DNA of 64,000 nt. It comes from Apilactobacillus kunkeei DSM 12361 = ATCC 700308 (GTDB lineage Bacteria > Bacillota > Bacilli > Lactobacillales > Lactobacillaceae). The position numbers and the translations under genes were made by a program. This document shows positions 1 through 64,000 of the stretch, piece by piece. Location of the stretch: the NCBI RefSeq assembly GCF_001281265.1, contig NZ_JXDB01000009.1, positions 186,001 through 250,000 on the forward strand. The letters run 5' to 3'. Numbering within the stretch: position 1 is the first letter of the stretch; each line of letters begins with the position of its first letter. The notes under the pieces are model-generated. The model did not search any database. It was not told the DNA's origin and saw nothing but the letters and a program-made list of their open reading frames with translations.

Positions 1-385
1 GATTGATCAAACGTTGAACACGTTGTTTTCTTTCTTCATTTGAAGTCTTAGTTCCAACCATTGGGTATAGAATGTTGTCTTCAATTGTTCTAGCGTTCAT
101 TAAGTTAAAGTGTTGGAAAATAAATCCAATGTTCTTTCTTAATTGACGAATTTGCGCATGGCTGAATTTATCAATATCTTTGTTGTCGATAATCACCTTA
201 CCGGCACTTGGTTTTTGCAGGTGGTTAATTACTCGTACTAAAGTACTCTTACCAGCCCCTGAATAACCAACGATACCGTAAGCATCACCCTTTTCAATTT
301 GTAGCGTTACGTCTTGTACCGCCTTTGAAACTTGGTGTTTTTGCTTAAAGGTGACATCGATGTGCTCTAGACTAATTTGTGCCAT
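1..385 (-). CDS. metN: Methionine ABC transporter ATP-binding protein MetN (partial)
   Basis: The 5' part of an ABC ATPase whose 3' end lies beyond the left edge. The visible protein starts MAQISLEHIDVTF and carries a Walker A motif (GYSGAGKS) and a Q-loop region (GFIFQHFNLM). The Q-loop wording and the position 34 bp after the lipoprotein gene metQ fit MetN of the MetNIQ importer, which energises uptake of methionine. The ATG is preceded by AGAGGTG at good spacing. It should be co-transcribed with metQ under the upstream Met-type T-box. The permease gene metI is presumably outside the window. Membrane-associated cytoplasmic subunit. Confidence 0.9.
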   Translation of the reverse strand, partial: MAQISLEHIDVTFKQKHQVSKAVQDVTLQIEKGDAYGIVGYSGAGKSTLVRVINHLQKPSAGKVIIDNKDIDKFSHAQIRQLRKNIGFIFQHFNLMNARTIEDNILYPMVGTKTSNEERKQRVQRLIN

Positions 386-419
386 AATTTCACCTCTACC
401 TCTATTTTGTTTCTAAAAC

Positions 420-1244
420 CTACTTGTTGAAGTTGATGTCCCATGCGGGGATATTTTCACCCTTGTAAAGTTTCTTTAGAAGATCCTTAGTAGCTTGGGT
501 TTGGTAAGCCTTTACAACCTTCTTGTAGTACTTGTTGTTTGCTTCACTCTTGTTTGCTGAGATGATGTTGATATATGGGATTGCTGATTTGTTAGTTGGT
601 TCTTTAAATAAGATATCTTTTGAACTTAAGTTTGAATCCAATGCAAAGTTACCGTTAACAACTGCAGCGTCTTCGTCAGATAAAGCTCTTGGAGTTTGGG
701 CAGCATCTAGAGGAACAATCTTTAAGTGTTTCTTGTTTTCAGTAATGTCACTTGGAGTTGGTAATGCAGTGTTTTTTAGCTTGATTAGACCGGCACTAGC
801 AAGTAACTTTAATCCACGAGCTTCATTAGTAACGTCGTTAGCAATCGCAACTGATGCACCATCTTTTAAATCTTTTAGACTTGAAACTTTCTTTGAATAT
901 AGAGTTAGTGGTGAGAAGATTGTCTTACCAATAGCTACAATCTTAGTGTGGTGAGCTGTGTTCCAATTTTCTTGGAATGCGTAGTTTTGGAATGCGTTAA
1001 TGTCTACTTCTTTGTTAGTTAAAGCATTGTTTGGTTGTGAGTAATCAGTGAATTGAACTAGTTGTAGATCAACGCCTTCTTTTTTAACACGTTGTTGAAC
1101 AGCTTTCCAAACACGTGTGTCTCCACCCATGATACCAATCTTGACTGTGTGTCCTGAATCCTTACCACAACTTGCTAAAAGAGTTAGTGGTAATACCAAT
1201 AAAAATGTAAAAGCCAATAATAATTTCTTGTAATTCTTCTTCAT
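420..1244 (-). CDS. metQ: Methionine-binding lipoprotein MetQ (NlpA family)
   Basis: 274 aa, with an N-terminal lipoprotein signal ending in the lipobox LLAS-C (Cys26). The NlpA/lipoprotein-9 features follow: KIGIMGGDTRVW near the start, the QPNNAL stretch and the HHTKIVAIG stretch. It binds methionine outside the membrane and delivers it to MetNI. An AGGAGG-like site (RC of aacctccta) precedes the ATG. It is the first gene after a T-box leader with an ATG specifier, which independently supports methionine as substrate. D-methionine or Met-containing ligands cannot be excluded from sequence alone. Confidence 0.92.
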   Translation of the reverse strand: MKKNYKKLLLAFTFLLVLPLTLLASCGKDSGHTVKIGIMGGDTRVWKAVQQRVKKEGVDLQLVQFTDYSQPNNALTNKEVDINAFQNYAFQENWNTAHHTKIVAIGKTIFSPLTLYSKKVSSLKDLKDGASVAIANDVTNEARGLKLLASAGLIKLKNTALPTPSDITENKKHLKIVPLDAAQTPRALSDEDAAVVNGNFALDSNLSSKDILFKEPTNKSAIPYINIISANKSEANNKYYKKVVKAYQTQATKDLLKKLYKGENIPAWDINFNK

Positions 1245-1299
1245 AAGAATAACCTCCTAAAAATATAAATGTATGTAACGGAATTTTTAACTTAGCCAA

Positions 1300-1578
1300 C
1301 AAAAAAACTCCGCTCCTAGATTAAATCTAGAAACGGAGTTCCGTGGTACCATTCTAATTCAGCGGAAGCTTACACTCCCACCCTCAATAACGTCTATATA
1401 AACGCGTGCAATTAATAATGGTTGCCACCCCATCATCGCTTAATTATCAGCGATGCCAAATTACAGGCCATATTCATTATCTTCTGATTCATTCACTTTC
1501 AGCAAACGTGAACTCTCTGCGCAATCATTGGATAACTACTCTCCTGATCATCTTGTTTTATTCGTATCGGTTAAGTTG
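1300..1578 (-). promoter_or_regulatory. T-box riboswitch leader, methionine specifier
   Basis: On the minus strand the leader has Stem I with an AGAGTAG 5' side. A TTATC/GATAA helix lies above the specifier loop and a CAGG/CCTG helix below it. In the 3' half of that loop the triplet ATG (1469-1471) is followed by a purine, which fits Met. The T-box sequence AGAATGGTACCACGG (1341-1355) matches the family AGGGTGGNACCGCG pattern. Its TGGT bulge would pair with a tRNA ending ACCA. It is followed by a terminator hairpin with a T-run (1301-1340). Uncharged tRNA-Met should allow read-through into metQN. Confidence 0.9.
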
Positions 1579-1584
1579 TTTTAT

Positions 1585-1612
1585 ATACTACACCCATTTT
1601 CTAATATTGCAA
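1585..1612 (-). promoter_or_regulatory. Promoter of the metQN T-box transcript
   Basis: On the minus strand TTGCAA (1607-1612), 16 bp, then TAGTAT (1585-1590), with an overlapping TATATA. It lies just upstream of the first T-box helix, so transcription would begin near 1578. Confidence 0.6.
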
Positions 1613-1660
1613 CATATTTTTATCATTATTTTCTAATTTAACATTTTCTTAATAAATAAA

Positions 1661-1683
1661 AAGGAGCCTAATTAAGGCTCCTT
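1661..1683 (-). terminator. Intrinsic terminator after the 163-aa membrane protein gene
   Basis: Inverted repeat AAGGAGCC/GGCTCCTT with a short AT loop. It is followed on the minus strand by TTTTTATTTATT. It closes the gene at 1691-2182. Confidence 0.85.
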
Positions 1684-1690
1684 CAGCATT

Positions 1691-2182
1691 TTATAGCAAT
1701 CTTACATTCTGAGAAAATAGTAACTCAATAATTAAAATCAACACATCTACGGCCACGAAGAAACCAATGAATGCGAAAAATGTAAGCCGAATTGCTTGTA
1801 GACGATTCTTTAGAACATCCCCGGTGAATTCACCATGTTTCTTTTCTAGGCTAGGTAGTTTTAATCCTAGGAAGATGTAAATTGCTTCTAGTACAAATAA
1901 CACGATGATTAAGTAGTTGTTAGCCATTTCTGGAAAAATAATGCTTAGAACAAACGCAGTAGCAACGATTGCCAAGATTACGTATTGACCGGTAACTACG
2001 TTTAACTTCTTTTCACCTGACTTAAATGCTTCGATTTGTTTCTTATCTCCGCCAAATGAATCAAGTGTCTTTTGGTTAATCGTCTTATTCAACTTGTGAA
2101 TCTTTGGTAGAGTTTCATAGGCACCGAATAGTAATAGTGCGATTACAACAAAAAATAAAATTAAATAAATAACAGTATCCAT
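1691..2182 (-). CDS. Small integral membrane protein, unknown function
   Basis: 163 aa. It has about four hydrophobic segments: one at residues 3-22, two around 68-108, and one near 132-157. A charged cytoplasmic-looking stretch (HKLNKTINQKTLDSFGGDKKQ) lies between the first two. I do not recognise a named family. The gene is single, flanked by its own terminator and by the terminator of the S9 peptidase gene upstream, so it is probably transcribed alone. Codon use matches the neighbours. Function unknown. Confidence 0.75.
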   Translation of the reverse strand: MDTVIYLILFFVVIALLLFGAYETLPKIHKLNKTINQKTLDSFGGDKKQIEAFKSGEKKLNVVTGQYVILAIVATAFVLSIIFPEMANNYLIIVLFVLEAIYIFLGLKLPSLEKKHGEFTGDVLKNRLQAIRLTFFAFIGFFVAVDVLILIIELLFSQNVRLL

Positions 2183-2237
2183 TATCAGTCCTGCTTTCCT
2201 TATGTAATGACTTTATTATGTCATTTTTCATTTAATA

Positions 2238-2268
2238 AAAAAAGCTGAATGTTTCCATAACAGCTTTT
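2238..2268 (-). terminator. Terminator after the S9 peptidase gene
   Basis: Minus-strand hairpin AAAGCTG/CAGCTTT followed by a run of seven T, immediately downstream of the stop codon at 2276. Confidence 0.85.
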
Positions 2269-2275
2269 CTTAATA

Positions 2276-4204
2276 CTATCTTAAATATTTATCAAACCAT
2301 TCATAGATGTCTGATAATCGTTTGATTCGAAGGTTGGGTAAACCGTTTCTTGAGAATCCGTGAAATGATTGTGGATAACGAATGTAATCCACAGGAGTGC
2401 CGGTTTGCTTAATTGCTGTGAATAATGCTTCACTTTGGTTAACTGGACAGCGCATATCGAATTCACCGTGTTGAATTCTAGTAGGTGTCTTAACATTATG
2501 CGCGTACTTCAACGGCGAGCAGTCCCAGTAGTATTCCAATCCGCCCTCATCGTATAAATCCTTGCCAAGTTCTTTTCTAATGAAACGAACCCCAATATCG
2601 GATGTTCCATATAATGAGTGCCAATCAGATACCGGACGTTGCACAATCGCTGCGTTGAAACGGTCGGTGTGACCGATTGCCCAACTGGACATAAAGCCAC
2701 CGTATGATCCACCTGCGATGAATGTATTTTGTTCATCTAAATCAGCAAATTGACTTAAGGCAGCGTCTAAACCAGATTGGACGTCTGCGAAGTCTTCTTT
2801 ACCATATCTACCAATGACGCCAGTTTCAAATTCTTGACCGTAACTGGTAGAACCACGTGGGTTAACGTAGACGACGGCATAACCGCGACTAGCTAGAACT
2901 TGGAATTCATGGAAGAAACTTTCACCGTAGTTAGCTTGTGGCCCACCATGGACGTATAGAATCACTGGAAGATGATTAGAAATACCGGTGTATTTCAATA
3001 CCCATCCCTCAATGGTAGTCTTACTGTCTTTGGATGGTGTTTCAAAAGGTGTTACGTCAGCGTAGTCGTGTTGCGCTGAGAAGTTGGCGTTAGGATCCAA
3101 CTTCACATCTAATTGTTGGTCAACTAGTTGTACTAATTGACTTGGCGTGGTTGGAGTTGAAAGACTGAAGTAGACCTCACCATCAATGGCTGTTAAATCA
3201 ACAACATGACAGTGGCCTTCAAATAGTTTTGTGATGTCGTGACCGTTGTATTCAAAGACAACACTGTGGCCGTGAGTCACACCACTAAAGACAAAGTTAG
3301 TGTCTGACATCCAAACTAAATGACTACCCTCATTTTGAATGAAGTCCGCGGTAATTGATCCGAACACTTCCCCCTCGAAGTCTGTTGTCACATCAGTTAA
3401 CTTGTCGTTTTCTTCATCGTAAATATATAACTCGTTAACGGTTGCGTTTGGATACTTCGCGTCGTTTCCGACTACGGCAACCTTTTGACCATCAGGAGAA
3501 TAACTAGCGTAGCTAAACTCACCCTTGGCAATACTTGCTGTAACTTGTTTTTCGGTATCTTTGGTCAAATCAACATCATAGACTGCTCTAGTTTCGTCTG
3601 ATTCTGTTTCCAAAGTTGGATTAGTTGGCTTGATTACCAATAAGCGGTTTTGCTTGGCGTTCGCATCTTGCAAACTCAAATCGTACTTAGAACTGTATAC
3701 AGCGTTTCTTTGGTTCATCTTAATGTTGTAGCGGTAGATGGTGTCGATAGCTTGATCATCGACCCAACCGATGCCGTCATGACGGTTGTCAAAACGATGA
3801 ACCCTTCTAGTTTCAGGGAACTTGGTGGTTTCAAATTTCGTTGGCACCTTACTGTCTGATGATTGATAGAAAACGGTTTGGCCGTCTTTTCCACTAACTA
3901 ACTTGGATATCTTGGCATCCTTGGTAAGTTGTTCAGCAATACCACCTGATAGTGGCATTCGCATTAGGTCACCATTATGTAGATAGACTAGGTAATCGCC
4001 CACTTGCACAGGGTTTACGTTCTTGCCACCATTGGTCCATTTCTTTACTTCGTTCTTGTTGTTAATGCTGACAATGTCAGCAAAATAGGTATTTTCTTGC
4101 TTATCGACACGATTTAAAACCGCAAAAATATTTCCATTGATAGCAGTTAATTGTGTAATGGATTTCAATTCAAATAAGTCATTTGATTCTATTTTTTTAT
4201 TCAT
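2276..4204 (-). CDS. S9 family peptidase (acylaminoacyl/prolyl-oligopeptidase type)
   Basis: 642 aa. The N-terminal two thirds form a beta-propeller-like region with WD/TolB-like repeats (for example YSPDGQKVAVVG and YIYDEENDKL). The C-terminal alpha/beta hydrolase domain carries the nucleophile motif GGSYGG (Ser about 500), an Asp in the EFDMRCP segment and a His in SFHGFSRNG. It is a cytosolic serine peptidase acting on short peptides. A TTG two codons further upstream is in frame, but ATG at 4204 is better placed after AGAGGCG. It is followed by its own terminator. The exact substrate is not deducible. Confidence 0.9.
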   Translation of the reverse strand: MNKKIESNDLFELKSITQLTAINGNIFAVLNRVDKQENTYFADIVSINNKNEVKKWTNGGKNVNPVQVGDYLVYLHNGDLMRMPLSGGIAEQLTKDAKISKLVSGKDGQTVFYQSSDSKVPTKFETTKFPETRRVHRFDNRHDGIGWVDDQAIDTIYRYNIKMNQRNAVYSSKYDLSLQDANAKQNRLLVIKPTNPTLETESDETRAVYDVDLTKDTEKQVTASIAKGEFSYASYSPDGQKVAVVGNDAKYPNATVNELYIYDEENDKLTDVTTDFEGEVFGSITADFIQNEGSHLVWMSDTNFVFSGVTHGHSVVFEYNGHDITKLFEGHCHVVDLTAIDGEVYFSLSTPTTPSQLVQLVDQQLDVKLDPNANFSAQHDYADVTPFETPSKDSKTTIEGWVLKYTGISNHLPVILYVHGGPQANYGESFFHEFQVLASRGYAVVYVNPRGSTSYGQEFETGVIGRYGKEDFADVQSGLDAALSQFADLDEQNTFIAGGSYGGFMSSWAIGHTDRFNAAIVQRPVSDWHSLYGTSDIGVRFIRKELGKDLYDEGGLEYYWDCSPLKYAHNVKTPTRIQHGEFDMRCPVNQSEALFTAIKQTGTPVDYIRYPQSFHGFSRNGLPNLRIKRLSDIYEWFDKYLR

Positions 4205-4262
4205 TAACAACGCCTCTTTTCAATTTAAGTCTAGTATTAAGTTTTATCGTCATAAATGCAAT

Positions 4263-4289
4263 AAAAAAGCCCTAACAATGTTAGGACTT
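4263..4289 (-). terminator. Terminator after the YibE/F pair
   Basis: Minus-strand hairpin AGTCCTAAC/GTTAGGGCT followed by TTTTTT. The stop codon at 4281 lies inside the stem. Confidence 0.8.
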
Positions 4290-5045
4290 AGTTTGTTTTT
4301 GATTTTTAAATTGCTCGGTAATGACAAACGATGTAATTGGAATCGTGATGATGACACCGATTAGCGAGAACAAGATGATGATGAATTCGGCATCAAAGAC
4401 CTTGTCGTTTAAAATGTCACCCAATGAGTAGGATAATCCGTGGAACCAGACAAATAAGGATAACGAGCCACCGAATAGTCCAAAGAATAAGGTATTCAAT
4501 GTTGTTCCGATAATTTGTTTTCCGACATAGACCCCATCGAAGAACAAACGGTTTGGTTTGATATCCGGATGTTGTTCCTTGATTTCATCCAACCCAGACG
4601 CAATCGCCATGGTTGCTTCGGCAATCGCACCCAGCGTACTTAGAATGGCTGTCGAAATGGCGATATCAATGAAACTAATTCCGATAGGTAAAGATAAACC
4701 TTCTAGATCATCACTATCTTCTAAGCCAAATCCTTGAACCTGTGCCCAATGTTCTACTGGCACAATCAATAAAACAAGTGCTAAAAGTACCAATACGGAA
4801 GCGATAAACGCTAAACGACTAGTCTCATCATTGGTCCCACTCAAGAAGATGGTCAAGGCCAATAGGATCACTCCGGCAATCAAGGTTACGACGATTGGTG
4901 GGAAATGAAATGCCATCAAGACAATCGCAAAGAATAAGAAGCCAAAGTTAAGCACCAAACTTAAAAATGATTGAAAACCTTGTTTACCCCCTACCAATAC
5001 CATCAATACTAATAGGACAAGGCCTAAAACGATAATTGCACTCAT
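4281..5045 (-). CDS. YibE/F family membrane protein (second of pair)
   Basis: 254 aa with about seven hydrophobic segments and the YibE/F features GAIAEATMAIASGLDEI and NTLFFGLFGGSLSLF. The start ATG overlaps the stop of the preceding YibE/F gene by 1 bp (TAATG), so the two are translationally coupled and probably form one membrane complex. The family function is not established. Lactobacilli commonly carry this pair side by side. It is shorter than its partner because it lacks the partner's extracellular domain. Confidence 0.85.
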   Translation of the reverse strand: MSAIIVLGLVLLVLMVLVGGKQGFQSFLSLVLNFGFLFFAIVLMAFHFPPIVVTLIAGVILLALTIFLSGTNDETSRLAFIASVLVLLALVLLIVPVEHWAQVQGFGLEDSDDLEGLSLPIGISFIDIAISTAILSTLGAIAEATMAIASGLDEIKEQHPDIKPNRLFFDGVYVGKQIIGTTLNTLFFGLFGGSLSLFVWFHGLSYSLGDILNDKVFDAEFIIILFSLIGVIITIPITSFVITEQFKNQKQTKS

Positions 5046-6142
5046 TATTTACGCCTCTTTTCTGCAAAAAAACTGGTTAATCCACTGGCAACTGGAACTG
5101 CAAGCACAATTCCAATCCCACTGATTAGACTTTGCACCATCCCCAATGACATGTTCATTGAAAATGAGTATCCCCAACTGTTTCCGTTTTTTAAGAATAG
5201 AAGTGTCATCGACAAAGTTTCTCCCATAAAAATGAAGAATAAGACGTTAATTAATGGACCCATGATTGATTTACCAATGTTTCGACCTGACAAGAAAAGT
5301 TGTTTTCTTGAAACCTCAGGTCGTTCCATTTTCAACGCGAATAATGAGGAAATGATATCGGTCGATTCATCCATAACTGCACCTAATGATCCGATGATGG
5401 TTTCAGCTAAAAACAATGGTCGTGGAGGCTGAGTAACATATTGCATCGATTCATAAAAAATTCCTTTTTCATGTGTAAATTTAAAAACGATTAAGCTAAT
5501 AATAATCGAAAGAAAAGTACATGCCACAGTCGAAGCAAGTGTCACAAACATTTGACGATTCCAACCAATTACTAACCAAAGCGTAATCGCGGAAAAAAGT
5601 ACTGCCAGAATCGAAAAAATCCATAAAACGTTAGATCCGTTATTAAATCCGTCAAAGTATAATGCCACCATGAACAAGATTGTATTAATAATAATACTTC
5701 CAATGGCCGTGATTCCAGCCATTTTGAGGAAGATAAACATCAAGGCAATTGCTAAATAGATTAAAAAGACCACGGGTGTGTCTCTCTTGGCATCTCTAAT
5801 CGTGCTTTCACCTTGTCCGTGTAAGACCACAAAGGCTTTTTGGCCGACTTTATACTTCTTATCCATCGCCTTTGAGTCTGTATATGTATTGTTTAAAGTA
5901 ATGTGTTCACCCTTATGCTTTCCATTGGTGATTACTCCACTAAGTTTTTGTACATAACTGTGATCAACATTTTGAAAAGTATCAATCTCCTTATTCTTAC
6001 TAAGTTCTTCTACTTTTTGAATCTGCATAATTGGTTGAGTATATAGAAAGTCATCATGACTAACAAAAAACATTAAAGCCACTCCAATTAATGCAAAAAT
6101 CCCCACCATTTTGATGGGGAATTTTTTCAATAAATTACCCAA
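5045..6142 (-). CDS. YibE/F family membrane protein with extracytoplasmic N-domain
   Basis: 365 aa. An N-terminal membrane anchor (about 10-30) is followed by an extracytoplasmic beta-rich domain of about 100 residues (VVLHGQGESTIRDAKRDTPV). A multi-spanning YibE/F domain follows, with GAVMDESTDIISSLFALK and NIGKSIMGPLINVLFF. The start is TTG (6140-6142), preceded by AAGGAA. No ATG in frame fits the ribosome site. It is divergent from gbuA across a 226-bp intergenic region. Function is unknown, but the coupled second gene suggests a two-protein membrane complex. Confidence 0.85.
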   Translation of the reverse strand: MGNLLKKFPIKMVGIFALIGVALMFFVSHDDFLYTQPIMQIQKVEELSKNKEIDTFQNVDHSYVQKLSGVITNGKHKGEHITLNNTYTDSKAMDKKYKVGQKAFVVLHGQGESTIRDAKRDTPVVFLIYLAIALMFIFLKMAGITAIGSIIINTILFMVALYFDGFNNGSNVLWIFSILAVLFSAITLWLVIGWNRQMFVTLASTVACTFLSIIISLIVFKFTHEKGIFYESMQYVTQPPRPLFLAETIIGSLGAVMDESTDIISSLFALKMERPEVSRKQLFLSGRNIGKSIMGPLINVLFFIFMGETLSMTLLFLKNGNSWGYSFSMNMSLGMVQSLISGIGIVLAVPVASGLTSFFAEKRRK

Positions 6143-6237
6143 AATAATTCCTTCTTAATTATCAAATTTTGAACCTAAAATTTCCATTTTTAGTCATTTT
6201 AACACACTTTAATTAAATAAATCTTAAATGGCTCCAT

Positions 6238-6286
6238 CATGCAAGCTTATGCCGTTTAAGACCGGCAAATCGGCATTTTGCGCATG
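6238..6286. promoter_or_regulatory. GC-richer inverted repeat upstream of the gbuABC promoter
   Basis: ATGCCG (6249-6254) and CGGCAT (6271-6276) form an inverted repeat, with a further CCGGC inside and outer CATGC/GCATG arms. The element ends 8 bp before the -35 box of gbuA and stands out from the AT-rich surroundings. It is a candidate operator for an osmoprotectant-uptake regulator. No regulator gene is adjacent. Confidence 0.45.
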
Positions 6287-6294
6287 TATCTTAT

Positions 6295-6323
6295 TTGACA
6301 CATAACATTTTTCTTTGTAATAA
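6295..6323 (+). promoter_or_regulatory. Promoter of gbuABC
   Basis: Consensus TTGACA (6295-6300), 17-bp spacer, TAATAA (6318-6323). This gives a short 5' UTR before the AAGGAGG site of gbuA. Confidence 0.85.
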
Positions 6324-6368
6324 TAGTACCTATGCTTTAAATAAACTACAATTTCAAGGAGGAAGATC

Positions 6369-7568
6369 ATGACCAAAAAAGTTGAAGTTAAACATCTAAC
6401 CAAGATTTTCGGTCGTCATGTTGGTCGTGCTAAAGAAATGATCAACGAAGGAAAATCCAAAGATGAAATTTTAGCTAAAACTAACAGCGTTGTTGGTGTT
6501 CACGATGCCAACTTCGACGTTAACGAAAATGAAATCTTTGTTATCATGGGACTTTCCGGAAGTGGTAAGTCTACTTTAATTAGAATGTTAAACCGTTTAT
6601 ATGAACCAACTGATGGTGAAATTCTACTAGACGGAGAAAGCATTACTAAATTCGATAAGAAAGAATTACGTGATTTTAGACGTAAGAAAATGAGTATGGT
6701 ATTCCAAAACTTTGCTCTATTCCCTAACAGAACCATTATCGAAAACACCGCTTACGGTTTGGAAATCCAAGGAGTCGATAAAGAAACTAGACATCAAAAA
6801 GCACATGAATGTCTAGAACTAGTTGGCTTACACGGATACGATGATAGATACCCTAACGAATTATCTGGTGGACAACAACAACGTGTTGGATTAGCTCGTG
6901 GTTTAGCTAATGACCCAGAAATTCTATTGATGGATGAAGCATTCTCAGCATTAGATCCACTTAACAGAAAAGAAATGCAAGACGAATTGCTAGATTTACA
7001 ATCACACCTAAAGAAGACTATCATCTTCATCTCACATGACTTAAACGAATCACTACGTATTGGTGACCGTATTATGATTATGCGTGATGGTGAAATTGTT
7101 CAAATCGGTTCACCAGAAGACATCTTACAACACCCTAAGAATGATTATGTTGAAAAATTCATCGAAGGTGTGGACAGAACTAAGATTCTTACTGCTAGCC
7201 GCGTTATGATTAGACCAGATGTTATCAACATCGAAAAAGACGGTCCAAGAACCGCGCTAAGATTAATGAAGGACAACCACAACTCAAGTGTTTACGTTGT
7301 TGATTCAGAACACCACTTCAAGGGATTAATTGATGCTAAGGATGTTATCAAGCAAATCGAAGATGACAAGCGTGACTTAGAATCAATCCTTAGAACCGAC
7401 GTTCCAACAACTACACCTGATACACCTATCAAGTCACTATTAAACGACATTTCCAAAACTTCAGTACCATTCGCGGTATTGGATGACAATGATCGACTAC
7501 TAGGAATTATCATTAGAAGTTCCGTATTAGGCGCAATTTCTGGAAACGAGGTGCAAAATAATGGCTAA
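6369..7568 (+). CDS. gbuA: Glycine betaine/proline ABC transporter ATP-binding protein
   Basis: 399 aa. It has an N-terminal OpuAA/ProV-type extension, Walker A GLSGSGKS (61-68), the signature LSGGQQQR and Walker B ILLMDEAF. A C-terminal tandem CBS region (about 275-395) is the part that senses ionic strength or c-di-AMP in this family. It energises uptake of glycine betaine or related compatible solutes. AAGGAGG precedes the ATG. Its 3' end overlaps gbuB by 8 bp, which indicates translational coupling. Confidence 0.93.
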   Translation: MTKKVEVKHLTKIFGRHVGRAKEMINEGKSKDEILAKTNSVVGVHDANFDVNENEIFVIMGLSGSGKSTLIRMLNRLYEPTDGEILLDGESITKFDKKELRDFRRKKMSMVFQNFALFPNRTIIENTAYGLEIQGVDKETRHQKAHECLELVGLHGYDDRYPNELSGGQQQRVGLARGLANDPEILLMDEAFSALDPLNRKEMQDELLDLQSHLKKTIIFISHDLNESLRIGDRIMIMRDGEIVQIGSPEDILQHPKNDYVEKFIEGVDRTKILTASRVMIRPDVINIEKDGPRTALRLMKDNHNSSVYVVDSEHHFKGLIDAKDVIKQIEDDKRDLESILRTDVPTTTPDTPIKSLLNDISKTSVPFAVLDDNDRLLGIIIRSSVLGAISGNEVQNNG

Positions 7569-8421
7569 TTTATTTTCTTTAACTATGCAACCAATTCCAT
7601 TTGCGGATTGGATTAACAGTTTCGTTAACTGGTTAACTCAATTCGTTGGTTTCTTCAACGGTATCACTGATTTCATCGGTGCAATCGTTAACTCATTCCA
7701 ATGGGTATTTGATTTACTACCCGTTTGGCTATTCATCATCTTAGTTCTAGGTATTACTTACTGGGCATTACATGACAGCAAGCACTGGGGACTAATGGTC
7801 TTTGAACTTATTGGTCTTGTATTAATTTACAACCAAGGTTACTGGAGAGATATGACTCAAACATTAACACTAGTTCTTACTTCTAGTTTAATTATCGTTG
7901 TTATCGGTATTCCTTTGGGTATCTGGATGGCAAAGAGTCACACTGTTAAGGTAATCGTTAAACCAATTCTAGATTTCATGCAAACAATGCCTGCATTCGT
8001 TTACCTAATTCCTGCCGTTGCTTTATTCGGTATCGGAATGGTTCCCGGGGTTATTGCTTCTGTTATCTTCTCACTACCTCCAGTAGTTAGAATGACTAAC
8101 CTAGGAATTGAACAAGTTCCAACTGATTTAATTGAAGCTGCCGATTCATTCGGTTCAACTGGTTGGCAAAAGCTAATCAAGGTTGAATTACCAATTGCTA
8201 AGAACACATTAATGTCTGGTGTTAACCAAGGTATGATGCTTGCTCTATCAATGGTAGTTATCGCTTCAATGATTGGTGCCGTTGGTCTTGGTTCAGAAGT
8301 TTACTTCGCCGTAGGTAGAAACAACGCTGGTTCTGGTTTCACTGCTGGTTTTGCAATCGTAATCCTAGCAATCATCCTAGACCGTGTTACTCAAGCTTTT
8401 AACAAGAACAAAAAACACTAA
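7561..8421 (+). CDS. gbuB: Glycine betaine ABC transporter permease
   Basis: 286 aa with six or seven membrane spans. It carries the BPD_transp_1 permease loop, with EAADSFGSTGWQKLIKVELP serving as the EAA motif that contacts the ATPase. It is of the ProW/OpuAB type, separate from the binding protein. It overlaps gbuA by 8 bp and is followed 14 bp later by gbuC. It forms the membrane channel of the osmoprotectant importer. Confidence 0.92.
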   Translation: MANLFSLTMQPIPFADWINSFVNWLTQFVGFFNGITDFIGAIVNSFQWVFDLLPVWLFIILVLGITYWALHDSKHWGLMVFELIGLVLIYNQGYWRDMTQTLTLVLTSSLIIVVIGIPLGIWMAKSHTVKVIVKPILDFMQTMPAFVYLIPAVALFGIGMVPGVIASVIFSLPPVVRMTNLGIEQVPTDLIEAADSFGSTGWQKLIKVELPIAKNTLMSGVNQGMMLALSMVVIASMIGAVGLGSEVYFAVGRNNAGSGFTAGFAIVILAIILDRVTQAFNKNKKH

Positions 8422-8435
8422 TTAGGAGGATTTAA

Positions 8436-9344
8436 ATGAGAAAGAAAACTAGATATGTTTTAGCAACATTAACCATGTTTCTTATGGCAACAGTTCTAAC
8501 TGCTTGTAGTAGTTTAACTTCTCCATACAATCCTCATAAGAAGTTAGGTCCTCAAATCAATTACACCATCACTGGTATTGATGCCGGGGCTGGTATTATG
8601 GCTTCTACACAAAATGCGTTAAAGGAATATCCTTTAGCACAAAACAAGTGGCAACTACAAACTAGTTCAACTGCTGCAATGACTTCTACATTAGCTAAAG
8701 CAATTAAGTACAAACAACCAATCGTAGTTACCGGATGGCAACCACATTGGATGTTCAAGAAGTTCCCTCTTAAGTTCCTAAAGGATCCTAAGAATGTTTA
8801 TGGTTCTTCAGAACAAATCCACACAATTGCTAGAAAGGGTCTCGCCAAGGATAATCCTGGTGCTTACAAGATTCTAAAGCAATTCCACTGGACTCCATCT
8901 CAAATGTCAGACGTAATGCTACAAACTAATGCTGGTGTTGACCCTAAGGTCGCTGCTGACAACTTTATCAAGAAGAACCCTAAATTATATCAAGAATGGA
9001 CTAAGGGTGCTGCTAAAGGTAATGGTAAAGCAGTTAAGTTAACTTACGTTGCTTGGGATTCAGAAATCGCATCAACTAATGTGATGGCTGAAGTTCTAAA
9101 CAAGATGGGTTACAAGACAACTATCCAAGCACTAGAAATGCAACCAATGTGGGCATCAATCGCAACTAACGCTGCCGATGCTTCACTATCAGCTTGGTTA
9201 CCTAACACTGCCGGTTTATACTTGAAACAATACAAGGATAAAATCGACGATGTTGGTCCAAACTTGAATGGTGCTAAAGTTGGTTTGGCTGTTCCTAAGT
9301 ACATGAAGAACATCAATTCAATCGAAGATTTAATCAACAAATAA
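8436..9344 (+). CDS. gbuC: Glycine betaine-binding lipoprotein
   Basis: 302 aa, OpuAC/ProX type. A lipoprotein signal ends at LTA-C (Cys24). The mature protein shows family elements such as KLTYVAWDSEIASTNVMAEV and a tryptophan-bearing ligand region (GWQPHWMF) that would cage the quaternary ammonium. It is anchored outside the membrane and presents betaine to GbuAB. AGGAGG lies in the short gap after gbuB. It is the last gene of the operon, followed by a strong terminator. Confidence 0.92.
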   Translation: MRKKTRYVLATLTMFLMATVLTACSSLTSPYNPHKKLGPQINYTITGIDAGAGIMASTQNALKEYPLAQNKWQLQTSSTAAMTSTLAKAIKYKQPIVVTGWQPHWMFKKFPLKFLKDPKNVYGSSEQIHTIARKGLAKDNPGAYKILKQFHWTPSQMSDVMLQTNAGVDPKVAADNFIKKNPKLYQEWTKGAAKGNGKAVKLTYVAWDSEIASTNVMAEVLNKMGYKTTIQALEMQPMWASIATNAADASLSAWLPNTAGLYLKQYKDKIDDVGPNLNGAKVGLAVPKYMKNINSIEDLINK

Positions 9345-9352
9345 TAATAAAG

Positions 9353-9388
9353 AAAAGCTATTCTATTAACTTTAGAATAGCTTTTTTA
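9353..9388 (+). terminator. Terminator of gbuABC
   Basis: Hairpin AAAAGCTATTCTA/TAGAATAGCTTTT with a 7-nt loop and a T-run, 9 bp after the gbuC stop. Confidence 0.9.
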
Positions 9389-9434
9389 TATACTAAGGAT
9401 ATAGCAAAAAAATAAACGTAAATGAGGTGTCAAA

Positions 9435-11357
9435 ATGAGTAATGACAAGATTAACGAATCACTAATCAAAGACGACTTCTATAAATCCGTTAACGGTGAA
9501 TGGGTTAAGAATGCAACCATTCCATCAGATCACTCTTCAACCGGTGGTTTCATGGACCTAGTCGATAATATCGATAAAACTTTAATGAATGACTTTGACG
9601 CCCTACTTGATGGATCAATGCAACCATCAAATGACGATATGCAAGAATTCAAGAAGTTATACGATTTAGCAATGGACTTTGATAAGCGTGAACAAGATGG
9701 TGCCAAACCACTTAAAGCCACCCTTCAAAGAATCGAAGACGTTAAATCATTCGAAGATTTAAACCAGCAACTAGCTGATTGGACTCTATCTGGTTTACCC
9801 CTACCTTTTGGTTTCGGCATTGAAGCAGACATGAAGAACGCCAAGTACAACGCATTATATGCAAGTGGTGCTTCAACCTTCCTACCGGATAAGACTTACT
9901 ATGACAAACAAAACCCGGCTGGTGCCAAACTAATGCCTATTTTCCGTGACATGATGAAAAAACTATTAACCATGGTTGGCTACGACGAACAACAAGCAAA
10001 AAACATCGTCGATGCCGCTGAAGACTTTGATAGAACAATTGCACCACACATCAAATCAGCAGAAGAAAATGCCGATTTCACCAAGATGTACAACCCAATG
10101 AGCTACAGTGACCTAGCTAGCCAAATCGACAAGTTCGATATGGATAACTACGTAACTGGTCTAATAGGCCAAGTCCCTGATCAAGTCATCGTGACTGAAC
10201 CAGACTACTTCAAGGCCTTCAATGAAATCGTCAATGACGATACCTTCGCCAAGATGAAGAACTGGATGATTGTGAAGGTTGTTAAGGGTTCTGCTGGTCT
10301 ACTATCAGAAAAATTCCGTCAAATCGGTGGTACCTTCTCACGTACCCTTTCAGGTAAGAAGGAAGCTACTAAACCTAAGAAAGCTGCTTACTACCTAGCA
10401 TCCGGTTTATTCGACCAAGTCGTTGGTGACTACTACGGTCGTAAGTACTTCGGTGAAAAAGCCAAACAAGATGTCCACGACATGGTCGTTAAGATGATTA
10501 ACGTTTACGAAAAGCGTCTATCACAAAATGACTGGTTGAGTGAAGACACCAAGAAGATGGCTATCACAAAGCTAAACGCCCTAGCTATTCACGTTGGTTA
10601 CCCTGACGCAATCAACCCACTTTACCACCAATTCAAGGTAGTTGGTAGGGAAGATGGCGGTGATTTATACAACAACGTTGAAAACATCGACAAGATTATC
10701 ACTAAGGATAAGTTCAGTAAGTGGAACCAACCAGTAGACAAGAGCATCTGGGACATGAGCGCTAACACTGTTAACGCCTACTACTCACCTCTTGAAAACG
10801 TGATTGTTTTCCCTGCTGCTATTTTACAAGCACCATTCTACAGCCTAGAACAATCATCAAGTCAAAACTTCGGTGGTATCGGTGCCGTTATCGCCCATGA
10901 AATCTCTCATGCGTTTGATAACAACGGTTGTCAATTCGACCAATACGGTAACCTAAACAACTGGTGGACCGAAGATGATCACAAGCACTTCGATGCCTTA
11001 GCCGAAAACATGATTAAGGAATTCGATGGCTTAGATTTCGCCGGTCAAAAGGTTAACGGTAAGTTGACCGTTTCAGAAAACATCGCCGATGCCGGTGGGT
11101 TAAGCTGTGCCCTAGAAGCTGCCAAGGGCGAATCAGACGTGAACCTACGTGACTTCTTCATCAACTGGGCAACTATCTGGCGTACAAAATCAACTGAACA
11201 ATACAAACAATTACTACTATCAATCGATGTGCACGCTCCAACTGAACTAAGAGCACAAGTTCAAGTGAAGAACCTAGAAGACTTCTACAAGACCTTCGAC
11301 GTTAAACCCGGTGATGGAATGTACTTGGATGAAGATAAACGAGTAAATATTTGGTAA
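9435..11357 (+). CDS. pepO: M13 family zinc endopeptidase PepO
   Basis: 640 aa, the usual length for bacterial neprilysin-like PepO. The zinc site HEISH is at 488-492 and the third ligand is in ENIADAGG. The C-terminal NAYYSPLENVIVFPAAILQ segment is typical of M13. No signal peptide is present, so it is cytosolic and cleaves oligopeptides taken up by the cell. The ATG is preceded by GAGGTG. It is a single gene between the gbu terminator and a bidirectional terminator. Confidence 0.95.
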   Translation: MSNDKINESLIKDDFYKSVNGEWVKNATIPSDHSSTGGFMDLVDNIDKTLMNDFDALLDGSMQPSNDDMQEFKKLYDLAMDFDKREQDGAKPLKATLQRIEDVKSFEDLNQQLADWTLSGLPLPFGFGIEADMKNAKYNALYASGASTFLPDKTYYDKQNPAGAKLMPIFRDMMKKLLTMVGYDEQQAKNIVDAAEDFDRTIAPHIKSAEENADFTKMYNPMSYSDLASQIDKFDMDNYVTGLIGQVPDQVIVTEPDYFKAFNEIVNDDTFAKMKNWMIVKVVKGSAGLLSEKFRQIGGTFSRTLSGKKEATKPKKAAYYLASGLFDQVVGDYYGRKYFGEKAKQDVHDMVVKMINVYEKRLSQNDWLSEDTKKMAITKLNALAIHVGYPDAINPLYHQFKVVGREDGGDLYNNVENIDKIITKDKFSKWNQPVDKSIWDMSANTVNAYYSPLENVIVFPAAILQAPFYSLEQSSSQNFGGIGAVIAHEISHAFDNNGCQFDQYGNLNNWWTEDDHKHFDALAENMIKEFDGLDFAGQKVNGKLTVSENIADAGGLSCALEAAKGESDVNLRDFFINWATIWRTKSTEQYKQLLLSIDVHAPTELRAQVQVKNLEDFYKTFDVKPGDGMYLDEDKRVNIW

Positions 11358-11359
11358 TA

Positions 11360-11396
11360 AAAAAAGACCTGACAAACGTCAGGCCTTTTTATTTTT
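11360..11396. terminator. Bidirectional terminator between pepO and the MFS gene
   Basis: GACCTGAC/GTCAGGCC stem with T-runs on both sides. It serves the convergent genes pepO and the MFS exporter. Confidence 0.9.
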
Positions 11397-11399
11397 GTT

Positions 11400-12800
11400 T
11401 TATTTCTTAGTGTTCTTAAGCATTAATGCCATTGCTAAACCGAATAGTTCGATTACAAAGAAAGTTATAAATACAACATGGAAACCACCCATTTGGGCAA
11501 TTGCATGGCTCATTCCCTTAGCAATGTTGTTGTTCATCACGTTAGATAAAATCAAGGTAGCAACCAAGACACCAGTTGATCCAAGAATTTGTCTAAATGT
11601 TGAGATAACCGCAGTACCATCTGAAATTAAATCCTTTGGTAATGAGTTAGCACCCATTGTAACGGCTGGCATCATCACAAAGGCGTTTCCACCTTCAATG
11701 ATTGCAGCAATTACCATCATTGGAACTAGACCCAATGTGGCACCAGTGATGCTCAATACTAACCATCCAGCTAGAATCATGAACATCCCTGTTAACATGG
11801 TTGATTTGAAACCAATCTTATCTGCTAACTTACCAGTTAATGGGTTTAATAAACTCAATACAATGGCACCAGGAGCTAATGCTAAACCAGAAACGGTCTT
11901 GCTTACTCCCAATACGTCTTGGTAGTAAAGAGGGAAAATGATTGTCACAACAATCAAGGCAATGTATGAAGCACCAGTTAAACCAACTGATAGGTCGTAG
12001 TTAAAGTCCTTCAATACTCTCAATTGTAGTAGTGGTTGATCCATCTTGAATTGACGAATTGCAAACATCGCAACCATTAAGATACTTACAACTAAGATGA
12101 TAACGGCTTCTGTTAAATCAATATTGGTCTTACCAATCATGTTAACCACGTATAGAATACCAATCAACCCGACTGATAGGATGACTGATGGGAAGTCTAG
12201 GTGACTTTCCTTTTGTGGCATTACGTTCTTAATGGCGAATAGTGAAATTACAAATAGAACTGAAATGATAACGGCAAAGACGATGAATAATCCACGCCAA
12301 GCTGAGAAGTGTAGAACAATTGCCGAAAGAATTGGACCACAAGCAAGTGCTGAACCCATGATTAGACCAGCAAATCCCATGGTAGTCCCCCTTTTTTCTT
12401 CCGGTGTAATGTATAACAACACTGATTGGTATGATGGGAATAAAATACCAACAGCGATTGCTTCCATTGCACGACCTAACATCATTACTGGAAAGTTAGG
12501 TGCAATTACCACAATTAAAGTTCCAATATCAAAAATTGCTAAAATTAATAAGAATAATTGTTTAAACTTAACATTGTTAAGTAACCATGGACTAACTGGC
12601 ATCATGACACACATGATTAGCATGAATCCAGTAGTTAACCATTGAACCGTCGAAGCATCAATTCCAAATGAGCTCATTAACGTAGGATAAGCAGTTGAAA
12701 TTGATGATTGGCTCATTGACATTGTAAAACTACCTAAAAGTAAGACAATGACGAACAAAAAACGATTGTAGGGCTTACCACTTAAATCGTAATTCTTCAA
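11400..12800 (-). CDS. MFS drug exporter, DHA2 (EmrB/QacA) family
   Basis: About 466 aa with roughly 14 predicted membrane spans. It has the DHA2 motifs QWLTTGFMLIMCVMMPV near the N-terminus and GPILSAIVLHFSAWRGLF (motif C-like region) in span 5. It is a proton-coupled exporter of unknown substrate. An ATG three codons upstream (12809) directly abuts TAGGAG with no spacer. The TTG at 12800 has that site at 9 bp and is preferred here. It is a single gene with no regulator alongside. Confidence 0.88.
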   Translation of the reverse strand: MKNYDLSGKPYNRFLFVIVLLLGSFTMSMSQSSISTAYPTLMSSFGIDASTVQWLTTGFMLIMCVMMPVSPWLLNNVKFKQLFLLILAIFDIGTLIVVIAPNFPVMMLGRAMEAIAVGILFPSYQSVLLYITPEEKRGTTMGFAGLIMGSALACGPILSAIVLHFSAWRGLFIVFAVIISVLFVISLFAIKNVMPQKESHLDFPSVILSVGLIGILYVVNMIGKTNIDLTEAVIILVVSILMVAMFAIRQFKMDQPLLQLRVLKDFNYDLSVGLTGASYIALIVVTIIFPLYYQDVLGVSKTVSGLALAPGAIVLSLLNPLTGKLADKIGFKSTMLTGMFMILAGWLVLSITGATLGLVPMMVIAAIIEGGNAFVMMPAVTMGANSLPKDLISDGTAVISTFRQILGSTGVLVATLILSNVMNNNIAKGMSHAIAQMGGFHVVFITFFVIELFGLAMALMLKNTKK

Positions 12801-12890
12801 AACCTTCATCTCCTAATTTAGAATGATTATAAATTAATACTTTTTCTATTTTATCGATTTAGGTTTCATAAGTAAACTATTTTGCTTTAC

Positions 12891-13766
12891 TTAATTTTCA
12901 TCGAACAAGAACCTAGCAATGATGTGATCAACAAAAATGTTATGGTGCAAACGACTATGTTGACCATTTACCCCATTGACCGGAATCTCTTCATAGTTCT
13001 TAACACGTTTTCCAATCAAATACTTCAATGACTTAGCTGAAGAAACTGAAACAACTCCATCTGAATCTTGTTTTGAATTATCATTTCCATAAATATTCAA
13101 TACGGAAACATCCTTAGGAAAGTTCTTACAGTCATTTAATAGTGTTTGATATGATGGGAACCACTTATTTGATTCTGAGTAAATCATTGGTTTACCTTGT
13201 GAATCAACATAATTATCTGTCCCCATACTACTTAGTTTGATAACACCATCATATGGTCCGGCAATTGAAATAAACTTCTGTAGTTTTGGCATATCTTCAT
13301 CTTTATCGTACTTAGCAGCTGTATCTAAGATGGTAACGGCTCCAGCAGAGTGCCCAACGGCATTGTAGTACTTAAATCCATAGTGATCTCTTAGTCTCAA
13401 TAGGATTTCGTGTAGCCAGCTAACTTGTTTATCAACTGGTGTGAACTTCTTTTGGAAAATAACTTGAATAATTGGCTTTCTGGTATTTAATTGAAGTTTT
13501 CCTTTGTAATCAATTTTTCCTTCCTTATCCACTAGAATGACTAATGAACGGTTACCTCCATCACGTGATGCAATTGTTGCCAAGTGATTGGTAGATCTTC
13601 TAGATCCACCCAATCCGTGGACATACAATGTTGGTGTATTTTGACCACCTCTAGATGATCGAGACATTAATAGGTTGTCACTTCTAATCGCAAAGAAGAC
13701 TGCGAAAAACGCAACAATCAATGTCACAATAATCAAAATAATATTGGTCTTAGCTGTTTTACTCAA
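12891..13766 (-). CDS. Membrane-anchored alpha/beta hydrolase (DUF915 type)
   Basis: 291 aa. The N-terminal signal anchor (about 5-28) is followed by an alpha/beta hydrolase fold. The oxyanion segment is YVHGLGGSRRST, the nucleophile elbow GHSAGAV, and a C-terminal His lies in HSRLHHNIFVDH. This matches the DUF915 cell-surface hydrolases of lactobacilli, and the substrate is unknown. A longer frame begins at ATG 13802 but lacks a ribosome site. TTG at 13766 follows GAGAGGGGA at good spacing and places the hydrophobic anchor at the very N-terminus, so it is chosen. Confidence 0.85.
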   Translation of the reverse strand: MSKTAKTNIILIIVTLIVAFFAVFFAIRSDNLLMSRSSRGGQNTPTLYVHGLGGSRRSTNHLATIASRDGGNRSLVILVDKEGKIDYKGKLQLNTRKPIIQVIFQKKFTPVDKQVSWLHEILLRLRDHYGFKYYNAVGHSAGAVTILDTAAKYDKDEDMPKLQKFISIAGPYDGVIKLSSMGTDNYVDSQGKPMIYSESNKWFPSYQTLLNDCKNFPKDVSVLNIYGNDNSKQDSDGVVSVSSAKSLKYLIGKRVKNYEEIPVNGVNGQHSRLHHNIFVDHIIARFLFDEN

Positions 13767-13917
13767 GATGATTCCCCTCTCTTTTCTTCTACTCTCTATC
13801 ATACTAGAAAATCACGAAATTTACATCCATAATTATGTGCATTAATTAGCCAAATCTAGTAATTTGTAGTAGATTATAGGTACAGACTAAATATGAACGA
13901 ATAAAGGAGAATTTATT

Positions 13918-14712
13918 TTGATTACACTTAAATCACCACGCGAAATCGAAATGATGGCCAAATCGGGTGAAGTCTTAGCTGGCGTTCACCTTGGCTTACG
14001 TGACATGATCAAACCAGGTCTAGACACTTGGGAAATCGAAGAATTTGCAGACAAATACATTAAAGAACATGGTGCCAAAGCATCAGAAAAAGGATTTGAA
14101 GGCTACAAGTTTGCTACTTGTGTTTCAGTTAACGACGAAGTAGCTCACGGAATTCCACGTAAGGGTCTAAAGCTTAAAGATGGTGACATTGTTAAGGTTG
14201 ATATGACCGTTAATAAGGATGGTTTTGAAAGTGATTCTTGCTGGACTTATGCAGTTGGAAATATTTCAGAAGAAGACCAAAAGCTAATGGATGTATGTAA
14301 GGAAGCTTTATACCGCGGAATCGACCAAGCCGTCGTTGGTAACCGTTTAGGTGACATTGGTTTTGCTTGCCAAGACTTCATCGAAAACCAAAACCACATG
14401 GGTGACGTTCGTGAACTAATCGGTCATGGAATTCAACCTACTATGCACGAACAACCAAACGTTCCTGCATACGGTGAACCTGGTAAGGGCCTACGTCTAA
14501 AGGAAGGTATGACCATTACCATTGAACCAATGGTTAACTTAGGAACCTGGGAAATCACTGACAGATACGATGCTAAGGACGACTGGACTTACTACGTATC
14601 ATCAGATGGTACTAACTCGGCTCAATACGAACACACCATTGCCATTACTAAAGATGGTCCAAAGATTTTAACCTCACAAGGCGATGAAATAGACGAAAAA
14701 TACAAACTATAA
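13918..14712 (+). CDS. map: Methionine aminopeptidase, type I
   Basis: 264 aa. The metal ligands follow the MetAP order: Asp in VDMTVNKDG, Asp in ESDSCWTY, His in IGHGIQPTMH, Glu in TIEPMVN and Glu in QYEHTIAI. It removes the initiator Met from nascent proteins in the cytosol. The start is TTG (13918), with AAAGGAGA 8 bp upstream. There is no in-frame ATG nearby that would keep the conserved KSPREIEMM segment. It is a single gene, followed by a bidirectional terminator. Confidence 0.93.
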   Translation: MITLKSPREIEMMAKSGEVLAGVHLGLRDMIKPGLDTWEIEEFADKYIKEHGAKASEKGFEGYKFATCVSVNDEVAHGIPRKGLKLKDGDIVKVDMTVNKDGFESDSCWTYAVGNISEEDQKLMDVCKEALYRGIDQAVVGNRLGDIGFACQDFIENQNHMGDVRELIGHGIQPTMHEQPNVPAYGEPGKGLRLKEGMTITIEPMVNLGTWEITDRYDAKDDWTYYVSSDGTNSAQYEHTIAITKDGPKILTSQGDEIDEKYKL

Positions 14713-14720
14713 TAAATAAA

Positions 14721-14757
14721 AAAGCCTCGTAAGATAATTCTTACGGGGCCTTTTTAT
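14721..14757. terminator. Bidirectional terminator between map and the dehydrogenase gene
   Basis: Stem GCCTCGTAAGA/TCTTACGGGGC type (with G-T pairs) flanked by A- and T-runs, between convergent genes. Confidence 0.88.
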
Positions 14758-14766
14758 TTGGTTGAT

Positions 14767-15705
14767 TTAGTCCAAACAGTTAACGCAGTGTTCAGGCTTT
14801 TCACCGTTTAACACGTGGTTTACTTCACTACTTGCCATGTTAGAAATCTTAGTAAATGATTCTACTGAGAATCCTGAATTATGTGGTGTCATGAAGACGT
14901 TTGGTAACTTTCTTAGTTCACTGTCCATTGGAAGTGGTTCTTTTTCGAACACGTCTAGACCTGCTCCGGCAATTTCACCAGACTTCAAGGCTTCGATCAT
15001 GTCTTGTTCATTAATCACTGCACCTCTAGCGAAGTTAACGATAAATGCTGAATTCTTCATCATCTTGAATGTTTCCTTATTAACAGAACCAATAGTTCCC
15101 TTCACTGCTGGTAGATGTAGTGAGACGAAATCAGAACGTTTGAATAATTCATCCCATTCAACGAATTCACCATATTCTGAAGTCTTAGGACTTCTGTTCC
15201 AGATTAGTGTATTAACTCCGAAACCTGAAAGCATCTTGGCAGCTTGTTGACCAATGTTTCCATAACCAACAATTCCAATTGTTTTACCCTTAATATCATG
15301 TGATGGATGATGGAATGCGTATGAATCATCACCTTCATGCATTTTTTGAGAAACTGTGTATAGATTCTTAGATAAAATTAAGATATCTGTAACGGCACAT
15401 TCAGCAACTGCTACTTCATTTCCACCTGGTGTATTGGTAACGTAAATTCCTCGTTCTTTACAGTGGTTTAAATCAACATTATCGTATCCCACACCAAAAC
15501 GCGCAATCACCTTTAGATTGGGCATTTGGTCGATAGTTTCATTGCTCAATGGAGTCGCATTAAGCACCATGCCATCTGCATCTTTATGTTGAAGTAGTGT
15601 TTCTGCATATTGATCTTCTAATTCCACTACTTCAAAACCATAATCCCTAAGTGGTTCACCTAAATAATGAGCGAATTCTTTAGGAATAATTACTTTTTTA
15701 TCCAT
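14767..15705 (-). CDS. D-2-hydroxyacid dehydrogenase (PGDH-like)
   Basis: 312 aa. The Rossmann motif is GIVGYGNIGQQ (about residue 145). The catalytic triad is Arg in NFARGAV, Glu in EKEPLP and His in TPHNSG. It is of the phosphoglycerate/hydroxypyruvate dehydrogenase type and reduces 2-keto acids with NAD(P)H. The exact substrate is uncertain, and no serB or serC neighbour supports serine synthesis. An ATG 45 bp upstream also opens the frame, but the ATG at 15705 has AGGAG at a usable distance and matches the usual N-terminus. Confidence 0.88.
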   Translation of the reverse strand: MDKKVIIPKEFAHYLGEPLRDYGFEVVELEDQYAETLLQHKDADGMVLNATPLSNETIDQMPNLKVIARFGVGYDNVDLNHCKERGIYVTNTPGGNEVAVAECAVTDILILSKNLYTVSQKMHEGDDSYAFHHPSHDIKGKTIGIVGYGNIGQQAAKMLSGFGVNTLIWNRSPKTSEYGEFVEWDELFKRSDFVSLHLPAVKGTIGSVNKETFKMMKNSAFIVNFARGAVINEQDMIEALKSGEIAGAGLDVFEKEPLPMDSELRKLPNVFMTPHNSGFSVESFTKISNMASSEVNHVLNGEKPEHCVNCLD

Positions 15706-15750
15706 TTTCTCTTCAACTCCTAATTTTTTATAACATATAAATACTATCAC

Positions 15751-15790
15751 AAAAAAACCACTACATGGACTTTTATATCCATATAGTGGC
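15751..15790 (-). terminator. Terminator of the BCCT carrier gene
   Basis: Minus-strand stem CCACTATATGGA/TCCATGTAGTGG (one mismatch) followed by seven T. Confidence 0.88.
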
Positions 15791-15801
15791 TTTCAATTAT
15801 T

Positions 15802-17427
15802 CTAATGTTTATTAATTGTATTTTTTGGCCATAAGATTAATTTACCTTTAATGGCATTTTTTCGTTCAACAGTAACTGGTTTCTTCCCACGACGTGGTGT
15901 CCATCTAGGGTTTCTAATTACCGTAGGATCATTTTTAATCATCTTGAAGACTGACATAATGATTAAGATGCAAACGAACATCAATGGGAAACCTGCTAGG
16001 GTACAGAACGTTTGAACTGTCTCAAATCCCCCAACGACAACTAAACTGAATGAGAATAGGATAAATACAACTACCCAAGTCATTCTGTTAACACGGCTAG
16101 GTTCTTTACCAGGACCAAGTGGCAAACTGGTAAATGAAGAAAGCACGAATGCTGACGACGAAATTGTCGTTGCTAAGAAGATGAAACAGGAAATAAAGTA
16201 AAATGCAAACATGACATATTTCATTGGTAAAGTTCCAAGAACAGCTGAAATAACAGCGGCCTGACCTTGCGTATTTAAAATATGTGTTAAATTCAATGTA
16301 CCTGTCTTTTGTAGCCATAGTGAGTAACCACCAAAGACAGCATAAAAACTCATGCATCCCAATGCACCATAGGTCAGCATCCCCATGACGATTTGTCTGA
16401 TTGTGCGCCCCTTGGAAATCTTAGCAATGAATAGTCCCATAAATGGCATGTATGAAAGCCACCAGCCCCAATAGAAAATGGTTTCTTGTTGAGCAATTCC
16501 AGGACGACCGTTTGGCACGGTATTCATACTCATTGGAATGAATTTTTGAATCAATAATCCGACACTGTTTGTTTCTGAATTTAGAATGTATACAGTTGGA
16601 CCAACTAGCAAGACAATTGCTAGAAAAATAATGGCGGTCCAGATGTGGGCATTACTTAATTTATCAATTCCACCATTTAGTCCCTTAAAGACGGTGAGTG
16701 CAAAGATAATGAATAATACCAAGAATAATCCTAGTTTCATATTTAGGTTGTCAGGAATTCCGGTTAAAGAACTTAGGACTTTAGAAATGATTGGGATTTC
16801 CAAACCTACGGAGGCTCCTACCCCTCCCATGATTCCAAATACTACTAATAGGTTGACGATTTTTCTGGCAATGTTTTGCCAGAGTTTTTCACCATCTAAA
16901 ATGGTAATCGCATCACTTAGAGATTGTATTTTGCGTTTCTTGTTATACATCATATAACCAATAGCAATCGTGGGTGCCGCAAACATCAACCAAGCCATTG
17001 GACCCCAATCATATTGACCATACATGTGAGCTAAGTTGTAAGCAGTCACTGAGTATGGTTTTACAGATCCTTCTGGATGTTGAACATATCTCAATGGGTC
17101 AACCATACTAAGCATTAAGATACTTGCATCGATGGCGGTCGCAAAGACCATTGAACCCCACTGGAAGTTCTTGTACACCGGCTTATCCGTAGGTTCCCCC
17201 AAACGAATATTGCCATACTTTGATAACATCAAATATACAAAAAACAAGAAATTGATGATGTAAATCCACATGTACCCCCAACCCATATTGCTGGTTACCC
17301 AGTTCAATACGCTGTTTAGAAGTCCTTGCAGTGAAGAACCACCAATTATCAAAAATACTGAAACCCCTAAAAATAATACGACAGTAGGAATAAAGACGAG
17401 CTTGTCGATATTTTTACTTTTAAAAAT
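15802..17427 (-). CDS. BCCT family betaine/carnitine/choline transporter, probable ATT start
   Basis: 541 aa when read from 17427. It is a 12-span BCCT carrier with the conserved SKYGNIRLG, the substrate-box region FYWGWWLSYMPFMGLFIAKI, and a C-terminal basic tail. It takes up osmoprotectants with Na+ or H+. The first canonical start in frame (TTG 17352) would remove transmembrane segment 1 and has no ribosome site. Upstream of it the same frame continues with KNIDKLVFIPTVVLFLGVSV, which resembles the normal BCCT N-terminus. It runs back to ATT (17425-17427), 6 bp after AGAGGAGG. No ATG, GTG or TTG lies between that site and 17352. Confidence 0.85.
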   Translation of the reverse strand: MFKSKNIDKLVFIPTVVLFLGVSVFLIIGGSSLQGLLNSVLNWVTSNMGWGYMWIYIINFLFFVYLMLSKYGNIRLGEPTDKPVYKNFQWGSMVFATAIDASILMLSMVDPLRYVQHPEGSVKPYSVTAYNLAHMYGQYDWGPMAWLMFAAPTIAIGYMMYNKKRKIQSLSDAITILDGEKLWQNIARKIVNLLVVFGIMGGVGASVGLEIPIISKVLSSLTGIPDNLNMKLGLFLVLFIIFALTVFKGLNGGIDKLSNAHIWTAIIFLAIVLLVGPTVYILNSETNSVGLLIQKFIPMSMNTVPNGRPGIAQQETIFYWGWWLSYMPFMGLFIAKISKGRTIRQIVMGMLTYGALGCMSFYAVFGGYSLWLQKTGTLNLTHILNTQGQAAVISAVLGTLPMKYVMFAFYFISCFIFLATTISSSAFVLSSFTSLPLGPGKEPSRVNRMTWVVVFILFSFSLVVVGGFETVQTFCTLAGFPLMFVCILIIMSVFKMIKNDPTVIRNPRWTPRRGKKPVTVERKNAIKGKLILWPKNTINKH

Positions 17428-17452
17428 AATAATCCTCCTCTGAGATTAAACA

Positions 17453-17511
17453 CAAAAAGCTGCACAAATAAGTGATTCGTATATAACGAATGACCATCTG
17501 CACAGCTTTTC
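17453..17511 (-). promoter_or_regulatory. Terminator-like hairpin in the BCCT 5' leader (possible attenuator)
   Basis: On the minus strand AAAAGCTG and CAGCTTTT form an outer stem ending in TTTTTG. An inner ATTCGT/ACGAAT hairpin (17475-17491) lies inside it. It sits between the BCCT promoter and its ribosome site. An AATTCGAATT palindrome upstream (17529-17538) can pair with either inner arm. It could be an attenuator, a riboswitch expression platform, or the terminator of the upstream acetyltransferase gene. Confidence 0.55.
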
Positions 17512-17557
17512 TAAGGTTATACAAATTAAATTCGAATTATTTTTGCATTTCAATTAT

Positions 17558-17585
17558 ATTATACACAAATAACAATTTATGTAAA
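17558..17585 (-). promoter_or_regulatory. Promoter of the BCCT carrier gene
   Basis: Minus-strand TTTACA (17580-17585), 16 bp, TATAAT (17558-17563). A GC-rich GCCGCACGGGC segment lies just upstream of the -35. The implied 5' leader is about 120 nt. Confidence 0.75.
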
Positions 17586-17624
17586 ATGTGGCCGCACGGG
17601 CGTTTGAAAAGCATATTTTAATTC

Positions 17625-18194
17625 CTATTTGACCGTTTTAATAACACGAGCTGGATTACCTACAATGACCACATTGTCGCCAAATGATTTGGTAACAACT
17701 GATCCAGCACCAACGACAACATTTTCACCCAATGTAACACCGGGCAATACAGTCACATGTCCTCCTAGCCAGCAATTATCACCGATGGTAATTGATTTTC
17801 CCATTTCCACATCGGCCTTTCTTTGGTCTGGATCAAGTGGATGTACCGGTGTATACAATCCAACGTCTGGACCAAAGTAACAATGATCTCCAATTGTGAT
17901 TGGGCATGTGTCCAACAATGTTAAGTGGTAGTTAGCATAAAAGTCGTCTCCGACATGGATGTTGTATCCATAGTCGAATTGAACTCCTGTTTCAATCCAT
18001 AGATTCTTACCACTATTGCCAAGTAACTTGGCTAGTCGTTGGTTTTGTTCTTTATTATTTGATAGTGAATTAATGGCGCTTAACTCTTTTCTAACAACAC
18101 TACGTCTTTGTTGCAACTCTTCGTCGTATTGTTGATAGGGTTCTCCTGCCGTCATTTTTTCACGTTCTGTTTTCATATTTTTGCCAGCTTTCAT
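17625..18194 (-). CDS. Sugar O-acetyltransferase (maltose/galactoside acetyltransferase type)
   Basis: 189 aa. It has the N-terminal MAA signature EREKMTAGEPYQ and a left-handed beta-helix of hexapeptide repeats (IGDHCYFGPDV, IGDNCWLGGHV, LGENVVVGAGS). It transfers acetyl from acetyl-CoA to a sugar. The catalytic His is expected in LYTPVHPLD. The start at 18194 and an internal Met (18176) are both without a clear Shine-Dalgarno. The second gives the length usual for the family. It lies between the RNase H gene and the BCCT promoter. Confidence 0.88.
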   Translation of the reverse strand: MKAGKNMKTEREKMTAGEPYQQYDEELQQRRSVVRKELSAINSLSNNKEQNQRLAKLLGNSGKNLWIETGVQFDYGYNIHVGDDFYANYHLTLLDTCPITIGDHCYFGPDVGLYTPVHPLDPDQRKADVEMGKSITIGDNCWLGGHVTVLPGVTLGENVVVGAGSVVTKSFGDNVVIVGNPARVIKTVK

Positions 18195-18226
18195 AACTTA
18201 TTCAATGATTATTGTATCATATGAAA

Positions 18227-19597
18227 TTATTTATCAAAAAAACCTAAATCACGAAGGCTCTTCTCGATGTCAGATACAGATTTATCCTTGTCGATGTATT
18301 CCTTGGCCTTTTCGGGTTGTTTTGGCTTGGGCTTTGGTTCTGCCACCTTTTGCTTAGGTTTTAGTTGTTCTGCTAAGTCAGGATTAATTTTTCTAATCTC
18401 ATCGTCTAACAACTGTTGAACAGTAGTAATTGCTTTATCATTATTATCAAAATTAGAATTCACAAATTTGATGGTTTTAAACTCTTCTAAGACCTCGGCC
18501 AATTGTTTGATCTCTTCAACATTGGTAATGACTTCACCGTTAAAACTTTGCCAATCATGAGTCTTGGCGTACGCTAGCTTGCCATCGTTTATGGTTTGTG
18601 AAATGTACAAGGAAGGTGTAATCACCTCGACTCGTTTTGAGTTTAAATCCATTTCCACTAACTTTTTTAAGCCATTGATAACTGATAACAATTGCATCTT
18701 GGAATTATTGATGCCCTTCATTCCACCGCTATTGGATGTTATTTCGTCATCAAAGTCGATGCAATAAGCCCAGACAGATGGACCGTTTGAATCGACGTAT
18801 TGATTCAAACCAGAGACATTAATATGCTTACCATGTGCAAATAATTTAACTACTTTCTGCGGTTCTTCTGTTTTGTTTTTTTCGTCTTCAAATGTCGAGT
18901 GAACAATTGTATTCTTTGGTTGATTTAATTTCATACCATCCATTGTATCGTTCAAAAGTTTATCAACAAAATTGTTTCCAGAGTTATCAGCATGCCCCTT
19001 AGTCCATTTAAAATTTAAGTGCTTAAATTGTCCTAGTAGTGCGGATAGTTGCATGAATTCATTTTTGTTTTTGATAATTGTTCCATCGCTTTTCTTCCAT
19101 CCACGACGACGCCATGAGTTTAGCCATCCCTTAGTAATTGAATCTAAGACGTACTTGGAGTCCAATATAGCGTTAATAGACTCGTTTTGCCATCCCTGGT
19201 CTATGATATACTGCAAGGCGTTAACTAGCCCTAAGACTTCCATTTTATTGTTTGTAGCACCGAATTCACCATCAGAAGCATAATGTTTCTTACCGTCTTT
19301 GATAATTAGATATGCCCAGGCGGCCTTGTCATCATCCTTAACGTGTTGCCCAAGCTTGTTTCCGTGGTTTCTAGAACCACCGTCACTATATAGTGTAATT
19401 AATCCACTCTTGGTTATCTTAGGCGCTATATTTTTGGCAGGTTGACTTAATCCCATGTAGGCATTAGCTTCTGATTTGGTCTTAAAACTTTTATATTCGG
19501 CGCCGGGAAAACCGTTAACCTGGTTCTTACATTCGTCCCAAGTGCTATAGATACCTGGCTTTTTTCCTTTTCTTACTGCATAAAATTTACTAGCCAT
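18227..19597 (-). CDS. Viroplasmin-RNase H protein with a second, degenerate RNase H domain
   Basis: 456 aa. Residues 1-50 form a caulimovirus-viroplasmin/RNase H1 N-domain (KFYAVRKGKKPGIYSTW), which binds RNA-DNA hybrids. Residues about 65-220 are an RNase HI domain with the catalytic set D72 (YSDGG), E120 (NKMEVL), D146 (ILDSKYV) and D212. Residues about 248-400 look like a second RNase H fold (VKLFAHGKHINV, NNSKMQLLSV, EVITPSLYI). In it the acidic residues are replaced by His, Gln and Thr, so it should be inactive. A Pro/Lys-rich linker precedes a short C-terminal helix. It removes RNA from hybrids in the cytosol. Confidence 0.85.
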   Translation of the reverse strand: MASKFYAVRKGKKPGIYSTWDECKNQVNGFPGAEYKSFKTKSEANAYMGLSQPAKNIAPKITKSGLITLYSDGGSRNHGNKLGQHVKDDDKAAWAYLIIKDGKKHYASDGEFGATNNKMEVLGLVNALQYIIDQGWQNESINAILDSKYVLDSITKGWLNSWRRRGWKKSDGTIIKNKNEFMQLSALLGQFKHLNFKWTKGHADNSGNNFVDKLLNDTMDGMKLNQPKNTIVHSTFEDEKNKTEEPQKVVKLFAHGKHINVSGLNQYVDSNGPSVWAYCIDFDDEITSNSGGMKGINNSKMQLLSVINGLKKLVEMDLNSKRVEVITPSLYISQTINDGKLAYAKTHDWQSFNGEVITNVEEIKQLAEVLEEFKTIKFVNSNFDNNDKAITTVQQLLDDEIRKINPDLAEQLKPKQKVAEPKPKPKQPEKAKEYIDKDKSVSDIEKSLRDLGFFDK

Positions 19598-19616
19598 CTT
19601 TTTCTCCTTTTATGTA

Positions 19617-19644
19617 CAAAAAAAGACCCAGAAAATCTGAGTCC
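19617..19644 (-). terminator. Terminator after the 40-aa protein gene
   Basis: Minus-strand GACTCAGA/TCTGGGTC stem followed by seven T. It separates the small gene from the RNase H gene. Confidence 0.8.
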
Positions 19645-19650
19645 AAAAGA

Positions 19651-19773
19651 TTATTTAGCAGGCTTTGACTTCAAGAATTTTTGTAAGTCAGCAACTTCTC
19701 TTTGTTTCTTGTTACGCTTGTTGTTGTTGATTGGACGACGTCCTTGAACACCATTTGGATGACAAATTCTCAC
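19651..19773 (-). CDS. 40-aa basic protein, unknown
   Basis: A short frame from GTG (19773) with GGAAGGGG 8 bp upstream. The product starts MRICHPNGVQGRRPINNN and ends in SKPAK. It is rich in Asn, Lys and Arg, with no hydrophobic segment. It has its own terminator and, upstream on the same strand, a TATAAT (about 19815-19820). This makes a complete small transcription unit rather than a chance frame. I do not recognise the family. The basic composition would suit RNA or ribosome binding, but that is a guess. Confidence 0.65.
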   Translation of the reverse strand: MRICHPNGVQGRRPINNNKRNKKQREVADLQKFLKSKPAK

Positions 19774-19879
19774 TAGAGACACCCCTTCCTGTTAACTATA
19801 AATTAATTAGTACCATTATAATATAAAGACGGTACCTAACGCAAATTAGAATTATTCACTCATTATTATATCGATATTG

Positions 19880-19907
19880 TTTACAATTTACAAGTTTGTG
19901 TTAGAAT
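19880..19907 (+). promoter_or_regulatory. Promoter of the pyridoxal/HMP kinase gene
   Basis: TTTACA (19880-19885), 16 bp, TAGAAT (19902-19907), about 30 bp before the start codon. Confidence 0.6.
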
Positions 19908-19940
19908 AACTTCAATTTAATAATAAGAGGTGGCAATTTT

Positions 19941-20741
19941 ATGACAAATGATTTTCCCCAAGTTTTAACCATTGCGGGTTCAGATAGTGATGGAAGTGCA
20001 GGAATGCAAGCCGATTTACATACTTTCTTTATGCACCATACTTACGGAGCTTCCGTAATTACAGCGTGTGTTGCAGGTAACTCATTTGGTATTCATGACA
20101 GTGTCTCTATGCCAGTTTCATTCATCAACCAAGAATTCAAAGACTTAGCTGATGATTTTAAGATTTTAGCATCAAAAACAGGAATGTTAGCTGATGCCGA
20201 ACTTATTCGTACCGTAGTTGAAAACTACAAAAAATACGATTTTGGACCATTAGTCGTAGATCCTGTAATCATGACTAAACATGGTGCTATGTTACTTGAA
20301 CAAGCCGCATACGACACTTTAAAGGAAGAATTAATTCCTTTAGCTACAGTCTTGACACCTAATTTCTACGAAGCTCAAAAGTTAGCTGATATGGAAATTA
20401 ACTCAGATGAAGACACCAAGGTTGCCGCCAAAAAGCTTCGTGACTTAGGCGCTAAAAACGTTATTATTAAAGGAAAACACGTCGCTGGTGAAACAGACGT
20501 CGTTAAGGATTATGTCCTATTAGAATCCGGAGAGGACTTCTGGATTGAAGGACCTTACTATCATACAGAACATAAGAATGGTACTGGTGATTCTCTATCA
20601 GCAGCCATTACATCTGAAATTGCTAAAGGCACTTCCATCGCCGATGCTATCAGAATTGCTGACGAATATGTCGACAAAGCAATCAAGAATGAAATTTCAG
20701 TTGCTCACAAATTTGGTCCAATTAACCACTGGGCAAAATAA
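19941..20741 (+). CDS. ThiD/PdxK family kinase (pyridoxal or HMP kinase)
   Basis: 266 aa, ribokinase fold of the ThiD type. It has the N-terminal LTIAGSDSDGSAGMQADLHTF, VVDPVIMTKHG, and the anion-hole/catalytic segment NGTGDSLSAAI (about 213-223). ThiD enzymes usually have Cys where this protein has the Asp of GTGDS, so a pyridoxal/pyridoxamine kinase role is more likely than hydroxymethylpyrimidine phosphate kinase. No thi genes are nearby. GAGGTGG precedes the ATG. It is a single gene with its own promoter and terminator. Confidence 0.85.
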   Translation: MTNDFPQVLTIAGSDSDGSAGMQADLHTFFMHHTYGASVITACVAGNSFGIHDSVSMPVSFINQEFKDLADDFKILASKTGMLADAELIRTVVENYKKYDFGPLVVDPVIMTKHGAMLLEQAAYDTLKEELIPLATVLTPNFYEAQKLADMEINSDEDTKVAAKKLRDLGAKNVIIKGKHVAGETDVVKDYVLLESGEDFWIEGPYYHTEHKNGTGDSLSAAITSEIAKGTSIADAIRIADEYVDKAIKNEISVAHKFGPINHWAK

Positions 20742-20742
20742 T

Positions 20743-20774
20743 GAAAAAGACTCGCATAGGCGAGTCTTTTTTTA
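20743..20774. terminator. Bidirectional terminator
   Basis: AAAAAGACTCGC/GCGAGTCTTTTT with an ATAG loop, between the kinase gene and the convergent 59-aa gene. Confidence 0.9.
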
Positions 20775-20954
20775 TTACCACTTATCCGGGCTCCACATTC
20801 TACCGTCCAATTCGTCTTGGGCCTGTTGGAGTCTTTTTTGCTGCTCTTTGTTAATATCTTTAATGCCATCTAAAAAGGATAATAATTTAAAACTAGTTTC
20901 ATCTTTTTTTAGTTCTTCGATTTGTTGTTCCAACCATTCGTTTTGACTAGCCAT
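20775..20954 (-). CDS. 59-aa coupled small protein, unknown
   Basis: It starts at an ATG that overlaps the stop of the oxidoreductase gene upstream by 1 bp (TAATG). The product begins MASQNEWLEQQIEEL, is strongly charged and predicted helical, and ends in WSPDKW. Stop-start coupling, a terminator immediately after, and heptad-like Leu/Ile spacing support a real gene. It may be a partner of the FMN oxidoreductase, but nothing in the sequence shows a function. Confidence 0.7.
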   Translation of the reverse strand: MASQNEWLEQQIEELKKDETSFKLLSFLDGIKDINKEQQKRLQQAQDELDGRMWSPDKW

Positions 20955-21658
20955 TATTCATCATCCTCCTTCTTGATTAAATCAATTTCCCACTTTAATT
21001 CGTCCAATTGATCGTAGTTGGATTGAAGATAATCAATTAAGATATCCATCCTGGATTGCTTATCCTCGTCCAAGGATTCCTTTAAAGCGGTTAGTTGGTA
21101 GATGTACCATTTTTGTAAACTGGTAAAGCTATCGAAGTTATCGTTGGTTAAATAACTACGGTAATCAATTAAAAGCTTTTGTTTTTGCGCATCGGTCATG
21201 TACGCAAACTGTGAAATCACAAAAGGTTTCAAAAATTTCATTTGACCACGTTGAGCGATTGCTTGATATGGTTTCAATAATTCAGAGATACTAAATCCTT
21301 CCCTACCGCCAACTTGGTAGTCCTTGATTGGATCACCTAGTGTGGTGATGATGCCCATTTCTTTTCCCTTCAATGCACCCTCTTGTTCGTGAGCAATGAA
21401 GTTCTTGGTAAAGACATCATCTTCATATTTCTTCATCAATGCTGGTGCACTGTACCAATACATTGGAAATTGAAATAAAATACGATCGTATTGTGCTAAT
21501 CTTTGTTGTTCTTGTTCTTTATCAAAAATAAAATTAGTTTGAACTTTATCTAAAACGACCCAATCCACATTTTCAATATCAGACTGACACTGTTTTAAGA
21601 ATGCTTCGGTCATTGAATTATCATATTCAGGATGTGATACTAACACCAAAGTTTTCAT
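20954..21658 (-). CDS. NAD(P)H-dependent FMN oxidoreductase (flavodoxin-fold, MdaB/KefF type)
   Basis: 234 aa. It opens LVLVSHPEYDNSMTEAFL, the FMN-binding loop of the flavodoxin_2 family. The FPMYWYSAPALMKKYEDDVF segment holds the flavin and dimer contacts, and ITTLGDP follows. It is a cytosolic quinone/azo reductase-like flavoprotein with unknown natural substrate. The C-terminal third (residues 170-234) is an acidic helical extension longer than typical. It is translationally coupled to the 59-aa gene downstream. Confidence 0.85.
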   Translation of the reverse strand: MKTLVLVSHPEYDNSMTEAFLKQCQSDIENVDWVVLDKVQTNFIFDKEQEQQRLAQYDRILFQFPMYWYSAPALMKKYEDDVFTKNFIAHEQEGALKGKEMGIITTLGDPIKDYQVGGREGFSISELLKPYQAIAQRGQMKFLKPFVISQFAYMTDAQKQKLLIDYRSYLTNDNFDSFTSLQKWYIYQLTALKESLDEDKQSRMDILIDYLQSNYDQLDELKWEIDLIKKEDDE

Positions 21659-21908
21659 ATTCGTTCCCTCGTTTCTTTAATAACACTATTTTAAATGATT
21701 TAGACCTAAATTTACACTATAACGAATTTACGCACATTAATCATTAAAGAAATATAATTGTTCGTATATTTTGAAATTGTTTTTTTAAGTTTTTTTCGTC
21801 ATTTTTTAAGATTCGAACAAATTATATTCCCAAAAAACTCTTTCATATCAATGGTTTGGACATGATTTCTATTATTAAAAATAAATAAAATTATTATTCT
21901 GATATTAG
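21659..21908. other. AT-rich intergenic region, no gene seen
   Basis: Divergent spacer between the oxidoreductase gene and cspA. It holds long A/T runs and no convincing reading frame. A weak TATAGT lies on the minus strand near 21715, probably for the oxidoreductase. Confidence 0.5.
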
Positions 21909-22069
21909 TTGACATCACCCCATATTTCGGGTATATTATTACCAATGTGTTACATAGTTTCGATTGTTAAGGTTACTTGTTTTATAGTTTTATGAAATGA
22001 CCCCTTGATTCAGGCTTTTGATACATTAAGATTTTATAACGCACGATATGTGCAAGGAGGTTTCATATT
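21909..22069 (+). promoter_or_regulatory. cspA promoter and long cold-shock 5' leader
   Basis: TTGACA (21909-21914), 17 bp, TATATT (21932-21937). This is followed by an untranslated leader of about 125 nt ending in AAGGAGG. Long structured leaders are typical of cold-shock mRNAs, where they control stability and translation at low temperature. Confidence 0.8.
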
Positions 22070-22267
22070 ATGAAACAAGGTACTGTTAAATGGTTCAACG
22101 CTGATAAAGGTTACGGTTTTATCACTACTGAAGACGGTGACGTATTCGTTCACTTCTCAGCTATCAACAAAGAAGGTTTCAAGACTCTAGAAGAAGGCGA
22201 AAAGGTTACATTGGACGTTGAAGACGGCGACCGTGGACCACAAGCTGCTAACGTTACTCCTGCATAA
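22070..22267 (+). CDS. cspA: Cold shock protein CspA family
   Basis: 65 aa, a single cold-shock domain. It has RNP1 (KGYGFIT) and RNP2 (VFVHFSAI), with the opening [13 protein letters not shown]. It binds single-stranded nucleic acid and melts RNA structure. AAGGAGG lies at ideal distance. It has a strong consensus promoter and terminator, consistent with high expression. Confidence 0.95.
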
Positions 22268-22308
22268 GGATAACCTCTTAGTTAACTTTTAGTTTAAAAA
22301 GAGATCAA

Positions 22309-22336
22309 AAACACCCGAGATTTTCTCGGGTGTTTT
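22309..22336 (+). terminator. Terminator of cspA
   Basis: ACACCCGAGA/TCTCGGGTGT hairpin with TTT loop and seven T. Confidence 0.92.
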
Positions 22337-22351
22337 TTTATTATCCAAAAT

Positions 22352-22385
22352 AAAAAAGCTCCCTATCTTTATTGATAAGAAGCTA
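22352..22385 (-). terminator. Terminator of the TetR gene at 22383
   Basis: Minus-strand AGCTTCTTATC/GATAGGGAGCT hairpin followed by TTTTTT. It begins at the stop codon. Confidence 0.8.
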
Positions 22386-22907
22386 ATTAATCTTAAAATG
22401 CATGTACTTAGATACGAAGATTACCAATGATTGAATAGGTTCCTTCATTCCATCCTCAGTCCAAGTAATAATAATTTCTGTTAGTCCTCCAGCAATCAAT
22501 GAAACTAACATCTTGGAAGATTCTTCCCTAGTTTCCAAAACATTTTCATCAATTAAATCGGAAATATAGTATTTTAGTCGTTCTAATAAGATCATGGATA
22601 AATCATTTTTCATAATCATTTCCATCATATCTTGATCTTCTTTAACAAGTTCAAAAAAGATGGTGGCGATATCGGTTAGATTATGTGACTGACTTGACGC
22701 TAAACGCTGTATAAACGTGGTAAATGAGCTATCAAATCTGTAAATAATGATATCTTTTTTATTATGAAAATTTCGATAATACGTCATTCGTGAAACATCA
22801 GCTTGTGCACAGATATCTTTCACATTAATTTCATCAAATGGCGTGGTCTTAAGTAGTTCGAACATTCCATTAACAATTTTATTCTTTGTTGCAAATTTAT
22901 CTCTCAT
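22383..22907 (-). CDS. TetR/AcrR family transcriptional regulator
   Basis: 174 aa. The N-terminal helix-turn-helix is clear: INVKDICAQADVSRMTYYRNFHNKKDII. The C-terminal domain resembles the TetR_C_8 (DhaS-like) type. A GTG 15 bp upstream is in frame, but ATG 22907 has GAGG 9 bp before it. It is divergent from the 77-aa protein gene. An imperfect GTATAT palindrome lies directly in front of its start, so autoregulation is likely. Target genes are unknown. It has its own terminator. Confidence 0.85.
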   Translation of the reverse strand: MRDKFATKNKIVNGMFELLKTTPFDEINVKDICAQADVSRMTYYRNFHNKKDIIIYRFDSSFTTFIQRLASSQSHNLTDIATIFFELVKEDQDMMEMIMKNDLSMILLERLKYYISDLIDENVLETREESSKMLVSLIAGGLTEIIITWTEDGMKEPIQSLVIFVSKYMHFKIN

Positions 22908-22926
22908 AAACTTTTGCCTCACTTCA

Positions 22927-22946
22927 GTATATTTATGAATATATAC
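22927..22946. promoter_or_regulatory. Candidate TetR operator palindrome
   Basis: Imperfect inverted repeat GTATATTTAT/GAATATATAC, 20 bp upstream of the TetR start, in the size range of TetR operators. Confidence 0.4.
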
Positions 22947-23033
22947 GAAATTGGGTTTAAATGCAAGTTAAGTCAATTTTCTTTACTTCAAATAAAAACC
23001 CGAGTCATAATTTTTAACAAATAAAAATATAAG

Positions 23034-23048
23034 AATTACAATGTAATT
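23034..23048. promoter_or_regulatory. Palindrome upstream of the 77-aa gene
   Basis: Perfect AATTACA-A-TGTAATT, 30 bp before the start of the 77-aa gene. It could be an operator. Confidence 0.4.
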
Positions 23049-23077
23049 GAGCTTTAAAAATAAGGAGGAAATTTATT

Positions 23078-23311
23078 ATGGCAATGACTGCTGAACAAAA
23101 AGTAAACGATAGAGAAAGAGTATTAGACACACCAATGAACAAGGAATTCGATTGGTCAGAAGATACAACCCCTGTTCGTGACGCTTTATGGAATCACTAC
23201 ATGGAAGAAGATGGCAAGGACACCATGGCTACTGAAGCTAAGATGCATCCTTACCTAGACATGTCTAATGATGAAGTAGCAGCAAACGCTGAAAAAACTC
23301 TAAAAAAGTAA
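23078..23311 (+). CDS. 77-aa acidic protein, unknown
   Basis: It starts [15 protein letters not shown] after AAGGAGGAAA. The product is hydrophilic and acidic, with a Trp-containing centre ([19 protein letters not shown]) and a helical C-terminus. It has no signal and no membrane segment. It is divergent from a TetR gene with palindromes between, and followed by a terminator. I do not recognise a family. Its strong ribosome site and isolation suggest a well-translated small protein, possibly stress-related, but that is inference only. Confidence 0.7.
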
Positions 23312-23388
23312 GCATTTGCTATTAATTTCGACGCTTAACAAAGCTCAACTTACTTATTAATAAGCTCAACTGGTTATGACAACGCCAC

Positions 23389-23421
23389 AAAAAAGACTTG
23401 ATGCTAATCAAGTCTTTTTTT
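23389..23421. terminator. Bidirectional terminator
   Basis: AAAAGACTTGA/TCAAGTCTTTT with T-runs both ways, between the 77-aa gene and the convergent 103-aa gene, whose stop codon lies in the loop. Confidence 0.88.
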
Positions 23422-23715
23422 AGCTTCATTTAATTGTTCATCACTTAGAAATTCATTTGTAAATCTTTGCAACGGTGTAAATTCATGACGATCCTTGAAC
23501 TTAACCGGTTCATAATCGACAACTGCCACTAACATATTATTTTCTGTCAGAAATAATTGACCGACACACTTGAATTTACCCTTAGTATGCTTCCCTGTCC
23601 GCCAATCGTGCAGCTTGAAATCACATTTGTCATCCTTTTTAATTATATATTGGCCCGATTGGTCTTCATCAACTACAACACCAATATATCGATTTACTTC
23701 ATATTTACCCTTCAT
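23404..23715 (-). CDS. 103-aa conserved-looking protein, unknown
   Basis: ATG 23715 follows AAAGGTG. An upstream GTG in frame overlaps that site and is not preferred. The product is beta-rich in its first 75 residues (YIGVVVDEDQSGQYIIKKDD, GQLFLTENNMLVAVVDYEP) with a helical C-terminal tail. It has no signal or transmembrane segment. I cannot assign a family. The fold pattern would suit a small OB or SH3-like barrel. It is a single gene, convergent with the 77-aa gene. Confidence 0.65.
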   Translation of the reverse strand: MKGKYEVNRYIGVVVDEDQSGQYIIKKDDKCDFKLHDWRTGKHTKGKFKCVGQLFLTENNMLVAVVDYEPVKFKDRHEFTPLQRFTNEFLSDEQLNEAKKRLD

Positions 23716-23794
23716 ATCAATCACCTTTCTTATACTTTACCATAACTGACGTAATATATGTGATATCATTAAATAGTTGAATTTACTTTAGGAG

Positions 23795-24490
23795 ATGATC
23801 GTTATTCGATCTGTTAATAAATTAAAAACGAGAATTATAGCATTAATCTTTGGATTGTTATTAAATGCTTTTGGAAACGCACTTACAATTGTATCAGGAT
23901 GTGGTTCAGGTATCTGGACCGCCGCATGTGTGAACATTCATCAATTGTTTGGTGTCGACGTTGGTATTATGATTTTCACCTTTGGAATCATCAATGCTTT
24001 AACCAACCAAATTTTGATTAAACGCATTGATATTTTACGTTTTGTTGAAGAATTAATTTTTATCATTTTCTTCAGTTCATTCATTCAAATATTTACCAAC
24101 TACTTTGAATCGCTTGGTTGGAATAATCTATCACTATACATTAGGGTGCCAATGGCATTAATCGGTGTCTGTTGCTTCTGTACAGCCATCTCACTATATC
24201 AACGTGCAAATATCTTCATGCATCCAAATGATGATACAACCAACATCCTTCGTTTTGATTATTTAAATGGTAGTGCAATTAAATCACAATTGTTAGATTT
24301 TGCTCCACCTATTACAATCATTTTAATCTGTGCGATTTTCTTGCATCGCATCTACTCAGTAAGCATCGGGACACTGTTCTCAATCGCATTTAATGGTATC
24401 TTGATTCAAACCGCAGATAAGTATGTTTTTCCATCCCTTAAGCATAACGAAAACATTAATACCCAAATTCAGAAACATTTAAAAAAATAA
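23795..24490 (+). CDS. YczE/YyaS-like integral membrane protein
   Basis: 231 aa with about five or six membrane spans. It opens with the YczE-type first span (GLLLNAFGNALTIVSGCGSGIWTA). It is related to the protein at 30112-31035. Function is unknown for the family. The ATG at 23795 directly abuts AGGAG with no spacer. The next canonical start in frame is far inside the protein, while an ATT codon at 23804 sits 9 bp after the site. The true start is therefore open. It ends at a bidirectional terminator. Confidence 0.78.
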   Translation: MIVIRSVNKLKTRIIALIFGLLLNAFGNALTIVSGCGSGIWTAACVNIHQLFGVDVGIMIFTFGIINALTNQILIKRIDILRFVEELIFIIFFSSFIQIFTNYFESLGWNNLSLYIRVPMALIGVCCFCTAISLYQRANIFMHPNDDTTNILRFDYLNGSAIKSQLLDFAPPITIILICAIFLHRIYSVSIGTLFSIAFNGILIQTADKYVFPSLKHNENINTQIQKHLKK

Positions 24491-24491
24491 A

Positions 24492-24524
24492 AAGAAGCGT
24501 TTCATTATGAAACGTTTCTTTTTT
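24492..24524. terminator. Bidirectional terminator
   Basis: GAAGCGTTTCA/TGAAACGTTTC hairpin with flanking A/T runs. The convergent minus-strand gene ends inside it. Confidence 0.88.
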
Positions 24525-26244
24525 TATGCTTTTTCCATTTTAGAATTAGATAAATCATAATTCCGCCAATTAATCCCATCCAGCTAAATACGGTAAGCCA
24601 TAGTAAAGCTAGCAATATTGGCGTCGCATGATAGTACACTTCTAGTTTGTTATGACCCGGCTTTGAATTGACGATGACACTACCGATTTCGGTTTGCTTA
24701 ACACTACTAATGTGTTTACCGTTTAAAATCAGCTTAGTATCATCATACTTAAAGATTGGTAATTGCATCGATTTGTTATCATCTGATTCATTATCCCAGG
24801 TTAACAATAGATGACCATTGCGTTTAATCGTCTTGGTCACTTCACCCTTATAATTGATGATTTGATCACCATAGTTACCATATGGATGATAATCAAAATA
24901 ATTATAAGCCGTCATCTTATATTGCACCGGTAGGTAATCAGGCGTTGCTTTCGTTAACATCTTAAGGACAGCACCTGTATCATGAGATGACAAACTATCT
25001 CTGATGGCGTTGGTGTCTGTCGTTTGATAATGAAGATTATAATCATTTTGGACTACTTCAGGTGAGAAGAAATGGTGCACACCATTTCTCACTGACCCAC
25101 CTGCATCATAAATAATAAAGAAAGTTAATATCAGCAATGCGTAGTTCTTAAATGCATTGACCCATTGCTTTTTAGAGGTATCATTAATCATGATTCCGGC
25201 ACAAATTAATAACAAAATAAACGGAATCACAACAAAACGTCGTGGCATTTGAATTAGGTAAGAAATACTTGGAAACTTCTTATCTAGTGGTCCCCATGGA
25301 AATAACACTGATGAAATCCACATGAAGAATAATCCGGTAGTAAAGATAATCTTTCTAGATGAGCTAATCTTTTTAAAGTTAAACACAAAGTAAATTGCCA
25401 CGATAATAAAACCAACTGAATAAATTGGTGGCAATACAAAGACATTCTTGCCAAACAATGCCACCGAATCCTCGTACATATCCAGTTGTGGAGCCACCCC
25501 TAATGCATGGTTGGTGAATGAAATTTGCATCATTCCATACCAGACATTGGCGGTCAAACATAATGTTAATAAAACTGACAACATAGCATTACGCCACATT
25601 TTCAGTTTTTCTTTACTATGAATCACACCATATATAAACATTGGAACTAGAGCCAATGCACCAGTTAGACTGCTCAACATGTGTGTTTGCAACAAAATTG
25701 ACATTGGAATTGCTAGTTTTAATACGTTGATAGATTTGTAATCAATCATGTCAAAACCAGCCACTAATAGCCAAGGTAATAAAGCAGCTCCCCATCCGGT
25801 AAATTGCATTCCTACAACCCATCCCATAATCAAATAAGATGACATGTAAGCAATACCGACAAAGACTGCGTATATTTTCTTAATATTAGTCCTAATTGCA
25901 AGGTTATACATTGTCATTCCACTGACGCATAACGTTAACAACGAAGTGACAATCTGGTATCTAACCCAATTGCCAGTAATCAACAAAATTAATCCATTAA
26001 AATAAGCCGCTAATGGGCCATATAATGCATTAATAATCCTCCCTGACTGTTGGTATCCGTAAATGGATATGAAGTAACTCAAATGGCCAGTTTTTAGTTG
26101 CATTGCCGCATCATAGAACCGATTCATATGAAAAATAGAGTCAACCCCTAAAATATATGATCCGGTTACGATTTGCGGCAACATAATTAACACGGCAACC
26201 AGAAAGATTGTCATGTATGGCCAAAACTTAATCGCTTTTTTCAT
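24505..26244 (-). CDS. Large polytopic membrane protein (PTPS-related / GT-C-like)
   Basis: 579 aa with roughly 11-12 membrane spans. An extracytoplasmic domain of about 130 residues (near 400-540) precedes a last span and a basic tail. The early loop GSYILGVDSIFHMNRFYDAA resembles the DxxxH region of the 6-pyruvoyl-tetrahydropterin-synthase-related and YfhO-like membrane families, which share a GT-C glycosyltransferase architecture. A role in transferring lipid-linked sugars to the cell surface is plausible but unproven. AAGGAAG precedes the ATG. It is a single gene. Confidence 0.72.
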   Translation of the reverse strand: MKKAIKFWPYMTIFLVAVLIMLPQIVTGSYILGVDSIFHMNRFYDAAMQLKTGHLSYFISIYGYQQSGRIINALYGPLAAYFNGLILLITGNWVRYQIVTSLLTLCVSGMTMYNLAIRTNIKKIYAVFVGIAYMSSYLIMGWVVGMQFTGWGAALLPWLLVAGFDMIDYKSINVLKLAIPMSILLQTHMLSSLTGALALVPMFIYGVIHSKEKLKMWRNAMLSVLLTLCLTANVWYGMMQISFTNHALGVAPQLDMYEDSVALFGKNVFVLPPIYSVGFIIVAIYFVFNFKKISSSRKIIFTTGLFFMWISSVLFPWGPLDKKFPSISYLIQMPRRFVVIPFILLLICAGIMINDTSKKQWVNAFKNYALLILTFFIIYDAGGSVRNGVHHFFSPEVVQNDYNLHYQTTDTNAIRDSLSSHDTGAVLKMLTKATPDYLPVQYKMTAYNYFDYHPYGNYGDQIINYKGEVTKTIKRNGHLLLTWDNESDDNKSMQLPIFKYDDTKLILNGKHISSVKQTEIGSVIVNSKPGHNKLEVYYHATPILLALLWLTVFSWMGLIGGIMIYLILKWKKHKKRNVS

Positions 26245-26291
26245 CGATATTCTTCCTTAAAAAATAATTTACAAATTCAATATTAACATAT

Positions 26292-26328
26292 AAAAAAGAA
26301 GCGAACCTTAAAATCAGTCCGCTTCTTA
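26292..26328 (-). terminator. Terminator after the EamA gene at 26346
   Basis: Minus-strand AAGAAGCG/CGCTTCTT stem with a 16-nt loop and TTTTTT. Confidence 0.75.
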
Positions 26329-26345
26329 GTATAATATAAATATTT

Positions 26346-27287
26346 TTAAACTTCGCTATGTTTATCAATCGTTAATTTACGATGTGACTTTTGTAAAATG
26401 AAAATTGCTAAAATAACTAATACTGCACCCACAATTTCAATAAAACTAATTGAAATTTGGAAGAAAATAATACTTAGGATAAATGTAACTACTGGTTGAG
26501 TTGCATCAACTAAACTAACAACTTCTGATGGTGCAAAATTCAAAGCATGTAGCAATAGCATGAATGGAAGAATCGTTCCAAATAGAATAATTCCACCAAC
26601 TCCGAAAACGATACCAGTAGTTAAATGTGGCATGTTTATCCAGATTGGTTGTTTTAGGTTAAAGATAATACCCGCAATTAGCGTTCCCCAACCTAGAATT
26701 ACCATTGGTGAGCTTTGACCAACGATAGGACGTGGTAGCACAACGTAAAGTGCAGCAGTTACACCAGATAAAATCCCCCAAATTAATGATTCAGGCGTAA
26801 TTGAAAGAGACGAGAAATCACCCTTAGTTAGAGATAGTACAACTCCCGCCAAAGCGATTACGAAAACCATAATATCAATTGGTAATGGCTTTCTGTGTTG
26901 GAATACAATTGATCCCAATAGAATAAATAGTGGTGCTAGATATTGCAAAATAGTTGAAGCATTTGCGTTACCGGTTTGTACACTCATGTAGAAAGTGTAT
27001 AGGTTAGCACCTAGACCAAATATACCGTAAGCAACAATGCAAATAAATGATTTCCATGACTTAAAGACATTGAAAATGTGTCCTTTATAAACAATTGCAG
27101 AAATAACTAACAACACAATTCCAGAAATCATGGTTCTAGTTGATAGGAACCAGTTAGCTTCCAAATGTTCTGTTTGAGATACAAATTGCAAAATCGTACC
27201 AGAAACACCCCAAAGTGCTGAAGCTAAAAAAGCCCAGAAGATACCTTTCATGACATTAGTCTCTAAAAGGCCTGTTTCGTTTTCCAT
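26346..27287 (-). CDS. DMT family transporter (EamA repeat protein), copy A
   Basis: 313 aa, ten membrane spans as two EamA repeats (AFLASALWGVSGTILQFV in the first, LIWGILSGVTAALYVVLPRP in the second). It is an exporter of small metabolites or amino acids. It is clearly paralogous to the next gene upstream, with shared segments such as VILGWGTLIAGI and NFAPSEVVSLVDA. A longer frame opens at 27365, but ATG 27287 follows GGGGTG and matches the copy B N-terminus. A terminator separates it from copy B, so it may depend partly on read-through or its own promoter. Confidence 0.88.
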   Translation of the reverse strand: MENETGLLETNVMKGIFWAFLASALWGVSGTILQFVSQTEHLEANWFLSTRTMISGIVLLVISAIVYKGHIFNVFKSWKSFICIVAYGIFGLGANLYTFYMSVQTGNANASTILQYLAPLFILLGSIVFQHRKPLPIDIMVFVIALAGVVLSLTKGDFSSLSITPESLIWGILSGVTAALYVVLPRPIVGQSSPMVILGWGTLIAGIIFNLKQPIWINMPHLTTGIVFGVGGIILFGTILPFMLLLHALNFAPSEVVSLVDATQPVVTFILSIIFFQISISFIEIVGAVLVILAIFILQKSHRKLTIDKHSEV

Positions 27288-27387
27288 ATTTTCACCCCAT
27301 ATAAAGCTATAATTCCAACAGATGTAAACTCTTCTTACTTGAAACCTATAATAAAAAGATATCACAAGTGAGAAAACTTGAAAATAG

Positions 27388-27433
27388 AAAAAGACTATTT
27401 ATACGAAATAATGCGTAAAAATAGTCTTTTTTA
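27388..27433 (-). terminator. Terminator after the EamA gene at 27440
   Basis: Long minus-strand stem AAAAGACTATTTTTACG/CGTATAAATAGTCTTTT with T-run. Confidence 0.85.
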
Positions 27434-27439
27434 GACGTT

Positions 27440-28378
27440 CTATCTAATATCTGGATCCTTCTTATCTCTCTTTTGATGAGATCTTTGTAAGAAGTAAATT
27501 GACACGATAATAATGATTGCACCAAGTGCTTCAATTGGTGTTGGAATTAAGTGGAATACAATCATACTTAGGATGATTGTAACAACTGGTTCAACGGCAT
27601 CAACAATACTTGACACTTCTGATGGAGCAAACTTTAAACTGTATAGAACAGCAGAGAAAGCAAAGATAGTACCTACTAAGATAACTCCACCGATACCTAA
27701 AACAATACCTGGTGTAATCTTAGGAGCATCTGACCAGAATGGGTGATAAGCGTTAAAACCAATACCAGCAATCAAAGTACCCCAACCTAGAACAACAAAT
27801 GGTGAATTTTCTTTTGTTAGTGGCTTTGGAACTGAGTAATATACAGCAGCTGAAACAGCTGAAAGTAAACCAAAAATAACGGCAGTCAATGGAACAGATA
27901 GTTCACCAATGTGACCGTTAGTGATAATCAAGAATACCCCTACTAAAGCTAACAAGAATGAAATTACATCAGCCTTTAGAGGTTTCTTCTTCATAAAGAT
28001 CAATCCATATAGCACAATAAAGATTGGTGCTAAGTATTGTAGAATTGTGGCTGTAGCAGCATTACCTTCTTGAATACTTACATAAAATGTTGACATGTTA
28101 ACTGCTAAACCAAAAATTGCATAGATGAATAATCTAATGATCGATTCTTTTGACTTCCAAACATCAAAAACATGTTTACCAACGTGAATTGAACCGATAG
28201 CTAACAATAAAATACCTGCAAATAATGTACGAACTGAAATGAACCATTGTGTAGGAACTGCTTCGTTTTTAGCGACGAATTGCATGATAACTCCTGAGAA
28301 ACCCCATAGGGTAGAAGCCATCGCAGACCAGAAAATACCTTTCATGACGTTTTCAGTCGTTGTATGTTGTTTTTCCAT
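27440..28378 (-). CDS. DMT family transporter (EamA repeat protein), copy B
   Basis: 312 aa, ten spans, two EamA repeats. It is highly similar in layout to the downstream copy A, so the two arose by tandem duplication. ATG 28378 follows GGGGAG at 8 bp. Upstream Met codons in the longer frame (28483) lie in the preceding permease gene and lack a site. It starts 40 bp after the APC permease stop with no terminator between, so it is co-transcribed with the permease under the leader-peptide attenuator. Substrate unknown. Confidence 0.88.
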   Translation of the reverse strand: MEKQHTTTENVMKGIFWSAMASTLWGFSGVIMQFVAKNEAVPTQWFISVRTLFAGILLLAIGSIHVGKHVFDVWKSKESIIRLFIYAIFGLAVNMSTFYVSIQEGNAATATILQYLAPIFIVLYGLIFMKKKPLKADVISFLLALVGVFLIITNGHIGELSVPLTAVIFGLLSAVSAAVYYSVPKPLTKENSPFVVLGWGTLIAGIGFNAYHPFWSDAPKITPGIVLGIGGVILVGTIFAFSAVLYSLKFAPSEVSSIVDAVEPVVTIILSMIVFHLIPTPIEALGAIIIIVSIYFLQRSHQKRDKKDPDIR

Positions 28379-28418
28379 TTTTAAAACTCCCCGTTTATTC
28401 ATAATAACGAAATTGTTA

Positions 28419-29810
28419 TTACGATTTGTTTGATTGGCTATGTTTAATCCCATAACCGAAATAAATACATAATCCGCTAGCAAACCAAATAATTGCTAAA
28501 ATCCATGTATCAAGTGGCAATTGAATTAATAAATAAATACATGCTACCGCTGATACAATTGGTAAGACTGGATATAATGGAACTTTGAATCCATCATTTT
28601 TTATATCTTTACGTTTTCTTAGATATAATATTCCAATTGACATGAACGTAAAGGCAATCAAAGTCCCAATATTAACTAAACTAGCTAATTTATCTAGCGA
28701 AAAGATACCACCCATCACTGCTATCACAATCGTTACGAAGATAACACTGTGGACTGGAACATTTTTCTTTGTGTCTATTTTACTCAATTTTTTAGGTAAA
28801 AGTCCATCACGACCAATGGAATAAATCAGACGTGAACTACTAAATACCATGTTTACCATCATAGTAAACATACCTGCTAACGCACCCAATGAAATTAAAA
28901 TTCCAAGTTTGTCCAAGTGAATCATTTGTAGTGCAAATGTTACTGGATCCGAAACGTTTAATTTTGAATAAGGTACAATTCCTGTAAGAATAATTGAGAC
29001 TAATATGTACAAGATTGTACAAATGATTAATGTACCAATAATACCGATTGGCATTGTCTTTTTAGGGTTCTTTACTTCACCTGCTGAGGCTGCAATAACA
29101 TCAAAACCTAAGTAAGCAAAGAACACTAAGGAAGCCCCCTTGAAAACCCCACTAACACCAAATGGCATAAATGGATTCCAATTAGTTGGCTTAACAAAAA
29201 ATGCCCCGGCAACTACAAAGACAATAATGATTGCAATTTTGACTATCACCATTATGTCATTTAAACGTGTGGATGATTTAACACCCCTGGTTAAGATCCA
29301 TGAAATCAATAACACTATTAGAATCGCTATCAAATTAACATATGTGCCGTGATTCGGATCATAGTTAGCTGATAGTGCCTTTGGCATGTGGAGTCCGAAG
29401 TTAGCCAGTAATGATTGCAAATAAGCTGACCAGCTTGATGCAACAGTTGCTACTGAAAGCATGTATTCAAGAATCAAACCCCATCCGATAATCCATCCAG
29501 TAATTTCTCCGAAGATAACGTTACCGAATGTGTATGCACTTCCTGCAACCGGTAACGCTGATGAAAATTCAGCATAACACATTGCACAAAGTGAACATAC
29601 GATTGTCGCAATTACGAATGAGAGAATAATTCCGGGCCCCGCGGTTGTTGCTGCAACTGTTCCTGGTATTACGAAAATTCCAGCACCAATAACAGCACCG
29701 ATTCCCATCATGATTAAATCTTTAGTGTCGATAGTTCTTTGTAAATTTTGATCCCTATCGATGAACTTAGCCAATGATGTCTTACGATTCACCTTAGACA
29801 GAATATTCAT
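28419..29810 (-). CDS. APC family amino acid permease
   Basis: 463 aa with 12-13 membrane spans. It shows the APC opening DLIMMGIGAVIGAGIFVIPG and the GFDVIAASAGEVKNPKKTMP segment of cationic/neutral amino acid transporters (YfnA/CAT-like). It imports or exchanges an amino acid, and the identity is not readable from sequence. ATG 29810 follows GGGGGA. The longer frame from 29849 runs into the second terminator and is rejected. It is the first gene after a leader peptide and two tandem terminators, so expression is probably attenuated. Confidence 0.88.
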   Translation of the reverse strand: MNILSKVNRKTSLAKFIDRDQNLQRTIDTKDLIMMGIGAVIGAGIFVIPGTVAATTAGPGIILSFVIATIVCSLCAMCYAEFSSALPVAGSAYTFGNVIFGEITGWIIGWGLILEYMLSVATVASSWSAYLQSLLANFGLHMPKALSANYDPNHGTYVNLIAILIVLLISWILTRGVKSSTRLNDIMVIVKIAIIIVFVVAGAFFVKPTNWNPFMPFGVSGVFKGASLVFFAYLGFDVIAASAGEVKNPKKTMPIGIIGTLIICTILYILVSIILTGIVPYSKLNVSDPVTFALQMIHLDKLGILISLGALAGMFTMMVNMVFSSSRLIYSIGRDGLLPKKLSKIDTKKNVPVHSVIFVTIVIAVMGGIFSLDKLASLVNIGTLIAFTFMSIGILYLRKRKDIKNDGFKVPLYPVLPIVSAVACIYLLIQLPLDTWILAIIWFASGLCIYFGYGIKHSQSNKS

Positions 29811-29835
29811 AAAAATCCCCCTTTTTACATGAATA

Positions 29836-29870
29836 AATAAAAACCGCACTAGTTTCCTAACTAGTGCGGT
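29836..29870 (-). terminator. Second leader terminator (T2) of the APC-EamA operon
   Basis: Perfect 11-bp stem CCGCACTAGTT/AACTAGTGCGG (29844-29854, 29859-29869) with a 4-nt loop and TTTTTATTTATT on the minus strand. It ends about 25 bp before the permease ribosome site. Confidence 0.9.
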
Positions 29871-29918
29871 AAAAAAGCACTAGAAAGAATAACTGCTTAC
29901 CAGCCATTTTTCTAGTGC
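29870..29918 (-). terminator. First leader terminator (T1) of the APC-EamA operon
   Basis: Perfect 10-bp stem GCACTAGAAA/TTTCTAGTGC (arms 29909-29918 and 29877-29886) followed by TTTTTT on the minus strand. Its distal arm is complementary over 7 bp to the proximal arm of T2, so the two hairpins can be replaced by an alternative one. Confidence 0.88.
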
Positions 29919-29969
29919 TTCCGAAGTTTTCATAGCGAAATAATCTCTTCTACGTACTATACTAAACAG

Positions 29970-30035
29970 CTAGTTCAGATTAAAGAAGAAATTATTATTA
30001 TCTTGTTTTATTGTCAGAATACAACAAGTAGCCAT
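29970..30035 (-). CDS. Leader peptide (21 aa) of the APC-EamA operon
   Basis: ATG (30033-30035) lies 7 bp after TTGGAGG and about 40 nt after the predicted transcription start. The peptide begins MATCC, then ILTIKQD, then NNNFFF and ends NLN. It includes two CTG codons, which look rare in this genome. The AAT AAT TTC TTC codons (29985-29996) can pair over 12 bp with a segment 3' of the stop (29939-29950, one G-U pair). That pairing would be broken by a stalled ribosome. This is the layout of an amino-acid attenuation leader responding to Phe or Asn. It is too short for conventional gene callers. Confidence 0.75.
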   Translation of the reverse strand: MATCCILTIKQDNNNFFFNLN

Positions 30036-30076
30036 GATTGAACCTCCAATTTTCATTCGTTCATTTATTTGTAATA

Positions 30077-30105
30077 ATCTTACCGAAAATGTATGAAGAA
30101 TGCAA
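30077..30105 (-). promoter_or_regulatory. Promoter of the leader-peptide/APC-EamA operon
   Basis: Minus-strand TTGCAT (30100-30105), 17 bp, TAAGAT (30077-30082). Confidence 0.8.
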
Positions 30106-30111
30106 GTTTTT

Positions 30112-31035
30112 TTATTTATTATTAGCTTTTCTTTCCTTTAATTCGGCGTTTAATGATTCCAAACGTTTATTAAGGATCAATTGGACTTGTTGATTTTTTC
30201 TCATATTATCGTTAGTCTTCTTAATTAATTCTTCAATCTCAGTATTAGTGTAACCAGACATCTGTTTTTGCATAATATAAGTATCTTGGTAAGCACTGCT
30301 TACGATATCGTAACCACGTTTTCCCAAACTAACTAATCCACCAGCTGCATCATGTAGACTAGGTCTTTGACTAAAGTGATCAATATGAGTCATTAGTTCA
30401 CGACTAACAGTGTTGTTCCAGAAGCTAATCAATGAACCAGCAAAGAATGCTGTAAAGATGGTCATGATTCCAAATGGTCCTGAAACAATAATGGCAACAA
30501 GCATAAAGATAATATCTTGAGCACTTCTCACTTTTCTGTACTCAATATGTGTTTTTTCAGAAATGATTGGTGCCAGTGCATCATAAGGAGATACACCTAA
30601 TTTAGTTGCCATATAGATTGAAGTACCTAATGTAAAAACTAAAATACCAACAATTGCATCGAAGACCATCATAGGAATGCTAATTTTACCAGGAAAAATC
30701 ATCGAGTAAAAAGTACTGAAATATTCAATTTCATATCCTACTAATACCATGTTAAAAATGGTTCCTAATCCGATTTGTTTTCGATCAAAAATTAAAACAA
30801 TAACGAATAATGCTAAGTTAGCAAATAATTGAAATGACCCCAATGAAGTCCCCAATTTGTTAGCCATCCCGGCATTCATAGCAGTAAATGGATCAATTCC
30901 GACATGTCCTGAGCGCATAAAAGCAGCTCCAAGAGCAATTAATGTAACTCCTATCAAGGACATAACTGCACGTAAAAATAAATCTAGCGGTTTGTTAATG
31001 ACGTTTTTTGAGTTATCGTATGAAACGTTTTTCAT
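30112..31035 (-). CDS. YczE/YitT-like membrane protein with C-terminal helical tail
   Basis: 307 aa. Residues about 15-215 hold five or six membrane spans with the YczE-like ALGAAFMRSGHVGIDPFTAM and ATKLGVSPYDALAP repeats. Residues about 215-307 are a hydrophilic tail predicted to be helical or coiled-coil (IEELIKKTNDNMRKNQQVQ). It is a paralogue of the 23795 gene, which lacks this tail. AAGAAGG precedes the ATG. No clear terminator separates it from the leader-peptide promoter, which begins 7 bp before its stop. Function unknown. Confidence 0.8.
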   Translation of the reverse strand: MKNVSYDNSKNVINKPLDLFLRAVMSLIGVTLIALGAAFMRSGHVGIDPFTAMNAGMANKLGTSLGSFQLFANLALFVIVLIFDRKQIGLGTIFNMVLVGYEIEYFSTFYSMIFPGKISIPMMVFDAIVGILVFTLGTSIYMATKLGVSPYDALAPIISEKTHIEYRKVRSAQDIIFMLVAIIVSGPFGIMTIFTAFFAGSLISFWNNTVSRELMTHIDHFSQRPSLHDAAGGLVSLGKRGYDIVSSAYQDTYIMQKQMSGYTNTEIEELIKKTNDNMRKNQQVQLILNKRLESLNAELKERKANNK

Positions 31036-31126
31036 AATTTTTATACCTTCTTATGTTTGTTTTTATTAATTATGATTGCGCTTTCATTATAACCCTTTTA
31101 TGCTTCTAACTGAAATAATTTATACT

Positions 31127-31159
31127 AAAAAAAGAGACAATGGCAAATCCATCGTCTCT
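31127..31159 (-). terminator. Terminator of the tetR-MMPL operon
   Basis: Minus-strand GAGACGATGG/CCATTGTCTC stem followed by seven T. Confidence 0.9.
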
Positions 31160-31177
31160 CATCCGTATTATTTTCAT

Positions 31178-33868
31178 CTATTCTTTATCGTCAGATTGGC
31201 CATAAGTCAATTTGATCAATGCTGAGATTAGCATTGGAATGATAAATACTAGGATGATTAATCCAACAATTACCCCAATAGCAACTTGAATTAGAGTTAA
31301 TACTCCTGATGGCATTAGAGCCGCAAAAGTACCACCTAAAATGATAGCTGCTGAGATAACTACCGTACCGATAACGGCACAGGCATGTTGAATTTGTTTT
31401 TCAGGTGTATCGTCAACGCTACCGAATTCACGATATTTCATCATCAAGAAGATACTGTAATCAACACCCAATGCGATTAGCATTACGAAAGTGAAGAATG
31501 GTGTGTTCCAAGTTAGGAACTTTTCACCTAGTACAGCAGAACTAATTAGCTTAGTGATGCTTAGTGATGAAATGTAAGCAATGATTAGAGTACCTAAGAT
31601 GTAGAATGGTTGAAGAATTGATCTGGTAATAACCATTAATGCAATCATAATTCCGATAACCATGATAACTGCAGTTCTCAAGAAGTCGGAACTAGCGATA
31701 TGGTGAGTATCTGAAGTAGTTGCGGTTTGACCACCAATTGCAACCACACTGTGATCTAATGAAGTACCTGAGATATTGTTGTATACCTTAGTTTGTAAGT
31801 TATCAACTTGGTTCATTGCACTTTCAGAATTAGGGTCCTTGTCAAGAACAACAGTAATCTTAGCGGTCTTCTTATCTGCTGATAGGTAAGTGTTAACTGA
31901 ACGCTTAAATGTATCACTCTTTAGAACGCTTTCTGGAATGTTGAATGAATCAGAAGCTTGTGAGTTTGATAGAGAACTTAGGTAAGAATTAGCACTGCCC
32001 ATTCCCTTTTCGATTTTATCTAAACCAACTCCAGCCTTCTTTAGCTTAGCTTGAGTTTCTTTCAATTGAGCGGCTAACGCCTTGGCATTGTCACCGATAC
32101 CTTGGGTGTTTGAAGCAATGCCTTGTAATTGTGATTGTAAACCACTCATTAGTGTTTGTTGCTTAGTTGCGCTTTGTTGTAACAATGCACCTACAATTTG
32201 TAGTTGTGCTTGGCTTAATGGTTGACCCACTGAAGCCATCTTTTGTTGTAGTTGAGTCAATACAGCTTGACCATTGGTGCTACCAGTTTGACTACTCATT
32301 GCTTGAATATTCTTTAGGTATTGGCCAATTGTCATTGCTGATGAACCAATATCTTCCAATGGAGTAGCGTTAAATGATGAGTTCTTAGTACCTTGTTTGA
32401 TGGTGCTAATCCCCTTCTTAGCTGTCTTCATCTTGGAATTTAGTGTTTCTAGTTGGTCGTTTACGTAAAGTTGATTAATTGGCATACCACTTGGTTGAGT
32501 GACTGATGCCACAGTCTTTACGCCAGATTGTTTACCCAATTGTTGGGTTAGTCGATCAATTTCATTCAAGTCTTTTTCGTTATTTAGCTTGTGATCGGAC
32601 TTAATGTAAATAGTTGAAGGTTCAGCAGTACCCTTTGAGAAGTGCTTTTGAACAGTCAATAGTCCTTGTTTAGCAGGAACATTGTTTTGTAGTTCCACAC
32701 TGTTGTCGTAGTTTAGGTTGTTCTTGTAAGCAGCCATGAATGGAACAGTTACAACTAGTACCAAGACGATAGCTGGAATCGCCCACTTGGTTGACTTGTT
32801 TGATAAGAAGCTCCATAGCTTGTTTTCACCTTCACCATCAAAGTTCTTTGATGGCCAGAAGATATTCTTACCTAGAACTGACATAAAGAATGGATTCAAT
32901 GTTACCAATACAAGTAGTAATACGGCAACACCGACAGCTACACCAACGGCTGATTGGTAAATTGAGAACTTAGCTAGTGCTAAGGTTGCAAAACCAATCA
33001 ATACTGATGTACCTGAGTATAGGATGGTCTTTCCGGCAACTTTTCTAGCATCGATAGTTGCTTGAATTTGATCCTTACCCCTGCTCAATTCTTCCTTGAA
33101 TTGGTTGTATAACAAGATGTTGTAATCAGTACCAATACCGAATAGTACAACCACCATGAATACACGAGTGAAGTTTGAAAGTGGGAAACCAAAGTATTGA
33201 ACAAGGTTCATAACAATGCTCAATGAAACGATGAATGAGACACCCACAGTCAATAGTGATACCAATGGCACGATTGGTGATCTAAATACAATAATCAATA
33301 CGATTAGGATAAAGACAGCGGCGATAACTTCAGTCTTTTGAATTCCTTCTTGTGTTGAAACTCTAAAGTCATCGTTTAGGATATCTCCACCTGTAACGTA
33401 AGTCTTCACTCCAGAGGTCTTAACAGCATCCTTAAGTTGGTTGTTAACACTTTGGATTGAACGCTTTTTGGTTACGTTTAATTGCACAATTTCAGTGGTC
33501 TTATCCTTTGAAATTAATTGCTTCTTAGTGGCGTCGTTATCAAATGGTGCAGTTACACCCTTGATACCGTATTCGGACTTGTTGTCCTTTAATTTTTGAA
33601 TCGTAGCATTGATTTTCTTTTGGTCACTTGAAGTGATTTTACTATTACCGTTGTTGAAAACTACAACTGTATCCATGGTATTACTAATACCATGACCCCA
33701 ATGCTTTTGAATGGTTTCAGCGACTTGGCTTTGTGAAGTAGCTGGAATCTTAGTTTGGCCTTTTTGTGCAACTAAGTTAGACATGTTTGGTAAGAAGACT
33801 ACACTTAGGATTACTACAACTAGCCATGCAATCAAGCTACCAGTATACTTCTTAATAAACTTTGGCAT
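31178..33868 (-). CDS. MMPL family RND-type transporter
   Basis: 896 aa. It has the typical MMPL layout: one N-terminal span, an extracytoplasmic domain (residues about 40-180), then six spans (GIGTDYNILLYNQFKEEL). A second, longer extracytoplasmic domain (about 395-700) has a Gln/Ser-rich helical part, followed by six more spans (GVDYSIFLMMKYREFG). The two Asp-Tyr pairs are the proton-relay positions of the family. It exports lipids or drugs, with substrate unknown. GGGGGAG precedes the ATG. It is co-transcribed with the TetR regulator 14 bp upstream, which probably represses it. Confidence 0.9.
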   Translation of the reverse strand: MPKFIKKYTGSLIAWLVVVILSVVFLPNMSNLVAQKGQTKIPATSQSQVAETIQKHWGHGISNTMDTVVVFNNGNSKITSSDQKKINATIQKLKDNKSEYGIKGVTAPFDNDATKKQLISKDKTTEIVQLNVTKKRSIQSVNNQLKDAVKTSGVKTYVTGGDILNDDFRVSTQEGIQKTEVIAAVFILIVLIIVFRSPIVPLVSLLTVGVSFIVSLSIVMNLVQYFGFPLSNFTRVFMVVVLFGIGTDYNILLYNQFKEELSRGKDQIQATIDARKVAGKTILYSGTSVLIGFATLALAKFSIYQSAVGVAVGVAVLLLVLVTLNPFFMSVLGKNIFWPSKNFDGEGENKLWSFLSNKSTKWAIPAIVLVLVVTVPFMAAYKNNLNYDNSVELQNNVPAKQGLLTVQKHFSKGTAEPSTIYIKSDHKLNNEKDLNEIDRLTQQLGKQSGVKTVASVTQPSGMPINQLYVNDQLETLNSKMKTAKKGISTIKQGTKNSSFNATPLEDIGSSAMTIGQYLKNIQAMSSQTGSTNGQAVLTQLQQKMASVGQPLSQAQLQIVGALLQQSATKQQTLMSGLQSQLQGIASNTQGIGDNAKALAAQLKETQAKLKKAGVGLDKIEKGMGSANSYLSSLSNSQASDSFNIPESVLKSDTFKRSVNTYLSADKKTAKITVVLDKDPNSESAMNQVDNLQTKVYNNISGTSLDHSVVAIGGQTATTSDTHHIASSDFLRTAVIMVIGIMIALMVITRSILQPFYILGTLIIAYISSLSITKLISSAVLGEKFLTWNTPFFTFVMLIALGVDYSIFLMMKYREFGSVDDTPEKQIQHACAVIGTVVISAAIILGGTFAALMPSGVLTLIQVAIGVIVGLIILVFIIPMLISALIKLTYGQSDDKE

Positions 33869-33882
33869 TTGAATTCTCCCCC

Positions 33883-34494
33883 TTATTTTTTAATATTAAT
33901 TAAATCTTGAGGCGCTGTTCTTTGCGTCGTCTTAATGATTTCAGCAATTTCACTAGGAGACTCTGGATGGTCTTTACTCATCCAATAAACAACAATACTC
34001 ATCAACCTATCCAAAATGATTTCCATCACATAATCTTTGGGAATTCCTGGGTGGAATTCGATTTCAGAAGGTGCAGCATGAAATGATTTTATGATTACTT
34101 CCTTAAACATCTTCTTAATTTTTCCGATTAAATATGGATCACCGTCCGGGCATAGTAAGGCGGACAATAATTTAGAATTTTGGTAAAAGTAATCAAGTGT
34201 CTTGATTACTAATTCTGATGGAGCATTTTCACTATTCTCAGAAAATGTTTTTAATTCTTCAGGAACAATAGCGTTTAAAATATCTTGAATCTCGTTCAAT
34301 AAACGCGTTTCTGTCTTTGACAATAAATCAAACTTATCTAAATAATGAATGTAAAACGTACCGCGACCAATTCCGGCTGTTCTGGTTAAATCAGTAACAT
34401 TTAAATTATTGAAACCCTTAGTATGAATCAACTCAATTAAGGCTTCAGTAATTTGGGACTTGGTTTGGATGGTTCTACGATCTTGTTTAACCAT
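33883..34494 (-). CDS. TetR/AcrR family regulator of the MMPL transporter
   Basis: 203 aa. The N-terminal helix-turn-helix is LNVTDLTRTAGIGRGTFYIHYLDKFDLL and the C-terminal ligand domain is of the TetR_C_8 type. ATG 34494 follows GAGGGGAG at 8 bp. A TTG 18 bp upstream overlaps that site and is rejected. It is first in an operon with the MMPL gene, the usual arrangement of a local repressor that senses a compound exported by its partner. Confidence 0.87.
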   Translation of the reverse strand: MVKQDRRTIQTKSQITEALIELIHTKGFNNLNVTDLTRTAGIGRGTFYIHYLDKFDLLSKTETRLLNEIQDILNAIVPEELKTFSENSENAPSELVIKTLDYFYQNSKLLSALLCPDGDPYLIGKIKKMFKEVIIKSFHAAPSEIEFHPGIPKDYVMEIILDRLMSIVVYWMSKDHPESPSEIAEIIKTTQRTAPQDLINIKK

Positions 34495-34545
34495 ACCTAC
34501 GTCTCCCCTCAAAAATCACTTTATCTAATAATTCAATTACATTAT

Positions 34546-34580
34546 AAAAACAACGTGCTGAGAAAGTCAACACGTTGTTC
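34546..34580 (-). terminator. Terminator after the third EamA gene
   Basis: Minus-strand AACAACGTG/CACGTTGTT stem with a 13-nt loop and TTTT. Confidence 0.8.
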
Positions 34581-34596
34581 ATTATCTTTTTTATTT

Positions 34597-35508
34597 TTAT
34601 TCGCTTTTATTTCCTAAAGCCAATATAAATACTGTACTTAAAACTAAAATCCCACCAATAACTTCTGCACCGTTAAAAGATGTATTAAGGAAAACAACAG
34701 CACCAATGGTAGCTGATAGTGGTTCAAACGTATCAAGCATCCCTGCCACTGTAGGTGAAACAAATTTCAAACTGTTGATGAAACAAATAAATGACATCAT
34801 TGTTCCAAAGAAGACGATGAATCCGACTCCTAATACTGTTCCAAGAGTCAGTTTAGGAACATCGACCCAGAAAGGATGAACAAAAGTAAAGATAATACCA
34901 CCGACTAGCATTGCCCATCCGACTACTACTAGTGTTGAAAAACGCTTCAATAGGTTTACAGGCAGCATGGTTTGAATTGCACCAGCTAAAGCTAACAATA
35001 GTCCCGCAGTTAATGCAGGAGTTGAAATAGCTAGCTGGGTTAAATGCCCTTTTGTAACTAACAACCATGTTCCGATTAGGGCAACCAACACGGCGGTTGC
35101 TTCGTACTTATTAGGCAGCTGATGATAAAAGATGGCGGTAAAGATAACAATTAGTACCGTTCCCAAGCTTTGTAGCACCGTTGCTGTTCCGGCGTTACTT
35201 AGGTTAACTGTCACTAGGTATAAGTATTGCACAGCAGCTAGACCAAATACGGCATAGGCAGCAAATACCCCCAAATTCTTTGGTTTCCTCCAAAGATCCA
35301 TTACTGGTTCTTTTTTAACGAAGTTAGTGAATAAGAGAATCACAATTCCTGAAATACCCATCTTAATTCCCATTAACCATTCAGGTGATAGGTTATTATC
35401 TTGGAATAAAAATTGTGATACAGGACCTTGAATCCCCCAAAGAATCGCCCCAGTCACGGCAAGAATTCCACCGATTAATCTCTTTTGAGCTTGTGTCTTA
35501 TTTTCCAA
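34597..35508 (-). CDS. DMT family transporter (EamA repeat protein), copy C
   Basis: 303 aa, ten spans, two EamA repeats (GGILAVTGAILWGIQGPVSQ and LLLALAGAIQTMLPV). It is more distant from the tandem copies at 26346 and 27440 but of the same subfamily (VGWAMLVGGIIFTFVHPFW). A longer frame opens at 35580, but that is upstream of the promoter. TTG 35508 follows TGGAG at 7-8 bp and gives the family N-terminus. It is a single gene with its own promoter and terminator. Confidence 0.85.
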   Translation of the reverse strand: MENKTQAQKRLIGGILAVTGAILWGIQGPVSQFLFQDNNLSPEWLMGIKMGISGIVILLFTNFVKKEPVMDLWRKPKNLGVFAAYAVFGLAAVQYLYLVTVNLSNAGTATVLQSLGTVLIVIFTAIFYHQLPNKYEATAVLVALIGTWLLVTKGHLTQLAISTPALTAGLLLALAGAIQTMLPVNLLKRFSTLVVVGWAMLVGGIIFTFVHPFWVDVPKLTLGTVLGVGFIVFFGTMMSFICFINSLKFVSPTVAGMLDTFEPLSATIGAVVFLNTSFNGAEVIGGILVLSTVFILALGNKSE

Positions 35509-35541
35509 TCCAATTCTCCATTTCTCTAGTTGTTTAATACC

Positions 35542-35571
35542 ATTATAGGACAAAAGAAAAAGCGTTGTCAT
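35542..35571 (-). promoter_or_regulatory. Promoter of EamA copy C, overlapping the aldo/keto reductase terminator
   Basis: Minus-strand TATAAT (35542-35547) with TGACAA 17 bp upstream (35565-35570). That -35 is embedded in one arm of the preceding terminator. Confidence 0.6.
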
Positions 35572-35591
35572 TAAAGACAACGCTTTTTTCT
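35556..35591 (-). terminator. Terminator of the aldo/keto reductase gene
   Basis: AAAAAGCGTTGTC/GACAACGCTTTTT hairpin with a 6-nt loop. Confidence 0.88.
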
Positions 35592-35608
35592 AAATAGTTA
35601 GTATCTAA

Positions 35609-36517
35609 CTAGTCTTTGTAGTTAGCAGGAGAATCATCCCACTTATCTACAGTATCTGTCATTTTACCGGTAGTGTGCCATTCAAAATCAGGGTACCATA
35701 AACTACGCTTTTGCTTGTCGATACCTTCAATGGCCTTCATATCATCTTCTGATAACTTGAAATCAAAGATATCAGAATTTTGAATAATTCTTTCTTCATG
35801 TGATGACTTAGGAATAGTTACTACACCTTTTTGCCAATCCCAACGAAGAATTACTTGAGCAACTGACTTGTTGTACTTGTCAGCAATCTTCTTAATTGCT
35901 TCGTTAGATAAGGCTTCCCCACCACCAAGTGGTGACCATGCTTCTAGTTGAATTCCAGCGTGGTTATTGAATTCAAGAATTTCTTTTTCTTGGTTCACCG
36001 GATTAAATTCCATTTGGTTAACGGCAGGAACGATATCACTGTGGTCTAGTAGGTTTTGTAATCTTTCGTTATCGAAGTTTGAAATCCCGATAGCTCTGAT
36101 TTTACCTTGACGGTATAGTTCTTCCATTGCTTTCCAAGTATCAATGTACTTGCCATCAACTGGCCAGTGCATCAAGTATAGGTCGATGTAAGTTAAATCA
36201 AGACGTTTTAATGTACCATTTAAGGCATTGATTGTACTTTCATAACCTTGATCACCATTAAATAATTTAGTTGTAATAAATAAATCTTTACGGTTTTGTC
36301 CGGTTGCAGCTAAACCTTCTTTAATTCCTTCACCAACACCAGTTTCGTTACCATATTGCTTTGCTGTATCAATTAAATGGTAACCCTTGATGATTGATTC
36401 CTTAACTGATTCTTTAGCACTTGTATTATCTGTCTTCCAAACACCTAAACCAAGACGTGGCATTTCAACGCCATTGTTTAGAGTGGTTGTTTCTTCAAGT
36501 CCTTCTAATCTGTTCAT
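35609..36517 (-). CDS. Aldo/keto reductase
   Basis: 302 aa TIM barrel. The catalytic tetrad is Asp in LIDTAKQYG with Tyr in the same motif, Lys in ITTKLF, and His in YLMHWPVDG. The C-terminal NADPH site is IPKSSHEERI. It reduces aldehydes and ketones with NADPH in the cytosol. The tail (DFEWHTTGKMTDTVDKWDD) is longer than minimal AKRs. AGGAGG precedes the ATG. It is a single gene downstream of galE. Confidence 0.92.
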   Translation of the reverse strand: MNRLEGLEETTTLNNGVEMPRLGLGVWKTDNTSAKESVKESIIKGYHLIDTAKQYGNETGVGEGIKEGLAATGQNRKDLFITTKLFNGDQGYESTINALNGTLKRLDLTYIDLYLMHWPVDGKYIDTWKAMEELYRQGKIRAIGISNFDNERLQNLLDHSDIVPAVNQMEFNPVNQEKEILEFNNHAGIQLEAWSPLGGGEALSNEAIKKIADKYNKSVAQVILRWDWQKGVVTIPKSSHEERIIQNSDIFDFKLSEDDMKAIEGIDKQKRSLWYPDFEWHTTGKMTDTVDKWDDSPANYKD

Positions 36518-36619
36518 AGAAAATTCAGCCTCCTATTTCTTAATTTCTACTTAATGGTAAAGCTCATAGATGTGATTTTCAAGAAAAAAGAAATGATTAT
36601 AATCAAATATAATTAAATA

Positions 36620-37609
36620 TTAATCTTCGTATCCGTGTGGGTGCTTTTGAGTCCAAGTCCATGCACTAGCGATGATATCTTCAACGTTGTCATGTTGTGG
36701 TTTCCATCCTAGTATTTCACGGGCCTTAGTCGAGTCAGCAACTAAGGTACTTGGGTCACCGGATCTTCTTGGTGCATCTTCGGCAGGAATTTCCTTACCA
36801 GTTACCTTACGAGCAGTTTCTAGCATTTCTCTATTTGAAAAGCCAGTTGATGAACCTAGATTAAATGCTTCTGAGTCTCCACCCTTCATCAATCTGTCTA
36901 GGGCTAGGATATGAGCATCTGCTAGATCGACAACATGGACATAGTCACGGACGTTAGTACCATCCTTGGTAGGGTAGTCAGTACCAAAGATTTGTAGTTT
37001 ATCACGAGTACCTTGAGCAACTTGTAAAATGATTGGGATTAAATGAGTTTCTGGACCATGGTCTTCACCAATTGATCCATCCATCTTAGCCCCACCAACG
37101 TTGAAGTAACGTAAAGCGGTGTACTTGATGCCATAGGCAACGTCAGCCCACTTCATCATCTTTTCCATCATTAACTTACTTTCACCATAAGGATTGGTAG
37201 GTACTTGAGAATCTGTCTCCTTAACGGGAATGCTTTCAGGTTCTCCGTAAGTCGCAGCGGTAGAAGAGAAGATAATGTTATTAACGTTATGTCTTTGCAT
37301 TGCTTCTAATAGAGTAATCATTCCACCAGTGTTGTTATCAAAGTACTTCAATGGTTTTTCCATTGATTCTGGAACGATAGAATTAGCGGCAAAATGGATA
37401 ATTCCATCAATCTTTTCGTTTTCGAAGATTTTGTCTAGGAAGTCCGCATCTCTGATGTCTCCTTCGTAGAACTTTGCGTTTTTGTTGACACTAGCTAAGT
37501 GTCCGGTTGCCAGGTTATCTGCAACAACAGCATCGTAACCTTTTTCAATTAAACGATCCACGGTGTGAGAACCAATGTAACCGGCCCCACCTGGTACTAA
37601 AATTGCCAT
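36620..37609 (-). CDS. galE: UDP-glucose 4-epimerase
   Basis: 329 aa, extended SDR. It has the NAD-binding [11 protein letters not shown], the catalytic Ser/Thr in FSSTAATYG, and YxxxK in YGESKLMME. It interconverts UDP-glucose and UDP-galactose for galactose use and envelope sugars. AAGGAGC precedes the ATG. It stands alone, away from other gal genes, with its own promoter. No clear terminator follows. Confidence 0.95.
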
Positions 37610-37643
37610 ATAAGAATGCTCCTTTTAAATTGCTTACATCTTC

Positions 37644-37672
37644 ATTATCAATCAGAAACATTAAAAATTCAA
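37644..37672 (-). promoter_or_regulatory. Promoter of galE
   Basis: Minus-strand TTGAAT (37667-37672), 17 bp, GATAAT (37644-37649). Confidence 0.6.
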
Positions 37673-37685
37673 TAAATTCCATAAA

Positions 37686-37715
37686 AAAAGACGCGGTAGC
37701 ATACCGCGTCTTTTA
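37686..37715. terminator. Terminator after fabF
   Basis: AAAAGACGCGGT/ACCGCGTCTTTT hairpin with an AGCAT loop and flanking A/T runs, 10 bp after the fabF stop. Confidence 0.92.
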
Positions 37716-37724
37716 ATTATTTTA

Positions 37725-38963
37725 TTAGTCGTTTTCGTACTTCTTGAATACAAGAACTGCGTTGTGACCACCAAAACCAAATGAGTTTGAAATTTCGTAG
37801 TTAACTGGCGACTTCTTGTTGTCTTCGTTTACTAGTTCTACTTCAACTTCTGGATCGATGTTCTTAACACCGTAGTTAACTGGCATTTGTTGACGTTGTA
37901 ATGCACCAACCATGATAACAGCTTCTAGTGAACCTGCAGCACCTAGAGCATGACCAGTCATACCCTTTGTACTACTTACCTTGATGTGGTCATTGTCAGC
38001 AAATACTTTCTTAATAGCTTGTGATTCAGCTGAATCATTAGCATGAGTACTTGTTCCGTGAGCGTTAACGTAGTCAACGTCCTTAGGATCAACGTTAGCA
38101 TCCTTAAGAGCTAACTTCATAGCATCAACAGCACCTGAACCGTCAGGTCTTGGGGCAGTTAAGTGGTAAGCATCTGAGTTGGTACCATAACCAACAACTT
38201 CGGCTAAGATGTTAGCACCACGAGCCTTAGCATGTTCTAGTTCTTCAAGAACTAAGGTACCGGCACCTTCACCCATAACGAATCCATTTCTATCCTTATC
38301 GAATGGAATTGAACCACCTTCAACAGTTTCTGAAGTTGAAAGAGCAGATAGTGCAGCGAAACCTGCAATACCTAATTCGTTAACTGAAGCTTCTGAACCA
38401 CCAGTAATCATCATCTTAGCTTTACCAAAACGAATGTAGTCAAAAGCATCACCAATAGCGTTAGTACCTGATGAACAAGCAGTAACGATTGCTTGAGAAG
38501 TGTTTCTAGCATTTAGGTTAATTGAAATGTTACCAGCAGCCATGTTAATGATTGAGTTAGGAACGAAGAATGGAGATACACGACCCGGACCCTTCTTTGA
38601 CATCTTGATTGCTTGTTCTTGGATAGTTGTTAAACCACCAATACCAGAACCATAGATAACACCTAATTCATCTGGATCAAATTCGCCTTCTTTTAGGCCA
38701 GCTTGTTCCATGGCTTCATAAGCTGAGTATAGAGCGTAACGTGAGAAGTCATCCATACGTTTTGAGATCTTCTTATCGATACGTTTTAGTGGATCAAAAT
38801 CTTTAACTTCAGCAGCTAAAGTAACACCAGTTTCTGAAGCATCAAACTTTGAAATTGGAGCAATACCTGTCTTTGAAGCAAAAATATTGTCTAAGAATGT
38901 GTTAGCGTCGTTACCCAAAGGACTAACGGCACCAATACCTGTAATTACAACACGCTTTTCCAT
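37725..38963 (-). CDS. fabF: Beta-ketoacyl-ACP synthase II
   Basis: 412 aa. The Cys-His-His triad is in VTACSSGTNAIGDA, NAHGTSTHAND and GMTGHALGAAG. It elongates acyl-ACP with malonyl-ACP in fatty acid synthesis. It lies 13 bp after fabZ, with AAGGAGG, in a two-gene unit separated from the main fab/acc cluster. In related lactobacilli fabF usually sits between fabG and accB. That position is empty here. Confidence 0.95.
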   Translation of the reverse strand: MEKRVVITGIGAVSPLGNDANTFLDNIFASKTGIAPISKFDASETGVTLAAEVKDFDPLKRIDKKISKRMDDFSRYALYSAYEAMEQAGLKEGEFDPDELGVIYGSGIGGLTTIQEQAIKMSKKGPGRVSPFFVPNSIINMAAGNISINLNARNTSQAIVTACSSGTNAIGDAFDYIRFGKAKMMITGGSEASVNELGIAGFAALSALSTSETVEGGSIPFDKDRNGFVMGEGAGTLVLEELEHAKARGANILAEVVGYGTNSDAYHLTAPRPDGSGAVDAMKLALKDANVDPKDVDYVNAHGTSTHANDSAESQAIKKVFADNDHIKVSSTKGMTGHALGAAGSLEAVIMVGALQRQQMPVNYGVKNIDPEVEVELVNEDNKKSPVNYEISNSFGFGGHNAVLVFKKYEND

Positions 38964-38976
38964 AGAGTTATCCTCC

Positions 38977-39420
38977 TTATTTACGTTTTACGTCTGGAAC
39001 GATAAATGTTAGTTGAGCTGAACAAGCTTTCTTGTCGCCAACGTAAGCAGTACAGTCAACTTGTCCCATGTTCTTCTTTTGTTTACCCATAGTAACTTCG
39101 AAACGTACAACGTCACCAGGTTTAACCATCTTTCTAAACTTAGCACCCTTGATTTCACCAAGGTAAGCAGTCTTATCCTTGTATTGTTCACTCTTCAAAA
39201 TAAGAATTGAAGCAGTTTGAGCCATAGTTTCGATGATTAAAACACCAGGCATAACCGGGTTTCCAGGGAAGTGACCTTGGAAATAGTTTTCGTTGATAGT
39301 AACGTTCTTGGTAGCAACTACCTTTTCACCGGGAATTAATTCATCAACCTTATCGATGTATAGAATTGGGTATCTGTTTGGAATTAAATCCATAATTTCT
39401 GTTGTATTTAAAACACTCAC
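38977..39420 (-). CDS. fabZ: 3-hydroxyacyl-ACP dehydratase FabZ
   Basis: 147 aa hot-dog fold. The catalytic His is in GHFPGNPVMPG and the Glu in IIETMAQ. It dehydrates 3-hydroxyacyl-ACP. The start is GTG 39420, with GAGGAG 8 bp upstream. A GTG 9 bp further up overlaps the site and is rejected. It precedes fabF. It is the canonical FabZ of the window, whereas the protein at 44162 is divergent. Confidence 0.93.
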   Translation of the reverse strand: MSVLNTTEIMDLIPNRYPILYIDKVDELIPGEKVVATKNVTINENYFQGHFPGNPVMPGVLIIETMAQTASILILKSEQYKDKTAYLGEIKGAKFRKMVKPGDVVRFEVTMGKQKKNMGQVDCTAYVGDKKACSAQLTFIVPDVKRK

Positions 39421-39789
39421 AATAAGCACTCCTCATGTATAATTCAAAATTTTAACAATTAAACGTCTTTTATTAATCTAATTTATGATCCTAATCCAAT
39501 AGGATTATTGATTACTTCTTCATCTAGTTTTGATATCTAGATGAACTAATCAACATAAATAAGTTTAACAATTGCCATACTAAGTTACAACGTACAAGAC
39601 TCTTTTTATTACTTAAAATAAATAAAACGTTGTCATAGCAGTGTTTTACGTATATATCCTTATGTGACACATGGTTGAATGTATATCTATTTTGCCGTTT
39701 TTTTCATTAGAAATCATCTAATTATCATGATTTGATTCGTTTAATGTTTGAACATCCCATTACCCCGGAAAATCATTTAACGGCAGATA
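39421..39789. other. Long intergenic region before fabZ-fabF with inverted repeats
   Basis: No reading frame is convincing. It contains a CATCTAG/CTAGATG inverted repeat with a 9-nt spacer (39521-39543) and an ATCCTA/TAGGAT repeat (39488-39505). AT-rich sequence that must hold the fabZ-fabF promoter makes up the rest. No strong T-run terminator is visible for the upstream fab/acc operon. Confidence 0.5.
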
Positions 39790-40392
39790 TTAATCCTCAT
39801 ATGTAGCAAGGGTTCCAACGTAACCATCAGCTACCTCAATATCGGTTAATTTAATTTTACGATCTAATCGTTTAGCAGATTTTTTGGTATCAACATCGAT
39901 GTCGACACTCTTAACCTTACCGGATAAACCAGTACCGACTAATTTTAATGCTGCTTCTTTGATTGTCCATAACTTAAGGGTTTCATCCCCTTCTACTGAT
40001 TCGTTTAGATTACTTAAGTAATTTAGTTCATTATCAGTAAATGCACGAGTAATTCGTTTGTAAGTGTATGGACGCAACTTCTCAATGTCTACTCCAACCT
40101 CTTCATCAGAAACCGCTAAGATTACTAAATCATATGAGTTTGAAATATTATATTGAAATTGATTTGATTTTAGAAATGGTTTCCCATGATTACCATAATA
40201 GAATAGGTCGCCATGCAGTAATTCATCAATACTAATTCCCATGTAATCTGCCAGCATCAAGTTACCAACAATCGCTTGACGTTTGTTATACTTCGTAAAA
40301 TCAACATCAGCCTTTTTGAAGATTTCTTGGTACTTTGGATTTTGAATAGAATCGATAAAAATTTCTGTGTTATTAAGCAAGTAAATGAACAC
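39790..40392 (-). CDS. 4'-phosphopantetheinyl transferase (Sfp/AcpT type)
   Basis: 200 aa. It has the magnesium-binding VGVDIEKLRPY and the WTIKEAALKLVGTGLSG motif. It converts apo- to holo-acyl carrier protein, which fits its place at the end of the fab/acc operon with acpP. It overlaps fabI by about 20 bp. The start is either GTG 40392 or TTG 40380. The second lies at a better distance from AAGGG within the fabI 3' end. Confidence 0.88.
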   Translation of the reverse strand: MFIYLLNNTEIFIDSIQNPKYQEIFKKADVDFTKYNKRQAIVGNLMLADYMGISIDELLHGDLFYYGNHGKPFLKSNQFQYNISNSYDLVILAVSDEEVGVDIEKLRPYTYKRITRAFTDNELNYLSNLNESVEGDETLKLWTIKEAALKLVGTGLSGKVKSVDIDVDTKKSAKRLDRKIKLTDIEVADGYVGTLATYED

Positions 40393-41134
40393 CCTTATCA
40401 GCGTAAATCAAGTCACCAGTAACACCTGATGATAGGTTACTCATTAAGAATGTAGCAACATCACCAACTTGGTGGATGTCAACAGCTTCGCCATCAACAG
40501 TTCTTGCTTCTGATTCCTTCAATAGGTCACCGTGGTTCTTGATACCAGTAACGGCTAGAGTCTTGATGGCACCAGCTGAAATAGCATTTACACGGATCTT
40601 CTTAGGACCTAAGTCTGAAGCTAGATATCTAACATTAGCTTCTAGGGCAGCCTTAGCAACACCCATCATGTTGTATGAAGGGATTGCACGAGTTGAACCC
40701 ATGTAAGTAAGAGTAGCAATACTACCTTGTGGGTTCATAACACGACTTGCGTAACGTGATACTGAGATTAGTGAGTATGCTGAAACGTCTTGAGCTAAGT
40801 TGTAACCATCTTTCTTAACATCAATAACGCCACCTTCAAGAGTTTCCTTGTCAGCGTAAGCAATAGCATGAATAACACCATCAATGTTACCAAATTTAGC
40901 TTGAATGTCTTGGAAAGTCTTTTCAACGTTTGCATCTTCAGCAACGTCACATTCAATCATTTCAGTTCCTTCTGGAACAAGCTTGTCTAATTGACGCTTT
41001 AATCTTTCGTTTTGGTAAGTAATGATAACTTTAGCACCGTTATCCATTAGTGACTTAGCACAACCCCAGGCAATACTACGCTTGTTAGCAACACCCATAA
41101 CAACAATTGTTTTTCCATCTAATAAGTTTGACAT
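40373..41134 (-). CDS. fabI: Enoyl-ACP reductase (NADH)
   Basis: 253 aa SDR of the FabI type. It has the N-terminal VVMGVANKRSIAWG and the catalytic Tyr/Lys pair in SYNMMGVAKAALE. It carries out the last reduction of each elongation cycle. ATG 41134 follows AGGAGG at 10 bp. The longer frame from 41161 overlaps that site. It lies between accA and the phosphopantetheinyl transferase gene in the operon. No fabK is seen. Confidence 0.94.
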   Translation of the reverse strand: MSNLLDGKTIVVMGVANKRSIAWGCAKSLMDNGAKVIITYQNERLKRQLDKLVPEGTEMIECDVAEDANVEKTFQDIQAKFGNIDGVIHAIAYADKETLEGGVIDVKKDGYNLAQDVSAYSLISVSRYASRVMNPQGSIATLTYMGSTRAIPSYNMMGVAKAALEANVRYLASDLGPKKIRVNAISAGAIKTLAVTGIKNHGDLLKESEARTVDGEAVDIHQVGDVATFLMSNLSSGVTGDLIYADKGVHLLA

Positions 41135-41176
41135 TATGATTTGGCCTCCTAAAATATACAAATCAATTAAATTACA

Positions 41177-41944
41177 TTAGTTGAATTTACGGTAACGTTC
41201 GTGACGTTGGGCCAATAATTCTTCTTTAGGTAATTTGTTAAGTTCATTAATTTTTTCAATTAAAGCTTCTTTGAAGTTTTGCATTGATTTTGCATCTTTG
41301 ACTTCGGGAATAATCTTATCAATGATTTCATTGTCTAATAGTTCCTTTGGTGTAAGTTGCATTTGCTCAGCAGCTTCTGCTGCCTTACTTGAATCTTTCC
41401 ACAAGATTGTGGCATAGCCTTCAGGTGATAGTACTGAGTAAATACTATCTTCCAAGGCCCAAACGGTGTCACCGACAGCAAGCGCTAAGGCTCCACCGCT
41501 TCCACCTTCACCTACGATAACACTGATATATGGCACTTTTAACTTAAGTCCTTGCATGATTGATTGAGCAATCATGTAACCTTGACCCTTGTATTCAGCA
41601 TCCATACCAGGATATGCACCAGGTGTATTAATCAAGTTAATGATTGGACGGTTAAACTTTTCCGCTTGTTTCATCAAACGTAAAGCTTTTCTGTATCCAG
41701 AAGGTTCAGCTGAACCAAAATGTCTTTCGATATTTTCGTCAGTATCATTACCCTTTTGAATACTTGTAATGGTAACTGATTGACCAGCAATAGTTCCGAT
41801 ACCAGCATATACTGCAGGATCATCGCTGTAAGCACGGTCACCGTGTAGTTCCATAAAGTCATCAGTAATTCCAGCAACTAGGTCTTGGATACTAATCTTA
41901 TCAGCACTTCTAGCCGCTAAAACACGATCATATGCTTTTACCAT
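41177..41944 (-). CDS. accA: Acetyl-CoA carboxylase carboxyltransferase subunit alpha
   Basis: 255 aa, the short AccA form. It has ELHGDRAYSDDPAVYAGIG and the GEGGSGGALALAVGD crotonase-like core. Together with AccD it transfers CO2 from biotin to acetyl-CoA, giving malonyl-CoA. GGGGGA precedes the ATG. It is 15 bp after accD. Confidence 0.94.
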   Translation of the reverse strand: MVKAYDRVLAARSADKISIQDLVAGITDDFMELHGDRAYSDDPAVYAGIGTIAGQSVTITSIQKGNDTDENIERHFGSAEPSGYRKALRLMKQAEKFNRPIINLINTPGAYPGMDAEYKGQGYMIAQSIMQGLKLKVPYISVIVGEGGSGGALALAVGDTVWALEDSIYSVLSPEGYATILWKDSSKAAEAAEQMQLTPKELLDNEIIDKIIPEVKDAKSMQNFKEALIEKINELNKLPKEELLAQRHERYRKFN

Positions 41945-41959
41945 AATACTAATATCCCC

Positions 41960-42778
41960 CTAATTCCAAGCCAATAACTTGGCTAATACTGATTTCATTT
42001 GATCTCTTTTAACAATGGCATCTAAGAAACCATTCTTAAGTAAAGTTTCTGCACGTTGGAAATCCTTCGGTGGACGTTGTTGAATTGTCTTTTCGATAAC
42101 TCGACGACCAGCAAAACCGATTAATGTGTGTGGTTCAGAGATGTTGATATCTCCTTCCATGGCATAACTAGCAGTAACCCCACCGGTAGTAGGATCAGTT
42201 AATACAGAAATGTATAGTAATCCCTTTTCGGCGTGATCAGATACCGCTTGTGATACCTTGGCCATTTGCATTAATGAGTGGATTCCTTCTTGCATTCTGG
42301 CACCACCAGAGCATGAGAAGACAACTACTGGTAAGTTCCTTTCGGTTGCTTGTTCGAATAATCTAGCAAGCTTTTCACCAGTGGCAGTACCTAAACTACC
42401 CATGATGAAACGAGAATCCATTACACCTAGGGCAAATTCAGTATCACCAATCTTGGCAAAACCGGTTTGAACACTTTCATTTAGGTCAGTGGCCTTCTTT
42501 GACTTTTCAAGCTTTCCAGCGTACTTTTCGTCGCCTAGGAAACGCTTTGGAGCGCTGATTTCTGAATCGATTGGTGTGAATTCATCCACAGTCAAGTTGA
42601 TTCTTTCTTGTGCACCAAGTCGAAAACCATAACCACAGTTAGGACATAGCTTGTATTCCCCTAACTTCTTGTTGTAAAAGTTTTCTTCACAAACTGGACA
42701 TTTGATAAACAAATGATCTGGAACTTTGTCCATTAGAGTTTGTAAATCTTTGGTTTCTTCTGATTTATTATTCTTCAA
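41960..42778 (-). CDS. accD: Acetyl-CoA carboxylase carboxyltransferase subunit beta
   Basis: 272 aa. The N-terminal zinc ribbon is CPVCEENFYNKKLGEYKLCP with a second C-x2-C pair. The carboxylase core SCSGGARMQEGIHSLMQMA follows. It is the partner of AccA. The start is probably TTG 42778, overlapping the accC stop by 11 bp. The ribosome site there is weak, and the first internal ATG is 45 bp in, just before the conserved VPDHLFIKCP. Confidence 0.93.
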   Translation of the reverse strand: MKNNKSEETKDLQTLMDKVPDHLFIKCPVCEENFYNKKLGEYKLCPNCGYGFRLGAQERINLTVDEFTPIDSEISAPKRFLGDEKYAGKLEKSKKATDLNESVQTGFAKIGDTEFALGVMDSRFIMGSLGTATGEKLARLFEQATERNLPVVVFSCSGGARMQEGIHSLMQMAKVSQAVSDHAEKGLLYISVLTDPTTGGVTASYAMEGDINISEPHTLIGFAGRRVIEKTIQQRPPKDFQRAETLLKNGFLDAIVKRDQMKSVLAKLLAWN

Positions 42779-44141
42779 CGTTTTTCAACCACTCTTTCAA
42801 GAATGATTTTTCAATGTATAGATTATTGAAATCTGAATCATTGAAATGTTTGTCTTGTAACAAATCATTTAGGAATTGACGGTTAGTCTTTACTCCATCA
42901 ACCTTAAATTCATTAATTACTCTTCTCATTTTTACGACAGCCTGAGGCTTGTCAGGCATATGTACAATGATTTTAGCAATCATTGAATCATAGAAAGGAG
43001 AAATGGTGTCACCTTGTTCAACACCTGAGTCAATACGAACACCCTTAGTTCCGAATGGGAAGTTAACCTTACGAAGAGTACCTGGTGCAGGTAAGAAACC
43101 ATGTGCAGGGTCTTCGGCGTTAATACGGCATTCGATTGCATAACTATCTACCTTGATGTCATCTTGTGTGAATGGTAATTCTTCACCTGCGGCAACTTGG
43201 ATTTGAGCCTTGATTAATTGAACTCCAGCGACTTCTTCAGAAACTGTGTGTTCAACTTGTAATCTAGTGTTCATTTCCATGAAGTAGAAATTGTTGGTCT
43301 TTTCGTCCAATAGGAATTCGAAAGTACCGGTGTTTTCGTAACCAATTTCCTTAGTTGCTTTGGCAACAAGCTTACCTAGATAATCACGTTGAGTTTGAGA
43401 AACTTCCATACATGGAGTTTCTTCAATAATCTTTTGGTGACCTCTTTGTAGAGAACAGTCACGTTCAGGGAAGTAAACAACATTTCCCTTTTGATCAGCG
43501 ATAACTTGCATTTCAATATGCTTAGCATCACTTAAATCCTTTTCCATGTACAATGAATCGTCATTGTATGAAATTCTTGCTTCACGCTTAGTAGTGTTAA
43601 AGATTTCCTTTAATGCTTCTTCATCATCACATTCACGAATACCTTTACCACCACCACCGGCAGCAGCTTTAAGCATAACTGGATATCCAATTTCATCCGC
43701 TAATTTTAAAGCATCGTCTAGACTATCAATGGAGCCGTCTGAACCAGGAATGGTTGGTACTCCACTGTTCTTCATCGCTGCCTTGGCATGAGATTTATTT
43801 CCCATTAAATCAATTACTTTTGAACTTGGTCCAATGAACTTAATTGAACATTTTTCGCAAAGTTCAGCAAATTCAGCGTTTTCAGATAAAAATCCGTAAC
43901 CGGGGTGAATAGCTTCTGATCCAGTTAAAATTGCAGCGTCAATCACTGCAGCCATGTTCAAGTATGATTCGTTTGGTTGTGGACCACCAATACATACTGA
44001 TTCGTCGGCTAATTTAACGAACATGCTATCCTTATCGGCAGTTGAATAAACGGCAACAGCTTTAATGTCCATCTCATGAAGTGCTCTTATGATTTGCACC
44101 GCGATTTCACCACGGTTAGCAATTAATACCTTTTTAAACAT
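42768..44141 (-). CDS. accC: Acetyl-CoA carboxylase biotin carboxylase subunit
   Basis: 457 aa, ATP-grasp. It has KVLIANRGEIAVQIIRAL, the Gly-rich AAAGGGGKGIREC, and FEFLLDEKTNNFYFMEMNTR. It carboxylates biotin on AccB using bicarbonate and ATP. The first ATG (44150) abuts AAAGG with no spacer, while ATG 44141 has it at 9 bp and is chosen. It overlaps accD by 11 bp. Confidence 0.94.
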   Translation of the reverse strand: MFKKVLIANRGEIAVQIIRALHEMDIKAVAVYSTADKDSMFVKLADESVCIGGPQPNESYLNMAAVIDAAILTGSEAIHPGYGFLSENAEFAELCEKCSIKFIGPSSKVIDLMGNKSHAKAAMKNSGVPTIPGSDGSIDSLDDALKLADEIGYPVMLKAAAGGGGKGIRECDDEEALKEIFNTTKREARISYNDDSLYMEKDLSDAKHIEMQVIADQKGNVVYFPERDCSLQRGHQKIIEETPCMEVSQTQRDYLGKLVAKATKEIGYENTGTFEFLLDEKTNNFYFMEMNTRLQVEHTVSEEVAGVQLIKAQIQVAAGEELPFTQDDIKVDSYAIECRINAEDPAHGFLPAPGTLRKVNFPFGTKGVRIDSGVEQGDTISPFYDSMIAKIIVHMPDKPQAVVKMRRVINEFKVDGVKTNRQFLNDLLQDKHFNDSDFNNLYIEKSFLKEWLKNVEE

Positions 44142-44161
44142 TTCACTCATCCTTTATGAAC

Positions 44162-44575
44162 TTATTCAATTGCAAAGATTAAAGTACCTTCACAAATAAC
44201 TTCGCCATCTCTAGTAACTGTTCCATGACCTTCACCAATGTTTCTCTTTAGCTTTGTCATTTCAACAGCTAGTTCCAACTTGTCGCCTGGTCTAAAGCTG
44301 TCTTTGTAAGTAGCTTCTTTGATACCACCAAAGAAAACATTATGTCCTTTGTATTCAGGCATTGATAGTAATGCACATACTCCAGTTTGAGCTAGCATTT
44401 CCATCGCGATTGGTCTTGGCATTCCAAATTCAAGATGTTGTTTTGAGAAGAACCATTCGTTAACAGTTAAAAGCTTTTCAGCCTTTGCACCTTCACCGGG
44501 TCTTACTTCAATAATCTTGTCTAACATTTGGAATGGGAATCTTTGAGGAATGAAATCTTGTACGTTATAGTCCAA
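44162..44575 (-). CDS. FabZ-like dehydratase with altered active-site loop
   Basis: 137 aa, hot-dog fold, beginning with FIPQRFPFQMLDKIIEV. Where FabZ has FFTGHFPxxPVMPGV, this protein has FFSKQHLEFGMPRPIAMEML. The His is shifted by one position, one residue is missing, and the Glu of the ALAQ helix is kept. It sits at the place usually occupied by fabZ between accB and accC. It could be a second dehydratase with different chain-length or isomerase behaviour, or a structural paralogue. TTG start with GAGGAGG 7 bp upstream, the site overlapping the accB stop. Confidence 0.82.
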   Translation of the reverse strand: MDYNVQDFIPQRFPFQMLDKIIEVRPGEGAKAEKLLTVNEWFFSKQHLEFGMPRPIAMEMLAQTGVCALLSMPEYKGHNVFFGGIKEATYKDSFRPGDKLELAVEMTKLKRNIGEGHGTVTRDGEVICEGTLIFAIE

Positions 44576-44577
44576 AA

Positions 44578-45015
44578 TTAGTCCTCCTCAATTTCAAAAA
44601 TTGGTTGATCATATTCAACCATGTCACCATTTTCAGCAACTTTCTTAGTAATAGTTCCAGAAACGGGACTCTTAACTTCGTTGATAACCTTCATGGCTTC
44701 AATTACACAAACAGTGTCGCCCTTCTTAACGTGATCGCCCACTTTTTTGTAGACTGGTTTTTCAGGACTTGGGGCAAAGTATACGATTCCAACAAGTGGA
44801 GCCTTAATCTTTGCACCTGAAACTGCTGGTTTAGCAGCTGGTTGTTCACTTGCAGTTGCACCAGCAGCTGGAGCTGGTTGAGCAACGTTTTGTACTGCAG
44901 CGTGTTCTAACTTACTGAAGTATAAGTCAGTACCATCATCGGCAGTAATCTTAAATTCTTTCATGCTGGACTTATCGAACTTGTCCATTAACTTTTCAAT
45001 GTCTTTTTGTTCCAT
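44578..45015 (-). CDS. accB: Biotin carboxyl carrier protein of acetyl-CoA carboxylase
   Basis: 145 aa. An N-terminal helical segment is followed by an Ala/Pro-rich linker (residues about 45-70) and a C-terminal biotinyl domain with the biotin-accepting Lys in VIEAMKVINEV. It carries the carboxyl group between AccC and AccAD. GGAGA precedes the ATG. Confidence 0.95.
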   Translation of the reverse strand: MEQKDIEKLMDKFDKSSMKEFKITADDGTDLYFSKLEHAAVQNVAQPAPAAGATASEQPAAKPAVSGAKIKAPLVGIVYFAPSPEKPVYKKVGDHVKKGDTVCVIEAMKVINEVKSPVSGTITKKVAENGDMVEYDQPIFEIEED

Positions 45016-45061
45016 GTTTTTATATCTCCTGTTAATTAAGAATGTTCTTACTTAACTTTGA

Positions 45062-45802
45062 TTACATAGTTAATCCACCGTCAACGGTGATTACTTGTCC
45101 ATTCATGTATTCGTTCTTGATTAAGAATTCAACAACTTGAGCAACTTCGTCTGGAGTACCAAAACGTTTTGCTGGGATCTTTTCTTCCCAATCAGCGATG
45201 TAACTATCGCCTAGTTTAGCTGTCATAGCAGTCTTAATCATACCTGGAGCAACCGCATTACAACGGATTCCACGTAGAGCACCTTCTTGGGCTGTAGTCT
45301 TAGTTAAACCTACGATACCGGCCTTAGTAGATGAATAGTTAGCTTGGCCTAAGTTACCGTGTAGACCTGCAATACTTGAAAGGTTGATAATGCAACCTTT
45401 ACGAGCTCTTTGCATCTTCTTCATAGCAAACTTAGTCATGTTAAATACACCAAACAAGTTAGTGTCTAATACTTGTTTGAATGAATCACCCTTCATTCTA
45501 GTTAATAGAGTGTCTTGGGTGATACCGGCATTGTTAACCAATACGTCTAATTTGCCGTATTTTTTAATAACACTGTCAATCATTGCTTTAGCGTCATCTT
45601 CTGAAGCAACGTCTCCAACCAATACATCAATTTCTGAATCAAAGTTAGCTTGGAAAGCCTTCAATTCTTCTTCATTCAATTGACGGTGTGAGTTAGCGAT
45701 TACGATATTGTTTTCATCCTTAGCTAGACGAACTGCGTCAGCTAAACCTAATCCCTTAGTTGCACCAGTGATTAGAATTACTTGTTTTTCGTTATTTTCC
45801 AT
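45062..45802 (-). CDS. fabG: 3-oxoacyl-ACP reductase
   Basis: 246 aa SDR. It has the cofactor loop TGATKGLGLADA, NNAG, the catalytic Ser in NLSSIAGLHG and YSSTKAG. It reduces 3-ketoacyl-ACP with NADPH. It begins 2 bp before the fabD stop region, and the GGAG of its site overlaps the fabD end, so the two are tightly coupled. Confidence 0.94.
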   Translation of the reverse strand: MENNEKQVILITGATKGLGLADAVRLAKDENNIVIANSHRQLNEEELKAFQANFDSEIDVLVGDVASEDDAKAMIDSVIKKYGKLDVLVNNAGITQDTLLTRMKGDSFKQVLDTNLFGVFNMTKFAMKKMQRARKGCIINLSSIAGLHGNLGQANYSSTKAGIVGLTKTTAQEGALRGIRCNAVAPGMIKTAMTAKLGDSYIADWEEKIPAKRFGTPDEVAQVVEFLIKNEYMNGQVITVDGGLTM

Positions 45803-45804
45803 AA

Positions 45805-46704
45805 TTATTCTCCTAACTTATCTAATAAGGCATCTAGAGTTTCAACACTTTCTACATTGTATGTATCAGCCTTTAATGTCTTTTTAGCAAGCTTACTTAG
45901 CGTATTTCCTGGACCGATTTCGATAAAAGCGTCAATGTTTTTGTCTTCTAATGAAGCAACATCTTGCATGAAGTGTGTTGGATTGATTAGTTGGTTAACT
46001 AATGTTTCCTTGATGGTGTCCTTAGCAAATGGTTTTACGGTAGTATTACTGATTACATCTACTTGAGGTTCATCAAATTCAACACTTTCAAGACGTTTAG
46101 CTAATTGATCTGATGCAGGTTGCATCAATGGAGTATGTGAAGCTACTGCAACTTGTAGTGGAACTACACGTTTTGCGCCCTTTTCCTTCAATACTTCCAT
46201 GGCGTTTTGAACCCCTTCTTTAGTACCACCAATAACAACTTGTGACTTGTTATTGTAGTTAGCTGGGTAAACGTCATCAATTTCGTCACAAACGCTCTTC
46301 ACAAAATCAGGGCTAAGACCCAATACAGCAGCCATAGAACCTGGATTTTGCTTACCTGCTTCATCCATGTAATGTGAGCGATCGTGTACTAGCTTTAGCC
46401 CTGATTTAAAAGATAGTGCTTTAGCAGCAACTAAAGCACTATACTCGCCTAAACTCAATCCCATCATTGCAACAGGTTTCTCTATTTTGTCTTCTAAAAT
46501 ACGATGAATAGCTACACTCATCGTCAAAATAGCGATTTGAGTATTATTAGGATTATCAAAAATTTCCGGATCAGCTAAGTTTAAATTCAATGTTTCTGAG
46601 GCCTCGTCAATTGTACGTTTGTACACAGGGTTTGACTTGTACAAATCCTGTCCCATTTCCTTAAATTGACTACCTTGGCCACTAAATAGATAACAAATAT
46701 TCAA
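45805..46704 (-). CDS. fabD: Malonyl-CoA:ACP transacylase
   Basis: 299 aa. It opens CYLFSGQGSQFKEMG. The nucleophile Ser is in GLSLGEYSAL and the catalytic His in VASHTPLM. It loads malonate onto ACP. The start is TTG 46704, with AGGAG 9 bp upstream. No ATG preserves the conserved FSGQGSQ start. Confidence 0.95.
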   Translation of the reverse strand: MNICYLFSGQGSQFKEMGQDLYKSNPVYKRTIDEASETLNLNLADPEIFDNPNNTQIAILTMSVAIHRILEDKIEKPVAMMGLSLGEYSALVAAKALSFKSGLKLVHDRSHYMDEAGKQNPGSMAAVLGLSPDFVKSVCDEIDDVYPANYNNKSQVVIGGTKEGVQNAMEVLKEKGAKRVVPLQVAVASHTPLMQPASDQLAKRLESVEFDEPQVDVISNTTVKPFAKDTIKETLVNQLINPTHFMQDVASLEDKNIDAFIEIGPGNTLSKLAKKTLKADTYNVESVETLDALLDKLGE

Positions 46705-46737
46705 ACTTAAACACTCCTAGTTAATTAAAACTAATTA

Positions 46738-46980
46738 TTATTCTTCAACTTTACCAGCAACGTAGTCAACTAATTGTTGTACAGTTGCGATGTCGTTGTC
46801 ACTGTCAATTTCGATGTCGTATTCGTCTTCTAGAGCATCGATGATTTCAAATAAGTCTAAACTGTCTAGGTCTAGTTCTTCTTTGAAGTTAGTTTCCATC
46901 TTGATGTCTTCAGCCTTAACGTCTGATTGATCTACAACGATTTCTTTTACCTTGTCAAAAATTGCGTTCTTGTCTGCCAT
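46738..46980 (-). CDS. acpP: Acyl carrier protein
   Basis: 80 aa, very acidic. The phosphopantetheine-accepting Ser is in LDLDSLDLFEII. It carries growing acyl chains. ATG 46980 is used, since the GTG 12 bp upstream overlaps the TGGAG site. It lies between fabH and fabD. The transferase that activates it is encoded at the end of the same operon. Confidence 0.95.
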   Translation of the reverse strand: MADKNAIFDKVKEIVVDQSDVKAEDIKMETNFKEELDLDSLDLFEIIDALEDEYDIEIDSDNDIATVQQLVDYVAGKVEE

Positions 46981-47018
46981 AATATAATTCACTCCATATA
47001 TAAAATTAAAATAATAAA

Positions 47019-47993
47019 TTAATACCTTAAAATAATAGTTCCTGTGGTTAGGCCACCACCGAAACCAGAAAGGGCGATAATATCTCCCTTAGCTATTAAA
47101 CCATTTTCCATCATTTCTGACAACAAAATAGGTTCACTAGCTGCAGAGGTGTTCCCATAAAGATTAATATTGATAGGGAATTTGTCCTTACTAACGCCTA
47201 ATTTACGGGCTACAGATTTAATAATTCGAGCGTTAGCTTGATGTAACACAAAGTGATTTATGTCACTTAACTCAATCCCAGCTTTTTCTGCTGCTTCTTT
47301 AATTGATAATGGAACATTCTTGGTTGCAAAGTTAAATACTTCTCTACCATCCATATGCAAATAACGATCTGTATCGTCATCATCTCGTGGTCCAAATGTT
47401 TCATTTCCCAATATATGACCAGCAAGAAGAGCTTCTCTTCTATCTCCATAATTCTTCAAGTTACTGGATAATACTTCTCCATCACCTTGGTTTGAAACTA
47501 GCATTCCACCAGCACCATCCCCGAATAATACGGCAGTGGTTCTGTCTTCCCAGTTAATCAAGTTACTCATCTTTTCTGAACCGATTACCATTCCTAAAGC
47601 GTTAGGTTTTAGTTCAAGTAATGAGTGCATAATATGAGTAGCGAAAACAAATCCAGAGCACGCAGCACTGATATCAAATGCAACAGCATTCTTAGCACCA
47701 ACAATACCTTGAACTGCAGAAGCAGTTGATGGCATATGGTAGTCTCCAGACATCGTAGCTACAATGATAAAATCAATATCATTCGCATCAACGTTTCCGT
47801 TCTTAAGTAATTGCGAAGCAACCTCAGCACTTAAAGAAGTGTTAGTTTCCTTAGTGGCGATTCGGCGTTGCTTAATCCCGGTTCTTTTACTGATCCATTC
47901 ATCAGAAGTATCCATGATTTTAGCTAAATCGTCATTGGTAACAATCTTTTCAGGAACAGCTTTAGCAGTAGCTAAAATTGAAAAACTGCTCAT
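47019..47993 (-). CDS. fabH: Beta-ketoacyl-ACP synthase III
   Basis: 324 aa. The Cys nucleophile is in SAACSGFVFA, the His in HQANARI and the Asn in YGNTSAASEPI. It starts fatty acid synthesis by condensing acetyl-CoA with malonyl-ACP. It is the first gene of the fab/acc operon, with GAGGAG before the ATG. No fabT/MarR regulator precedes it inside the window, unlike the common lactobacillus arrangement. Confidence 0.95.
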   Translation of the reverse strand: MSSFSILATAKAVPEKIVTNDDLAKIMDTSDEWISKRTGIKQRRIATKETNTSLSAEVASQLLKNGNVDANDIDFIIVATMSGDYHMPSTASAVQGIVGAKNAVAFDISAACSGFVFATHIMHSLLELKPNALGMVIGSEKMSNLINWEDRTTAVLFGDGAGGMLVSNQGDGEVLSSNLKNYGDRREALLAGHILGNETFGPRDDDDTDRYLHMDGREVFNFATKNVPLSIKEAAEKAGIELSDINHFVLHQANARIIKSVARKLGVSKDKFPININLYGNTSAASEPILLSEMMENGLIAKGDIIALSGFGGGLTTGTIILRY

Positions 47994-48000
47994 GATATCT

Positions 48001-48225
48001 CCTCTAAACTGAATTTAGTTTACTTTCTCGATAGTATCTATAAAATACCACTCATTTATTTTTAATTAAATTCCCCTTTTTTTCAACTGATAATAACTCA
48101 TATCGACGTCTTGTTAATTACTAAACTCTGATATATCAATGGTTTAGCTATACTTTTTATCCATATTTTTCAAAGTTACGCATTATATATTATGTAACTC
48201 ATTAAATATTGATGTCTCTTATAAA
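48001..48225 (-). promoter_or_regulatory. fab operon upstream region with candidate operators
   Basis: It holds a perfect TGATATATCA palindrome (48129-48138) extended as TTGATATATCA, reminiscent of FabT sites of the TTTGAT-ATCAAA type. An AAACT/AGTTT inverted repeat lies next to the fabH ribosome site (48006-48021). A TTGAAA with TAGCTA at 17 bp is a possible promoter. Confidence 0.4.
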
Positions 48226-48262
48226 GTAAAAAACCACCTATATATATATAGATGGTTTTTTG
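48226..48262 (-). terminator. Terminator of the nitroreductase gene
   Basis: Minus-strand AAAACCATCTATAT/ATAGGTGGTTTT hairpin with T-run. Confidence 0.85.
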
Positions 48263-48269
48263 TTATTTA

Positions 48270-48926
48270 TTATTTGATTACTCGGTATACTTCATCCATA
48301 GGCTGGCGTTTCTTTGGAGTGATGTCTTGGTCACGGTATCCGAAACCAGCCATTACTGAAACACCCCATTCTTTAGGATCTAAAATACCCTTTTGAGTTA
48401 AGATATCTTCAATTTTTGAACGATTGAATCCTTCAATTGCACAACTATCAATATCTAACTCTGCTGCTGCAGTCATCATGTTAGCCAATGCAATGTAAGT
48501 TTGCTTGCTAGACCAATCAAATAAATTACGATTGTTATTCAATTCAAAGTCATTTTTCTGAAAATCAGCAAACTTTTTTGAAAATGGTGAATCAGGTGAA
48601 AATTGATGTCCACTAACATCTTCAGTAATATGTTGAACATATTTACTAGTTGCAGTGATACCCTTCTTAGCTAAGATAATTAAGAAATGACTAGCACCAT
48701 TTAAACTGTTTTGGGCACCCCAAGCATCTTCATAGATATCCTTTTTGACACCTTCATTTTCAATTAGAAGAAATTGCCAAGGTGAAAAACCAAAGGAACT
48801 GGGTGAAAGTCTGCCGACTTCCATAATTGTGTCCCAATCCTTGTCAGAAATTTTCTTGTCAGCGTCGAACTTTTTTGTAGCGTAACGACGGTGAGCAGTT
48901 TTAATAATTTCTTCGTTTTTATCCAT
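48270..48926 (-). CDS. Nitroreductase family protein (NAD(P)H, FMN)
   Basis: 218 aa. It has the FMN-binding RRYATKKFDADKK start, RLSPSSFGFSPWQFLLIEN and a C-terminal VSVMAGFGYRDQDITPKKRQ. It is a dimeric flavoprotein reducing nitro compounds or quinones, with physiological substrate unknown. GAGGTAG precedes the ATG. It is a single gene, divergent from the phosphoglucomutase gene. Confidence 0.9.
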   Translation of the reverse strand: MDKNEEIIKTAHRRYATKKFDADKKISDKDWDTIMEVGRLSPSSFGFSPWQFLLIENEGVKKDIYEDAWGAQNSLNGASHFLIILAKKGITATSKYVQHITEDVSGHQFSPDSPFSKKFADFQKNDFELNNNRNLFDWSSKQTYIALANMMTAAAELDIDSCAIEGFNRSKIEDILTQKGILDPKEWGVSVMAGFGYRDQDITPKKRQPMDEVYRVIK

Positions 48927-49087
48927 TATTATCTACCTCTTTTACGTATATAGTAGATGTAACTTAACATAAAGAATTATTTAAGTTCAACAATTTACAC
49001 TTAACATAGCCGTAATAAAATTGACGAGCTATGCTGATTTAACTATACTTAAAATGTAATTTAAATAAGTTTATTGGAGACTTTATT

Positions 49088-50821
49088 ATGAACGCACAAG
49101 ACTTATATCAAAAATGGGTTGATCAACCCAATCTAAACGAATCCGTAAGACATGACCTAGCAAAAATCGCTAATAATAATGAAGAAATTAACGATGCTTT
49201 TGGTACTAACATGTCATTTGGTACTGCCGGTATGCGTGGCTTAATTGGTGCTGGTATCAACAGAATGAATATCTACACCGTTAGACAAGCTACCGAAGGT
49301 CTAGCATCTTACATGGACACTTTAGATGAAGAAGCAAAAAAGCGTGGTGTTGCCATTAGTTTTGATTCAAGATACCACTCAAAAGAATTCGCATATGAAG
49401 CAGCTCGTGTATTAGGACAACACAATATCAAATCTTACGTGTTTGATGATATCCGCCCTACTCCTGAACTATCATTTGCAATTAGACACCTACGTACTTT
49501 TGCCGGTGTTATGATTACTGCCAGTCATAATCCAATGCAATACAATGGATACAAAATTTACGGCCAAGATGGTGGTCAAATGCCACCAAAGGCTTCTGAC
49601 ATGATTACCGACTACGTAAGAAAAGCCGATGATGTATTCGCAATCAACGTTGCTGACGTAAAAGACTTAAGAGATAAAAATCTTCTATCAGTTGTTGGTG
49701 AAGACGTTGATGATGCCTACCTAGCTAACGTCAAGACAGTTAACGTTAACCACGACCTAATTAGAGAAATTGGTAAGGAATTAAAATTCGTTTACACACC
49801 TCTCCACGGTACAGGTAAAATCATCTGTCGTCGTGCTTTAGATAATGTTGGTTTTAAAAACTACTCATTAGTTAAGGAGCAAGCAATTGCTGATCCGGAA
49901 TTTCCAACTGTAGACTTTCCTAATCCAGAATTTCCGGAAGCATTTAACTATGCTATCAAGTTAGGTAACGAAGAAAACGCTGACGTTTTAATCGCCACCG
50001 ACCCTGATGCTGACCGCTTGGGTGCTGCCGTAAGACAACCAGATGGTTCATATGAACTAATGACTGGTAACCAAATTGCCTCAGTGCTATTGGACTACAT
50101 CCTAACTGCCAAGAAGAATGCCAACGACCTACCCGCTGATGGAACCGTTGTTAAATCAATCGTATCTACCGAACTAGCAACTAAGATTGCTAATAACTAC
50201 GGTGTTGAAATGCAAAACGTTCTTACTGGATTTAAGTACATCGCTGAAAAGATTAAGGACTTCGAAGAAAACAAGAATCACACTTTCCTATTTGGTTTCG
50301 AAGAAAGCTTTGGTTACCTAATCAAGCCTTTCGTTCGTGATAAAGATGCTATCCAATCAACTGTTTTACTTGCTGAAGTTGCTGCTTACTACAAGCAAAA
50401 AGGCCAAACCTTATACGATGGTCTTCAATCAATCTACAAGAAATACGGTTATCATGAAGAAAAGACCATTTCAAAGACCTTCAGTGGTATTGAAGGAAAA
50501 GAAAAGATGGCTAACATCATGAACGAACTACGTTCAAACCCATTAAACGAATTCAACAATCAAAAAGTCGAATCACTAGAAGATTTTCAAACATCTACCA
50601 AGACCAATTCCGATGGTTCTACTGAAACAATTGAACTACCAGAAGCTAACGTATTAAAATACTGGCTTGATGATGGCACATGGTTTGCTATCCGTCCTTC
50701 AGGAACAGAACCAAAGATTAAGTTCTACTTAGGTACTGTTGATGATTCTGCTGAAGCTGTTAACAACAAACTAAAGACATATGAAGATGCCGTTGATCAA
50801 TTAATTGAACAACTCGTCTAA
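49088..50821 (+). CDS. Phospho-sugar mutase (alpha-phosphoglucomutase, PgcA type)
   Basis: 577 aa. The catalytic phosphoserine is in GVMITASHNPMQYNG. The metal-binding loop is ATDPDADRLG, the sugar-binding loop FGFEESFGYL, and the phosphate-binding loop RPSGTEPKIKFY. It interconverts glucose-1- and glucose-6-phosphate, feeding UDP-glucose and thus GalE and envelope polymers. TTGGAG precedes the ATG. It is a single gene with its own terminator. Confidence 0.94.
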   Translation: MNAQDLYQKWVDQPNLNESVRHDLAKIANNNEEINDAFGTNMSFGTAGMRGLIGAGINRMNIYTVRQATEGLASYMDTLDEEAKKRGVAISFDSRYHSKEFAYEAARVLGQHNIKSYVFDDIRPTPELSFAIRHLRTFAGVMITASHNPMQYNGYKIYGQDGGQMPPKASDMITDYVRKADDVFAINVADVKDLRDKNLLSVVGEDVDDAYLANVKTVNVNHDLIREIGKELKFVYTPLHGTGKIICRRALDNVGFKNYSLVKEQAIADPEFPTVDFPNPEFPEAFNYAIKLGNEENADVLIATDPDADRLGAAVRQPDGSYELMTGNQIASVLLDYILTAKKNANDLPADGTVVKSIVSTELATKIANNYGVEMQNVLTGFKYIAEKIKDFEENKNHTFLFGFEESFGYLIKPFVRDKDAIQSTVLLAEVAAYYKQKGQTLYDGLQSIYKKYGYHEEKTISKTFSGIEGKEKMANIMNELRSNPLNEFNNQKVESLEDFQTSTKTNSDGSTETIELPEANVLKYWLDDGTWFAIRPSGTEPKIKFYLGTVDDSAEAVNNKLKTYEDAVDQLIEQLV

Positions 50822-50824
50822 TCA

Positions 50825-50862
50825 AAAGGAGTTATTAACATAATGTTAATAACTCTTTTTTA
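50825..50862 (+). terminator. Terminator of the phosphoglucomutase gene
   Basis: AGGAGTTATTAACA/TGTTAATAACTCTT hairpin with TTTT. Confidence 0.88.
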
Positions 50863-50911
50863 TGTTTCGTGATAGAATGTTAATATAAATTCAATTCGAA
50901 AGGAATTTTCC

Positions 50912-51709
50912 ATGAGAAAGCAAACATTCTCTGTTGAAATTGAGGCCAATCCAGGCGATTTGCGACAAATGAAACATTATTTGCATAAATGGAAACCTGA
51001 TTTTGTTTCAATTAGCAATCTTAGTCGCTATTCATATGAAGAAATGGTCCAATGTGCCAGATACATTCAAACGGATTTACACATCCCTGTTGTAATCCAT
51101 CTAACTGGATTAACGCATACAAAAGAACAAATCAAAAAATCTTTTAACGAGTTAATGGGCTTAAACATCCGTAATTTCTTATTAGTTCGTGGAAACATCC
51201 ATCACAATATGCACATCGAAGATGATTTTAATTACGCTAGTGATTTAATCAAATACGTGAATCAATTAGACAAGGATTCACAAATTCACGTTATCGCCGG
51301 TTGTTATCCAGACATTCACGCACTCGCTAACTCACTTACAGAAGATATCAAGTACTTAAAAGAAAAGGTTGATTCCGGAGTAGACAGTCTAATATCATTA
51401 ATGTGTTTTGATAATAACCGCATTTATAAGTTTTTAGATAAGTCCCGCGAATACGATATTGACGTGCCAATTCGCATTGGAATCATGCCAATTACCGATC
51501 CGTTTAAGAGACATTACCTAGCACACAATAATATCAAGATGCCCGCATTCTCCGAAGAAGAGGATAATTTACTTGAAAATGGCATCAACTATGCAGTTAA
51601 CCAAATTAACGATTTGTATGAACACAACGTTAACGGGATTCATCTATATACTCACAATGATTGGATGGTATCCGATCGAGTATTTGAAAACATCAAGAAA
51701 AACCTGTAA
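50912..51709 (+). CDS. Methylenetetrahydrofolate reductase-like (MetF family) protein
   Basis: 265 aa, a TIM-barrel resembling MetF. It has FSVEIEANPGD at the N-terminus, VVIHLTGLTHTKEQIKKSF, NFLLVRGN, the FAD-region VIAGCYPDIH, LKEKVDSGVDSLISLMCFDN and RIGIMPITDP. It is shorter than typical MetF (about 290) and the loops differ: ISNLSR replaces the usual VTYGA stretch. It could reduce methylenetetrahydrofolate with FAD, or be a diverged member. GAAAGGAA precedes the ATG. It is followed 14 bp later by a DUF2075 ATPase gene, an unusual partner. Confidence 0.8.
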   Translation: MRKQTFSVEIEANPGDLRQMKHYLHKWKPDFVSISNLSRYSYEEMVQCARYIQTDLHIPVVIHLTGLTHTKEQIKKSFNELMGLNIRNFLLVRGNIHHNMHIEDDFNYASDLIKYVNQLDKDSQIHVIAGCYPDIHALANSLTEDIKYLKEKVDSGVDSLISLMCFDNNRIYKFLDKSREYDIDVPIRIGIMPITDPFKRHYLAHNNIKMPAFSEEEDNLLENGINYAVNQINDLYEHNVNGIHLYTHNDWMVSDRVFENIKKNL

Positions 51710-51723
51710 AGGAGCATCATCCA

Positions 51724-52935
51724 ATGGACAACAGTAATGCTGCTGACAATAAGCTTGCACCAACCAAGCAACTTACTGACGAACAATATCGCCTAGTCGA
51801 ACAAATCAAACAATTTGCCATCGACCACTTAAATGACGATACCCATGCTGTCTTCACCATCTATGGTGATGCCGGAACTGGTAAGTCCGTTATTTTAAGT
51901 AAGTTATTTTACGATATTCAACAAATGGCACATGAAAAAAGCAGTTTCTTATATCAAACTAATAACTATTTCTTGGTTAACCATCCAGAAATATTGAAGG
52001 TTTACAAGAAGATGGCCGGAAGTCAGGATAACGTCTTAAAGAAGAACTTTAATCGTCCTACTTCCTTTATTAACCAAAACGATAAGAACCATCAAGATGT
52101 GGATATCACAATTATCGACGAAGCCCACCTATTATTATCACGTGGGGATCACTACAATAATTTCTATTACGATAACCAACTATCTGAAATCATCAAACGT
52201 TCTCAAATCACCATCCTGGTATTTGACCACCGCCAAGTACTTAGAACCAAATCGTTTTGGAACTTGGAAAGATTACACCACATCATTGAACCATACACCA
52301 ATGGTGAATATCACCTAACTCATCAATTCAGAATGACCGCCAGCGATTCATTGGTCCAATGGATTAATACATTTACTGATGGTAAACTAACTCCACTTCC
52401 CGCTGACGCTAAGAAGGACTACGATTTTCGTATCTTTGACAATGCCGAGGAGATGCGTAAAGCAATCTTTGCTAGAAATAAGGAAGTTGGTCTTTCGCGC
52501 ATCGTTTCAACTTCTGGATATCCATCAACACTAGATGGTGGTAAACATTACGTAACCGAACCAGACTTCAAGATGCCATGGGATCAATATAATTACACAC
52601 AAACTCCATGGGCAGAAATTCCAGAAACCGTTAACGAAGTCGGTTCCATGTTCACATGCCAAGGTTTTGACTTGAACTATGTTGGAGTCATCCTAGGTCC
52701 ACCTATCTACTTAGATGGTGATGACGTCCACGTGGAAATGAGTAAGTTCACCGATGTTGAATCACTGAAGAAACGTAAGGACATGGATGATCCTGTCGAG
52801 TTTGAAAAGATTAAAGAACAACTCGTATTAAACTCAGCCAATGTTTTACTTAAACGTGGTGTTAAAGGTTTATACATTTTCGTTCACAACCCAGAACTAC
52901 GCAAACGTCTCTTAGACGACTACAAAAAATTATAA
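51724..52935 (+). CDS. DUF2075 P-loop ATPase/helicase-like protein
   Basis: 403 aa. It has Walker A YGDAGTGKSVIL (about 47-58), a Walker B with helicase-like DEAH: ITIIDEAHLLLSRGDH, and sensor-like HQFRMTASDSLVQWIN. The DUF2075 C-terminal elements are GSMFTCQGFDLNYVGVILG and VLLKRGVKGLYIFVHNPELR. It is of the family related to superfamily 1 helicases and Schlafen-like ATPases, and its cellular role is unknown. AAGGAGC precedes the ATG. It is co-transcribed with the MetF-like gene. Confidence 0.85.
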   Translation: MDNSNAADNKLAPTKQLTDEQYRLVEQIKQFAIDHLNDDTHAVFTIYGDAGTGKSVILSKLFYDIQQMAHEKSSFLYQTNNYFLVNHPEILKVYKKMAGSQDNVLKKNFNRPTSFINQNDKNHQDVDITIIDEAHLLLSRGDHYNNFYYDNQLSEIIKRSQITILVFDHRQVLRTKSFWNLERLHHIIEPYTNGEYHLTHQFRMTASDSLVQWINTFTDGKLTPLPADAKKDYDFRIFDNAEEMRKAIFARNKEVGLSRIVSTSGYPSTLDGGKHYVTEPDFKMPWDQYNYTQTPWAEIPETVNEVGSMFTCQGFDLNYVGVILGPPIYLDGDDVHVEMSKFTDVESLKKRKDMDDPVEFEKIKEQLVLNSANVLLKRGVKGLYIFVHNPELRKRLLDDYKKL

Positions 52936-52939
52936 AAAA

Positions 52940-52974
52940 TGTCACTCAGATAATCATTTCTGGGTGGCTTTTTT
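52940..52974 (+). terminator. Terminator after the DUF2075 gene
   Basis: GTCACTCAGA/TCTGGGTGGC stem (with G-T pairs) followed by TTTTTT. Confidence 0.8.
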
Positions 52975-53022
52975 GCATAAACTGATATAATTGTTTCAAT
53001 TAAGTTTTTCGGAGGGGAAAAT

Positions 53023-54828
53023 ATGAAATACTCGCTTAACTGGGATTTAGACTCAATCTTTGCCGGGGGATTACATGGTAAAGAATTAACCGATAAATTG
53101 GCTGTCATCGGTGAATCAATCGAAACATTTCGCCAAGCCATCAATGACTACGAATTCGATAACGATGACGCCCAATTCTCAAAATTTTCAGAACTAACCG
53201 ACTTCTTACAAAAAATTCAGGCGGGGATTATTCAAGCTTCAATGTACATAAACGGTAAGTATTCTGATGATGTAAACAATGAAGAAGTGCCACCAATGAT
53301 TGACAAAGTTCAATCACTAGACGTTAAGGCGGCCCAAATTGCCCAACTACTTCAAAAGAAGTTAGCTGATTTATCTGACGACGGTTTTAATGAGCTAATC
53401 AAACAACCTGGTCTAGACACAATCGCCTTTTCTTTGAATGAAAACAGACACTTTGGAAAGGAACTATTGGATGACACCCAAGAAACCATCATTTCAGAGA
53501 TGAACCTAGAGGGTCTAAGTTCATGGTCTAACCATTACAGCACACTAATTGCCGGCGTTAACGTTAACTTCAGAGACGAAGATGGTAATCCTAAGACACT
53601 ATCAGCTGGTCAAGCAGATAACGAAATCTTAGGTAATGCCGATTCAAAGTACCGTCAAGATTTGATGCCTAAATGGGAAGCTGCCTTTGAAGACAAACAA
53701 AATCTATTTGCTGACACCCTAAATCACCTATCCGGTAGTCGCCTTCTAGACTACAAGTTCCATGGTACTGACGACTTCTTGAAGTACCCATTAGAATTAA
53801 ACCGCATGTCAAAGGAAACTCTTGATACTATGTGGAAGGTCGTTGACGATAACAAGGACGTCTTGATTAAGTTCTTAAACCGCAAAGCCCAATTAATTGG
53901 CAAGAACAAGATTGGTTGGGAAGATGTTGCTGCCCCAATCAACATTGGTAACGAAAAATCAAAGACTTTTACCTACGATGAAGCCGCAGAATTCATCATT
54001 AAGCAATTCAACAGTTTCTCACCTAAGATGGCTAAGCTAGCCCAGAAAGCGTTTGAAAACAGATGGATTGAAGCAGAAAACCGTCCAGGTAAGGAACCAG
54101 GTGGATACATGCAAGACCTACCAGAAACTGGCGAAGCTAGAATTTTTCTAACCTTCACCGGTTCACCAAACGATGCATCAACTATCGCCCACGAACTTGG
54201 TCATGCCTTCCACAGTAGCGTGATAAACGATCTACCATACTTCCGCCAAGACTACGCAATGAACGTTGCCGAAACCGCGTCAACATTTGGTGAATTAATT
54301 GTTTCAGACGCCAACGTTAAGGAAGCAAAAACCGACGAAGAAAAGATTAGCCTACTAAACGCTAAGATGGATAACCCGGTAGCAATGTTTTTAAACATCC
54401 GTGCTCGTTTCCTATTTGAAACTCGTTTCTACGAAAGAAGACAAGCCGGAGTTCTAACCGCTAACGAAATTAACGACTTAATGATCCAAGCTCAAAAGGA
54501 TGCCTATGGTGAATCACTATCTACCTACTCACCTCACTTCTGGGCAAGTAAGATGCATTTCTACATCGACGACATTCCTTTCTACAACTTTCCATACACA
54601 TTTGGTTACCTATTCAGTCTAGGAATTTACGCTAAGGCGCAAGCTACCGATGACTTCGAAGATCAATACATCTCATTACTAAGAGATACTGCTAACATGA
54701 CTACCGAAGAGTTAGCAAGCAAACACTTAGGTGTTGATTTGACCAAACCAGACTTCTGGGAAGCCGGAGTTAAACTAATCGAAAAAGACGTTGATGAATT
54801 CATCAAATTAACAGAAAAATATGTATAA
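53023..54828 (+). CDS. pepF: M3 family oligoendopeptidase (PepF type)
   Basis: 601 aa. The zinc motif HELGHAFH is at 390-397 with a downstream Glu (AETASTFGE). It is a cytosolic metallopeptidase cleaving medium-length peptides. It is of the PepF/M3B group by length and by the FNFPYTFGYLFSLGIY-like C-terminal segment. GGAGGGG precedes the ATG. Confidence 0.93.
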   Translation: MKYSLNWDLDSIFAGGLHGKELTDKLAVIGESIETFRQAINDYEFDNDDAQFSKFSELTDFLQKIQAGIIQASMYINGKYSDDVNNEEVPPMIDKVQSLDVKAAQIAQLLQKKLADLSDDGFNELIKQPGLDTIAFSLNENRHFGKELLDDTQETIISEMNLEGLSSWSNHYSTLIAGVNVNFRDEDGNPKTLSAGQADNEILGNADSKYRQDLMPKWEAAFEDKQNLFADTLNHLSGSRLLDYKFHGTDDFLKYPLELNRMSKETLDTMWKVVDDNKDVLIKFLNRKAQLIGKNKIGWEDVAAPINIGNEKSKTFTYDEAAEFIIKQFNSFSPKMAKLAQKAFENRWIEAENRPGKEPGGYMQDLPETGEARIFLTFTGSPNDASTIAHELGHAFHSSVINDLPYFRQDYAMNVAETASTFGELIVSDANVKEAKTDEEKISLLNAKMDNPVAMFLNIRARFLFETRFYERRQAGVLTANEINDLMIQAQKDAYGESLSTYSPHFWASKMHFYIDDIPFYNFPYTFGYLFSLGIYAKAQATDDFEDQYISLLRDTANMTTEELASKHLGVDLTKPDFWEAGVKLIEKDVDEFIKLTEKYV

Positions 54829-54830
54829 AA

Positions 54831-54861
54831 AAAGAAGCGCTCATATCGAGTGCTTCTTTTT
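54831..54861. terminator. Bidirectional terminator between pepF and the C39-like gene
   Basis: AAGAAGCGCTC/GAGTGCTTCTT hairpin with T-runs on both sides. Confidence 0.9.
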
Positions 54862-54865
54862 TTGA

Positions 54866-55747
54866 TTAACGAACTACAACGGCCATCTTACCTTCGTAGT
54901 TGTATAGACTCATGAATTGAGAAGTTGAAACCCAGAATACTGGATTACTCTTACCGGTCTTGAATTGATATCTCCATGATGATGGATCTGCCATCTTGAA
55001 AAATCCTTTCTTGTATCCAACAACCACTAGAGTGTGTCCTGTAGGTTTCTTCATGCGATATCCGGTGTATGAAATCACTGGGTTACCATGTTTAATTTCA
55101 TTGATGATTTTGTTCTTTGATGCACCACTGAAATTGTAAACAGTCTTTCTGTAAGTACGACCGTACTTAGCTAAAGCTCTTGGGAAGATTGTCCAGTTTT
55201 GGCTGGTGTTGTTCTTAGCGAATGGATTTCCTACGAAACCGTAGTTTTGATTGGTAGATCTTGGCATTCTATCTAAGAAATACTTAATTCCCTTGTTTAA
55301 ACCAATACTTCTAGTTGAAAGAGCCATCTTTAAAGCAGTACCTTCACAACCGTTTGGTGCATCGAATGGGAAGTGTTGACTTGTATATACGAAAGGAATT
55401 TCGTAGACACTAGTCTTGCTCAAATCTCTTGAGCTAATCCATCCTTGGTTGATTCCTTGGTAACTAATCTTGTAGTAAACAGATTTGTTTAATTTAGCTA
55501 CTTGAGTTAGTTGAACAAGTTGGTTTTGAAGATTGATTTTCTTCATCACCTTAACTCCTTCTTTGTAAGGAGAAACGTAAGTATCTACGTTGTTTTTGTT
55601 AACGATTCTTGCATTATAGTTTCGCGCTGAACTAATGGTATAGTTCTGACTTTCTGCGTTTGATGTATCAGAATGAGCTACGCCCAATGCGACGATAACT
55701 ACACCTAAAAACATTACCACACCAAGTGCAGATAATATTTTCTTCAT
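54866..55747 (-). CDS. Secreted C39-like cysteine peptidase with SH3-like domain
   Basis: 293 aa. The N-terminal signal peptide or anchor (about 5-25) is followed by an SH3/GW-like segment (about 45-112; YYKISYQGINQGWISSRDL). A Peptidase_C39_2 domain follows, with Cys134 (PNGCEGTAL), His238 (TGHTLVVVGY) and Asp254 (MADPSS). It acts outside the membrane, probably on wall or surface peptides. A WalR-type box lies about 100 bp upstream, which supports a cell-wall role. GGAGTGGAG precedes the ATG. Confidence 0.85.
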   Translation of the reverse strand: MKKILSALGVVMFLGVVIVALGVAHSDTSNAESQNYTISSARNYNARIVNKNNVDTYVSPYKEGVKVMKKINLQNQLVQLTQVAKLNKSVYYKISYQGINQGWISSRDLSKTSVYEIPFVYTSQHFPFDAPNGCEGTALKMALSTRSIGLNKGIKYFLDRMPRSTNQNYGFVGNPFAKNNTSQNWTIFPRALAKYGRTYRKTVYNFSGASKNKIINEIKHGNPVISYTGYRMKKPTGHTLVVVGYKKGFFKMADPSSWRYQFKTGKSNPVFWVSTSQFMSLYNYEGKMAVVVR

Positions 55748-55842
55748 TATGTCTCCACTCCATCCATAAATTATTATTTATATTAATAATATAATACAAA
55801 CGAATTTCAAATGCTTAGAATAAACTATTCTGTAAATAAGTT

Positions 55843-55859
55843 TTAACATTTTGGTAACA
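55843..55859 (-). promoter_or_regulatory. WalR-type box upstream of the C39-like peptidase gene
   Basis: Minus-strand TGTTAC-CAAAA-TGTTAA, an exact match to the TGTWAH-N5-TGTWAH consensus of the WalRK regulon. It lies 96 bp upstream of the start codon. Confidence 0.6.
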
Positions 55860-55876
55860 TTTTTGATATTTTATTA

Positions 55877-55914
55877 AAAAAAGACATGATTAATAAAATA
55901 ATCACGTCTTTTTT
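55877..55914 (-). terminator. Terminator of the ABC-F gene
   Basis: Minus-strand AAAGACGTGATTA/TAATCATGTCTTT hairpin with T-runs. Confidence 0.88.
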
Positions 55915-55920
55915 ACTATA

Positions 55921-57543
55921 TTAGTATAATTCTTCGACTTGTTTTTGAACGTCTGGATGATTTACGAAATCATCGTAGTGGGTATCGGCTCTTTGAACCA
56001 TCCCTTTATCAGACACTTCAATGATGTGGTCAGCGATAGTTTGAACAAACTCTCTGTCGTGAGAAGTAAAGATTAATGATCCGTCGAATGGAATTAAAGC
56101 ATCGTTTAGTGCGGTAATTGATTCCATGTCCAAGTGGTTGGTAGGATCATCTAGCATCAATACGTTACCCTTTTGTAGCATCATCTTAGATAACATACAA
56201 CGAACCTTTTCTCCCCCTGATAATACCTTGATTTGTTTTTGGATATTATCACCAGAGAATAGCATTCTACCTAGGAAACTACGTAAGAATGGATCATCAC
56301 TTTCTTCTTTAGAAGCGAATTGTCTTAACCAGTCAATGATAGTTAATGAATCGTCTTCGAAATCAGAGTTGATGTTCTTTGGCATGTAGCTAGTACGAGT
56401 AGTTTGACCCCATACTACTTCACCTTCGTCTGGTTCCATCTTACCTGCTAGGATTTGCATTAATACAGTAGTAGCAACATCGCTTCTACTTATGATGGCA
56501 GTCTTTTCACCTGGACGTAGAGTAAATGTGATGTTGTCTAAGATTTTTTTACCATCAATTGTCTTTGAAACACCCTTTACAGAAACTAAGTCGTTTCCTA
56601 AATCACGTTCTTTTTCAAACTTGATGAATGGGTATTTACGTGATGATGGTTGGATATCATCTAAAGTAATCTTGTCTAATTGTTTCTTTCTTGAAGTAGC
56701 TTGTTTTGACTTAGAAGCGTTAGCAGAGAATCGAGCGATAAATTCTTTTAATTCTTTGATTTGGTCTTCCTTCTTAGCGTTAGCGTCTTGGCGCATCTTA
56801 GCTGCTAGTTGACTTGATTTCAACCAGAAGTCATAGTTACCAACGTATAGTGAAATCTTCTTAAAGTCAACGTCACACATCATGGTACATACTTGGTTCA
56901 AGAAGTATCTATCATGGGATACAACAATGGCGATGTTTTCGTAATCAGCCAAGAAGTCTTGTAGCCATTCAATAGTATGATTATCCAAACCATTGGTAGG
57001 TTCATCAAGAAGTAGGATATCTGGGTTACCGAATAAAGCTTGAGCTAATAAGACCTTCACCTTTTGTCCTTCAGAAAGTTCACTCATCTTTTCGTAGTGT
57101 AGTGATTCATCAATTCCTACGCTTTGTAGTAATTGTGAGGCATCGGCTTCGGCGTTCCATCCGTCCATTTCGGCGAATTCACCTTCTAATTCAGCAGCCT
57201 TAACACCATCTTCGTCGGAAAAGTCTTCCTTAGCATACAATGCATCTTTTTCCTTCATGATTTTGTATAGCTTTTCATGTCCTTGAATTACAGTATCTAG
57301 GACTTCACAATCTTCAAAACCATAGTGATTTTGGTTTAAACTAGAAATTCGTTCATTCTTACCGATTGAGATACTACCACTAGTGGGTTCAATCTTTCCT
57401 TCTAGCATTTTTAGAAAAGTTGATTTACCAGCACCATTGGCCCCGATAACACCATAACAGTTACCAGGTGTGAATTTTAGGTTTACATCTTCGTATAGTT
57501 TTTTACCTGAAAAATGTAATCCCATATTAGTTACAGTTATCAT
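55921..57543 (-). CDS. ABC-F family ATP-binding protein (YkpA/YbiT type)
   Basis: 540 aa, two ABC domains without membrane spans. Walker A GANGAGKST is followed by LSEGQKVKVLLAQ. In the second domain Walker A is degenerate (SRSDVATTV), followed by LSGGEKVRCMLSK. The inter-domain linker is KQATSRKKQLDKITLDD. ABC-F proteins act on the ribosome, as translation factors or in antibiotic protection. The linker and length fit the housekeeping YkpA/YbiT group. ATG 57543 follows GGAGG at 6 bp. A terminator immediately upstream leaves no room for a promoter. The second Walker A lacking the usual GKS is notable. Confidence 0.88.
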   Translation of the reverse strand: MITVTNMGLHFSGKKLYEDVNLKFTPGNCYGVIGANGAGKSTFLKMLEGKIEPTSGSISIGKNERISSLNQNHYGFEDCEVLDTVIQGHEKLYKIMKEKDALYAKEDFSDEDGVKAAELEGEFAEMDGWNAEADASQLLQSVGIDESLHYEKMSELSEGQKVKVLLAQALFGNPDILLLDEPTNGLDNHTIEWLQDFLADYENIAIVVSHDRYFLNQVCTMMCDVDFKKISLYVGNYDFWLKSSQLAAKMRQDANAKKEDQIKELKEFIARFSANASKSKQATSRKKQLDKITLDDIQPSSRKYPFIKFEKERDLGNDLVSVKGVSKTIDGKKILDNITFTLRPGEKTAIISRSDVATTVLMQILAGKMEPDEGEVVWGQTTRTSYMPKNINSDFEDDSLTIIDWLRQFASKEESDDPFLRSFLGRMLFSGDNIQKQIKVLSGGEKVRCMLSKMMLQKGNVLMLDDPTNHLDMESITALNDALIPFDGSLIFTSHDREFVQTIADHIIEVSDKGMVQRADTHYDDFVNHPDVQKQVEELY

Positions 57544-57571
57544 TTCATACCTCCATCCAATCAATTAAGAT

Positions 57572-57611
57572 AAAAAGAGCCCTTGTTTCTCAATTGAATC
57601 AAGGGCGTTTT
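57572..57611 (-). terminator. Terminator directly in front of the ABC-F gene (possible attenuator)
   Basis: Minus-strand GCCCTTG/CAAGGGC stem (57600-57606 and 57579-57585) with a 14-nt loop, followed by CTTTTTATCTT. It ends only about 20 bp before the ABC-F ribosome site. Confidence 0.75.
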
Positions 57612-57678
57612 TATTTATTGATTCTATTAATAACTCAGATAACCATATCATATGAAAACTACTTAGACAAGTTAATTA

Positions 57679-58329
57679 TTAAATCACGTCGTTAATGTCG
57701 CTACTTCCACTTGTAATTTCATAAATGTGGTTAATGGTCTTGTCATCATGTAATACAGCAACAACGAAGTTAGCAACATCCTTTCTAGGAATATTCATCC
57801 CTGATGCTCGTTGTTCGATTACATCAACCTTACCTGTTTCTTCATCGTTAGTTAGAGCTGATGGTCTAACAATAGTGTATTCTAGGCCACTATTTCTTAG
57901 CTCAACATCAGCATAGTGCTTGGCGATGTAGTAGCCATGCAAACCAGAATCTGCCCAGAAGCTTCTGTCGTCAGCACCCATGGCACTGACCATGACGTAG
58001 CGAATGATACCAGATTGCTTAGCAGCTAGCATTGACCTTACGGCACCGTCTAAATCGATAATCAATGTTTGATCATCTCCGGTAGCACCACCTGAACCTG
58101 CTGAGAAAACAATTTTATCAATGGAATTATCGGTGTACACCTTAGACATGTCTTCAATTGTGCCATTCAAATCAAAGATAACTGGTGAAACATTTTCCAT
58201 ATCCTTGTATTCAGCGAATTGCTTGTCACTTCTAACTCCGGCAAAAACATTATCCCCTGTTTTGCCTAACTTTTCTACCATGTGAATACCTACGTGACCA
58301 TGGGCCCCAATCACTAAAACGTTACTCAT
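57679..58329 (-). CDS. NAD(P)-binding SDR-like protein (YwnB/NmrA type)
   Basis: 216 aa. The N-terminal Rossmann motif is VIGAHGHVGIHMVEKL, followed by VFSAGSGGATGDD and VMVSAMGADDRSF. This is an atypical SDR of the NAD(P)H-binding (PF13460-like) group, often linked to redox or stress response, with reaction unknown. ATG 58329 follows AAAGGA at 8 bp. Two ATGs upstream in frame (58347, 58338) overlap that site. Confidence 0.85.
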   Translation of the reverse strand: MSNVLVIGAHGHVGIHMVEKLGKTGDNVFAGVRSDKQFAEYKDMENVSPVIFDLNGTIEDMSKVYTDNSIDKIVFSAGSGGATGDDQTLIIDLDGAVRSMLAAKQSGIIRYVMVSAMGADDRSFWADSGLHGYYIAKHYADVELRNSGLEYTIVRPSALTNDEETGKVDVIEQRASGMNIPRKDVANFVVAVLHDDKTINHIYEITSGSSDINDVI

Positions 58330-58407
58330 TATATTCATCCTTTCCATACTTATTTATTACCAGTAATTCTATCAAGAATGGTAATACTCATAAAACGATT
58401 TGCTCAA

Positions 58408-58440
58408 AAAAAGACGACCATCTGAGATAGTCGTCTTTTA
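58408..58440 (-). terminator. Terminator after the Fe-S-biogenesis-like gene
   Basis: Minus-strand AAAAGACGACTATCT/AGATGGTCGTCTTTT hairpin followed by T-run. Confidence 0.9.
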
Positions 58441-58485
58441 CCATAATTGTTTTTTATTAAGCGTTTTGTCTTTAATTAATTGTTT

Positions 58486-58830
58486 TTATTTTCTCTTGTC
58501 AATAACTGGAACATTACCATCAATCATACCTGAGTCACCAGATAGGATTAATGCATTGTACATAACGTCGAATTTCAAGTTTTGTTCTAAAAATGATCCG
58601 CTGTAGTCTTTGTAGTAGATAGGTCCTAAATCTGAATCCATACTTGCGTTAAAATCTTTGTCTTCTAAATCAGGGTCAACTGCAATCAAATCAAAAGATG
58701 TATCAATCGCACATGAACCTGCGTCAGAGTAGTTTCCAACACCATCATCTAAGCTCAAAAAGAACTTTGCGTCGCCTTGAACTTTGTTTTGAATCTTTTC
58801 TTTTGCTGCATCTGTAATAGTTAGTTTCAT
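58486..58830 (-). CDS. HesB/IscA-fold small protein (Fe-S biosynthesis family)
   Basis: 114 aa, matching the lactobacillus iron-sulfur cluster biosynthesis family (PF01521 fold). It starts MKLTITDAAKEKIQ and has a beta-rich core. It has only one Cys (GSCAID) and lacks the C-terminal CGC motif of true A-type carriers, so it is unlikely to hold a cluster by itself. It has its own TTGACA promoter and terminator. GGGGG precedes the ATG. Cytosolic, function uncertain. Confidence 0.75.
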   Translation of the reverse strand: MKLTITDAAKEKIQNKVQGDAKFFLSLDDGVGNYSDAGSCAIDTSFDLIAVDPDLEDKDFNASMDSDLGPIYYKDYSGSFLEQNLKFDVMYNALILSGDSGMIDGNVPVIDKRK

Positions 58831-58866
58831 AAAAATGAACCCCCTTCATTTATATTACAAGTATCC

Positions 58867-58894
58867 ATAATACTCGAATAAAATCTCGTGTCAA
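58867..58894 (-). promoter_or_regulatory. Promoter of the HesB-like gene
   Basis: Minus-strand TTGACA (58889-58894), 16 bp, TATTAT (58867-58872). Confidence 0.8.
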
Positions 58895-58932
58895 TAGTTT
58901 GTACACGATTTAATTAAATTTTACGCTATTTC

Positions 58933-60396
58933 TTATTGGCGATACCAATCATAAACCTTTTTAGCACCGTCATAATCAATATAATGAACTCCGGCAGTTT
59001 GCGCAGAATTTCCTTTCCTAATCCGGATAACGATGTGAGCTAGGCTATTTCTCTTCATGAATACGCTAGATTCAAAGTGCATACTTTGAATTTCATGCCA
59101 TCCAACATAGTAGTTTCTTTGTTTGAATAAAAATCCATTAGATACGATTAGGTAATCATCCTTTGTACTTCCTGTTAATCCAATTGAACTAACCCTGTAC
59201 TTAAAGTATGCATTACCAATAGTGTAAAAGAAAGTAAAAACACCGATAACGACTAACGAATATGTTAATGTTGTCCACCCAACAAAGTAAATCACAATTG
59301 GTATGATGAACAATACCCAGTCAAAATTCCTGAAGAATAACCAAATTGATCGTTTACGGGAACTGAATTTTTCGACCGTTTTTAATGGTATCCACTCAAA
59401 GAAATCATTCATCATCTCAGCGTACTTATCTGAGTTTAGAATTGGCAAGACCACCGCTTGTGATGATTCTTCGTCACTACCATCTGAAGCCATGATAATC
59501 TTGACGGTCATAATCTTTAGCAGTTTTCCCATCACATTTTGTTCTATCAAAACACTTTGAATTCTATCGGTGGATAGTCGCACCTTGTTCCTGGTAAATA
59601 GTCCCTTTTCGTATTCAAGATACTTGCCCTCTTTTACCAGTGTAAAATCATAGAATTGAAACATCGTGTAGATAAACGATAGTAATAAAGCAATTATAAT
59701 CGCCATAATTGTAAAGGCAATCAAACTAATCATGTTGGAACCAAATCCCTTTTGGTAGATGCTAATAGCGAAGTCTAAAACTTCACCATGCGTGATGTGG
59801 ACAATCAAGAACATCGTAATGAAGACCCTAAAACTAGTAAAGGTATATAGCGCAATGTCTTTAGTCGAAATCTTGTATTGAGCATAGCCATTATCTTGAG
59901 TGTTTGCTTCCTCTTGGTTGCTATCCTCAATCTTTGCAACGTCTGATTGTTCTACTTCATCATTAACATCTTGGTTTTGGTATTGTTTGTGCTTTTCTTC
60001 TAAAACCCTACCAACGTATGTCTTCACCGCATCCAATTGGATTTTATCTTTGGAACTGCCCTTGCTTGCGTTGTTAATTTGTAGTTTTTCAACGTCAAAT
60101 GGTCTAAATAAAAAGTACTGACTGTGTTCAATCGATTGAATTCTAGCGAATGGAACGTGGATGACCTTTTTGAAGATGACACCTTTTTTAATCACAATTT
60201 GACTATCTTCAATCGAATAGGTAAAGCAAAGATATGAAAGTATATCCCATACTATCGTAATAATTACGAATATAGTCCCTAATTTAAAGCTATCAATGTG
60301 TAATGGATCACCGATAAAGGAAGCTAAAAAAATCGCTATCAAGATGTCTTGAAGACGATTCACTAAGTTTAATGGACTCAGATGTTTATCTTGCAT
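58933..60396 (-). CDS. PH domain-containing membrane protein (YdbT type)
   Basis: 487 aa with three bacterial PH (bPH2) domains. They are near 50-110 (VPFARIQSIEHSQYFLFRP), 245-320 (LSTDRIQSVLIEQNVMGKLL) and 405-475 (VGWHEIQSMHFES), separated by paired membrane spans. An acidic insert (about 135-165) lies between the first two. It is a partner of the YdbS-type protein and overlaps its gene by 11 bp. In bacilli the pair affects bacteriocin resistance. The function here is inferred only from family. Confidence 0.87.
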   Translation of the reverse strand: MQDKHLSPLNLVNRLQDILIAIFLASFIGDPLHIDSFKLGTIFVIITIVWDILSYLCFTYSIEDSQIVIKKGVIFKKVIHVPFARIQSIEHSQYFLFRPFDVEKLQINNASKGSSKDKIQLDAVKTYVGRVLEEKHKQYQNQDVNDEVEQSDVAKIEDSNQEEANTQDNGYAQYKISTKDIALYTFTSFRVFITMFLIVHITHGEVLDFAISIYQKGFGSNMISLIAFTIMAIIIALLLSFIYTMFQFYDFTLVKEGKYLEYEKGLFTRNKVRLSTDRIQSVLIEQNVMGKLLKIMTVKIIMASDGSDEESSQAVVLPILNSDKYAEMMNDFFEWIPLKTVEKFSSRKRSIWLFFRNFDWVLFIIPIVIYFVGWTTLTYSLVVIGVFTFFYTIGNAYFKYRVSSIGLTGSTKDDYLIVSNGFLFKQRNYYVGWHEIQSMHFESSVFMKRNSLAHIVIRIRKGNSAQTAGVHYIDYDGAKKVYDWYRQ

Positions 60397-60853
60397 TTCT
60401 GGCCTCCATCGCTAATCTCATTACTTGGGTCTTAATGTTTTCTGATTCTTCCTTGGTTACGGCAGCAATTTCATGACTGTCAGCGGAAGTATAAATACTA
60501 ATCTTATATAGATTCTTATGTCTTAGAATTGGACCTTGTTCGATATCAACGTTTTGCACACGGGCAATCGGAACGGTGACTTGTTCTCTAAAGATAAAGC
60601 CGTTTTTAATTTCAACGCGATCTTCATGGATAGCATATTGATGAAAAGCATAACGGTACGGGATTGAAATCATGTCCACTAGTGCCCACACCACCAAAAT
60701 GGTTCCTAAGACCGGTAGGATGTATTCAACATACTTCCAGTCCAGATACTTCACACCAATTGTGGCGACGGTAAAGATGATGACTTCGACGATAATGGTA
60801 ATAATGGCTGAATATAGCCATACTGTTTTGACACTCTCAGGTAATTTTTTCAT
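60386..60853 (-). CDS. PH domain-containing membrane protein (YdbS type)
   Basis: 155 aa. Two membrane spans (about 12-35 and 42-65) are followed by one bPH2 domain with VPIARVQNVDIEQGPILRHKN. It is the first half of the YdbS-YdbT pair, membrane-bound with the PH domain inside. GGAGAG precedes the ATG. It follows the alkyltransferase-like gene by 22 bp, so the three form an operon. Confidence 0.87.
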   Translation of the reverse strand: MKKLPESVKTVWLYSAIITIIVEVIIFTVATIGVKYLDWKYVEYILPVLGTILVVWALVDMISIPYRYAFHQYAIHEDRVEIKNGFIFREQVTVPIARVQNVDIEQGPILRHKNLYKISIYTSADSHEIAAVTKEESENIKTQVMRLAMEARNAR

Positions 60854-60875
60854 TTATATTCTCTCCTCGATGTTG

Positions 60876-61364
60876 CTATTTTATTCTCTCTAAATCTAGT
60901 AACAAGTTGTTGAAGTCGGCTAACTTACGGTAGCCTTCTGAATAGTCGACATTTAAAATACGGTGAGTTGGAATAATCAAAATCAATGGATTAGTTACTA
61001 CTGCATTCCTGACATCGACCTCCTTGAAGTCATATGTATCACAGAACTCTTTGATATCCATGGTGTTGCCATAATCGATATCATTAATCTTTTGGTAGAT
61101 TTGTTCATTTAATTCGCAAGTTGATAGATCGACTGGTACCTCAAAGTATTTGCGGGTGCCGTCAATGTATTCGCGAAGTTGAATTTTATACTCTTCTGTT
61201 TGCTTACGATTAAATAAGAATTCCGCATCTAATTTTGGGTAAAAGTTATAAATATTGGAAATTCCTGTATTGGGATTATTAACGAAGTTAATCCCCTTTC
61301 TGGTACAGGTAAAATAGATTTTTTGATTTTGGTATTCGACTTGGTCCCAGTATAGTTTTTTCAT
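60876..61364 (-). CDS. O6-alkylguanine-DNA alkyltransferase homologue lacking the active Cys
   Basis: 162 aa in the two-domain layout of Ogt. There is an N-terminal alpha/beta domain (1-75). The C-terminal DNA-binding domain (80-162) has the arginine-finger region VDVRNAVVTNPL and the segment IIPTHRIL. The family active site is PCHR. Here Cys is Thr (T133), so methyl transfer is not possible by the known mechanism. It may act like the alkyltransferase-like (ATL) proteins, which bind damaged DNA and recruit repair. AGGAAGG precedes the ATG. It is first in an operon with two PH-domain genes. Confidence 0.8.
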   Translation of the reverse strand: MKKLYWDQVEYQNQKIYFTCTRKGINFVNNPNTGISNIYNFYPKLDAEFLFNRKQTEEYKIQLREYIDGTRKYFEVPVDLSTCELNEQIYQKINDIDYGNTMDIKEFCDTYDFKEVDVRNAVVTNPLILIIPTHRILNVDYSEGYRKLADFNNLLLDLERIK

Positions 61365-61427
61365 TGGTATCCTTCCTATTTCTAAGTATTATTAATATCT
61401 TACCATAACTTAGTTTGGGTTTTAGAC

Positions 61428-61459
61428 AAAAAAGACACGACGCAATGTCGTGTCTTTTA
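61428..61459 (-). terminator. Terminator of the NlpC/P60 gene
   Basis: Minus-strand AAAAGACACGAC/GTCGTGTCTTTT hairpin with a GCAAT-type loop and T-run. Confidence 0.92.
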
Positions 61460-61464
61460 AAGTA

Positions 61465-62088
61465 TTAAGCTACTCGAGCGTAGCCAACTTCATGCCACCA
61501 AGGAACATGAATCTTTTCTGTTACAACTCCACGGTTTTGTGCATCAATCATTCTGTCATGACCAATGTAAATGCCTACGTGGTAAATGTTACTGCGGCTA
61601 GTACCAAAGAATACTAGATCGCCCTTCTTAACATTCTTTCTACTTACGTGTCTGTTGGTGTTGTATTGCATTTGGGCTGTTCTTGCCAAGTATTTGTGTT
61701 TACCATGACGGTAAGCATATTGGGTAAAACCAGAACAGTCAAAGCTATATGGACCCACGGCACCATATACATATGGGTGACCTAACTTGCTTGAAGCTGA
61801 TCTATATAGACTTGAGAATCCTGACTTACGAGCCTTCTTAACAACCTTATGTGCTTTCTTCTTAGCGGCTGGTTTCTTGTAGGCTACTTTTCTGGCCTTT
61901 TTCTTATGATTAGGCTTCTTTGCGACGTGTTTCTTCTTAGCCTTCTTCTTTTTGTATACCTTATGTGTTCTCTTATGATGAACTTTGCTAGCGCTTGCGT
62001 TGGTAACATCGGTTGCAAACAATGTGGCCATCGCCAAAACAGTCAACATTATTAACATGATTGTCTTTTTCGTTTTTGTTTTGTTCAT
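61465..62088 (-). CDS. Secreted NlpC/P60 peptidoglycan hydrolase with Lys-rich linker
   Basis: 207 aa. The signal peptide (about 1-34) is followed by a very basic Lys/His/Ala linker (35-88) that would bind anionic wall polymers. The C-terminal NlpC/P60 domain (95-207) has Cys118 (FDCSGF) and His170 (YHVGIYIG). It cleaves peptide stems of peptidoglycan outside the cell. It has no LysM or SH3 repeats. A WalR-type box lies in the shared upstream region. Confidence 0.92.
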   Translation of the reverse strand: MNKTKTKKTIMLIMLTVLAMATLFATDVTNASASKVHHKRTHKVYKKKKAKKKHVAKKPNHKKKARKVAYKKPAAKKKAHKVVKKARKSGFSSLYRSASSKLGHPYVYGAVGPYSFDCSGFTQYAYRHGKHKYLARTAQMQYNTNRHVSRKNVKKGDLVFFGTSRSNIYHVGIYIGHDRMIDAQNRGVVTEKIHVPWWHEVGYARVA

Positions 62089-62199
62089 AGCACTTTATTC
62101 CCCGCTTTTAAAAATTTTATAATTTCTTAACTTATGACTAAAGTATAGCTACAAAATGCTACATAACAGGAACAAAAGTATTTCAAAAACATGAAAAAA

Positions 62200-62216
62200 T
62201 GTTACCTAATTGTTAC
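62200..62216 (+). promoter_or_regulatory. WalR-type box between the NlpC/P60 and DUF3290-DUF421 genes
   Basis: TGTTAC-CTAAT-TGTTAC, an exact TGTWAH-N5-TGTWAH match. A TATAAT follows at 62229-62234 without a good -35, as in WalR-activated promoters reading right. The NlpC/P60 gene is divergent, 112 bp away. Confidence 0.6.
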
Positions 62217-62291
62217 ATCCAATGGTTTTATAATATAAATCGTTCTATAATGAGAACTATACTTAATAACTTTTAAGAATAAGGTGATTTC

Positions 62292-63599
62292 ATGGACTTA
62301 TATTCATATGACTACTTAATCCATCCAAATACTATCGTTACATATTTGCTATTAGCATTAGCGGTAATTGTTGGATTAATGATTATTTTTAACGGTTTTA
62401 AATACATGCGCGATAGAACCAACTTAAAATATCGTGACATATTTATTACCATGATTGTGATTGCGATATTATCAATTAGTATCGGTTTTAGTAATATTTT
62501 GCAACAACGCAACTCTTCGTCGCAAAATTCTCAAACTACTGAAATGGTTAAGGCCATTAGTCGAAGCAAACATATTTCAACATCAAAGATTTACGTTAGC
62601 TCCCCTCAATTAACTAATGGTATGACTGTAAAGGTTGGCGATAAGTTCTACCAAGCAACTTTTAACTCCAGCTTTAACAGTTATCAACTTCAACCAATTC
62701 AACTAATTCCTACCAATATTACTTATCACGACAAGCCATCACTTCAAATTGGCGATTTGAACAAGGAATACTTGGTAATCTTATTTAAGTTCTTAATCGG
62801 ATTCGTTGTATTGGTAATTCAAATTAACATTTCTGGTAAAGGAAACTTGGCTCCTTCTAACGCGGTTGATCAAATTCAAAACTACGTTCTTGGTGGTATC
62901 ATCGGGGGTATGATTTACAACCAACAAATCACTACACTACAATTCTTCATCGTATTGTTAATCTGGTCTTTGGTTATCTTCACTAGTCGTATCCTCAGTC
63001 GTCAATTTGCAATATTCCATCGAATATTCAATGGTGATCCACAAAACATCATTACTAACGGAATCGTTAATGTTGATACTGCCTTAAAGAATGGTATGTC
63101 AGCAGCCGATTTATCATTTAAACTAAGAACTAAGGGTATCAGTAACTTCCAAGACGTTAAGTCAGCTGTCCTAGAACAAAATGGGCAACTTACTGTTACC
63201 ACATTCGGTGATGAATCACTAAGCTATCCTATCATTACCGATGGGACAGTTAATTCCGAAGTCTTAGAAAAGATGGGCCACGACATGGACTGGATTGAAC
63301 AATTAGCTAAAGATTCACATAAAGAAATTGCTCAAATTTACTTGGGTCAATATGTTGATGATCATTTGGTAATCATTCCATATCCTACTCATAAGAAGCG
63401 TCCATGGTACTACGAACTTGGTGAACGTGTAGAAAACTTCTCACACAATCACAATCTAACGCCTGAAAGAATTAAGAATGCTAAATCATTACAACAACTT
63501 AAAGAACTTTCAAAGAAGCGTCATTTAGGTTCTAAATCAAACAAAGATAATAAGAAGCCTACTAATCAGCGTGGCACAAAAGGAACAAAAGAACAATAA
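62292..63599 (+). CDS. Fused DUF3290-DUF421 (YetF-like) membrane protein
   Basis: 435 aa. Residues 1-150 resemble DUF3290: two spans followed by an extracytoplasmic segment with SPQLTNGMTVKVGDKFYQAT. Residues about 155-355 are a DUF421/YetF protein: three spans with NISGKGNLAPSNAVDQIQNY and NYVLGGIIGGMIYN, then a cytoplasmic domain with LSFKLRTKGISNFQDVKSAV and LEQNGQLTV. A basic, low-complexity tail (about 390-435) ends the protein. In other lactobacilli these are two adjacent genes. Function is unknown. Start ATG after AAGGTG. Confidence 0.82.
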   Translation: MDLYSYDYLIHPNTIVTYLLLALAVIVGLMIIFNGFKYMRDRTNLKYRDIFITMIVIAILSISIGFSNILQQRNSSSQNSQTTEMVKAISRSKHISTSKIYVSSPQLTNGMTVKVGDKFYQATFNSSFNSYQLQPIQLIPTNITYHDKPSLQIGDLNKEYLVILFKFLIGFVVLVIQINISGKGNLAPSNAVDQIQNYVLGGIIGGMIYNQQITTLQFFIVLLIWSLVIFTSRILSRQFAIFHRIFNGDPQNIITNGIVNVDTALKNGMSAADLSFKLRTKGISNFQDVKSAVLEQNGQLTVTTFGDESLSYPIITDGTVNSEVLEKMGHDMDWIEQLAKDSHKEIAQIYLGQYVDDHLVIIPYPTHKKRPWYYELGERVENFSHNHNLTPERIKNAKSLQQLKELSKKRHLGSKSNKDNKKPTNQRGTKGTKEQ

Positions 63600-63611
63600 A
63601 AAAAGATAGGT

Positions 63612-64000
63612 TGACCTGAACCCCTAAAATTGGAAGATGGTTATGCTATTTTCTGGGAGGAATTGATCCGGTATTCAACCGGTGACATTCCTCCCAGTTT
63701 TTGTTTTATACGATAATTGTTGTAATAAGATATATATTCCTTAACCGCCTGGTTAAGGGAATTATAATCTTTAAAATTATTGTCATGAACAGTGCCGACC
63801 TTTAACTGATTAAAGAAACTTTCTATGCATGCATTGTCTAAACAAGTAGCTTTTCTACTCATACTTTGAAAAACTTTATTACTTTTTAAAATGTTGATAT
63901 ATCTACCGTTTTGATACTGAAATCCTTGATCTGAATGAATGGTCATTCTGTAACTGGTTTTGGGACGTAGTCCCATTAATTTATTTAATGGAGAAACTAT
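63612..64000 (-). mobile_element. IS3-family insertion sequence (partial, right side cut by window)
   Basis: The left boundary is at TGACCTGAACCCCTAAAATT (from 63612), the type of terminal repeat seen in the IS150 group. It is followed by the 3' end of an OrfB transposase on the minus strand. It lies 12 bp after the stop of the fused membrane protein gene. The other end and target duplication are not visible. Confidence 0.8.
63641..64000 (-). CDS. IS3-family transposase OrfB (partial, C-terminal part)
   Basis: The last 119 codons are visible and the frame stays open to the right edge (reading IVSPLNKLMGLRP at the edge). The rve integrase core has the second Asp in HSDQGFQYQ and the Glu in NACIESFFNQLK, separated by 35 residues as in the D-D-35-E family. 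The end PVEYRINSS is typical of IS3 OrfB C-termini. The first Asp and OrfA are outside the window. Confidence 0.9.
   Translation of the reverse strand: MVSPLNKLMGLRPKTSYRMTIHSDQGFQYQNGRYINILKSNKVFQSMSRKATCLDNACIESFFNQLKVGTVHDNNFKDYNSLNQAVKEYISYYNNYRIKQKLGGMSPVEYRINSSQKIA

Follow-up and report, generated by a model that had tools for sequence, protein, structure and literature searches.

A full-length Ogt homolog without the alkyl-accepting cysteine in Apilactobacillus kunkeei, a candidate pseudo-alkyltransferase

In a 64,000-nucleotide stretch of the Apilactobacillus kunkeei DSM 12361 genome (contig NZ_JXDB01000009.1, positions 186,001 to 250,000; hereafter the window), an intact open reading frame with an ATG start at 60876..61364 on the minus strand encodes a 162-amino-acid homolog of O6-alkylguanine transferase (Ogt/AGT), here called pseudo-Ogt; the plus strand across 60876-61364 is stop-rich. 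By reading of the sequence, a ribosome-binding-site-like AGGAAGG lies 6 nt 5' of the ATG (61371..61377, minus), and a 12-bp hairpin with A/T ends lies between the NlpC/P60 gene and the pseudo-Ogt gene (61430..61458). This hairpin is terminator-like, so the upstream NlpC/P60 gene is probably a separate transcription unit and an operon that includes both genes is unlikely; the hairpin is absent from the list of the consensus scan. Downstream, 22 bp from pseudo-Ogt, is the gene for a small bPH_2 membrane protein (60386..60853, minus), which overlaps by 11 bp a gene for a large bPH_2 membrane protein (58933..60396, minus). Elsewhere in the window, DUF3290 and YetF domains are fused in one protein (62292-63599, plus), and an ORF at 63641-63976 (minus) resembles, by eye, the C terminus of an IS3-type transposase.

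The identification of this protein as an O6-alkylguanine transferase homolog, first proposed in a sequence-only reading of the window, is borne out by several comparisons. It scores 26.7 bits against PF01035 in Pfam (cut-off 27) and 28.1 bits in a whole-genome scan, 29.2 against NCBIfam TIGR00589 (cut-off 46.4), and matches solved AGT structures at E 2.1e-9. Alignment by hhalign with a canonical profile of six Lactobacillaceae Ogts gave a probability of 100% over 159 columns (residues 1-160), and because this match starts at residue 1, the N-terminal Ogt domain is present, as the same reading had held; Pfam did not report PF02870, the Ogt N-terminal family, for this protein. The closest named relative found is A. 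kunkeei LMbo (96% protein identity). In an AlphaFold2 model from eight sequences (mean pLDDT 56.9), the C-terminal alkyltransferase-type domain (residues 81-162; 60876..61124, minus), which holds the PF01035 match at residues 85-160, includes the best-modelled stretch (residues 81-140, block means 73-92), and the N-terminal domain (residues 1-80; 61125..61364, minus) has block means below 50. With this model, the top 34 rows from Foldseek were AGTs or tags derived from them, followed at row 35 by the S. pombe ATL (best E 1.4e-4, TM 0.38), and the top rows of a VIA search were also AGTs (Z up to 4.6). The model thus weakly suggests an AGT fold for the C-terminal domain, and the assignment of the N-terminal domain, modelled with low confidence, rests on sequence.

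Residue numbers and roles of human AGT are used here as given in a review (PMC10779285). Thr133 (codon ACT; 60966..60968, minus) replaces the alkyl-accepting Cys (human Cys145), within P132-T133-H134-R135, so that both the reported change from PCHR to PTHR and the retention of the flanking Pro, His, and Arg are confirmed. His134 (human His146; 60963..60965, minus) and Glu159 (human Glu172; 60888..60890, minus) are invariant. However, the statement that the arginine-finger region remains was wrong: in MAFFT and hhalign alignments the position of Arg128 is occupied by Val116 (61017..61019, minus), with two residues deleted immediately before it, and the visible R119 aligns to a Gly three residues past the finger. 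Ile104 (61053..61055, minus; MAFFT) stands at the position of the base-flipping Tyr114, and the active-site loop no longer has its GG.

These changes are shared across the genus. Among 14 Apilactobacillus proteins, the counts for Tyr114, Arg128, Asn137, Cys145, His146, and Glu172 (human numbering, in this order throughout) are 0, 0, 14, 0, 14, and 14; the hinge Asn (Asn125 in the window protein) and the Arg147 equivalent are kept in 14/14, and all 14 lack two residues of the helix-turn-helix at the finger, where hhalign also places its gap. The corresponding counts are 0, 0, 0, 0, 9, and 9 for the Cys-less proteins of genus g26 (n = 9), 0, 0, 0, 0, 2, and 2 for g32 (n = 2), and 0, 0, 1, 0, 1, and 1 for g34 (n = 1), and the single g36 protein keeps Tyr and Arg with Cys replaced by Asp (PDHR). 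All six residues are present in the PCHR protein of genome G196 (n = 1), in g14 (n = 8), and in 32 other canonical Ogts, except for one without Arg128. The Apilactobacillus C-terminal domain is acidic, with a mean net charge of -4.0 (-3.1 in the helix-turn-helix region), compared with +6.2 and +2.7 in 28 canonical Ogts, although the gap is smaller relative to three canonical g14 orthologs, whose C-domain mean is +2.3.

The pseudo-Ogt gene occurs in 14 of 16 Apilactobacillus genomes, including the window's own, and no copy has an internal stop. Each of the 14 genomes has one PF01035 match (E 1e-4 to 1e-10), taken as the pseudo-Ogt; a search of the window's genome (G000) for a normal PCHR Ogt elsewhere found none, with no second PF01035 match at E 0.001. 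The other two genomes, G008 and G014, have no PF01035 match, and the gene, absent from 2 of 16 genomes in the genus, is therefore dispensable. At the Cys site, seven copies have Thr, seven have Ser, and none has Cys, so the non-Cys state is genus-wide (14/14) but Thr itself, whose conservation had been the point to check, is not uniform. A quick genus tree requires at least four changes between Thr and Ser, with no other residue at the site, and both AGY and TCT codons are used for Ser.

Ratios of dN/dS (Nei-Gojobori) range from 0.06 to 0.26 in 20 of 21 kunkeei-group pairs, where synonymous distances reach 1.3 with dN/dS near 0.1; the closest pair (dS 0.02) gives 0.71, from too few changes to weigh. 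Six micheneri-group pairs give 0.13-0.25, and comparisons with the named species L003-L005 give 0.09-0.19, against 0.00-0.18 for seven neighboring genes where present; synonymous sites are saturated relative to L007 and L008. Pseudo-Ogt is under purifying selection in Apilactobacillus. Because the loss of Cys is genus-wide and the gene is under such selection, a recent inactivating mutation, raised earlier as an explanation that relatives with Cys would favor, is rejected, although Cys-bearing orthologs do exist in G196 and g14. Of the two halves of the protein, the N-terminal one is the better conserved in most pairs from Apilactobacillus (74 of 91) and from the g26 Cys-less set (34 of 36). 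By comparison, this holds for 12 of 28 pairs among canonical g14 proteins, 18 of 91 from genus g37, and 0 of the 496 pairs drawn from other canonical Ogts; the g32/g34/g36 set stands at 3 of 6. The conserved N-terminal face comprises W6 and the stretch GIxFxxNPNxGISxIYxF...LxAEF, and this N-terminal motif is kept in 14/14 Apilactobacillus proteins.

With respect to the neighborhood, the proposed operon with PH-domain membrane proteins stands for the window, where pseudo-Ogt and the two close downstream bPH_2 genes form an operon as judged by spacing, but an obligatory link does not, as there are exceptions in both directions. PH-domain genes adjoin pseudo-Ogt in 13 of the 14 Apilactobacillus carriers, and no PH genes lie at the pseudo-Ogt locus of the fourteenth (L014/L005, A. 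zhangqiuensis); conversely, the locus in G008 and G014 has NlpC followed by a lipoprotein nuclease gene and PH genes, without Ogt. No PH genes were found in 35 loci from other genera (L056-L090, covering g14, g26, g32, g34, g36, and one g4 genome), among which L076 and L078 hold a canonical second Ogt copy instead. Given the absence of PH genes from sister-genus loci, the pairing with pseudo-Ogt is a genus-level neighborhood. The lipoprotein nuclease (PF13930; L084:6569-7534, L083:6509-7390, and L126:5998-6828), labelled EndA-type here, overlaps pseudo-ogt in g32 and g34 and replaces it in G008 and G014; it is missing from the window, and is thus not an obligatory partner. A defence or phage origin was also considered and rejected, as PADLOC returned 0 families and PHROGs one weak family ("DNA methyltransferase", E 8e-5).

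In gene trees, Apilactobacillus groups with g32, g34, and g36 (89/65 and 96/80 support); in a larger tree that includes g37, g26 is next to that group (90/89), with g14 just outside. An rpoB tree agrees with this order in outline but branches differently among g32, g34, and g36; G048 and several other tree rows have long branches and an unsure exact placement. G196 is basal in g26 on both gene and rpoB trees, and its Ogt (PCHR, with Tyr and Arg kept) is encoded near YetF and NlpC and preceded by a small 84-codon frame. The order YetF-NlpC-Ogt is common to G196, g36, and Apilactobacillus, and g32 has it likewise with a transporter gene between. The presence of a canonical gene at the same locus in G196 suggests that the ancestor of the Apilactobacillus pseudo-Ogt was most likely a normal Ogt, and vertical inheritance is the best reading of its history.

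The fewest changes in Cys state are two in the locus-related set and four with g37 included. We read these changes as losses, and a regain in G196 may formally have occurred. On its own, the gene tree is compatible with a single loss in the locus-related set (AU p 0.158), and there would be two losses if rpoB, with the PCHR-bearing G196 inside g26, gives the gene history. In g26, the Cys-less form is found beside a canonical copy (three canonical copies were read, and 6 of 10 g26 genomes have two PF01035 matches). Sister genera with the same finger and Tyr losses have Leu, Met, or Val at the Cys site, and Thr in one. At the order level, 126 of 295 genomes have matches at E 1e-20, and the 14 out-of-family matches inspected are all PCHR; in the open-access literature, we found no title or abstract on Thr/Ser Ogts in lactobacilli. 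Other departures from the canonical gene were also seen. In G187 (g9; L155/L156), ogt appears to be disrupted by a stop and a change of frame, a case of plain decay unlike the retained Cys-less genes. In g29 and g17 (L133, L137, L138, L141, L145, and L148), Cys is kept and the Pro of PCHR is lost (IACHR, IGCHR, NACHR, and NACHH), and g6 (L144, L146, L147, and L149-L154) has short frames of 102-136 codons that are of ATL length yet bear Cys in PCHR.

Genus g37 (Lactobacillaceae) presents a different kind of Cys-less Ogt, forming a separate clade in the gene tree. Among 18 g37 genomes (loci L157-L171, L134, L136, L139, L140, L142, and L143), 10 copies have PSHR (two proteins being identical), five have Asp (one as PDQR and one truncated at the N terminus), and three have PCHR, fractions that are not frequencies since genomes were picked by match and the copy sampled was the profile-matching one or that with the weakest PF01035 score. 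Like the window protein, the Cys-less members are full-length Ogts in which Cys is replaced, here by Ser or Asp, but they retain the base-flipping parts, with Tyr114 and Arg128 kept in all 15 g37 sequences aligned, 12 of them Cys-less. According to Pfam, the Ogt and TerC genes overlap in L169, a methylpurine-DNA glycosylase gene lying beyond the latter, and in L164 the Ogt gene lies between Sir2 and methylpurine-DNA glycosylase genes. From their residues, the g37 proteins look like candidate ATL-like sensors that keep the N-terminal domain, and they fit this description better than the window's group.

Compared with canonical Ogt/AGT (PF01035 plus PF02870), pseudo-Ogt shares homology over both domains, with a full-length profile match and PF01035 at the cut-off, as well as PxHR, the Cys-activating His146-Glu172 pair, and the predicted C-domain fold. 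It differs in the absence of the nucleophilic Cys, Arg128, and Tyr114, in the shorter helix-turn-helix, and in the acidic C-terminal domain. In the review, the Cys-less AGT homologs are the ATLs, short lesion sensors such as E. coli ATL and S. pombe Atl1, which have no N-terminal domain, mostly carry Trp at the Cys site, and still possess the Tyr, Arg finger, and helix-turn-helix (PMC10779285). Pseudo-Ogt resembles them in having an alkyltransferase-type domain without the catalytic Cys, whereas it possesses the N-terminal domain, has Thr or Ser rather than Trp, lacks the finger and Tyr, and retains the hinge Asn missing from ATLs. By membership, as far as these sequence features tell, it is not an ATL. 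The sequence-only reading had left a choice between a new ATL-like group and recruitment to another job, and the second option fits better because features shared by ATLs and AGTs are missing or altered and the C-terminal domain is acidic.

We consider it moderately probable that pseudo-Ogt is a pseudo-alkyltransferase with another job, serving as a scaffold or regulator that binds protein by way of its conserved N-terminal face. A canonical Ogt at the YetF-NlpC locus would have lost its alkyl-accepting Cys, and the Apilactobacillus lineage would also have lost the arginine finger, the base-flipping Tyr, and the basic charge around the helix-turn-helix. Purifying selection would have continued to act on the N-terminal domain and on those elements of the C-terminal domain that hold the fold (PxHR, His, and Glu). 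The protein has no Cys at the site for alkyl acceptance and is probably unable to flip out a damaged base or hold on to it, and in our best reading it no longer repairs or senses O6-alkylguanine. From the observed homology, residue losses, constraint, and a locus in common with a canonical ortholog, we infer both an absence of DNA binding and a protein-protein function; a protein-binding role is favored because the conserved parts are the N-terminal face and the fold core, while the parts for the reaction and those shared by ATLs and AGTs are gone. Apilactobacillus proteins still carry Asn137 and PxHR, more than a pure N-domain scaffold would call for, and this counts against that reading.

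This same retention of Asn137, together with His and Glu, suits a lesion sensor of the ATL type, in which Thr or Ser in place of Cys would allow O6-alkylguanine to be bound unreacted and handed over to excision repair. The restriction to Thr and Ser in 14/14 proteins over at least four changes and the lack of any other PF01035 match in the 14 genomes are consistent with such a role, laboratory Cys-to-Ser AGT mutants bind in such a way, and a Cys-to-Ser human AGT has been crystallized with damaged DNA (PMC10779285). Nevertheless, Arg128 and Tyr114 are lost in 14/14, the helix-turn-helix is shortened, the C-terminal domain is acidic, the active-site-loop GG is gone, and sister genera with the same losses carry Leu, Met, or Val, with a single Thr, so we regard a sensor as quite unlikely in Apilactobacillus. 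The Leu, Met, and Val residues, in proteins with the same remaining features, also weigh against new chemistry such as hydrolysis or acyl transfer by a Thr/Ser133-His134-Glu159 triad. A hydroxyl residue in all 14 proteins, invariant His and Glu, and repeated switching with both AGY and TCT codons would be expected of such an enzyme, but Thr-Ser is a common exchange, and we think this explanation very improbable.

It is also conceivable, if unlikely, that the gene is a decaying relic, on its way out of a shrinking genome after Ogt function was lost. The catalytic motif is gone, two of the 16 genomes lack the gene, and reduced genomes with some DNA-repair genes absent are described for bee-associated lactobacilli (PMC11577768). 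However, a relic should show broken frames and no purifying selection, whereas in Apilactobacillus all 14 frames are stop-free, dN/dS in the kunkeei group is about 0.1 across dS values as high as 1.3, the N-terminal motif is universally kept, and the same losses recur in g26, g32, and g34. Returning to the pseudo-alkyltransferase reading, we tentatively suggest, as a possibility short of an even chance, that it is the end of a two-step route recurring in Lactobacillaceae: Cys would first give way to Ser or Asp while the base-flipping parts survive, yielding a convergent full-length ATL-like sensor (g37 and g36), and the finger, Tyr, and DNA surface would then be lost, yielding a DNA-independent, N-domain-based pseudo-alkyltransferase (Apilactobacillus, g26, g32, and g34).

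Overall, on the gene tree of one bacterial family, full-length Ogts have changed the Cys at least four times, and they fall into two grades according to whether the base-flipping apparatus is kept. The natural series from PCHR through PDHR/PSHR to PTHR/PLHR/PVHR may provide a testbed for the passage of a suicide repair enzyme to a sensor and then to a scaffold. It also carries a warning for genome annotation, since a PF01035-based assignment may call a genome competent in O6-alkylguanine repair even though its sole match lacks the residue that performs the chemistry.
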